This document shows positions 1-40,543 of a stretch of DNA of 40,543 nucleotides, in pieces. Location of the stretch: NCBI GenBank assembly GCA_028691375.1, contig JAQUZJ010000001.1, positions 1 through 40,543 on the forward strand, in the 5' to 3' direction. How positions within the stretch are numbered: position 1 is the stretch's first letter; the number at the start of each line of letters is the position of its first letter. The notes beneath the pieces are model-generated. The model was not told the origin of the DNA, searched no databases, and worked only from the letters and a program-made list of their open reading frames with translations. The stretch comes from Candidatus Altimarinota bacterium. Lineage in GTDB: Bacteria > Patescibacteriota > Gracilibacteria > BD1-5 > UBA2023. The translations under genes were made by a program, and so were the position numbers.

Positions 1-215
1 ATTATATAATAAACTCTGAAATACCTAAAAATGCAATAGCTAGATGGGAAAAAAATATAAACGAAAAATGACAAATTGAAAATAAAAAATGAAGAGCTAA
101 ATTAGAAAAAATAGATTTTGACAATATTACTTTAGAACAAGAAAATGAATATCTAAGAGCAAAATTAGTACTCTATGAAGAATTAGCAGATTATATGAAA
201 ACATGATTACCCTAA
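1..215 (+). pseudogene. IS3-family transposase OrfA, C-terminal part (truncated by window edge)
   Basis: Open in frame from base 3 to TAA at 213-215 with TGA read as glycine. The encoded tail contains KLEKIDFDNITLEQENEYL, a leucine-zipper-like coiled coil of the kind that ends the OrfA proteins of IS3-family insertion sequences. The beginning lies outside the window. It is followed directly by a fragment of OrfB whose catalytic N-terminal part is missing, so the element is decayed. The IS3 assignment rests mainly on the downstream fragment; this part alone is compatible but not diagnostic. Confidence 0.6.
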
Positions 216-223
216 ATCAATAA

Positions 224-505
224 AATTTGAAAAGATATATAGATTATCAAAGTTATCAAAGATTATTAAAAGAAAAATGAATTATTCAATCTATGTCTAG
301 AAAATGAAACTGTTTAGATAATGCTCCTACTGAGACTTTCTTCTGACATTTAAAAGATGAACTAGATTTATCAAACATTAAAAGTTTCAAAGAACTTGTA
401 GAATATATAGAAAACTATATATTCTACTACAACAATCATCGTTTCCAATGGAACAGAAAAAAGATGACTCCTGTGCAATACAGAAATCATCTTAATATTT
501 GTTAA
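224..505 (+). pseudogene. IS3-family transposase OrfB, C-terminal fragment
   Basis: After a TAA at 221-223 the frame encodes YQRLLKEKGIIQSMSRKGNC, then LDNAPTETFFGHLKDEL and a tail with YYNNHRFQWNRKKMTPVQYR. This is the well-known C-terminal half of the DDE integrase domain of IS3/IS150-type transposases (GNCxDNAxxESFFxxLKxE, with the last catalytic Glu in FFGHLKDE). The first two catalytic aspartates and more than half of the protein are absent, and there is no start codon, so this is a deletion remnant. It ends about 55 bp from the end of dnaA. No clear terminal inverted repeat was found after it. Confidence 0.85.
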
Positions 506-561
506 CTATTTTTTTAAAATTCTACTTTCTAGGGTTCATATCAAATTCGCACTTTACTTTT

Positions 562-1980
562 TTAGATTCAAAGTTTATCTTTTATTATATTGAGCTCATA
601 GTGTAAATCTTGGTTTTTCTTGAGGATTTGTTCAAGTTTTTTGCAAGAATATAGAACAGCTGAATGATTTCTTCAAGAGAAGATATTTCCGATTCTTTCG
701 TAAGTGTAGTTCATACGAGTTTTGAGAAGATACATAGAAACTTGTCTTGGAATCATATTTTCTTTTCTTCTATCATCTCACATAACCTCTTTTTTATCTA
801 CTCAGAAGTGAGAACTTACATATTCTATAAGATCTTCATAGGAAATTTTATTCTTTTTTCTTTTTGCACTTACATTTGAGATAAAATGTTCTGTAATAGA
901 AAGTTTATTCATTCTTCTTGCTACATTTTCTAGAGTTGGAGGAGTATTATGAAGTTCATATTCGGCAATTATTTGGTTTAGTAATCATTCAATTTCTCTT
1001 ATGTTTTCGCTTGTGTTTTCTGCTATAAATTCAGCTACTTCCTGTGGAATAATAAATTCTCTTTCACGAGCTTTTTCTTGTAAGATTGCAAGTCTTGTTT
1101 CATAATCTGGAGATCAAATATCGACAGTAATTCACCATTCAAACCTACTTCTAAGCCTTGCTTCTAGTTCTGTAAGTTCTTTTGGTGGTCTATCAGAACT
1201 AAGAATAATTTGTTTGCTAGATTCGTACATTAGGTTGAATATATTGTACAATTCTTCTTGAGTTTGTTTTTTTCAAGCTAAAAACTGGATATCATCAACG
1301 ATAAGTACATCAATTGCTCTGTATTTTTCTCTTAATTTATCTACATTTTTTGCTTTTACAGAAGAAACATAATCATTCACAAATCTGTCAGCAGTAGTAT
1401 AAACAACATTAGAATCTTTATACTTGTCTTTTATAGAATTTCAAGTGGCTTGTAATAAATGAGTTTTACCAAGTCATACATCTCAATAAATAAAAAGGGG
1501 ATTGTATGTTTTTCATGGTTTTCTAGAAACAGCTTCACAAGCAGCATAAGGAAGTTGGTTTGAAGCTCAAACCACAAAATTATCAAATCTATATCTTTGG
1601 TTAATTATCTTTTTAATAACGCCATCATTAATAGATTCTTTTTTATCTTCTTTTTTCTTTTTTGAAGTCAATTCTTTATATTCTTTGACACAATCAATAA
1701 CTTGATTATTTGATGGAGTATCAATTTCTCTGTCGATAACAAAATCTACATATTCCGTTTCTGGAACAATTCTATTCGTACTATCTTTTATAACATCATA
1801 AAATTTGTGTCTCAAATTATCTCTCATAAAACCGGATTCAACTCAAAAAACAACTCAATTATTTTCTAGTTTACTTATAGTCATTTTCCTAAAGTAAGTC
1901 AGAAAATCTTGAGGTTTTACGCTTCAAATAAGCTCCTTTATTATTTCTTTGAGTAAAATTGAATTAGAAGATGGATCCAT
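562..1980 (-). CDS. dnaA: Chromosomal replication initiator DnaA
   Basis: DnaA is the AAA+ ATPase that binds DnaA boxes, oligomerises and melts oriC to load the replicative helicase. The 472-residue frame runs from ATG at 1980 to TAA at 562, close to the usual family size. Domain I covers about residues 1-90, a lysine-rich linker lies near 112-125, the P-loop GDVGLGKT is at 166-173, Walker B LIVDD is near 226-230, and the C-terminal helix-turn-helix domain contains [15 protein letters not shown], equivalent to the DnaA signature. Two of the three P-loop glycines (166 and 169) are TGA codons, strong evidence for code 25. The gene stands alone, with 557 bp of non-coding DNA upstream. Identification is certain. 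Confidence 0.97.
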
Positions 1981-2027
1981 TTTGAATAGGTTTTAATTGG
2001 TTATAATCGGCGACAGTATCAATTTTT

Positions 2028-2044
2028 GTTCAATTTTTTTGAAC
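2028..2044. promoter_or_regulatory. Short palindrome in the dnaA leader
   Basis: GTTCAA and TTGAAC form a perfect 6-bp inverted repeat separated by five Ts, about 50 bp upstream of the dnaA start codon. Its position suits an operator or a leader hairpin. In DNA this AT-rich, chance is possible. Confidence 0.25.
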
Positions 2045-2190
2045 TGTTTCTATACAATTTTGGCTTAAAATTGGGAATTTGCTTTTTTGGATTACTTTTC
2101 GTGCAAATTATTATATGCAAAATAATATAAAAACAAAGTTAATTAATAAGTTTTATTTGGGAATTTTAAGCGGTTTTTGGAAAAAATTGG

Positions 2191-2235
2191 AGTTAGTACC
2201 ATTTTTAATAAAATTTATTAAAAATGGTACTAACT
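2191..2235. repeat. Perfect 45-bp palindrome upstream of dnaA
   Basis: Each arm is 22 bp, starting AGTTAGTACCATTTTTAATA, with a single central base and no mismatch. The outer part carries GTTAGTACC/GGTACTAAC. It lies alone between the prepilin stop and the dnaA start. It could be a terminator for the prepilin transcript, since A/T runs flank the stem on both strands, or a cruciform or protein-binding element of an origin. Confidence 0.8.
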
Positions 2236-2537
2236 TTCGGCAAATATTTTGATATAATTTGATATTATTAGTGTTCATAATTTTGAAATAAAATTTTCCA
2301 TTAGAAAATAGACTTAATTATAAAAAGTGTGTATGATATTATCTGAATAATAGAAATACCAAATACTACAAATTAATTATAATGAGTTTTTGGTCATCTT
2401 AAAACTAAAGTTAATCATTCATAAATGATGTAAAAAGTGGGACCTTAATTAGTTTTGCGTAAAAACTTTTTGGTTAAATTATTTCTTCTAATTTTCTAAA
2501 ATATTCAAGTAGGATAAGTAAAGTTGTGCTCGTGCTA

Positions 2538-3467
2538 CTACCTACTCCATCCACTATTTAAAGATACAAGTGAATTTGCCAGAGTTACAATTGCTCAAGT
2601 ACTAGATGCTTGGAGAATATTGCTGTAGATAGTATTAGATGTAAGTGAAGATCAAGTATATGCTAATTTTATAGCTTCTATAAAGCTTCTTTTATCTGTT
2701 TCAGTAGAGGCTGGTGTTATAGATCAGGTATAGACAGATAGATTAATATTCAGAGATCAGGTGCTATTTGTAATATCAGGAATTCATACATTGGGCATAT
2801 TGGCTCATCAGTTGATAACCATTGATTTTATCTTTGTATTATCTAGAACAAATCAAGTTGATCATAGACTTTCGGAAGTTAGTATACTTGGTAATGGGAT
2901 ATAGTACTTAGAAGTCTTTACATATATCTGATTGTAAGTTCATGATACTTTAGTTTTGTATAGACTGGTAGTACTTGCATAAGCAGTATCTATTAATGGA
3001 TTGTTGATTGAGAATTGAAAATCGTCTTTACTATTATCAAGACTAGTAAGTAATTCTGTGACAGCTAATAACTCATATTCTCTTTTACTACTAGTGATTG
3101 AATATATATATTCTGTTTTATTCTTTGGATCTAGAGGTTTCTTTGATAAACTATTGTATAGTACTTTAACCATAGTATCTCATACAGTTCATTGGTACCA
3201 TACAGCATCATTATCATATGTAACTATTTTGTGTGAATCAGGTAACGGATAGTAAGAGTTATCTACTTTGTACATTTCTAGTAATTTCATTATTATTGCA
3301 ATATCACTTACTCTAGAACTATCACGAGCATTTTTACTGTAGTCTTGGAAAGATATGAAAGCTATTGTAGATAGTATAGCGAGAATGGTTATTACTACTA
3401 TTAGTTCTATGAGGGTGAATCATGGGGGTGGTTTGAATTTATTAAATTTTGTATTTTGATTGAACAT
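2538..3467 (-). CDS. Type IV prepilin-like protein
   Basis: A 309-residue protein from ATG at 3467 to TAG at 2538. After a short positively charged leader comes PPPG/FTLIELIVVITILAIL, the class III signal of type IV pilins and type II secretion pseudopilins: cleavage after glycine, Phe at +1, Glu at +5, then a hydrophobic helix. The glycine before the cleavage site is a TGA codon. The helix is followed by SRVSDIAIIMKLLEMYKVDNSYYPLP, typical of the N-terminal region of pseudopilins. The remaining 200 residues are Ser/Thr/Asn-rich and resemble an extracellular domain. It would be processed by a prepilin peptidase and exported; no assembly genes are in the window. Whether it is a major pilin or a pseudopilin cannot be told. 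Confidence 0.85.
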
Positions 3468-3822
3468 AAAAACGAAAGTAAAATAGTAAATAAAAAAACC
3501 AAAAATAAAAATCTTTTCGGTTTTTGAAATCTAGGTTGAGTGTGTATTGTAAGTTTTATTGTGAACTGGAAAATTCATTGACATAATTTGTTTGTCAAAT
3601 TATTAATTTAAATTATTTACAAAATAATCTACATAACTTGATGATTGAATTTTGTTGAGGTAATTTTAGTTATATTTTAAGTATTTGCAAAAGATTTTTT
3701 GTATGTTGTCACACTTTCAGATATTTATTAAGAAAAGAAATTAATTACTAAAATCCCCCTAGAATTTTCTTAAAAAAAGTCTAATTTTTTCTTGGAAAAA
3801 CCAATAACTATATAATTAGTAG
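3468..3822. other. Non-coding stretch, nothing recognised
   Basis: Very AT-rich DNA between the divergent prepilin gene and a decayed reading frame. It should hold the prepilin promoter. A TATAAT at 3811-3816 could be the -10 box of a rightward promoter, but no convincing -35 lies at normal spacing. No RNA gene or repeat was recognised. Confidence 0.4.
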
Positions 3823-4119
3823 AGAGTTGGGTGAGTTAAAAAATCAGACCTTGACACAGACCATCTTTACGATTATGTTAAGAAATATAATTTGTTAATT
3901 GAAAAATGATTTCTCTTTGCAATAAGTATGGAAACAAGTCAAGTAAACAGGAATATGATTTTAAAAAATTATGAACAAAATCTAAGATAAAAATTGATAA
4001 TCTCATTGCTATGGTTCAACCCTGCATCTAAATATCTGCTCATATTTATAACAAGATTCAATGAGAAAAAACTACTCAAACACAAAAAACATCTAAGCAA
4101 AGACAAAATGAAAAAATAA
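3823..4119 (+). pseudogene. Possible decayed reading frame with one in-frame stop
   Basis: One frame stays protein-like for about 99 codons except for a single TAA at 3988-3990. Before it the frame reads KSDLDTDHLYDYVKKYNLLI and METSQVNRNMILKNYEQNLR; after it NPASKYLLIFITRFNEKKLL and a lysine-rich tail ending at TAA 4117-4119. No start codon or ribosome-binding site is visible. I do not recognise the family. An intrinsic terminator follows 21 bp later. The region could instead be a non-coding transcript of about 320 nt, so this is a weak call. Confidence 0.3.
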
Positions 4120-4140
4120 CAAAGCAAACCTAAACAAAAC

Positions 4141-4171
4141 AAAAAGCGACCGTATCAGCAATCGCTTTTTG
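4141..4171 (+). terminator. Intrinsic terminator
   Basis: A 9-bp stem AAAAAGCGA/TCGCTTTTT with a 12-base loop and a T-run. It ends whatever is transcribed from 3823-4119. Confidence 0.7.
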
Positions 4172-4424
4172 TAAAGATCTAATAAAAGTATCTGAAGAAA
4201 GTTTCTAAAAGTTTTAATAGAAACTTCATCATACGCTTCATTTGAGATTATATAAAAAAAGTTAAAAAAATGAAGTATTATTTGAAACGAGTAACTCTAA
4301 ATACTAATTTTAGCCGACAGTTAAGCATGGAACTATAGTATGATTATAAAAATTCTGGTGGATTTTAGAAGTAAAGAAAAGATATAAAATTAAAATACTT
4401 TTTGAATTACGGTTTAAAATATAT
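4172..4424. other. Non-coding stretch before rlmN
   Basis: About 250 bp without a credible gene. A hairpin with arms close to GAAAGTTTCT and AGAAACTTC lies near 4197-4227. The stretch ends in a strong terminator-like hairpin, so it may be an untranslated leader or a small RNA. I could not match it to a known RNA family. Confidence 0.35.
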
Positions 4425-4455
4425 AAAATAAGAGCGATTAAATCGCTCTTATTTT
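4425..4455. terminator. Strong hairpin 11 bp before rlmN; terminator or attenuator
   Basis: A perfect 14-bp stem (AAAATAAGAGCGAT with its complement) closes a 3-base loop, followed by TTTTTAAAA on the plus strand, and is A-rich before the stem so it would also work leftwards. It lies only 11 bp before the rlmN start codon, leaving no room for a promoter. Either rlmN is transcribed from upstream and attenuated here, or the hairpin acts on translation. Confidence 0.7.
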
Positions 4456-4466
4456 TAAAACACAAA

Positions 4467-5510
4467 ATGTATTCAATTCATGATGAAATTAATCTAAAAA
4501 AAATCCTTGAAGAAAATGGAGAACCAAAATTTCGCTATGCACAAATAGAAAATGCAATTTATAAGAACTTTATCACGGATTTTGACGAGATTTCTACAAT
4601 TTCCAAAAAATCAAAAGAAATTCTTAAAGAGAATTTCTTTTATAGTTGTCTAAAAATCAAAAAAATTGTAGATTCATCTGATGATCAGACTTCAAAACTT
4701 CTTTTTGAAACAGAAGATTGACATCTTATAGAAGCTGTAATTATGAGGCATTTAAGCGGAAGAAATACTTTATGTATTTCAAGTCAAGTTTGATGTCCAA
4801 TGTGATGTATTTTTTGTGCAACTGGTAAGTTAGGTTTTACCAGAAATCTTACTTTTTATGAGATTGTAGACCAAATAATGTTTGCTGATTTGTATCTCAA
4901 TAAAGAATGAAAAAACCTTAGAAATGTTGTTTTTATGTGAATGTGAGAACCATTCTTAAATTATGAAAATGTCAAAATTGCCATAAATACAATTTGTGCA
5001 AAATCCAAACTGGATTTTTCTTCAAGAAGAGTGACAGTTTCAACTTGTTGAATTGTTCCTTGAATTCAAAAAATAGCTATAGATTTTCCACAAGTTAGTT
5101 TGGCTGTGAGTTTGCATGCACCGACAGATGAACTTAGAAAACAAATTATGCCAGTAGAAAATTCATACAATCTTAACGAACTTATGAAAGCGCTTGATGA
5201 GTATGTAGATATTACCAACAAAAGAATTTTTTATGAATATATAATGATTGAATGAGTGAATGATAGTCTAGAAATGGCTTACAAACTTGCAGAACTTTTA
5301 GACTGAAAATTAGCACATATTAATTTTATACCATACAATATTTGAGAATGAACTATAGGAATCGATGTTAAGCCATCTTCAGATATTGTAATTAAGAAAT
5401 TTCAAGACATTATAAAAAAATCTTGAATTACGTCTACGATAAGACATACTATGTGATATGATATAGATGCAGCCTGTGGACAATTGGCTTTGAAGAATAA
5501 GGAGGAATAG
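4467..5510 (+). CDS. rlmN: 23S rRNA (adenine-2503-C2)-methyltransferase RlmN
   Basis: RlmN is a radical-SAM enzyme that methylates C2 of A2503 in 23S rRNA and A37 in some tRNAs. The 347-residue frame runs from ATG 4467 to TAG 5508. Family hallmarks are the radical-SAM motif CPMGCIFC (CX3CX2C) about residue 110, [16 protein letters not shown] for SAM binding, [34 protein letters not shown], and the C-terminal [10 protein letters not shown], whose cysteine is the catalytic one. Most glycines in these motifs are TGA. The ribosome-binding site is weak. A strong hairpin lies directly in front. A small membrane-protein gene follows 34 bp later on the same strand. Identification is certain. Confidence 0.96.
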
Positions 5511-5544
5511 GAACAAAACCAATTTTATTTTTAACTTTTTTTAA

Positions 5545-5961
5545 ATGGAAAATAATTTTAAAGATATTAGATTTATTGATGGTATAGAAATACCTTCTCA
5601 AGATAAACAGCTTGAATATGTTTATGTTGCTTTAAGGAAGCAGGAAAAAAGACAAAAAAGAAATTTTATTTTTAAGATTTTTTATAGATGTAGTATTGTG
5701 ATACTACTAGTTTTATTTTATTTTGTGATAATTCCAAAGGTAAATATAGAAAGTCTTATTAATACCTATATTTTACCAAAAATAACTCCTATAGTTAGTA
5801 ATATGAGTAATGAAATATTAAAAAATTCACAGAGTTCTTTGAAAAATACAACTAATCAAGTTATAGAATGAGTAGTTGATTGATGAAATTCTTGAGAAAT
5901 TGATAATGATGAATTAAAAGAAAAAATAAAAAAAGCTATGGAATCAATCTGAGAACAATAA
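5545..5961 (+). CDS. Small single-pass membrane protein, unknown
   Basis: A 138-residue protein from ATG 5545 to TAA 5959. Residues 1-50 are cytoplasmic in style, with a basic stretch RKQEKRQKRNF, then one transmembrane helix IVILLVLFYFVIIP at about 52-66. The remainder is Ser/Asn-rich, ending in acidic and TGA-encoded glycine-rich residues and ELKEKIKKAMESIGEQ. By the positive-inside rule the C-terminal part faces outside. It lies 34 bp after rlmN and is probably cotranscribed with it. No family was recognised. Confidence 0.75.
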
Positions 5962-6110
5962 AATTAGAAATTGGCTGGTTTATTCAAATTTTTTATTAAG
6001 TTGATGTTTCATAAAAAAACTAAAAAATAAAAACTAAAAAATAAAATTTGATTTTTTTTTAAAACTCATATAATCAGTGAGCTTTGTTTTATTTATAATT
6101 TTTACTGAAT

Positions 6111-6296
6111 ATGGCAAAAAAGGCTTGAAGAACTAATATGGCTATGATTTCTGTTGAAACTTGAGCTATGATTGGTATGACAACTGTGAACAAACAATTA
6201 AAGGATCCCAAAACTATGAATATCAAAAGATATGATCCAGCTGTAAGAAAACACGTTGAGTGTAAATTAAAAGAAATTAAAGGAAGCAAAAAATAA
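6111..6296 (+). CDS. rpmG: Ribosomal protein bL33
   Basis: A 61-residue basic protein from ATG 6111 to TAA 6294. GMTTVNKQLKDPKTMNIKRY and DPAVRKHVECKLKEIK match bL33 (TTxNKRxTPxKLELKKYDPxVRKHVxxKExK). bL33 sits near the E site of the large subunit. The zinc-binding CxxC pairs of the C+ type are absent; only one cysteine is present. The N-terminal stretch rich in Met and Ala is unusual. It is monocistronic, followed by a clear terminator. Confidence 0.88.
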
Positions 6297-6342
6297 TTCT
6301 TATTTTTGGCATCTCAAAAAAATGAGACTGTAAAACCACCTC

Positions 6343-6378
6343 AAAATCTCAAGAATCTCAATTTTTGAGATTTTTTTT
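6343..6378 (+). terminator. Intrinsic terminator after rpmG
   Basis: A 10-bp stem AAAATCTCAA/TTGAGATTTT followed by a T-run, 46 bp after the rpmG stop. Confidence 0.85.
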
Positions 6379-6473
6379 GTAGTTTTTCTAAAGTTTGTTT
6401 TTTTTAACTGAATTGTTTTTATTTAAAAACAAATCTCACTTAAAATCAATTTAAAAAAAAGTCAAATATTTTC

Positions 6474-6500
6474 TTGCATTCCCAAAAATTTTTATATAAT
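6474..6500 (+). promoter_or_regulatory. Candidate promoter
   Basis: TTGCAT (6474-6479) and a perfect TATAAT (6495-6500) are separated by 15 bp, slightly short. It lies about 110 bp before the unknown gene at 6613. The leader between contains a small hairpin around TCCTTTTTTAAAGGAT. Confidence 0.5.
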
Positions 6501-6612
6501 ACTTTCAATTCTGGTTGAGCTAACAAAATAAAATATCAAATAAAAACATACTGTTTAATTGTTTCTGTCCTTTTTTAAAGGATGGTTTTTATAAAAAATT
6601 ATATTTAATTTT

Positions 6613-7332
6613 ATGTTAAACAATAGTTTTAATGGACATTTGATTTGAGATAATTCTAAGGTTATAAATCTAAATAATACAACATGCTTGTTATTAGATA
6701 GATTAGAAAGTCTTAAAAAAAATACAAATTTTTTTCATGATTTAATGACAAAAGAAAAAGTTGAATTTGAGGAATATATGCAATTTTGAGTATCTGATGA
6801 TCCAACATGGGAAGAGCTTCAAAATAATTTTTTAAATAGTGAATGTGATTATATAAATTCTACGGAAAAATTCAAAGATTTTTTAATTGAATTAATAGAT
6901 GATCTGCCATTTGTTTTAAAATTAGAAAAGTCAGAATTAGAAAAATTCAGAATTCTTATTAGAAAACAAAAAATATCAGATTGAAGATCTTCAGACAACA
7001 CAAATCTAGAGGTTATTGAATATAAAAAAGAAATAGCTGATTTACAAGAACAAAAAATTAATAGATTACTAAAATTGGTTTGAATTATAAAATCAAATGA
7101 TGATGAAAAAATTGGTCTAGAGCACGAAAAATTTTTACGTATCATTGAAAGATACTTATATTATTTAAAGGCAAACAGAGTTAATTTAAATCTGTTTTCT
7201 CCGAATTATTGAGTTGTTTGTAGTCCAAAAACATCATTAGAACAATCTGCCAATGTTTCTAACATTATCTGAATAATATCAACTGAAACCAATCTTATTA
7301 TTTTTCCACAAGTTTCTTGAGATGTTTTTTAG
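6613..7332 (+). CDS. Hypothetical cytoplasmic protein
   Basis: A 239-residue protein from ATG 6613 to TAG 7330. No signal peptide or transmembrane helix is seen. It is acidic and helix-rich; residues about 140-165 (NTNLEVIEYKKEIADLQEQK) look like a coiled coil. The C-terminal 60 residues are more hydrophobic and contain SPNYGVVCSPKTSLEQSANV, suggesting a folded domain. It has its own promoter-like sequence and ends at a bidirectional terminator shared with yidC. I do not recognise a family. Confidence 0.75.
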
Positions 7333-7390
7333 ATGTTATATATATGTCAGAATAATATAAATGTAGAAGATTAAAAAGAAAACGTCAGAA

Positions 7391-7426
7391 AATAAAAACT
7401 GGTTTTGCTAAAAACCAGTTTTTATT
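7391..7426. terminator. Bidirectional intrinsic terminator
   Basis: A perfect 15-bp stem (AATAAAAACTGGTTT and its complement) with a 6-base loop lies between the convergent gene at 6613 and yidC. It abuts the yidC stop codon. Confidence 0.88.
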
Positions 7427-8656
7427 TTATTTAGTTATCAATTCTCACTTATTTTTCGTTTTTTCTTCATTTTTCTTAAAAGAGCTATTTATATATAATT
7501 GTTGAACAATACTAAAAATTGTCGACATAAACCAATAAATTCAAACTCAAATAGGGAAGTAATATGTAGAAAATGCTATCATTACAGGAAAAGCAAACAT
7601 CATGGTTTTGTTTATCATTTCCATATCAGGCATTCAACTTGCTATGTCTTTTTTATGTTGTTTTTCCTCAGTTTTTTTATCTTTTTTCATACTCAGATAC
7701 ATTTGTAACCGTTGTGCAATTCAGATAATTATTGCAAAAATTAATCAAACTTTACCTCAAACTGATAATAAATTTATTCAAAATAAGTCATAATTTATTA
7801 TTGAAGTGGAAAAACCTGAAAAGAAAGGGTAAAGATAATAAATATTTGTAACTTGTCAGATAGAAGATATTACCCAATAAAGCACTAGCAGTATTGGAAT
7901 CTGGAATAAAAGAGGAAGACATGCTCAGGCTGGATTTACTTGTTCTCTTTTATAAAGTTCCATCAATTCCATTCAAATCTTTGCTTGGTCTCATTTGTGT
8001 TTATCTTGAATTTCTTTTATTTTTGGTTGGATTTTTTGCATTTTTTTGCCATTTACCATTATTTGATTCTGGGGAATCAAAATAGCAAAACGGACAATCA
8101 AGGTAATAAGTATAATTGCCAACGCCAGGCTATGATTTGGTAAAGTCTGTATTATAAAAACAAAAAGATTAAATACAGGAGCATAAAAAATGTTATAGAA
8201 AAATTTACCAAAAAATCATTTTTCTACTTGTTTTGTAGTACCGATTACTTCTTTATCACCAATTTTCAACTTATATATAAAATCTCAAGGTTGTTGAAAT
8301 AGAGTATAAAGTTTGTCTTCTTTTTTGGAAAAATCTATTTTTTGTTTTTCTTGAGGATTTACCATAATATCTTTACAAAAAGTTGGTGCTGCTTCATTGA
8401 TTTTTTCTATTTTTTGACCATTTTTGTATATTTCTAATTCTTTGCAAGTATTGTAGTTTAAAGGAACATTGGTCTTATTATAAACAAAAACTTCTGGTAA
8501 ATCTGGCACAGAATAATTTGTACTTGTGCTTGTTATATGAATTCCGTCGATTAATGTTTCTTGTTTTTTTTCTCAAGTGAAAAAATTCATTATCATCATA
8601 AAAACTAAAAACATAAATAATATGTTTATAAGTTTACTTCATGCTTTTTGATCCAT
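7427..8656 (-). CDS. yidC: Membrane protein insertase YidC/Oxa1
   Basis: YidC inserts and folds inner-membrane proteins, alone or with SecYEG. The 409-residue frame runs from ATG 8656 to TAA 7427. An N-terminal transmembrane segment (INILFMFLVFMMIMNFF) is followed by a periplasmic region of about 120 residues, then the conserved core: VRFAILIPQNQIMVNGKKMQ, IQPKIKEIQDKHKGDQAKIG, YKREQVNPAGACLPLLFQIP, and the last helices VGIYWFMSTIFSIVQQ. NPxxxCLP and GxYWxxxxxxxxxQQ are YidC/Oxa1 hallmarks. A Lys-rich tail may contact the ribosome. It starts 11 bp after rnpA, in the usual rpmH-rnpA-yidC order. Confidence 0.95.
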
Positions 8657-8667
8657 TTTAACTTAGT

Positions 8668-9024
8668 TTAAAAATTATTTTTGTATTGTTCTTTTATTTT
8701 TCTTAATAAAAAATTGATGTCGTTTTTAAATTTTTCTACATTTTCCTCACTTTTTTTACTGAAAATTGATCATTTTTTTGGCACAAACAGTATATCTATA
8801 TTTCATAAATCCAAAAAATTTTTTGCAATATCATAAAACATTCTTCTAAAAAAATTTCTTTCAACTGAATTTTTTGTATGTTTGGAACTCAATACTATAG
8901 CGAATCTTGGCGAAAAAAAATTATTTGTTTTTACATTTGCTACAAATCAATAAGAAAAGAAAGGTTTTCACTTAAAAACCTTTCCAATTTCATTTTCTCT
9001 TAGTCTATAACTTTTTTTCAGCAT
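8668..9024 (-). CDS. rnpA: Ribonuclease P protein component
   Basis: RnpA is the small basic protein that helps RNase P RNA bind and cleave pre-tRNA 5' leaders. The 118-residue frame runs from ATG 9024 to TAA 8668. It starts MLKKSYRLRENEIGKVFKGK, has RFAIVLSSKHTKNSVERNFF and RRMFYDIAKNF, corresponding to the family signature KxxxxAVxRNxxKRxxRE, and ends in a Lys-rich helix. The usual lysine in the centre of the signature is partly replaced by Glu (SVERNFFRR), but the RN..RR core remains. It lies 15 bp after rpmH and 11 bp before yidC. Confidence 0.93.
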
Positions 9025-9039
9025 ATTTTCAGCAAAATA

Positions 9040-9282
9040 TTATTGTGCTCTGAATCTCATATTTACGCCAGGATAAGTAACTACTCTTGCAGTACCTCAA
9101 GCTATAATATGAAGTTTTGATTTTCCTCTAGTATTTTTGAATCTTACATCATAAGAAGGAGCAAGCTCATGTCTTCCTTTTCTTCTTCTGGCAGCCAAAA
9201 CTTTTCTTCCACCAACTGTTGCAGTTCTTGCTAAAAAGCCATGTGTTCTAAGTCTTTTTCTCTTTTTTAATTTACCTAACAT
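9040..9282 (-). CDS. rpmH: Ribosomal protein bL34 with C-terminal extension
   Basis: The N-terminal 40 residues, [21 protein letters not shown] then [17 protein letters not shown], are canonical bL34 (THGFxxRMxTxxGRxVLxxRRxKGRxxL). The family normally stops there at 44-46 residues. Here the frame continues through a TGA glycine to TAA at 9040, giving 80 residues; the extra part has [20 protein letters not shown] and ends [10 protein letters not shown]. The extension is basic and could bind rRNA. First gene of the rpmH-rnpA-yidC unit; palindromic sites lie upstream. Confidence 0.93.
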
Positions 9283-9367
9283 AGTTTGTCAATAAAGATA
9301 TATTAATTAAAATGCTCAAGAATTTTATTAAAAAAGTTCTAAAAGTCAAAAAAAAAGTTAAAAAAAA

Positions 9368-9383
9368 TTGAGACCGGTCTCAA
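9368..9383. promoter_or_regulatory. 16-bp palindrome upstream of rpmH (site 1)
   Basis: TTGAGACCGGTCTCAA is a perfect palindrome, strikingly GC-rich for this genome, 86 bp before the rpmH start. A second copy of its 14-bp core lies with its centre 75 bp away. It looks like a dimeric repressor site for rpmH-rnpA-yidC, or a site of the neighbouring helicase gene. Confidence 0.5.
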
Positions 9384-9443
9384 CTAGTTTTGTTTTTTTG
9401 ACTGAGCTCAAGAATCTACTGTTTTGGAGTCTGAAAATCTGTT

Positions 9444-9457
9444 TGAGACCGGTCTCA
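9444..9457. promoter_or_regulatory. 14-bp palindrome upstream of rpmH (site 2)
   Basis: TGAGACCGGTCTCA repeats the core of the site at 9368-9383, close to the end of the helicase gene. The two centres are 75 bp apart, about seven helical turns, which would suit two bound dimers on the same face of DNA. Confidence 0.5.
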
Positions 9458-9482
9458 TATTCTTGGCAAAGAGGTATTAATT

Positions 9483-12068
9483 TTAAGATTGATTAACTAG
9501 CTCCATAAGATATTCTTGTCTTACTCCTTTTTTCTTATCATATCACAAAGCTCAAAATAATCATTCATGGCTTTCTGGTAATAATCAATCTTTATGAGTT
9601 TTATTATATTCTTTTGCAAAGGATGGATATTTTTTAGCACCTACGAATCTTTTTTTACCTTCAGGAGTTAATGAATTATATAAGTCAATAATTCAATCTT
9701 TATCAAGCTTTTTCTCTTTTAGTTCATCTCAAAGTAGCTCCATAAGATATTCTTGTCTTACTCATTTTTTCTTATCATATCACAAAGCTCAAAATAATCA
9801 CCCCCAGCTTTCTGGCAATAATCAATCTTTATGAGTTTTATTATGTTCTATTGCAAAGGATGGGTAATTTGTAGTACTTACGAATCTTTCTTTATCTTCA
9901 TGAGTTAATGAATTATATAATTCTATAATCGCTAACCTTCTTTTCTCTTTTAGGTCATCTTCTCAAAATAGCTCTATAAGATATTCTTGTCTTACTCATT
10001 TTTTCTTATCATATCATAAAGCTCAAAATAATCACTTATGGCTTTCTGGCAATAATCAATCTTTATGAGTTTTATTATATTCTTTTACAAATGATGGATA
10101 TTTTGTAAAGCTTAAAAACCTTTTTTTATCTTCAGGAATTAATGAATTATATAAGTCGATAATTCACTCTTTATCAAGTTTTAGGTCATCTTCTCAAAGT
10201 AGCTCCATAAGATATTCTTGAATTACTCATTTTTTCTTATCATATCACAAAGCTCAAAATAATCACAGGTGGCTTTCTGGTAATAATCAATCTTTACGAG
10301 TTTCGTTATATTCTTTTGCAAAGGATGAATATTTTGTAGAGCTTAAAAATCTTTTTTTATCTTCAGGAGTTAAAGAGTAGTATAAAGAGATAATTTCTTC
10401 TTTTGTGAGTTTTTCAATATTTTCAAATTCTATTCAATAATTAGAAAGAAAATCTCAAGAAACTTCTCAGGTATCAAGCATCATTTGGTAAGTATTTGGT
10501 ACTTCTCATACTTTCTTATTGATTTCTTCTGTGTTTTCATTATCTCATTCTTTATTTGGTCATCTTTTCTCTCACTCTTCTTCTCAATCTGTTTTCTTGC
10601 GCTCCACAATCCATTTATCTGGTTCAATAATAATTGTGTTGTCATGATTTTTATCAGGAACATTTGGATTTTGTTCTTTAAATTCATCTGAGAGAATTCT
10701 CATTGTTCTTCATGTTCATTGAATTCTTTTTGCTGGAGAATATATAGGTCCAAACATTAGAGTACATCTTAGTGTTGGGAGGTCAAATCATTCAGCTACC
10801 TTTGCAACCGTTATTATAAGTTCAATTTCTCAGGAATTTACTTTTGTTTTTAGTTCTTCTAGTTGTTCTTCTGTTTTATATTCTTGATCTGCACTTGTTA
10901 CGGTTACCGCTTTTATTCAATTTTCTTTACAATATTCACGCATTTTATTCGCGTAATCTATAGTCGAACAGAATCATACTCAAGGAAGGTATCAATTTGG
11001 TTGTTTTGCTTTTTCTTTTAGATAGGTTGATACTATTTTTTTATAAATAGGAATTCAATTTTCATCTACGAATCTATCTGATAATTCGGTTTCAATGTAA
11101 CTTCAAGTTATATTTTCTTCATTTGTATTTACATAAGCAACTCAAACACTTACATGTCTTGGAAAAGTAACTATTCATTCTTTTACAGCCCTTTCTATAT
11201 TTACTTCAATTATTGACTCATATTCTCTTCTAATATCTTTTAGAAGAAGAGATGGTGTTGCAGTAAAAAGTAGATGAAGTTTTTTTCATGTCTTTGATTC
11301 TTCTTTTGAGATTATTTTTTTTCATGCTTCTTTTTGTAATTCTTCTTCAAGAGTCATATCTTCATATATTTCCCAATCTTCTTCTTCATCTGGATTAATT
11401 AAATCTTCTGTCATATCTCAATTGAGGATTTGATTTATATTATCTTTTGTTATATCTCAAAGGGATCTATGAGCCTCATCTCTTACTATAAGGTCAATAT
11501 TTTCAAAAAGAAAATCTACTAATTCCTGATTTCATGATTGAAATATGGAATTAAAAGATTGATAAGTACAAAGAATAACTCAAGAGTTATTTTTGCTTAT
11601 TTGTTTAATAGCTTTTTTAAAGGCTTTTGTGGAAGTGTCTTTTGCTCTTCCTCATCATATACAATGGATATCTTCACAAGGAACTCAAGAAGTCATAAGT
11701 TCTTTTTTTGTTTGTCAGAGAAGCAAAATTCTAGGAACAAAGATTATAGTTTTTAATAATAGTGCACTTATTATTTCTCAAAATAGTCTAGATTTTCATC
11801 ATCAAGTTGGCACTTTTACCAGTCATTCATACTTTCATTGAGATACAAAGTTTGCTAGATTTTTGATTGCTTCTATCTGTATTCATCTTAATCAAGGTTT
11901 TTGAATACTTTGAACCAATTTTTTTAATATTTTTTTATTATATTCATTGGAAGTGTCGTTTATCAGTGCATTAAAATAGTCCAATAATTGTGCTGTGTTA
12001 TTAGGGTTTTCTACAATCAGAGTTCATTCACTTGGTGTATCAAGATAAAATTCTTTTGTTTGGGTCAT
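9483..12068 (-). CDS. SF2 DEAH helicase with four C-terminal tandem repeats
   Basis: An 861-residue protein from ATG 12068 to TAA 9483. Residues 1-60 are unassigned. The helicase core has RGIQIEAI (Q-like), Walker A TGGGKS at 88-93, ILCTYQSF (Ib), DEAH at 197-200, LLFTATPS (motif III), SGEIELIITVAKVAEGFDLP (motif V) and QGTGRTMRI (motif VI), as in COG1061 SSL2-type helicases. An acidic insert follows DEAH. After a charged linker come four repeats of 77-79 residues from about residue 545, each containing LTPEDKKRF, KYPSFAKEYNKTHKDGLLPE and GLFGALGYDKKKG. I do not recognise the repeat. No nuclease motif is visible. It stands between rpmH and rnc without close partners; a role in DNA repair or phage defence is possible but not shown. 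Confidence 0.85.
9498..10440 (-). repeat. Four tandem intragenic repeats, 231-237 bp
   Basis: The 3' part of the helicase gene consists of four copies of a roughly 234-bp unit. The landmark CTCCATAAGATATTCTTG (plus strand) starts at 9501, 9738, 9972 (one change) and 10203, so the units are 237, 234 and 231 bp, all multiples of three. High nucleotide identity points to recent duplication and possible copy-number change. Confidence 0.9.
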
Positions 12069-12365
12069 ATTTACAAATACTAAAGTGTTTAAAATTCCCC
12101 TAATTTTACCACATTCTAACTAATTTTACAAAAAAAGCACGAAAATATTCGTTTTCCTACATTTTATTTTTGCTAAGTTCTATTAGCAACTTTATTATGA
12201 CGGGATGAAGACCAGTCTTTAAAAAGACAGATTTAAAACCTATCCCAAAAGTGTCATTCCGATCCCGCTTAGCGGGAAGAAATCTATTGTAGTTTCAAAT
12301 TGAGATCCATCGATCCGCCACGGCGGACTCGGGATTACAAAAGGCTTTTCTATACTTTTAACTTT
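12069..12365. repeat. Intergenic region with GC-rich palindromic repeat remnants
   Basis: No gene is seen. GC content jumps compared with the flanks. It holds GACCAGTCTTTAAAAAGACA, a CCCGCTTAGCGGG palindrome (about 12263-12275) after GTGTCATTCCGAT, and TCCGCCACGGCGGA (about 12315-12328). GTCATTCCG and similar words recur inverted at 14881-14890 and 26570-26610, so this is a member of a dispersed repeat family. Confidence 0.6.
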
Positions 12366-13091
12366 CTACTGATTTATCCATTCATCTAGTTTTTCTATTG
12401 CGTTCTCTGCGGCTTTTTGCTGGGCCTTTTTTTTACTACTTCATTCTCAAGTTCAAACCTGTTTGTCTCAGACAAATGCTCAGATTATATAGGTTTTGTC
12501 GTGGTCTTCTCAAAAATCTCTCAGTACTTCATAAGTTGGAGTAGTTCAAAGTTTTTCTTGTGAAATTTCTTGAAAATATGATTTTGCATCAACATAAAGT
12601 TTTTTTTCTAAAATTTCTTCCAAAGTTGAAAATACATATTTTTCTATGAAAATCCTAGAATAGTCGATCCCGAGATCTATATAAATTGCTCACAAAAAAG
12701 CCTCTAAAGTATTAGCTAGAATATATGGATTTTCGTTTCATCAGGCTAACACTTCTCATTTGGAAAGAACTAAATAATTAAAAAATCATAATTCTGAAGC
12801 AATTTTTGCGAGATTTTGTCATCTCACAACAGCACTTCTTATGTCTGTGAGTTGTCATTCTGTATAATCTGGAAATTTTTTAAAAAGCATTTCTGTAATT
12901 ACGAGTTCAAGAATAGCATCTCAAAGAAATTCAAGTCTTTCATTACTTTCTTTAAAGTCTCAAATATTTTCATTAAGCACTGATCTATGCACAAAAGCAA
13001 GACAATAATGACCTATATTTTTGAAAGGTATTTCTATAGAATTTAGAAGTTTTTCTATTTTTTCTTCGTAGACTTTGTTGTCTAATTTCAT
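12366..13091 (-). CDS. rnc: Ribonuclease III
   Basis: RNase III cuts double-stranded RNA and processes rRNA precursors. The 241-residue frame runs from ATG 13091 to TAG 12366. The catalytic domain has the signature ESNERLEFLGDAILEL (residues about 49-64, with metal-binding Glu and Asp), then TDIRSAVVRGQNLA and ILANTLEAFLGAIYIDLG with the second metal ligand pair (the final DxxE site). The dsRNA-binding domain covers about 165-240: TPTYEVLRDFGEDHDKTYII and GEGSSKKKAQQKAAENAIEK. It follows nusB by 4 bp. Confidence 0.96.
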
Positions 13092-13095
13092 AACT

Positions 13096-13608
13096 TTAAG
13101 AATAAAAAATATTTTCTTTTTGGATACTTTCTTTTGCTTCTTTTCTTACTAATTCTATGTTTTCTTTTAAAGAATTCAAGATTCAGTTTACAAGAATTTT
13201 TCAGGCTTCATCCCCATAAGTTTTTGTAAATTCAATTGCCTCATCTATACATACTTTTATGGGTATCTTATCACATTTTAGATAGAGTATTTCATAGGAT
13301 GCAATATAAATAGGAATTACATTTATAAGTGGCATACTTTTGATATTAAATTTTGGAGCAAATTTTCAGATTATATGAGCAAGATTTCATTCTTTTTTTA
13401 CGATTCATTCAAACATTTCGTCGAAATAAACATTATCAAGTTTGTCTACAAAGTTTTTGTCTTTTATTTCCATGTCTTCATCACAATCACATTCTTCACC
13501 AAAAAAAGAGGATATTAGTTCCTCTTTATCGAAAGTATCTCACAAAAAAACCTTTGAATACAAAGCTTGAAATAAAAAATCTCTCGTTAATGATCTAGGA
13601 TTTTTCAT
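13096..13608 (-). CDS. nusB: Transcription antitermination factor NusB
   Basis: NusB binds boxA RNA with NusE (uS10) and supports rRNA antitermination. The 170-residue protein from ATG 13608 to TAA 13096 starts MKNPRSLTRDFLFQALYSKV, matching the RxxAxQxLY start of the family, and has SYEILYLKCDKIPIKVCIDE and AIEFTKTYGDEAGKILVNGI (family E.L....P..V.I.EAVELAK.f.......FVNGVL). It carries an acidic insert near residues 35-55 (EECDCDEDMEIKD), slightly longer than usual. It lies 4 bp after rpmF and 4 bp before rnc in an rRNA-processing operon. Confidence 0.9.
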
Positions 13609-13612
13609 GCTA

Positions 13613-13843
13613 TTAAGCTTTAATTTTTTGTATCTTTTTTCATTTACTAACACTAATAACTTTTCTTCATTTGTATTCTCCAGTTATAGGAGAAGCAAAA
13701 TGAGCAAGCCCGATGGCATTACCATCTTTATCGTATTGTAAAGCAGTTTTGTCAGCTAATTTTTTTGCTGTTAATTTAATCCAGTTTGAAGTTCTAGTTC
13801 AAGTTCTAGATTTTGACATCTTTTTAGTAGGAGAAAAAGTCAT
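13613..13843 (-). CDS. rpmF: Ribosomal protein bL32
   Basis: A 76-residue basic protein from ATG 13843 to TAA 13613. SPTKKMSKSRTGTRTSNWIK corresponds to the N-terminal PKKKxSKSRxxxRRAxW of bL32, a large-subunit protein. ASPITGEYKGRKVI recalls the C-terminal CxxCGxYxGRxVI with the cysteines lost. TGA glycines occur in both. First gene of the rpmF-nusB-rnc unit. The family call is good, but the protein is diverged and somewhat long. Confidence 0.82.
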
Positions 13844-13948
13844 AGTTACTTTTTTAAATATAAATTTTCGTTTAAAACGCGCGAGTATTTTATAAAAATT
13901 TTTTAAAAAATCAAAAGATTTTTTGACAAGATTTTTTGACAAGATTTT

Positions 13949-14803
13949 TTAATATTTTTCATCTAAAAATATTATTTCAATTCAGAATTTTTCTTTTAAG
14001 TGTTTAGCAAGAAGTTTTACTCATATTGTTTCTGTTTCATAATGTCCTCAAAGTAGTATGGATTGTCACAATTCTTTAGCAATACAAATTTGAAAATGAG
14101 CTGAATCTCAAGTTATATAAAGATCATAATTTTTTATTTTTGCTTCTCAAATATCATCTCCTCATCATCAGCTTATAATAGCCACACTAGAAATAGTTTT
14201 TTTATCTCAAAAATTGTAAAAATTATCTTCAAATCACAAAGATTTACATATTTTTGTCACAAAATTTCAAATTGGAATCTGATTTTTAAAATTTATTCCA
14301 TATCAGATTGTGTTTCAATGATATTCTCAAAATTCCTCTATTTTATAATCTTTTAAACCAAAAGTTTCAATTATTCAGTTTACTATTCAAATATTATTTC
14401 AAATATCAGTGTGTGCATCAAGTGGAAGATGACACCCATAAAGTCAAATATCATTTTTTATGAGATTTTTTACTTTGTTGTAAAAATTTCAGACAAGTAC
14501 TTGTTCGTTTCACCAAAACATTCAATGGTGGACAATTATTATATCAACATTTTCTTTTATAGCTATATCAAAAATATAATCAGTAGCATCTACAGCATAA
14601 CCAATTTTTTTAATCTCAATTTTTGGTGTATCGACTTGAAGTCAGTTTTTTGAAACATCTTGAAATTCAGCATTTTTTAAATATTTATCTAAATATTTTA
14701 TTAATTCTTGTTTGAGCACGATAGTTAAAAGTTTAAAGGTAAAATTTTTTTCTTGTCCCTCTTCGTCAAGGGGGAATTTTGTGGCTAAAATAAATATGTC
14801 CAT
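13949..14803 (-). CDS. Nif3-like dinuclear metal centre protein (YbgI family)
   Basis: A 284-residue frame from ATG 14803, or 256 residues from GTG 14719, to TAA 13949. The shorter form starts near the family start (LKQELIKYLDKYLKN...NGLQV) and is preferred by homology; neither start has a clear ribosome-binding site. Family motifs: NGLQVDTP, IIIVHHGMFWG with the metal-binding HHG, LYGCHLPLDAHTDIGNN, SGGGGDD, YITGDSAHFQI and GHYETET, whose His and Glu complete the dinuclear site. Members bind two metal ions; the physiological role is unsettled, with hydrolase and GTP cyclohydrolase-like activities proposed. It lies upstream of rpmF with a gap of 105 bp. Confidence 0.9.
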
Positions 14804-14860
14804 TTAGTTTGGAGCCTACCATATATTGGAGTTTTGTCTTTGGATTTTAACTTAAATACA

Positions 14861-14890
14861 CGGTGGATCCTGAAATAAATTCAGGATGAC
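14861..14890. repeat. Intergenic hairpin, dispersed repeat family
   Basis: ATCCTGAA-N5-TTCAGGAT (14867-14887) followed by GACG. Matching words occur in the repeat island at 26440-26600 and near 12240. It lies in the gap between the cyclic-nucleotide-binding protein and the Nif3-like gene and may also act as a terminator. Confidence 0.6.
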
Positions 14891-14928
14891 GTTACTGCTA
14901 GTTTTCCTTTTCTAAAAAAAGAATAATA

Positions 14929-15357
14929 TTATTCTCCAAAATTTCATCTTCAATTTTTCATATTTTCTTCGATTCTTGAAGTGATTATTTTGTTTATGTT
15001 TATATCTTCAGCTACAAGCGTAAAAATAATTTCCTTATCAATCACAAGTGCAATTAACGGAGTATTTGTTTTTATTGTTGCACTTCTTTGCTCATCACAA
15101 ATAAGAGCATATTCTCAAAAAATATTTCATTTTCAGATATGTGCTACAAAATTGGAATCTATAAAAACACTTACTTCTCACTCTAAAATTATGTAAGCCT
15201 TGCTATTAGAATTATCTCATTGGTTTATAATAATAGTATTAGGTTCAAATTTTTGAATTTCTCAATTTTTTAATACTTTTTCTATTGTGTTTTCGCTTAT
15301 TCATTCAAATATGTAGAGTTTTTTTAACTCAGAGATAATTTCATTTTCTGTTAACAT
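14929..15357 (-). CDS. Cyclic-nucleotide-binding-domain protein
   Basis: A 142-residue protein from ATG 15357 to TAA 14929, essentially a single cyclic-nucleotide-binding domain. LKKLYIFEGISENTIEKVLK is the usual helical lead-in, KFEPNTIIINQGDNSNSKAY and IILEGEVSVFI form the first strands, and GKGNIFGEYALICDEQRSAT is the phosphate-binding cassette (FGExALxxxxxRxAT, with Glu and Arg present). No DNA-binding helix-turn-helix follows, so it is not a complete Crp-type regulator; it may bind a nucleotide and act on a partner. It is transcribed divergently from holA. Confidence 0.88.
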
Positions 15358-15466
15358 TTTTTTGTTATTAGATAATAATTTATATAATGTCCTCAGTTTA
15401 TAAATTTTGCAAAATTTGTAAAGTTTTAGATTTATATTTTAATATAGAAATTTTAAAATTAGCACA

Positions 15467-16414
15467 ATGATGAAGAAAAATATAGTTTTATTCACTTGAG
15501 AAAACGAGGTTTTTTTAAAAAGAGATCTCAATAAATGGATAAGTGTTTTTACTGAAAAATATGGAGCCTTTAATGTTTATAGATATAATTCAGAAAATAT
15601 TTCTCTAGAGATTTTTAATAATATTTCTTCCAATTCGTTTTTTGACAATAACAAACTTATTGTTGTCAATGGATTACCTTTGAATAGTACTACAAAAGAT
15701 GATAAATTAATTAAAATTGAAGAAAAATTTGTTTCTATTTTAGAAAATATTTCCGAAGATGTTTTTGTGCTTTTTGTAGAAACTAATCCTGATAGAAAAA
15801 GAAAATTATATAAAAAACTTGAAGAAATTGGAACTATCAAAAATTATAATAATCTTTCTTGATTTGAACTTAAGAATTATATAAGATCTAGGCTTAATAT
15901 AGGCGAAAAAACGTTATGAAAATTATATGAATATTGTCTTTGAGATTTTTCTATTATTGAAAGATATACAGAAAAACTTGAACTTTTTAAACCCAATTGA
16001 ACAATTACAGAAGATGATATTGATGAAAACATTATACAGCATAATAATGAAAATATATTTAATTTTATAGACATAGTTTTGTCTTGAAGAAAAAAGGAAA
16101 TAATTAAAACACTAAATAATATTAATGATGAATATCCTTATTTTCTTGCCTCACTTATAACAAATTTTAGAAATATTGTTTATTGTCAAAAACTTATTGA
16201 TGAAGGAATAAACAAGGCTGAAATTTCTTCTAATTTATGAGTTAAAGATTATTATTTGAGGACTGCAACTTATCATGTGAGCAAAAAAGAAAAGATTTTT
16301 AATTTTTGGGCAAACTTAATTGAAATTGATAATAAAATTAAAAAATGAGAGCTTATACCTGATAATAGTGGGGAAAGTTTTAGAATGGAAATGGAGAAAA
16401 TTATAATCATGTAA
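15467..16414 (+). CDS. holA: DNA polymerase III delta subunit
   Basis: The delta subunit is the clamp-opening wrench of the clamp loader. The 315-residue frame runs from ATG 15467 (a second ATG follows at once) to TAA 16412. It has the family layout: LFTGENEVFLKRDLNKWISV (the LxGxExxLxxxxl start), NSFFDNNKLIVVNGLP (typical SLFxxxKLVxVxN), FVLFVETNPDRKRKLYKKLE, and SGFELKNYIRSRLNI, then a lid-like domain and C-terminal helical domain (YPYFLASLITNFRNIVYCQK, cf. LxxLxRqfRxLLxxK). As usual it has no functional P-loop. Divergent from the cyclic-nucleotide-binding gene. Confidence 0.85.
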
Positions 16415-16505
16415 TTTTTTATCGTTAATCTTTTTGTATAATTATTTTTTTTCTTATAATACTTCGCGTATTTAAATTATATTTTATTATTTAAAAAATT
16501 TATCT

Positions 16506-17441
16506 ATGAAAAAAATTATATCTATATTAACTTGTTTATTATTTCTTACTTCTTGTGGTGGTAATTCTGGACAAATCACAAAGACTGACGATAGGGTTGT
16601 AAAGAAATGAGATACGATTTTGGTTGATTATGTTGGTAAACTTGAAGATGGTACTATTTTTGATACTTCCATAAAAGAATTTGCAAAACAAACTAAAAAT
16701 TATAGTGAACAGAGAGAATATAAACCTCTTGAATTTACAGTTTGAGAAGGTAAAATGATTCCTTGATTTGACAAGGGTGTTGAATGAATGAAAATTTGAG
16801 AAAAAAAGACATTAAAAATTATTCCTTCTGAAGGATATGGCGAAAAAACAGTCAAAACTACTACTAGTAAAAAATATTTCGACAAAATGTTAAAAGAAAC
16901 TATTCCCGCAGAAAGTTTTCAAGATTATATTGAAAAAGAAGTACCAAAATCTGCTCTATCCAATTATTTAAGTTGACAAGAATTAAAAGAATGAGCCAAA
17001 TTGAATTTGGGTAACGATATAGTTGCTACTATCAAAAAAGTAAATTGAGATCAGGCTACCGTTTCCATGGAAAACAAAACAAATAATCCTTTTTTCTGAA
17101 AAAAGTTAAAAGTTTGATTAGAATGAGAATATAGCTGAAATAAAATCAAAATTACAGCAATGGGTGCAGATGAATCAACAAAAGAATCAACTGTTACTGT
17201 CGAAATGGAAAATACACAAAATCCTTTTTATGGAAAAGAACTAAAAGCAGGACTTGAATGAAAGGATAAAAATGGTAAGCCAATAAAAATTATAAGTATA
17301 GAAGGTGATAATGTTGTTTTGGAAATGGAAAACACACATGAATTAGCTTGAAAAACTCTCATATTTGATGTTGAACTTAAAAATATAAAAACTGGTTCTG
17401 GAACTGAAAATAAAGTCAGTACTGAAACTACTGGTAAGTAG
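16506..17441 (+). CDS. FKBP-type peptidyl-prolyl isomerase lipoprotein
   Basis: A 311-residue protein from ATG 16506 to TAG 17439. The signal peptide [18 protein letters not shown] ends in a lipobox LTSC with lipidated Cys17. The FKBP domain (about 45-130) has [40 protein letters not shown] and [17 protein letters not shown], as in SlyD/FkpA-type enzymes. Two later segments repeat [20 protein letters not shown] and [19 protein letters not shown], then [20 protein letters not shown], the flap-like VDxNHPLAGKxLxFxV of SlyD-type proteins in three copies. It probably folds exported proteins on the outer face of the membrane. Confidence 0.9.
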
Positions 17442-17528
17442 AGATAGTTAAATTTGGAATTTAGTAAAGAAAAAATTTTCCCTTGGTCTTTCCTAACAAA
17501 GAGTAAAGGAAGTGGGAAATATTTGAAA

Positions 17529-17554
17529 TGTAGGGAACGAATATTTTTCGTTCC
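17529..17554. repeat. Dispersed hairpin repeat, copy 1
   Basis: TGTAGGGAACGAA followed by T-rich loop and TTCGTTCC. A near-identical copy is at 26183-26206. Both lie just after a plus-strand gene. Confidence 0.8.
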
Positions 17555-17570
17555 GAATAAAAATTCTAAA

Positions 17571-17607
17571 AAAAGCCAGAGTTTGGCTCTGTCAAACTCT
17601 GGCTTTT
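17571..17607 (+). terminator. Intrinsic terminator after FKBP gene
   Basis: A 15-bp stem AAAAGCCAGAGTTTG and its complement with a 7-base loop, followed by a short T-run. It separates the FKBP gene from trmD, leaving only about 20 bp before the trmD start, so trmD may depend on readthrough or a promoter inside this region. Confidence 0.85.
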
Positions 17608-17627
17608 AATTTATAAAAAATATGCAT

Positions 17628-18278
17628 ATGAAATTTCACATAATTACAATATTTCCTTGATCTTTTGAAAGTTATTTCAATTCAAGCATTTTAAAGAATG
17701 CAAAAGAAAAATGATTATTTGAGCCGATTTTTTATAATTTGTGTGATTTTTCTGTTAAAAATACTAGAAGAGTAGATGATAGACCATATTGAGGTTTTCC
17801 TTGAACTGTTATTTCTGTAGAGCCACTTTATAAGGCTATTGAATTTATAGAAAAAAAAGCTGGAAAAAGTTTAAAAAAAATCTTTCTTTCGCCAACTTGA
17901 AAAATTTTCAATCAAAAAATGGTTTCAAAAATGGTTCAAAAATTTGATGAAATAATTATTATTTGTGGACATTATGAATGAATTGATGCTAGGATTTTTG
18001 AAATTTTTCAAATTGAACAAATTTCAATCTGAAAATATGTAATTACTAGTGGAGAATTGGCAACTATGGTTTTTATTGATGCATTAGTTAGATATATTCC
18101 ATGAGTTTTGAGCAAAGATTCCTTAAGAGAAGAAAGTTTTTCTTTGGGATTATCTTGAAAAAAAGAATATCCTCAGTATACAAGACCTGAAGAATTTCAG
18201 AATCATAAAGTTCCAATAGAACTTTTGAGTGGCAATCCAAAAACTATAGATGAATGGAAAAAAAAGAATTTAGGATAA
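17628..18278 (+). CDS. trmD: tRNA (guanine-37-N1)-methyltransferase TrmD
   Basis: TrmD methylates G37 next to the anticodon of tRNAs reading CNN, protecting the reading frame. The 216-residue frame runs to TAA 18276; ATG 17628 starts [17 protein letters not shown], and an in-frame ATG two codons earlier is also possible. Signature blocks: [19 protein letters not shown] (YGGGxGMxxxxEP), [31 protein letters not shown], and the trefoil-knot SAM site [20 protein letters not shown] with ALVRYIPGVL. At 216 residues it is at the short end for TrmD; the C-terminal domain ends at DEWKKKNLG. Confidence 0.95.
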
Positions 18279-18288
18279 GTTATTATTA

Positions 18289-18320
18289 CTAGATTTTCTG
18301 AAAAAAAATCGTGTCAATCT
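18289..18320. repeat. Dispersed repeat fragment between trmD and the DivIC-like gene
   Basis: AGATTTTCTGAAAAAAAATC followed by GTGTCAATC closely matches AGATTTTTTGG-AAAAAAATC with GTGGCAATCC at 26404-26433. CACGATT at about 18353 could pair with AATCGTG here, giving a large stem that may terminate both convergent genes. Confidence 0.55.
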
Positions 18321-18386
18321 AAAATTCATATTTGTATTTATAATAGAAAGTCACGATTACTATTGCTTTTTATAATGACAAATATT

Positions 18387-18797
18387 TTATCCTTTTCTTT
18401 TTGTAAGAATATAATAAATCCGTTTTTCTAGGTTTGTCATATTGGCTGTTTCTAAGTTTTTTTGCGGTACATTTTTTCAACTAATCTGTTCCATTACATC
18501 AATTTTTTTGTAATTATTGACATCCTCTTCCGAAACCATTACAACTACTTCTTCTCAAGGATTTTTTCTGTTCAGTTCGTTTTTTGCTATTTTATCATAC
18601 GAAGCATTGGTTTTTTTATAAAGTAGCCGATCATTTTTAAAATCTATTTTCTTTTTTGTTTCTGTATTTTCTATTTGTATTTTTTGAATTTCTTGGTCAT
18701 CTTTAAAAACTTGATATTTTTCTTTCACTATCAAATAAATTAGGTTTATAGAAAAAAATATCAATGTTATGAGTATGTATAAGTATTTTTTGGACAT
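18387..18797 (-). CDS. Septum formation initiator, DivIC/FtsB-like
   Basis: A 136-residue protein from ATG 18797 to TAA 18387. A short cytoplasmic N-terminus and one transmembrane helix (YLYILITLIFFSINLIYLIV) are followed by a charged coiled coil (FKDDQEIQKIQIENTETKKK) and then AKNELNRKNPGEEVVVMVSE, matching the A...l....PGE.v..i motif after the coiled coil of FtsB/DivIC. Such proteins form a complex with FtsL and FtsQ at the division septum. The C-terminal 40 residues are extra. FtsL is an alternative, but the PGE motif favours DivIC/FtsB. Confidence 0.75.
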
Positions 18798-18927
18798 TTC
18801 AGAGAATTATTTTTAATTCGGAGAAATTCTAATCATTTTTCTGTTATTTTAAAATTTATTTTTAAATAACTTGAAATACATAAAAAATTGGATATTTTAT
18901 GTTTGTTTAAAATTTTATAATTGTACA

Positions 18928-19467
18928 ATGGGAAATTTTTTGAATAATATTACAGGTTTTGCAAATTACATTACCAGTAATTTTAGTATAGATTGGGTTT
19001 TAAAATTTATTGTAATCTACTTTTTTGTTATCTGGTTTGCTTTTGTGATTTGGGTTATTAAGGATATTACAAATAGAACTACAAATGTTTTGCTTCATTT
19101 ATTAGCAGTAATTTTAGTTTTGGTTTTTACACCTTTGTTTTGATTGCCAATTTATCTTCTTATGAGACCTTCTAGTACTTTATGAGATAGGTTTGAAGCA
19201 CAAGAATGGGGGAATTGTAATTCTGAACAATCGGAAGAATTCAATTATTTTTGTTATGCTTGTGATGGTTATATAAATGAAGACTTTAGATTTTGTCCTA
19301 GCTGTAAAACTCAGTTGATAGATGAATGTAAAAAATGTGATAAACCCATACAAACTGATTGGCAGGTTTGTCCTTACTGTTGAGAAGAAATATCTCAAAA
19401 GGAAAATGTTTCAACTGAAGATAAAAAAATAAAAAAGGAAGAAGTTATAGGAGACAAAATTGTATAA
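18928..19467 (+). CDS. Membrane protein with double zinc ribbon
   Basis: A 179-residue protein from ATG 18928 to TAA 19465. Two transmembrane helices (VLKFIVIYFFVIWFAFVIWV and VLLHLLAVILVLVFTPLFGL) are followed by a soluble domain with two zinc ribbons: FCYACDGYINEDFRFCPSC and CKKCDKPIQTDWQVCPYC. This is the DZANK / zinc-ribbon type found in many small bacterial membrane proteins. The C-terminus is charged. Function is unknown; the ribbons probably face the cytoplasm and bind protein or nucleic acid. An upstream in-frame TTG is possible, but ATG 18928 gives a normal start. Confidence 0.82.
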
Positions 19468-19752
19468 TGATAATAAAAAAATTCTGAAGCAAAGTGAACT
19501 GTCCCCGTTTTTAATATTATATTCAATTAATCTAAAATTTTAGGTCTTCTTAATTTCTTTGCATTAATTTTTCAACCATTACAATCTTTCATGCAATTTG
19601 GTCTAGGGTTAAGTTCTTTAATTCATCCATATTTTCTAGTTCCATAGTTGTAAAAATTAATTGTAAAAAGTTTAAAAAAAGTTAGATGTATTTATTGTCT
19701 AACTTTTAGTGTTTACACAAAATTTTTTACAGTCTCTTTTAAATTATTATAA
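19468..19752. other. Gap with a possible gene remnant and a terminator
   Basis: Near 19490 is GTGAACTGTCCCCGTTTTT, GC-rich against the background and like intergenic repeats found beside REP-associated transposases. On the minus strand, about 19527-19667, an open stretch ends in NYGTRKYGGIKELNPRPNCM and KDCNGGKINAKKLRRPKILD before TAA, with no start codon; it looks like the tail of a lost gene of unknown family. A terminator lies at 19678-19706. Confidence 0.35.
19678..19706 (-). terminator. Intrinsic terminator
   Basis: A 9-bp stem AAAGTTAGA/TCTAACTTT with an 11-base loop; on the minus strand it is followed by a run of seven Ts. It lies 47 bp after the stop of the secreted-protein gene. Confidence 0.8.
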
Positions 19753-20511
19753 TTAATCAAATATTTTTGTTATGTCATCTGGAACGGTTCATTTGTATTG
19801 CTGTTCTAGAGATTCCATTTCTTTTGTAAGATAATCTATAAGATTTTTGTATTCAGGTTTTTTACTTTCTAGTTCTAAAAGTTTTGATTTTATTGTGGTA
19901 ACTATTTTTAGTCTTTGTTCATCACTATCAAGTTTTTTTAATTTGTATTTGAATTTTATAAGAGTCAGATCTAATTTTTCTTTTAATTTATAAGATAGTT
20001 CTCAGGAATTTGTATTTTTTGGAGATTCAGTAATGGAAACTGGATTTTTGGCTTTAATTTCTATTTTTTTAGTTTCTTCTTCTGGTTGCTCTTCGGATTT
20101 TTTTATATTATCAATTTTTACCACATCCGAACAATAGCGAATTCAAGTAGCAATAGCACAAACTCTGTAATAATTTGTTCCGAGCGGTGAATTTTCATCT
20201 ATGTAAGAGTTGAATCCGATTTTAGTGGTGTCATATTTTATATATCAATCTTCCGGATAAAAAGGATTGGATTTTTCTTGTGAACGAATTACTTTCCAAT
20301 ATTTCCAGACGTCAGAACTAATAAAGTCCGCAGTTTTATCATTCCAGCTTGTGTAAACTTTTCAATCTTTGAGTTCGGCTTGAAAATTCAAATCTTTTAT
20401 AATTTTAGTTTCATACTGAGGTTTAGAATTTTCATTTGCATTTGCAAGTTGTAGGTAACCAGTGGTAAGAAGTATTGTGATTATTAAAAATGTTATTTTC
20501 TTTTTAAACAT
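19753..20511 (-). CDS. Secreted protein of unknown function
   Basis: A 252-residue protein from ATG 20511 to TAA 19753. The N-terminal signal MFKKKITFLIITILLTTGYL ends near ANA. Residues about 40-140 (AELKDGKVYTSWNDKTADF, YRVCAIATGIRYCSD) have the strand pattern and final Y.Y.VCA of a fibronectin type III-like domain. A Glu/Lys-rich linker is followed by a helical C-terminal region LEKKLDLTLIKFKYKLKKL-like and ESLEQQYKG. A terminator separates it from the beta-propeller gene upstream, so the two are probably separate units. Fold assignment is tentative. Confidence 0.7.
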
Positions 20512-20530
20512 AATAGTATAATTAAATATT

Positions 20531-20562
20531 AAAAAATGTGGTTAAATTTAACCACATTTTTT
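20531..20562. terminator. Perfect 32-bp palindromic terminator
   Basis: AAAAAATGTGGTTAAA directly followed by its complement, with A and T runs at the ends so it works both ways. It ends the beta-propeller transcript 14 bp after its stop codon. Confidence 0.85.
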
Positions 20563-20575
20563 ATTTAAGTCAAAA

Positions 20576-22966
20576 CTATTTCTTAATGCAAGTTCATCTT
20601 GTTCCGACAATGTTTTCTGGAATTTTTGGTTCTAGTCATTCACAACAAACTGCATTATTTCAGGGAATAACCGCTCATAGACTTTCTCATTCTTTTTTAC
20701 AAGTTGTATTATCAGTGAAATTTAGTTTTCAAATTTCGGATAGTGAGTTGATGTTATTCACTTTTAATAAGCTATTACTAAGAGAATATATGTTATCTCA
20801 AATATATAAATTTCTCAGTACAAAATAATCATTGTAATTCCGAATAGTATTTGCTAAATATTCTCATATTTTGCTTTCGGCAAAACAATAAGTTGGAACA
20901 TAAGAATCTTCTCAGGAATTGTAGCAATATTCTTGTCAATTAAGTAATTTAGTACATTTTTTTCAATAATTTCCATATTTATTACATTCTTCCTGTCTTT
21001 TTTGTTCAAGTCCAGTTGTGTCTATGTGAGTTATTGTTCATTTTAATTTTATTCAAGCATCTTTATCAATACCAATAACGAAAGTTCATTGTGAAACATC
21101 TGAATTTCTATATTTTTCAGTTGGATGTTTTGTATAAATCGTAGCAGGTAAAAGTAGTGTTTTTTTGTTATCATTCCATACAAACATACGAGGATTGTAT
21201 AGTGCTTCACTGGAACTACCATTATTTCATAAAACTAGAGAATAGTCTTCTTTTGGATTTTTCAGGTCAGTTATATCAAATAAACTTACCTTTAATCCAC
21301 TATTTTGGGTTCATCCATATTCATTTTCAAAAGTGTCATATCCAAGTCACATTAAATGATTATCATCATAAGGATGAAGATAAGTACTATATCATGGTAT
21401 TTTTAACTCTCACAAAACAGTTGGATTTTTTGGGTCTTTCATGTCTATCACAAACAGAGGATCTATTTGCTTAAAAGTAACCAAATATAATTTATCACCA
21501 ATGAATCTTGACGATTTAAAATCTTCATTTTTTCAGATTCAATCAAGTTTTCAAGTAAGTTTCAAATCCTTATCAAGTACAAAAACAGAGGTTTCTTTCT
21601 TTGATTCTCAGCTAAAATAATCGTTTTTATGTGTAATTATTCTAAAGTAATTATCTTTTTCATCCATTGAATATTGGTTTAATGGACTTCCAGAAATCAC
21701 AGTAGAATTTGCATAATTTACATTATCTTCGTTTATGTTCAATTTGTGAATCAAGGTGTTTGTTCAGGCGCTATAATAAGGCATTATACAATAGGCTCCA
21801 CGAGGACAATTGAAATTATATTTTGTAAATAAATTTGATGTAATATATAAATTTTTCTGACTCATATAAATAGTTCCAACATCTCAAAATAGAGCTTTTG
21901 TTTTTACAGGAGCAGTATAATCTGCAAGATTAATAGTTGATATAACTGTAAAACTTGGATTTATTTCTACCTTGTTTTCTGAATCTGGATCAGGAAGAAT
22001 ATATTCAATATTATTACAATCTCAAACTGTATTGGAATTAATATTGTAATTTTGTAGCTTTCATTTTATTTTTATATTTTTTTCAGCTTCTTTATCCGTT
22101 TTTCTAATTTCAGTTTTCTTTGGTAGAACTTTTGCAGAACTAAATTCAGAATTGGCTTGATTTTCTAAAAGGATACCATTTTTTGTATCAAACAAATAGT
22201 AAGGAAGATTAATAGAAGAATTGGAAACCACATAAAGATATTTTCAGATTTTTCTTGAATCTGTTGCAGTTCAGTCCACTTTATAAAATCTTTCAAGTTT
22301 CATATTATTTAGGTCACCAATTTCATATACAGCAATTGTTGTTTTTACATTTCTTGCAAACCAATAATAATCATAATTTGTTTTATAATCATAGTCTGTC
22401 GCAATAATTGCAAGTTTTGTTCATTCTATATAAATTTTTGGATCACCAAAACTTTCAGGAACTTTGATTTTTTTAAGAATTTCTGGATTTCAGCTTGTGT
22501 TCGCTTTTACGACATAGATATTTTTATCCTTAGAATTGTAATAGTAAATGTTTTTTCCATCGGTTTTAACAATTTCTTCTTCGTCTACTCAACCAACCTG
22601 TATGTTAGTTTGAGAAAAATCTGCATTTGTAACGCTTATATCTTTACTATTTTCCTGCGTAACAGCTCAGACATTTGAACTTTTTGTGTCACTAACAGTA
22701 TCAACAGAGTTTTTTATAAAATCTATCCCTCATTTTCACCGACCATAGTAACGATTATTTTTGTAATATTCTTTTAAGTATTTGTTTAATACTTTTTTAA
22801 AATCTTCACAAGAACTGAATTTTTTCATTTTTATAGACATACTAAGTTCTTGTGTAGAACCTGAATTATTTGCAGTATCAAGTTGCGTGTCTTGCGTTGC
22901 TGCAAAAGTAATTGTTGCCAGACTTGAAGTCATAAGCAATATAAATGTAATAAGAATTTTTTTCAT
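20576..22966 (-). CDS. Secreted beta-propeller protein (PF09826 type)
   Basis: A 796-residue protein from ATG 22966 to TAG 20576. The signal peptide KKILITFILLMTSSLATITF ends near FAA. After a helical segment containing CEDFKKVLNKYLKEYYKNN comes FSQTNIQVGGVDEEEIVKTD with GKNIYYYNSKDKNIYVV, the hallmark opening of the secreted beta-propeller family PF09826 (TNvQvaGVDEaDivKtdG). Many blade-like segments follow, among them GDKLYLVTFKQIDPLFVIDM and LKIPGYSTYLHPYDDNHLMG, also typical. Late cysteines may form disulphides. It is exported and perhaps cell-surface attached; the family function is unknown. Confidence 0.88.
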
Positions 22967-23090
22967 AATCAATAAAGTTAAAGATTAAATTAAAATTTAG
23001 ATTGTTAAAATTCTAACTTATATAACGAGTAAGTCAAAAAGAAGTGACAAATAGCACGGATTTTTGCTTTTTAAAGGGAAAAATTTAAAT

Positions 23091-24491
23091 CTATCTTATC
23101 AATTTTACAATCGTTTCAATGTGATGTGTATGTGGAAACATATCAACAGGAATAATATCAGTGACCTCGTAATCAGAATTCCTAAGCATATAATCTATAT
23201 CTCTTGCAAGAGTTGATGGCTCACAACTTATATAAATTATTTGTTTGGCATGGAAAGCCAAAATATCTCTTGTAGCATTTGGATGCATTCAGCTTCTTGG
23301 GGGGTCGATGATGAGACAATCGGCTTTTCATCAATCTTTGATGAATTTAGCGAGAAAATCTTCAGTTTTAGCATTGATAAATTCTATGTTTTTGACTCAG
23401 TTTTTGAGAGCATTTTTGGCTCCGTCTTCACTTGATTGTGCAACAAGCTCGACAGAATAAATTTTATTAAATTTGTGCGATATGATGATTCCGATGGTTC
23501 AAGTACCGGCATAAAGATCAAGCGCAACGTCTCATTCTCAATCAATTAAATCAATTGCATTTTTGTAAAGTAATTCAGCTCAAAGCGAGTTTGTCTGGAA
23601 AAAACTCTTGGGTTGGATTTCAAAAGTAAAATCAAAAAGCGTTTCTTCAATACTCGGATTTCCAAAAATATGAATAAATTCTCAATCGACAATATCGGCT
23701 TTGGAATGGTTATAGAGGATGTATGCGGACTTTAAATTTGGAAAATCAGCAGCCAGTTTTTTATTGAATTCTATGATTTTATTTTCTTCAGTTTTGTCGA
23801 ATTTTTCATATTCATCATTTATACTCCAGATAAGCATAATTTCATTTTTTGCCTTTGTTTTCCTCACAACAAGGTGTCTCCAGAATCATTCTTGTCTCAT
23901 CTGGTCATAAGTTGGAAGTCAAGAATTTCTCGCGAAAGTATCAATTTCTCTAAAAATTTTATTAGTTTCTTCGTCAGCAAGAGCACAGTATGAACAATCT
24001 ATAATTTTACTAAATTCTCATTGTTTGTGGAATCAGAAGGTAAAATCCTTGTGAATTCATTCTTTTCCCGAAATATATTTTCCAAAAGAAAATTCAACCT
24101 TGTTTCTGTAACCATAAATATCTGGAGAGGCTACAATTGGATGAAAAGTGGTATTTTGTAATTTGTCTTTGAGTGCATTAAAAGATTCTCTGATTTGAGT
24201 TTCTTTGATTTCAAGCTGTTTTTCATATTTAATCGGCAACCATTTGCATCCACCATAAACTTGAAAATGTGCAGGTAATTCTTCTTCGAGTGGCGATTTT
24301 TTCTCTACATCAAGAACCTGAGCTTCTATGTGATTACTCCTATTTTTTAGCACTCTTACGCTCACAGTACTTTCTGGAATTACTCATCAATTTATAATTA
24401 TTTTCTTTCCATCATCAGTTTTAGCCAGTCATTTTCCACTAAAAATCAATTTCTCTACGAATATGTTTGTTAAGATATCTCATTTTTTCAT
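23091..24491 (-). CDS. 23S rRNA (uracil-5)-methyltransferase, TrmA/RlmD family
   Basis: A 466-residue protein from ATG 24491 to TAG 23091. Residues 1-60 resemble a TRAM domain (VEKLIFSGKGLAKTDDGKKI). GGCKWLPIKYEKQLEIKETQ recalls the region with the usual cluster GxCGGCxxQ, but most cluster cysteines are missing, so a 4Fe-4S cluster is unlikely. The methyltransferase part has FFQTNSLGAELLYKNAI, ALDLYAGTGTIGI (SAM binding), DCLIIDPPRSGMHP and YISCEPSTLARDI with the catalytic cysteine, and ends VDMFPHTHHIETIVKLIR. The family puts m5U into 23S rRNA (U747/U1939) or tRNA (U54). Which target applies cannot be decided here. Confidence 0.92.
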
Positions 24492-24510
24492 TTAGGTTGG
24501 GATTTTAATT

Positions 24511-24717
24511 TTAAATTTTATCGAAATATCTTTTTTTAGTACCAATTATTTTGTAAATTTTGTTTTCTACTCAATTTGAAATGTCTTTATTTCAATGATT
24601 TGGCACAGGAAAAATGATTTTTCAGTTTGAAAAAAGGACATGAGAGCCCTTTTGTCTTACAATTTTAAATCACAGTTTTTCTAATTTTCTTTTTATATCT
24701 ATAAACTTGTATGGCAT
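24511..24717 (-). CDS. hicA: HicA-family toxin (mRNA interferase)
   Basis: A 68-residue basic protein from ATG 24717 to TAA 24511. FIDIKRKLEKLGFKIVRQKG then SHVLFSNGKIIFPVPNHGNK is the HicA/YcfA fold: alpha1 'v...L.k.GF...rqkGSH..f', with the catalytic His in GSH, and PxHxxKxi later. HicA toxins are double-stranded-RNA-binding-like ribonucleases that cleave mRNA and are neutralised by HicB. The gene overlaps the upstream antitoxin gene by 19 bp, implying coupled translation. Family usual size is 50-90 residues. Confidence 0.88.
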
Positions 24718-24917
24718 AAAGATTTTTTGATATCAGTTTTTAATTTTTTAGAAACAATTACTTGTTCGGCATAGTAACTAAAAAGCATTTCAGCAACATT
24801 TAAAAGTTCTGCTTTTGCTTCCTCCACCGTTTCTCAATAGGCATATATATTTTCAAATCATTCAACTTCTGCCAAAAATCAATTTCAATCTTTTTTTACA
24901 ACAGTTTTAATTTCCAT
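24699..24917 (-). CDS. hicB: HicB-family antitoxin
   Basis: A 72-residue protein from ATG 24917 to TAG 24699. KTVVKKDGNGFLAEVEGFEN then IYAYGETVEEAKAELLNVAE is the HicB partial RNase H fold (Y.A.vpel.g..t.GdTlEEAl.na.eal). No C-terminal DNA-binding helix-turn-helix or ribbon-helix-helix is seen, so autoregulation by HicB alone is not evident. It precedes the toxin gene, an order found in part of the hicBA loci. Confidence 0.85.
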
Positions 24918-25044
24918 ATCTTTTTGTTAAATTCTAACAGAATGATTATATATATTTTTTTAAAAAATCAAAAACACTAAAATTTTGTTTTTATTTAAGT
25001 TTGGTTACTATGTATAAAATATATTTTTAATTTTATTTTATCTT

Positions 25045-26148
25045 ATGAACACACAAGTTTCACCTCAAGTTCCAGAAGAACCAAAGAAAAAAAGGAATAA
25101 TTTTATTTCATATTTGAAGTGAATTGCAATAATTTTTATTATGTGTATTCATCTTATGGACTGGTCGTACAGAACTTTTGGCCAATGAATGCTTTATTTT
25201 AAAGAAATTGCCTTTACTTGAGTTTTGTTTTTTGTGGCCTTGGCTTGAACAGTGGTTGTTATTGCATACAAAAGTAAGCCGATCTGACGGGTAATAAAAA
25301 GACTTTCAAAAAGATTTTTAGAAATTGTTTGAATTTATTTCCTTTATAATTTAATTAAATATTTTTTGTTTTCTTTTCAGGTTATTGACATTGCAAAACA
25401 ACCCTTTTATCATAAATATGTAGAGCAAGGAACTTTTAATTTGACTTGAATATTGACTTTTCAATCGTACACAGTTCCACTTACTATTCTTGTTATGATA
25501 GCTTCCTTTCTTCTTATTTCTCCGATTTTTATCTATTTTGATCAAAAATGGAAATGGTGAAAATTTGTCAATTTATGATTAGCATTGATTTTTATTTTTA
25601 TAGATTTTTGGGTGAGACCGGTCTTCAATAATTCAACTTTGAAATGTGTAGCTTACTGATGGGATTGTGTACTTTTTGCTAATCTTCTATGGTTAGTTCC
25701 CTACGTTATTTGAGTTTTTATAGCTCAAATTTGATTTGATAAAAATAAAAATTTACTTACTCCAATATTTTGAATTTTGACTTTGATTTTTGGATATTTG
25801 AGTTTTTCACAATGAAGGGGTTTTCTCATTTCACAATATATGTACCCACTAGAGCTTTACTATGTTTTTGCTTCATTTTTTGCAATGTTTGTATTTATCC
25901 GGATTTTTTCTTTTATTGAAAAAATTTGAGCCAGTTTTACTCAAAAATTTCTTGAAATTATCAAATTTCTTTGAGATGATAGTATGGCAGTGTATATTGT
26001 TCACTGGATTACTATAGATTTTACCTATCTTTTTTTAAAACCAACACGGATAATTTTTACTGTTCCAGTTGTGCTTACAATTTATGTTATTGCGAATTTT
26101 AATTGGGAGAAAATAGTTAAACTTTTAAAGTTTAAAGGAGAAAGTTAG
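25045..26148 (+). CDS. Multi-pass membrane protein, acyltransferase-like
   Basis: A 367-residue protein from ATG 25045 to TAG 26146 with about ten hydrophobic segments. The start FISYLKGIAIIFIMCIHLMD matches the opening R..yLkGiaii.Mi..H of acyltransferase-3 and heparan-alpha-glucosaminide N-acetyltransferase-like (DUF1624) membrane proteins, where the His in the first helix is catalytic. VYIVHWITIDFTYLF near the end corresponds to the second conserved His region. The likely job is transfer of an acyl group to a surface sugar or lipid, by analogy only. It is divergent from hicBA and followed by a repeat island. Confidence 0.72.
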
Positions 26149-26707
26149 AGAAAGTTTTAGAAGAAAGAATCATGAATAAACTGTAGGGAACGAATATTTT
26201 CGTTCCTGATTAAAAAAACTGAATATTATGTCTGATCTTCTGTACTTTTGTAACCAAAAGTACCAAAAGTTTTAGGGGGCTAAAGTTTCAACGAGGTAAG
26301 TGTTTGCTTTTCTACACCTGATCATTATCGGTTTAGCCCCCTAAGACCCCATTTTTCTAAGAGGGGAGGAATTGAAAAGAACAAAAAAATAGATCGTCAT
26401 TGCGAGATTTTTTGGAAAAAAATCGTGGCAATCCAAGTCCGCTAAAATGTCCATCACCCTGAGCGATAACGAAGGATCCAGAAATGTTAGGACTGCAATA
26501 TCTTTCGGTTAAGGCAAATACGAAAATTAAAGCTTTCTACTCTGGATTCTTCGCTCCGTTACACTTCGCTCAGAATGACGAACAAGATTGCCACGTCGCT
26601 ATCGTTCCTCGCAATGACAGACAGGAGGATTACCATTCATCGCGGCTGATAACTTCCTCGCGAGTGACGAAAAGAAAAAACTAAAATTATTTCATCACAC
26701 CAAAATC
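26149..26707. repeat. Repeat island, no genes
   Basis: About 560 bp, much richer in GC than its flanks, made of several palindromic units. Contents: a hairpin repeat at 26183-26206 (second copy of 17529-17554); GTACTTTTG..CAAAAGTACC at about 26238-26260; TAGGGGGCTAAA and TTTAGCCCCCTAA inverted at about 26274-26345; GTCATTGCGAG (26397-26407) and CTCGCAATGACAG (about 26609-26622) as outer inverted ends; internal ACCCTGAGC, GGATTCTTCGCTCCG and CTCAGAATGACG. The layout resembles dispersed bacterial intergenic elements with GTCATTGCGAG ends. Short open frames here are not genes. Confidence 0.75.
26183..26206. repeat. Dispersed hairpin repeat, copy 2
   Basis: TGTAGGGAACGAA with TTCGTTCC, one base shorter in the loop than the copy at 17529-17554. 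Confidence 0.8.
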
Positions 26708-27223
26708 ATGAATAAAAACTACGAATTAATTAAAAAAATATTATCAAAAAATTCAATTAATTTTGAAGAAATGGAACATCCTGCGGTTGAAACTTGTGAG
26801 GATTCGGCTAGATTTAGATTGGAAAAGTGAATGGTCTGACTTGGAAGTAAAAATATAATTTTTCATTGTAAATGAAATTTCTATCTTGTGGTTACTCATG
26901 CAGCGAAGCAAATAAAAGCTCGTAATTTCAAACACGAATTTGGGTCAAAAGATATAAGATTTGCGAGTCAGGAAGAAATAGATAACGCAGTTTGAGCCAA
27001 AATTTGATCGATTCCACCTTTTGGATTTGAAAATGAAAATTTGCCAATTTATGTTGACGAAGAGATTTTTGAAAGTGAATATTTTATTTTTAATCCATCT
27101 GATCCTTGTAGAAGTATAAGAATCAATACAAATGACCTAAGAAAGATTTATTCAAATTTATCTAATCCAATCAAATACTTTACTCATAAAGAAGACAAAT
27201 TTGAACTTATAGAAAACGAGTAA
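26708..27223 (+). CDS. YbaK/ProX-type aminoacyl-tRNA deacylase
   Basis: A 171-residue protein from ATG 26708 to TAA 27221. MEHPAVETCEDSARFRLEKG is the YbaK-domain start (..eh.p..T.e.aA...G), followed by GSKNIIFHCKGNFYLVVTHA, SQEEIDNAVGAKIGSIPPFG with the conserved GxxPFG, IYVDEEIFESEYFIFNPSDP and a final block ending ECxx-like tail. The family removes wrongly attached amino acids from tRNA (Ala or Cys from tRNA-Pro). The prolyl-tRNA synthetases in this window lack the usual cis-editing insertion, so this enzyme is a candidate for editing in trans; that link is inference. Confidence 0.87.
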
Positions 27224-27289
27224 TTTTATTTGGATTTTTGGAGGAAATATGTTAAAATGTGGGAAATTTTAATTAATAAATTTGTTATT

Positions 27290-30200
27290 ATGATTAATAC
27301 TGAAGAAATAGAAAACACAGCAGTACAAGAGTGAACAGACAAAAAAGAAGATAAAAACAGGGGTACCAAGAAAGAAAAGAAAGATGTAGAGTCTGCAATC
27401 AAAGATTTTGTTGAACAAGGAATAAAAAAAGAGTGAGTAAATTTTTATAATAGTGTTAAAGAATTTGCTGATAATCCCAATAGTAGTACAAATTCTATTA
27501 TATTAATGATTCAACAATTTGAAGAGTTTTTGACAACTAATAGTGAAGATTATAGTGGTAATTTTAATGTCAACAAGAAAAATGCCGGTCTTTTTCTTAA
27601 ATATGCATTATTTTTTGGTATTAATATAGCTAAATCTAGAGATATTGCCTTAAATTTGATAAAGAAAAGATTTGTAGACAAACGCAATGTATGATGAATT
27701 ATTTCTTCTACGGTTGAAGATTCTTTAAAAGAAGCTATAGAGAAAAAAAGTCAATTCGAGCTTGACGAAATAATTGATAATGATGATAAGAAAGCAAAAT
27801 TAATAAAAGAAGTAACAAAGGAAGAGGTATGAGATGATAAAAATTTTCAAAGGGCTGATAATTTTAAAGATGTTAAAGAAAAAATAAAAGCATGTTTTTG
27901 AAAAGATATTGAGGACACTAGTTTCAATGGCAAAAGAGAAGCTGTAACTGCCATTTTTGAACAAATAAAAAGATGTTCTTATGTCACAAAAGATGACATT
28001 ATGAGTTTATTAAAAGTTTTTGATGATAATGATGAACAAAAAAGAAAAATAGTAGAACACTATATGCCAGTGGTAACTATATGAGAATTGTTAGGATTTG
28101 GAGTTATAGAAGAAAATAAGATTTTGGAAATAATAAAAGAAATTATTAAAAATAATGAATGAATAAAAGAGATTCTTTGAATAAAAAATGTTAATGACAT
28201 TGAAAGTCTTAAGTTGATCTTAGCAGAAAAAAGTATTAGAGATATTAAACTCGAAACTAGTGATTTATTGGAAAATTTGAAGAATATTGATATTGAAGTA
28301 ACAAATGAACTTATAAATAAATGAGCTATCACTGAAATTATTGTGAAAACATATAATTGAAATATAGATGTAGAATGGCAAAAAAAGATTGAATCCCAAG
28401 TGAAACTTGAAATTACAGATGCAAATTGAAATCCAGTTGATCAAAATGTTTCTAATATAAATGAAGTGTGAACTGTGGATTTTGATTTTAAGAAGAAATT
28501 ATGAGAGTTGGAGTTAAACAAAGATAAAAATGAAAATGATAAAGATAAAAAACATTATGAAAACAAAGTAAAATGAGTTGATAAATTTTGAGATTTTGAT
28601 ATTCAAACTTGAGATTGATTTGTTTTTAGTATTCAAACTTGAGATGGTAAATATTTGAATTTTGAAGTATTGGAAACTGATGTTTGACCAGCTTTTGCTC
28701 CTTTTAAAAAAATAAAATATTTAGATCGTAATAGCCAAGAAGAGTGATACATAGATTATACAGATTTATATAACATAATAGCTAAGAGTAAATCTTGTAA
28801 AATAGAGTCAAAAGAAGAATTTGATGTTACTAAAATTGAGACTCTGAATACAAAGTTGGATTCTATAGATAAATCTTGAGCTGAATTTAAGTTAAATTCA
28901 GCTATGCCAGTGCATTTTACGCTTTGAGACATTAATGAATCTGGTAATGATAGTTGGGTGTATTCAGTTAAACAAGATAAAGATGGTAAACTTGAAATAA
29001 GAGATGCTTTATGAGTACTTATAGAAAACTGAGAATGATGAGAAATTAGCTTTGAGGATTTTTATAAAATTTTTGAATCATACAAATGAAAAAGAGTAGG
29101 TAGTATAATTACACCAGAAGGACTTTTAAATGCTTTAAAAAGTCATGGAACTACAGAAGATACTGAATATTGAAGTAACAGTCTTCAAAAAGATTATGAA
29201 AAAATGGAATTCAAAAATGGAAAGTTTGTGGTTAAAGGTGAAAGTAATGAAGAATGACAAGAATGATGAGAAAAAGAAAAAGAAATTTCTTATTTTAAAG
29301 GATCAAAATGAGAAATGCTCAAGATTGTTAGTATATCTTGAAATACAGCTAAAATTGAATATTGAAAATATAAAATCACACCTACGAAGGAAAAGAAGGA
29401 CGATAAACCAGAAACAAAACTTGATAAATTTATTCCAGAAGAAAAATGAGAATGAAAAATAGAATATATATATTATCTTATAAATAAATATAATTTAAAA
29501 CCATTTGATCCAACTTTCAAAAATATGGAGGAAGAAATGGAAGAAAAAATAAAAGCAAAAGAACTGGAATCAAAAAATAATTGGTTCAAATCTTTGCTTT
29601 CATGATGAATAAGTATTAATAAGCTTATGATGACTTGAAAAATTGTCAAGGAATCACTGGAAAATCATATAAAGCAAATGTCAGATGAACAAGCTGATGA
29701 AATGGCGGTAAAAATATGAGAAAAAATACCATTTTTTCCTGAAGATTTACAGTTAGTTTTAATATCAAGAAGACAAGAAAAATATAAAGAATTATTGGAT
29801 AAAAAAATAAATCAAATTACAATAATGTCGAGAAAAGAAAGGATGATAGCAATCAAATCAATACTAACATGCAAACAGTCTAAACCTTATGAAATTGTAG
29901 CTGCCATGATGGCATGTCTCAAAAAACATGGAACACTTTATCCTGATGAAATGAGAGAATATGAATGAAGTTTAGCTTGGACAAGAGCTTTAATGAGATC
30001 ATCAAATGATAATAGAGAGCCAAAAAGTTTAGCACAATATTGAAGTTATTGGAAAAAAGAATATCAAGAAAACAGAGAAGCCCAATTTAGAGAAGAAGAC
30101 CTTATAGATGAGTACTTATTATGATATGTACAAAAAAATAATTTATTACCACAAGATACAAATAAGAAATTTAAGGGTGCAGTAGCGGAGGGTATAAGAT

Positions 30201-31453
30201 CTGAAATGGAAGATTGAAGCAAAAAATGTTGAGACAGAGCAACTATGAGAAATAGGGTTGAATATTGAGTTTATCAAGTAGAAGTATGAGATATAGCAAA
30301 TGCGGTTTGATCTATTGCTTCTATATTTTGAAAAGAATGAGATGCAAGTGAAGCTCAAATGGTTCCATTTTTACTTACAATTGGTTGATTTACAGAGAGA
30401 ATGCCAGAAGCTTTGGTTAAAGAATATCAAGGTTTATTTTGGAAGTGACATTACAGTCCATTTTTATGGTTTTGTAGAGATAATGATATTAAAATGGTAA
30501 AACATGTAACATTAAAAGCAGCGTATTCTGTGTGAGCAGATCAGGGTAAAGCGTTAGAAACATTAATAGAAAGATGAACCAAGATAATGGATGCTAAAAG
30601 TAGAGTAAAATATGTCAGAGAATTAAGATCTTTTTGGGAAGAAAATTGAATAGCAATTAATCATGTTCTCAATTTTAGTAGAAATCCTGAATTTTTATTA
30701 AAACAAGAAAAAGATAAAGAAAACGATCCTATGTTAAAAGATTTTAGTAAAACACTGTATACATTAGTAACTCATGATCTTTTTAGACCAACAGGTGATC
30801 AGGTTGCTCAATATATTGCAAAGGATGACTTTTTTCCTTTTCTTTGAGAAGATCCAGGTAAAATTTTTGGTAAAATATGTTCAGCCTGAATAACTTCAGA
30901 ATGAACAATAAGTGGTAAACCTTACGATTTTTATAAAAATTATTTTAAATATACAAAAGAAATGATTCTAGGATTAGAAAAAACTTGTCCTAATAGATAT
31001 AAACACTTAACTAATGAAGAGCAAAAAGCCAAAAAATTAAAAGAAGACCAACTATTTATATATAAAATGGCAAATGAATGACTGAGAAGTTTTTTTGCTG
31101 AAAAAGTATCTGTATGAAGAGCCGGAGGTTTTTTTGAAGATAATAAACCTATAATGGATGAAAAATTTGTAATTCCTACTACCTATAATTGGAGAAATAC
31201 AGATGAATCAACCAGTGCAACTCCTTATTCAGATGATGAAATGGAAGAAGCAATAAAAAAATGAAAAAGTAGAGACAGTTTTCGTATTTCACCAAAAAAA
31301 ATAAAAACAAAGGAAGAAGTTGAGAAAGAAGCAGAGAAAAAATTTGATGAATATATGAGATGAGAATTAAAATGAGTAAAAAAAGTACAAGAAGAAATGC
31401 AGGATAGGACCAATAATGCTGTTTCTGTTGATGGTTATCTTAAGGTAGCATAA
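27290..31453 (+). CDS. Giant 1387-residue protein of unknown function
   Basis: One uninterrupted frame in code 25 from ATG 27290 to TAA 31451. No signal peptide or convincing transmembrane helix, so it is probably cytoplasmic. It is highly charged, Lys/Glu-rich and mostly helical. About residues 430-560 include two QTGDG stretches (FDIQTGDGFVFSIQTGDGKY) and look beta-rich; about 640-720 (ISYFKGSKGEMLKIVSISGN) suggest another small beta domain. The C-terminal half has helical blocks with TCKQSKPYEIVAAMMACLKK, MRNRVEYGVYQVEVGDIANA and LWFCRDNDIKMVKHVTLKAA. The end is Lys-rich. I recognise no enzyme motif. Upstream the YbaK gene is 66 bp away on the same strand. Large lineage-specific proteins occur in this phylum; a scaffold or interaction role is only a guess. 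Confidence 0.85.
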
Positions 31454-32015
31454 AAGAGACTGTAAAATAAACTGTGTAAATAAGCAGTTTGATTTGATTT
31501 GTCAGATTACTAAATAACTTTAATTTAGTACTTTATCCATAAATAAGCTTGTTTTATGCTCAAAATCATTATAATAACCTTGTTATCATAATATATAAAA
31601 AACACTGAAAAACCCCAAAACATTCCAAATAAATTTGAATAATGAAAGATAAATATTTTAATCCACAATTACCTTATTGAATTACCTACAAATAATAAGC
31701 AAAATAAAAAAAGAGTAAACAAAAAAATCCAATTTAATAGATAAAATACAAAAATACCAAAGATTTTTACTTTTGGTATTTTTATATTTTTAAGTTAAAC
31801 ACTAGTTTTCCTTATCTCAAATTCAAGATAGGTAAAAAACAGTCTATTATTCTTGGTGAATATCCCAAGACCAACCAGTAAAAAATTACTTATCTGTTTT
31901 AGCTTTAAAAGAAAGAAACCTGGGAAAGCGAAGGTGAAAAAATAATGTTATTTTTCATTCCTCCTTAAAAATCTGTGTTTAATTCTCAAGCCACCATAAT
32001 TTTAAATTATTTTTC
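31454..32015. other. Gap between convergent genes, nothing coding recognised
   Basis: AT-rich DNA with a strong terminator at 31751-31783. On the minus strand a short frame starts near 31968 with AAGGAGGAATGAAAAATAAC, a good ribosome-binding sequence but placed too close to ATG and followed by only 17 codons; I do not call it. No RNA family recognised. Confidence 0.4.
31751..31783. terminator. Bidirectional intrinsic terminator
   Basis: An 11-bp stem AAAATACCAAA and complement with an 11-base loop and T-runs on both sides, between the giant gene and the proline cluster. Confidence 0.82.
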
Positions 32016-33410
32016 TTAAATTCTTCTAGAATAGTATGCAATTTCAGAGGTTGGCTTTTGACAATTTACACATTTACCTAAATCGCCTCAATTCTTATTT
32101 ATATATTCAAATCATACTATTTCTCATGACCTAACATTTTTTTCTATATTTTTTACACAATCTTCAGAAAAGCATAAATGTATTTTTGCAATTTTACCTG
32201 AATTAATAAGATTCTTTATATCCTCAGTCTTTGTACAATATATTGTATTTTCAATTAGATTCTTTTCATTGTTCATAAGTGCTTCACTTGAAATTTCTAA
32301 AAATAATTTATCAATTTCTGGAATAATATTATTTAGAGATATAAAAAGCGCCTTTTTATTATCTTGTCTAACTATTTTTATAATTTCTGAATCTAATTCT
32401 TTTTTTCAAATTTCAAATCTTATTGGCACTCATAATTTTTCATACTTTCCAAAACGTTTATAAAGTTGTCAGCTCTTTTTATCCACTTCAATTCTAATAT
32501 TAGATCATTTTAGTATATTAGCAATTTTATCAACATACTCGTTCAGTTCAATAATTGGGGAATCAATCTGAAATATAACTATTTGAATTGGAGAGTAGAT
32601 AGGTAACATAAATAAATTATTTTCATTGCTTAATAACCATATTGATATTAATATACATCTTTGAGAAAAACCAAATTCTATTTGATAAGTAAAATCTTTT
32701 ATTCAATTTTTGTTTGTAAAGGTTATATTGAAGATCTTAGAAAAAATCTGCATTTGCGTATATGTCACATTTAATAATGCAGTTTCTTTGGTTGGAAGAA
32801 ATACATCAAACGCATATTCAGTTTCTGCAACAGGCTTATTGGTCCAAGGTGGTCGAATAGTTTTTAATGTTGGGATTGCTAACCACTTCATAAAATCATT
32901 CACCATATCATTACAGCTTGATAACTCTCGCTCTACTTCTTCTCTAGAACTAAAAGCGGCATGGGCCTCAATAAAGAAATCATTTTCATTGGATCTCATA
33001 AAACCTCGAGTACTTCATCTGCGAAATATCGATCAAATTTGGAATACTTTTAAAGGAAGGTCATTATAAGTTTTAATCCATTTTCTGAACATTGGATATA
33101 TGGCACTTTCTCAGGATGGACGAAGTATTATTGATTCTGTAACTTTATATATACCCTTCTCAAAAGAACAAATATTATCATTTATATGATCAAACTCTTT
33201 TGAAGAGACTAAAAAAGGGAAAATATGCCTTTTGTAGTTATATTTTTCAAACAGAATGTTTAAATATTGTTCAGCTATGTTTAAAATCTTATATCAATCA
33301 GGAAGCCAAATAATAGCACTTAACGGATAAGAAGAATCAATAATTCAAGCTTGTTCAAGAAGAATATTAAATTTATTTAGACTGAGAGATTGTTCAGGTG
33401 AATTTTCCAT
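32016..33410 (-). CDS. Divergent prolyl-tRNA synthetase, archaeal/eukaryotic type
   Basis: A 464-residue class II synthetase from ATG 33410 to TAA 32016. Motif 2 region: ILRPSGESAIYPMFRKWIKT, LPLKVFQIGSIFRRGSTRGF and MRSNENDFFIEAHAAFSSRE match LRPTSEaxIYPMFxxW...LPLkinQw..vFRwE.ktrpflR..Ef...EaHt of archaeal/eukaryotic ProRS. The C-terminal zinc-like domain is present (CFSEDCVKNIEK ... GKCVNCQKPTSEIAYYSRRI), characteristic of that type. But key positions differ: TSHxLGQNFSK is YTQMQIFSK, and the motif 3 block GDxxGLVLPPxIAP is SNENNLFMLPIYSP, though GFSQR keeps the motif 3 arginine. It may charge tRNA-Pro in an inhibitor-resistant way or have changed function. Its start overlaps the symporter gene by 38 bp. 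Confidence 0.85.
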
Positions 33411-34824
33411 AATTAAAATTTTTAGTATTAATAAATCAGTCTATTATACAAAAAATTGTTGAAATTAATATGGGTACCAAACTTCAAAAAGAAGATATCA
33501 TGGAATTTTTTGTAAGCGAACCATAAATAAATAAAGTCATACCGACTATCATTCAAATAATAATTCACCAAAATGTAAATCTTGTTGATAATTTTCACCA
33601 ATAAAGACTTAATATGGTTGGAATCATCAATGAAGCACGAAAAGTTCAAATAAGAAGCATTAAATATAATATCTGAATGTTTGGAATTAATGCAATAGAT
33701 ATAGCGACAATCATTATAAGAATCATTGTAATTCTTGATATTAAAATAGCGTTTTTATCAGAAACATCTTTTTTAAATAAATGAAATAAATCTATAGCTC
33801 AAACGGAACTTGCTGCTGATAAAGCAGACATTCCTGCGGCAACCAAACCTGATAATATCATGAAAGAAAAAATATAAACACCAAATTGTGGTAAATAGTT
33901 TTTTATTAAAAAAATACCTGCCAATTGTGTCTGATTCACATTTATCGGTAAATTAGAACCAACTGCTGCAAATCATAAAATACCGAGTAATATTGGTACA
34001 AATAGAAAAAATAAAGCTCATAGCAAAAAAGATTTTTTAGCAATGCCTTCTTTCAGTGCAAATGCTCTTTGCCATTGTTGTTGATCTATAGTAATTCCTG
34101 ACAATAGTGCTACACTTATAGGTATTCAAAAAGTCAAAGCAACATTCAAATCAAAAATATTACCAAACTTTCATGATACACCGCTGAATCAGTCAACGAT
34201 GTTAACTAAACCACCACTTTTACTAATAACCCAAGGAATTATTATAATTCCAACAATTGTTATAAAGCCCGCTTTTATAGAATCGACAATTAATGATGAT
34301 CGAAAACCATTGATTAAACTTAAAGATAAAATTATTATTCAAATAATTATAACTAGAATAGTTTTATCTATACCGGTAACTATATTTAATAATAAGAGTC
34401 CTGCTGTAACTTGTAGTACAACTGCGTAAATTTGAATAATAAAAATTGCAATTATGTATATATTTTGCATTTTTTTATCAAATCTAATTTTTATATATTC
34501 TGGCAATGTATACCCGTGACGAAATATTTTCTTCATCCTAGTTGCTAAAAATGAAAAAAGTACCAGAGCAAGAACATTTGGCAAGGTAAACCAAAATAGT
34601 CAGGGTAATCCTTGTTCATAAGCTTTTTGAGAAGCTACAAATAGGGCTGGTGCCCAAATCCATGCTGCTGCCACAGACACGCCTCCTAACAATACACCTA
34701 CATTACGATTTGAAAGTAAAAAAGATGAAACAGTTTTATCTCATTTTTTACTTGTTACTTTGATTAAAATAAAACTAATTATCCAAAATAATAATAAGAA
34801 CAAGAAGCCAAATTTGTTATCCAT
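33373..34824 (-). CDS. Sodium/solute symporter (SSS family)
   Basis: A 483-residue membrane protein from ATG 34824 to TAA 33373 with about 12-13 transmembrane helices. SNRNVGVLLGGVSVAAAWIW, HGYTLPEYIKIRFDKKMQNI, GFRSSLIVDSIKAGFITIVG, SGITIDQQQWQRAFALKEG and SGLVAAGMSALSAASSVGAI are standard SSS blocks, as in PutP and related carriers (GxY(T)xxEyl..Rf; GG..a...tD..Q; DQ..wQRa.a). The small-residue A-x-M-S-A-L-S-A-A-S motif near the end is the sodium-binding helix. The substrate cannot be read from sequence; its place between two prolyl-tRNA synthetases makes proline attractive. The 38-bp overlap with the downstream gene indicates translational coupling. Confidence 0.9.
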
Positions 34825-34835
34825 TATTTTTAATG

Positions 34836-36047
34836 TTAAAATGTTAAAATTTTCACCTCATCACTATTTCTTGCTTTTATTTCGTATCATCATTTTTCAA
34901 TGGTTTTGTCTGAAATTACAATTCTATAAGGGATTCCTAATAAATCAGCATCACTGGCTTTTTGTCAAAATCAAATATCTCTATCATCTATAATTACTTC
35001 TTTTCATTCATTCTCAAGTTTTTTAGCGAACTCTAAAGCTTTTTGTTTATTGTCTCATATAATGATCAGATAATGACTGAATGGAGCTATATTTTCTGGC
35101 CAAACAAGTCATTTCTCATCAGCGAATTTCTCTGCAATTACTCACATTATTCTAGAAATTCCAATTCCATAACATCACATAACAATCTCATTTTGAATTC
35201 ATTTTTCATCAGCATATTTTAATCCAAATGCATTAGAGAATTTAGTACTTAACTTGAAAATATTTCAAGTTTCACTTGTTTTTATGATTTTGTATTCATT
35301 GCTTCAACATTCTACACATTTAAATGTCTCCTCTACAATTTCATTATTATGAGCTTGTCAACATTTTTCACATACATAGACATTATCTTCACCAATTTCT
35401 AGAATAGTCTGGAATTCATAACTGTATTTTGAAAATACTCATCCAGAAGCAAATGTATATAGAGTATCTTTTCAAATTCATAATCTATCAAATATACGAT
35501 TGTAGGCTCCATGAGCTTTTTCAAAATATATATCCAATTCTTCTTGATTCTTATGAAAGGAATACAAATCTTTCATTATAAATTCTCTTCCACGAAGAAC
35601 ACCTGATTTTGCTCTAGTTTCATTACGAAATTTGGTTTGGAATTGGTATACTTGACAATTATCCAAGTCTTTATAAGATTGTATGAATTCTTGCATTAAA
35701 GGGGTTACAACTTCTTCATGAGTTGGATTGAGTGCATATTGTTTATTCCCAGATCATTCAACTTTAAAAAGAACATCGACACTATCCCATCTTCACGTTT
35801 TTAACCAGCTTTCTTTTGGGCTAAATGATGACATAAGAATTTCTATAGCTCAAATTGAATTAAGTTCCTCTCTTACTATTTGTTTAATTTTTTCAAGTGT
35901 TTTAACTCCGTAATGAAGATAATTATAAGCTCAGGCAAGCTCTTGTCTTATATATCCCGCTTGTAACAATAATCAAGTTCATTTATTATCTGATCATCCA
36001 GGAACTGTTTTTAGTGTTTTAAATGGAAATTTTGAAAGTTGTAACAT
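34836..36047 (-). CDS. proS: Prolyl-tRNA synthetase, bacterial type without editing insertion
   Basis: A 403-residue class II synthetase from ATG 36047 to TAA 34836. Blocks: LLLQAGYIRQELAGAYNYLH (motif 1 region), YALNPTHEEVVTPLMQEFIQ (TxEE proline site), QTKFRNETRAKSGVLRGREF with IMKDLYSF (motif 2), SETGNIFKLSTKFSNAFGLK, IVMGCYGIGISRIMGVIAEK (motif 3), then a C-terminal anticodon-binding domain (ENIAPFSHYLIIIGDNKQKA, IDDRDIGFGQKASDADLLGI). The large INS editing domain of about 180 residues is replaced by a short zinc-ribbon-like segment (YVCEKCGQ...KCVECGS). It starts the three-gene proline cluster, 11 bp before the symporter. Confidence 0.94.
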
Positions 36048-36146
36048 AATTTTATTGTAAGGGGATAATAGTCGAAATCAAATATATATAAATATGTTAA
36101 ATAATCAAATTATAAAGAGAAAAAATTACATAAAAATTTTTAAAAT

Positions 36147-36478
36147 AAAAATCACCCTTTGTTTTATATAAAGAGTGATTTTAAAAATATCTTTTGGTAG
36201 GCGAACCAGTACTTCCCCTTCCAGGGCATAAACTTCTCGCCCCGTAACCACTGATTTATTCTTCTAACTTTTAACTTTGAATTAAATTCAATAGTTTCAA
36301 CTCCTGAAAGAAATGTAAAAATATATGTTTAAAATTTTAGAATTGAGTGTCCTAAAAAAGTTAGACTTGACACCCTATGTTGTATTGTATTATGAAAGTT
36401 TTTGCATAGAAAAATCTGAGGTAAAAAATTTAGTCCTCAGATTTTCGGGATAAGCCAAACTTCTCGCGCCAGTTCCGT
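36147..36478 (-). ncRNA. Candidate structured non-coding RNA
   Basis: A stretch of about 330 nt without a reading frame has a strong promoter at one end (36481-36509) and a rho-independent terminator at the other (stem AATCAC..GTGATT at 36147-36183, T-run on the minus strand). Two GC-rich islands stand out near the 5' and 3' ends, sharing GCGAGAAGTTT (about 36456-36466 and 36231-36241). The 5' island continues GGCTTATCCC, which resembles the conserved AGAA..GGCUUAU or GAGGAAAGUC segments of RNase P RNA; the 3' island folds as GGCGA..TCGCC around CCCTGGAAGGG. Hairpins at 36412-36444 and 36349-36377 lie between. I could not place it in a known family. Confidence 0.5.
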
Positions 36479-36480
36479 TC

Positions 36481-36509
36481 ATTATAACATTTTTTTGACA
36501 AAATGTCAT
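36481..36509 (-). promoter_or_regulatory. Strong sigma-70-like promoter of the candidate RNA
   Basis: Minus strand: ATGACA (36509-36504), 17-bp spacer, TATAAT (36486-36481). The consensus -10 with ideal spacing puts the start near 36475. No minus-strand protein gene begins until proS at 36047. Confidence 0.6.
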
Positions 36510-36597
36510 TTTTGATTAGATTGATAGAAACTTAAATAAAAATAAAAAGCATTTTTCCTTTTTTACAAAGGATTTTTTATTATATATTTTTTATACA

Positions 36598-39500
36598 ATG
36601 GCAGGTTCGATTGAGGAAGCATTAACAAAAGCATTACAACAAAAATGACAAAATGAATGCGATTTTATACAATCTTTAGAAACTATAAAAACTGAAGAGA
36701 ATCCCATCTTAGTAAATAGAATTTCAGAAGAGGAAACAAATAGTTGAGCACAAATTACAGAAGTAATTGAGCAGGTTGTTGATGATATAGTTTATATCTT
36801 GGGTAATCGTGAAAAAAAAGATTACAGTCAAGAGGATATTAATACTGTATTTTTTAGAGCTATAGATAGAGTAGATTTTAAATTTCTTTCACAAAACAAA
36901 ACAAGTCAAGATAAGGATAAATTATCTCTTTTATGAACTGATACAGAAAAAACTTCTTTATTTTCTTTGATTGAATCACCCACAACAGATTTGGATCTTA
37001 TACTCTTTAGACAATCTGTCATAGAATATATGCTAAGCAATAGTTGTAACCTTAAGGAATTATATGAATTTAAAAAATGAGCTTATTTTTTTGTAAATGT
37101 TTTGAATGCTTTGTTGAGGCCAGAGGAAAAAGATCATGTGGAATACTCGGAGAAAGAAAAAACACCAAGAACTATTATACGTAAATTTGTAGAAGAATCT
37201 GAAGCAAATAATATAAATACTAACTATGTTAAAAAGGAATTAGAAAAAATAGAAAAAGAAAGAGAAAAAATGAGTTGGCATGAAAGAGAAAATGAGTCAG
37301 ATAAAGATAAATTTAGAAGAGAAATTTTACAATATTTACATAAGTTTGATAAATGAATTAATTATTTAAATCAACTTATAGTTAGATTGGGTAAAATGCA
37401 CATTGAACTTTTCAAAAAATTAGGGATTGATTTAGAAGAAGAAAGAAAAAAAATAGATATAAATTCTATACAAGATTTGATAAATTTGGTCAAAGAAGGG
37501 GATAAAGTTTTGTTTAAAAGAACTGAAGATATAAAAAAAATAGAAAATTTGATAGAAAAATTATGAGTTCTTGTTATGTTTGCACATTTAGTTGAAGAAG
37601 ATAATTTTACTAAAGTAATTTATGATACTAATAATCCTCAACAATATGAACGCGGTTGGAATATTTTATATAAGAAAAAATCTAGCTGAACACGGGATAA
37701 AGAAACAAAAGAGCAAAAAGTTAATAATTCTTGTGCAGATTTACCTTGCTCTCTTCTTACTTGAAGTAATATGTGATGAAAGACATATTATCTAAGATCA
37801 AGTCTTTATATACAATTATGTGCACAATCTTTTGGCTATGTACCAGCAAAATGAGATGTGAATATGCATATTTATGATTGAATAGTTTATCTTGATAGAG
37901 CTTCAACAGATTCTGCAAATAACCTAAGTGCATTTTGAAGTGAGATTAAGCTTTGGAAAGAAGCTTTGAAAGTAGTAGAAAAAAAGAAAGGAAGAGTTTT
38001 TATTTTTACAGATGAAGCATTTTCAACAACTTCACCGGAAGATCAATCAAAACTTTTAAAGGCAATAACTCTTTATCTTAATGGTCAAAACGCAAGGATT
38101 CTTATGGCTACACATAGTGAAGAATTCATAGAATATGGTGAATTACAAAAACAAATTTGAGTTTATCATTTTGGAACTTGAATTTGAGATAATTGAGATA
38201 TAACTTTTACTCATAAATTAAAAGAATGAAAAGATAATTCTCATGCTTTGGAAGTAGCAAGAAGAATGGAGTTATGAAATAATATTGTAGAAACTGCTGA
38301 AGTATATTTTGCAGATCAAAATGTTAGTAAAGTTTCTTCTGAAAAAAGGGAATATCCAGAAATATTAGAATATGATGAACATACTAGAGAAAAATTAAAA
38401 GGATTAAAATCTAGTTTTTTGGCTTTTTCACCAAGATCAAATGAATTGATTTTTAGGCAAGAGGAGCAAAAAAGACGGAATTCAACAAAAATTATAAAAT
38501 ATTTGGACTGGAGATTTGAACCTGAAGAATGAGGACGTTATTCATGATCATATTCTAGAGAAGAAAAAAAATATGAAGAAAGAAAACCTGTAGATACTAT
38601 TTTTTCTGCTTTTAGTAAAGACAGAGATTTGATATATTATTGAGCGAGAGACCTATTGAATTCAATGGGGAAACATATTAATTTTGATTCTATTTTAAAT
38701 GATACAATAAAAATGATGTTTTTCTCAAATTATTCTCCTAGTTCTGAAGATATAAAAGAAAGACAAAAATTGATGGAACAAATTATGAATGCGGATAAGT
38801 TTCAATATTACAATTCTTTATTTGGTTCTGTAAATCATTTTTTATGGCTTTCTAGATTTGACAATTTTGATGAAAAATATTTTTTAGAATTTAATAAATC
38901 TATTTTAGAAAAAGCTTATAAGAATGATCTAAAAAGATCTAACTTTTATTCCAATAAAGAGGTTTTACCAGTGTTTCTGGAAGTTTATATAAGAATTTTG
39001 TCATTAAGTCAAAAGTTGGGTGATGATAGTAAAATAATCTGAAAAGCATTAGAAAAACTTACTAATTTGAAAGAAATTTTTGAAGAAGTTAACGGAATAT
39101 ATATCACACTAGAAAATGATCATAATCAGGACAGGGAATTTTCTAAAAATAATTTAGAATTGAGTCAGGAAGAAAAAGAATGAATTTTAACAGAAAGAAG
39201 AAATAAGGGTATTAAAATATTAAATGAAATAAGAGAGGTAATTAAATCAGTTGCAGAAAATTATAATATCTCAGTAGGTGAATTTGATAGCATTGGAGTT
39301 GTGGTGAGAAAAGCTATTATTTTAATACATGAAGAAATATTTGATCAGATTAAACCGTTTTCAATTTTTGATGTTAATCATGACATTGTAAATGAAGAAC
39401 TAAAACCAATTGAAAGATTTTTGAATACAGATGATTATAATTTTTATTGAGATAATTCTGTTCATGGCACCATTGTAATGCTTAGTTTAATTGATTGAAA

Positions 39501-40488
39501 TAATTATTTGGAAACTCTAATAAATGAACTCAGGAGCTTTGATTCGGTTTATTTTCATTCCATTGCCAATTATTTGGAAGAGATTTTTGAATATTATACG
39601 GAGTGAATAAATACAGGTCAGGATATTCTCGCCAATATAAAAAATTATATGGATGATGTAAATAGTAACAATAGATATGGCACATGATTATCTTCCTATG
39701 GAAATAGGGAATCTAATGCGGATTTTGAGACAGAAAGCATGATTTCAAAAGAAGTATTAAAGATTTTTACAATATTTTGTATTGCTCATGCCATGAAAAA
39801 TCAAGGATATGCCAAAGTAGATTTTAATTCTAAATGAGATCTAACTTTTACCAATCTTTGGAATATGAATCAACCAAAAAAAGAACAAATTCCAAATACA
39901 ACTTCTTTTTGAGATGATAATAAAATTCAACTTATCACCGGAACAAATATGTCATGAAAAACACACTATATGAAATCTCTAATTTTTGCAATATTGTCTG
40001 CACATGCTACAGGTTATGCTCCTGCGGAAGCTGCAACAATGCCAATTTTTGATAAAGTTCTTTATATAGATCGTGTGGATTATTCTGTTGATAGAACACT
40101 TAGTTCTTTTTGAAATGAGATTGAATATTGGAAAAAATTGATTTGAAATATAGAAAAATGACAAAATGTCTTTATTTGTGTTGATGAAGCATTTTCCACA
40201 ACCTCACCAAAATATCAGTCAGCCCTTACTTATGCTATTGCTGAATATATTTTAGCAAAATGACAATATCTCGCAATTGCTTCACATAATCATGATTTCA
40301 TCGAAGTTTTTGCCAATACCAATGACGGAAATATTGAGACTTTTCACTTTAAAACTCATGTTGATGATGAGGGTAAAATATCTTTTGACTACAACCTTGA
40401 AAAATGACATGAAAAATCGAATGCCATAATGGTTGCCGATAAATTATGATTTCCAGATGAAATTTTGGAGTTAGCGAAGTTGATGTAG
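36598..40488 (+). CDS. Tandem MutS-like protein with two ATPase modules in one chain
   Basis: A 1296-residue frame from ATG 36598 to TAG 40486. Two complete MutS-type ABC ATPase modules are present. Module 1: Walker A GSNMGGKT (389-396), then GYVPAKGDVNMHIYDGIVYL, ASTDSANNLSAFGSEIKLWK (MutS signature helix, cf. GxSTFxxEM), Walker B FIFTDEAFSTTS (468-479) and ILMATHSEEFIEY. Module 2: Walker A GTNMSGKT (1115-1122), GYAPAEAATMPIFDKVLYID, RTLSSFGNEIEYWKK, Walker B FICVDEAFSTTS (1192-1203) and LAIASHNHDFIEVF. Residues 1-380 and about 600-1090 are long, charged and helical, like MutS core/clamp domains. No mismatch-recognition domain or Smr nuclease domain is evident. All three glycines of the first P-loop are TGA. 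MutS family members normally dimerise to build two ATP sites; here both lie in one polypeptide. Substrate unknown. Confidence 0.93.
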
Positions 40489-40543
40489 AAAAATATATTC
40501 TCATTAATTTGTTATTGTAGGTTTTCAAACTTTAATATATATA
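40489..40543. other. End of window, nothing recognised
   Basis: Fifty-five AT-rich bases after the stop codon; no terminator hairpin is visible before the window ends. Confidence 0.5.

Follow-up and report, generated by a model that had tools for sequence, protein, structure and literature searches.

Can the two ATP sites that MutS-family proteins assemble from two chains be housed in one polypeptide and, if so, what might such a protein act on? The question is raised by a gene near the end of a 40,543-nucleotide stretch of DNA from Candidatus Altimarinota bacterium (contig JAQUZJ010000001.1; hereafter the window). In the MutS family each ATP site is completed by the partner module, and MutS proteins form asymmetric dimers even when their chains are identical, with the role of each site hard to tell. 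If the protein encoded here is a pseudo-dimer, nature has placed two sites that can be told apart in one chain, and either site could be mutated on its own within a single molecule. The family to which it belongs also adds a further deep branch to the MutS tree, in bacterial lineages that can lack mismatch repair.

The gene and its genetic code

The gene forms a single open frame under genetic code 25 (NCBI table 25) and its stop codon lies 55 bases from the end of the contig. Within it are 37 TGA codons, all of which are translated as glycine under this table; translation with table 11 breaks the frame into short pieces. Aligned homologues from organisms using the standard code have glycine in 49% of cells at the TGA positions, compared with 4.5% elsewhere, and at residues 323, 394, 447, 544 and 1120 glycine is present in 11 of 11 such homologues. 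Reading TGA as glycine is thus supported from within the gene itself by sequence alignment. A promoter scan gave a signal near chance, and the window yielded no Rfam or tRNA matches. A 1407-amino acid frame under code 25 is also seen in the window (27230-31453, + strand), with no Pfam match.

Two MutS-type ATPase modules in one chain

A reading of this DNA made from sequence alone had described a protein of 1296 residues with two complete MutS-type ATPase modules, each with a P-loop, a signature, a Walker B motif and a switch. All eight motifs are present in the one open frame exactly as described, and the features of the protein are as follows:

36598..40488, + strand: tandem MutS-like protein, 1296 amino acids
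36886..37722, + strand: helical core of the N half (residues 97-375), resembling MutS domain III and including lever helices, predicted mostly helical
37753..38304, + strand: N-module MutS_V ATPase (PF00488, 69.5 bits)
37762..37785, + strand: Walker A 1, GSNMGGKT (residues 389-396); K and S/T kept in 20/20 N modules
37918..37947, + strand: signature 1, NNLSAFGSEI (residues 441-450); Ser kept in 18/20 N modules
38011..38034, + strand: Walker B 1, DEAFSTTS (residues 472-479); D and E kept in 20/20 N modules
38107..38118, + strand: switch 1, ATHS (residues 504-507); His kept in 20/20 N modules
38395..39888, + strand: helical core of the C half (residues 600-1097), containing in the structure model two long lever helices and, close to its start, a beta hairpin
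39931..40488, + strand: C-module MutS_V ATPase, stop codon included (PF00488, 76.7 bits)
39940..39963, + strand: Walker A 2, GTNMSGKT (residues 1115-1122); K and S/T kept in 19/20 C modules
40093..40122, + strand: signature 2, RTLSSFGNEI (residues 1166-1175); Ser kept in 20/20 C modules
40183..40206, + strand: Walker B 2, DEAFSTTS (residues 1196-1203); D kept in 19/20 and E in 20/20 C modules
40279..40290, + strand: switch 2, ASHN (residues 1228-1231); His kept in 19/20 C modules

The score of each module is far above the Pfam MutS_V cut-off of 30.2 bits, and these matches are therefore not due to chance; the protein as a whole scores 149 bits (E 1.5e-43). The ATP-site residues of both modules are kept in 18 to 20 of 20 aligned sequences, the clearest exception being a 2733-amino acid protein from Omnitrophota (L073), whose C module is without Walker A and other site residues. 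When the N and C halves are compared as profiles, they match with a probability of 100 and 34% identity over 253 columns, but across 20 modules of each kind three aligned positions set the N modules apart from the C modules: S/T in Walker A, D/Y and E/H. The Walker A position is usually S in N modules and T in C modules (in the window protein both are threonine, T396 and T1122), whilst at the other two positions the window protein has D482 against Y1206 and E508 against H1232. That these differences are consistent indicates that the two ATP sites are not equivalent.

Outside the ATPase modules, each half looks like a MutS core. The MutS_III domain can be recognised by sequence in the N halves of three of 12 homologues (best E 1.6e-4). 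The modelled C half (pLDDT 81.8, pTM 0.78) aligns in Foldseek with MSH2, MSH3, MutS and MutS2 over ~660 columns (E ~1e-13), with an rmsd of >20 Å in most cases. The best 50 Foldseek matches listed for the whole-chain and C-half models alike were all MutS, MSH (MSH2, MSH3 or MSH6) or MutS2, with SMC/Rad50 proteins neither among them nor matched by Pfam in the window protein, which bears out the assignment to MutS rather than to SMC/Rad50. Pfam recognises neither the mismatch-binding domain I nor the connector domain II of MutS, whether in the window protein or in the aligned homologues taken half by half. Smr is likewise without a match in both and, as with the clamp domain IV, was not detected in the homologue halves; here, too, the sequence-only reading was correct.

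How the two modules are placed relative to each other is less certain. The whole-chain model (residues 97-1296) has a pTM of 0.66, which is moderate and lower than the 0.78 of the C half, compared with a rough estimate of ~0.55 for two halves without a predicted mutual arrangement, and suggests that the halves are positioned with partial confidence. Face-to-face packing of the two modules in one chain is plausible and an internal dimer is likely. The earlier proposal of an internal pseudo-heterodimer thus fits the asymmetric conserved residues and the lack of lone modules (see below), whilst for the packing in cis on which it also depended the model is no more than moderately favourable.

Relationship to known MutS-superfamily proteins

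Bacterial MutS (MutS1) and the eukaryotic MSH2-MSH6 and MSH2-MSH3 complexes share with the window protein the MutS_V ATPase, the helical core fold and two composite ATP sites, which in the eukaryotic forms are also non-equivalent. They are, however, built from two chains rather than one and possess domains I and II, neither of which was detected in the tandem protein; moreover, where MutS and MSH proteins have DExGRGTST the tandem protein has DExxSTTSP, and the two fall in separate clades. MutS2 resembles the tandem protein in comprising a core plus ATPase without domains I and II, but has one module per chain and an Smr and KOW tail. KamC, the ATPase that reactivates lysine 5,6-aminomutase, has a similar LS[SA]FGxEI signature and gives the best NCBIfam match to the window protein, but is a protein of ~507 amino acids with one module, located in a lysine-fermentation gene cluster. 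None of the corresponding NCBIfam models reaches its cut-off with the window protein: KamC scores 170.8 bits (cut-off 300), mutS1 137.1 bits (641.7) and mutS2 123.1 bits (400).

Two further groups of proteins invite comparison. Single-module MutS-like proteins of ~465 amino acids are common in genomes of the same order (L007-L022), in several cases in the very genomes that carry tandem genes. They have a MutS_V domain but, unlike the tandem modules, group with ordinary MutS, although much shorter, and have motifs such as GQSTFMVEM and DExGRGTST. A 3018-amino acid protein from Omnitrophota (L108:3675-12728) also has two MutS_V domains in one chain; its modules, which start ~480 residues apart, fall on the MutS/MutS2 side of the tree, outside the tandem clade, and it is apparently a second double architecture of independent origin. 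We found no tandem MutS described in the open-access papers to which our search was limited, which is consistent with the earlier statement that no protein of this architecture was known. The tandem family, conserved but rare, is apparently an undescribed branch of the superfamily, its members having two MutS units fused in one chain.

Origin and distribution of the tandem family

In trees built from single ATPase modules (branch support given as pairs), the N modules all fall in one clade and the C modules all in a different one, with support of 97/93 and 89/79, respectively, in one tree and 96/97 and 96/84 in a second. The N and C clades are sisters and their joint branch (100/100) lies outside MutS, MutS2, KamC and others, as anticipated by the suggestion of a separate MutS-like lineage. 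Constraining the window's own N and C modules to group together costs 85 log-likelihood units (p-AU 3e-85). Separate duplications in separate lineages are thereby rejected: the N/C pair arose once, before the carrier lineages spread. A single ancestral event, either a duplication or a fusion, brought two MutS core-plus-ATPase units together; the resulting halves have since diverged, are non-equivalent and, at the loci found, have always stayed together. The evidence is good both for the double architecture and for its having arisen once.

Two other origins were considered. The ~465-amino acid single MutS proteins can be discounted as parents of the tandem modules since they group with ordinary MutS, and a KamB-KamC fusion is rejected in that KamC cannot be placed as sister of the C module alone (p 0.003). 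A clade of KamC with the tandem modules is not rejected (p-AU 0.41), whilst the free tree places KamC with MutS2 (82/90).

Co-linear tandem homologues were found in at least 18 genomes of uncultivated bacteria, from Gracilibacteria/Peribacteria/Peregrinibacteria, Buchananbacteria, Saganbacteria and Omnitrophota, the last three being added by a scan of genome contigs. The expectation that code-25 genomes would encode such homologues held true: three further code-25 genomes of the same order have long co-linear matches with 23-31% identity and the same module order. The family also extends far beyond code 25: when 353 genomes of the class were searched with a profile, standard-code tandem genes came up in G202, G220, G198, G160, G270 and G255, that of G198 being interrupted by contig ends. 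The family is real, but rare and patchy: tandem genes are present in 3/380 genomes sampled evenly from the phylum of the window (the window's genome included), in 4/384 Omnitrophota genomes (one partial) and in 3/74 genomes of the phylum of Saganbacteria, one of which has three copies. Lone modules of the tandem lineage were found neither in the 353 genomes nor at the loci from the contig scan, and phage, plasmid and viral collections gave partial MutS-like matches or none, with no tandem among them. A copy from Margulisbacteria (G1118c) groups in both halves, with 100/100 support, with those of two genomes of the window's order (G032 and G048), pointing to transfer of the gene between phyla as a unit. 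Taken together, the sequences point to an ancient fused pair that was inherited as a unit and transferred across phyla.

What might the tandem protein do?

The reading that we consider most probable (roughly 0.6) is that of a single-chain clamp ATPase of the MutS superfamily, whose modules pair in cis and whose substrate is not a mismatch. By analogy with the two chains of MutS or MSH2-MSH6, the two ATPase modules would pair within the chain, each lending its signature and C-terminal helices to the ATP site of the other. Binding and hydrolysis of ATP would then open and close a ring formed by the two helical cores, and this clamp would most probably close around nucleic acid that is branched or structured, or around a ribonucleoprotein. 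Intramolecular pairing is the simplest account in that both modules retain the elements acting in cis and in trans, and the two are never found apart. Against it, two chains could swap modules, the C module of L073 has lost site residues, and no partner gene or conserved neighbourhood hints at a substrate; the net charge of the protein, which overlaps the ranges of MutS and MutS2, is uninformative on DNA binding. The broader proposal, that an asymmetric MutS dimer was turned into one polypeptide with both ATP sites in cis, giving an undescribed subfamily that acts as a self-contained non-mismatch clamp shared horizontally among candidate phyla including code-25 bacteria, seems to us evenly balanced.

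The modules might instead pair between two chains (N with C', or each module with its own counterpart) in a four-module assembly, the fusion doing no more than fix the stoichiometry. Relatives of MutS form dimers from separate chains, tetramers are known for E. coli MutS, and the several hundred residues that separate the modules would permit such an arrangement, but the conserved N/C asymmetry and the strict co-occurrence of the modules favour pairing of N with C, and the single-chain pTM exceeds the rough expectation for two unplaced halves; we see this as rather unlikely. What the clamp acts on is a separate matter. A mismatch is an unlikely substrate given the lack of mismatch-binding and connector domains and of a detectable MutL: neither MutL (PF01119) nor a second MutS_V protein (ordinary MutS or MutS2) was found in the host genome (G000); since this is 84% complete, the lack of MutL and MutS2 is a provisional finding. 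Membership of the MutS superfamily in a host without ordinary MutS might suggest a single-chain stand-in for MutS. However, the Saganbacteria and Omnitrophota genomes G355-G358 encode a high-scoring ordinary MutS alongside the tandem gene, and this, with the missing MutL and domains I and II, makes a role in mismatch repair very improbable indeed.

MutS2 and KamC provide precedents for MutS ATPases that do not bind mismatches, though the defining features of neither are seen here. MutS2 too is without domains I and II. It splits ribosomes that have stalled (PMC10897456, PMC12292046), and in a host without MutS2 the tandem clamp could similarly pry apart a stalled ribosome or other ribonucleoprotein. 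We think this unlikely: B. subtilis MutS2 is recruited via its Smr and KOW domains whereas the tandem protein has no Smr match, its modules do not group with MutS2, and so rare and patchy a distribution is not that of a general rescue factor. A KamC-like ATPase that remodels a metabolic enzyme would account for the best NCBIfam match and the common signature, is compatible with the unrejected KamC-tandem clade and recalls one Margulisbacteria genome in which two tandem genes directly follow genes of sugar metabolism. With a score under the KamC cut-off, a free tree that pairs KamC with MutS2, rejection of KamC as sister of the C module and no conservation of tandem gene neighbours, such a function is quite doubtful. 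More doubtful again is a horizontally spread accessory or anti-phage defence ATPase, as might be imagined from the patchy, cross-phylum distribution, the up to three copies per genome and weak PADLOC matches to PDC-M38A (42 bits) and mad8. Those matches span only parts of one ATPase module, no defence genes were recognised among the neighbours tested, and no tandem was found in the phage, plasmid or viral collections.

Neighbouring genes and the Omnitrophota members

Across homologues, no gene neighbourhood is kept beyond close relatives. In the window, two class II tRNA synthetase genes (32016-33410 and 34836-36047, both - strand; 464 and 403 amino acids) resemble prolyl-tRNA synthetases, each of a different type, and have a sodium:solute symporter between them; a free-standing aminoacyl-tRNA editing domain is encoded ~5 kb from this pair (26588-27223, + strand). 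At a Saganbacteria locus (L069:605-10050) two adjoining tandem MutS genes (1434 and 1433 amino acids) have a Fic-domain gene between them, and the tandem gene of G048 (L061) is flanked by several paralogous proteins of ~200-615 amino acids, one of which was tested and has no Pfam match.

Amongst the Omnitrophota members (L068:1304-5365, L071:174-5012 and L073:2088-10289), L068 and L073 start with a signal-peptide-like stretch, whilst towards the C-terminus L071 and L073 have a GGID[LF]NP stretch and, after it, PVI[IM]DI. In three Omnitrophota genomes the coding pattern has 11, 4 and 5 occurrences, against none for its reversed control and none in the window's genome; it may represent a sorting tag.
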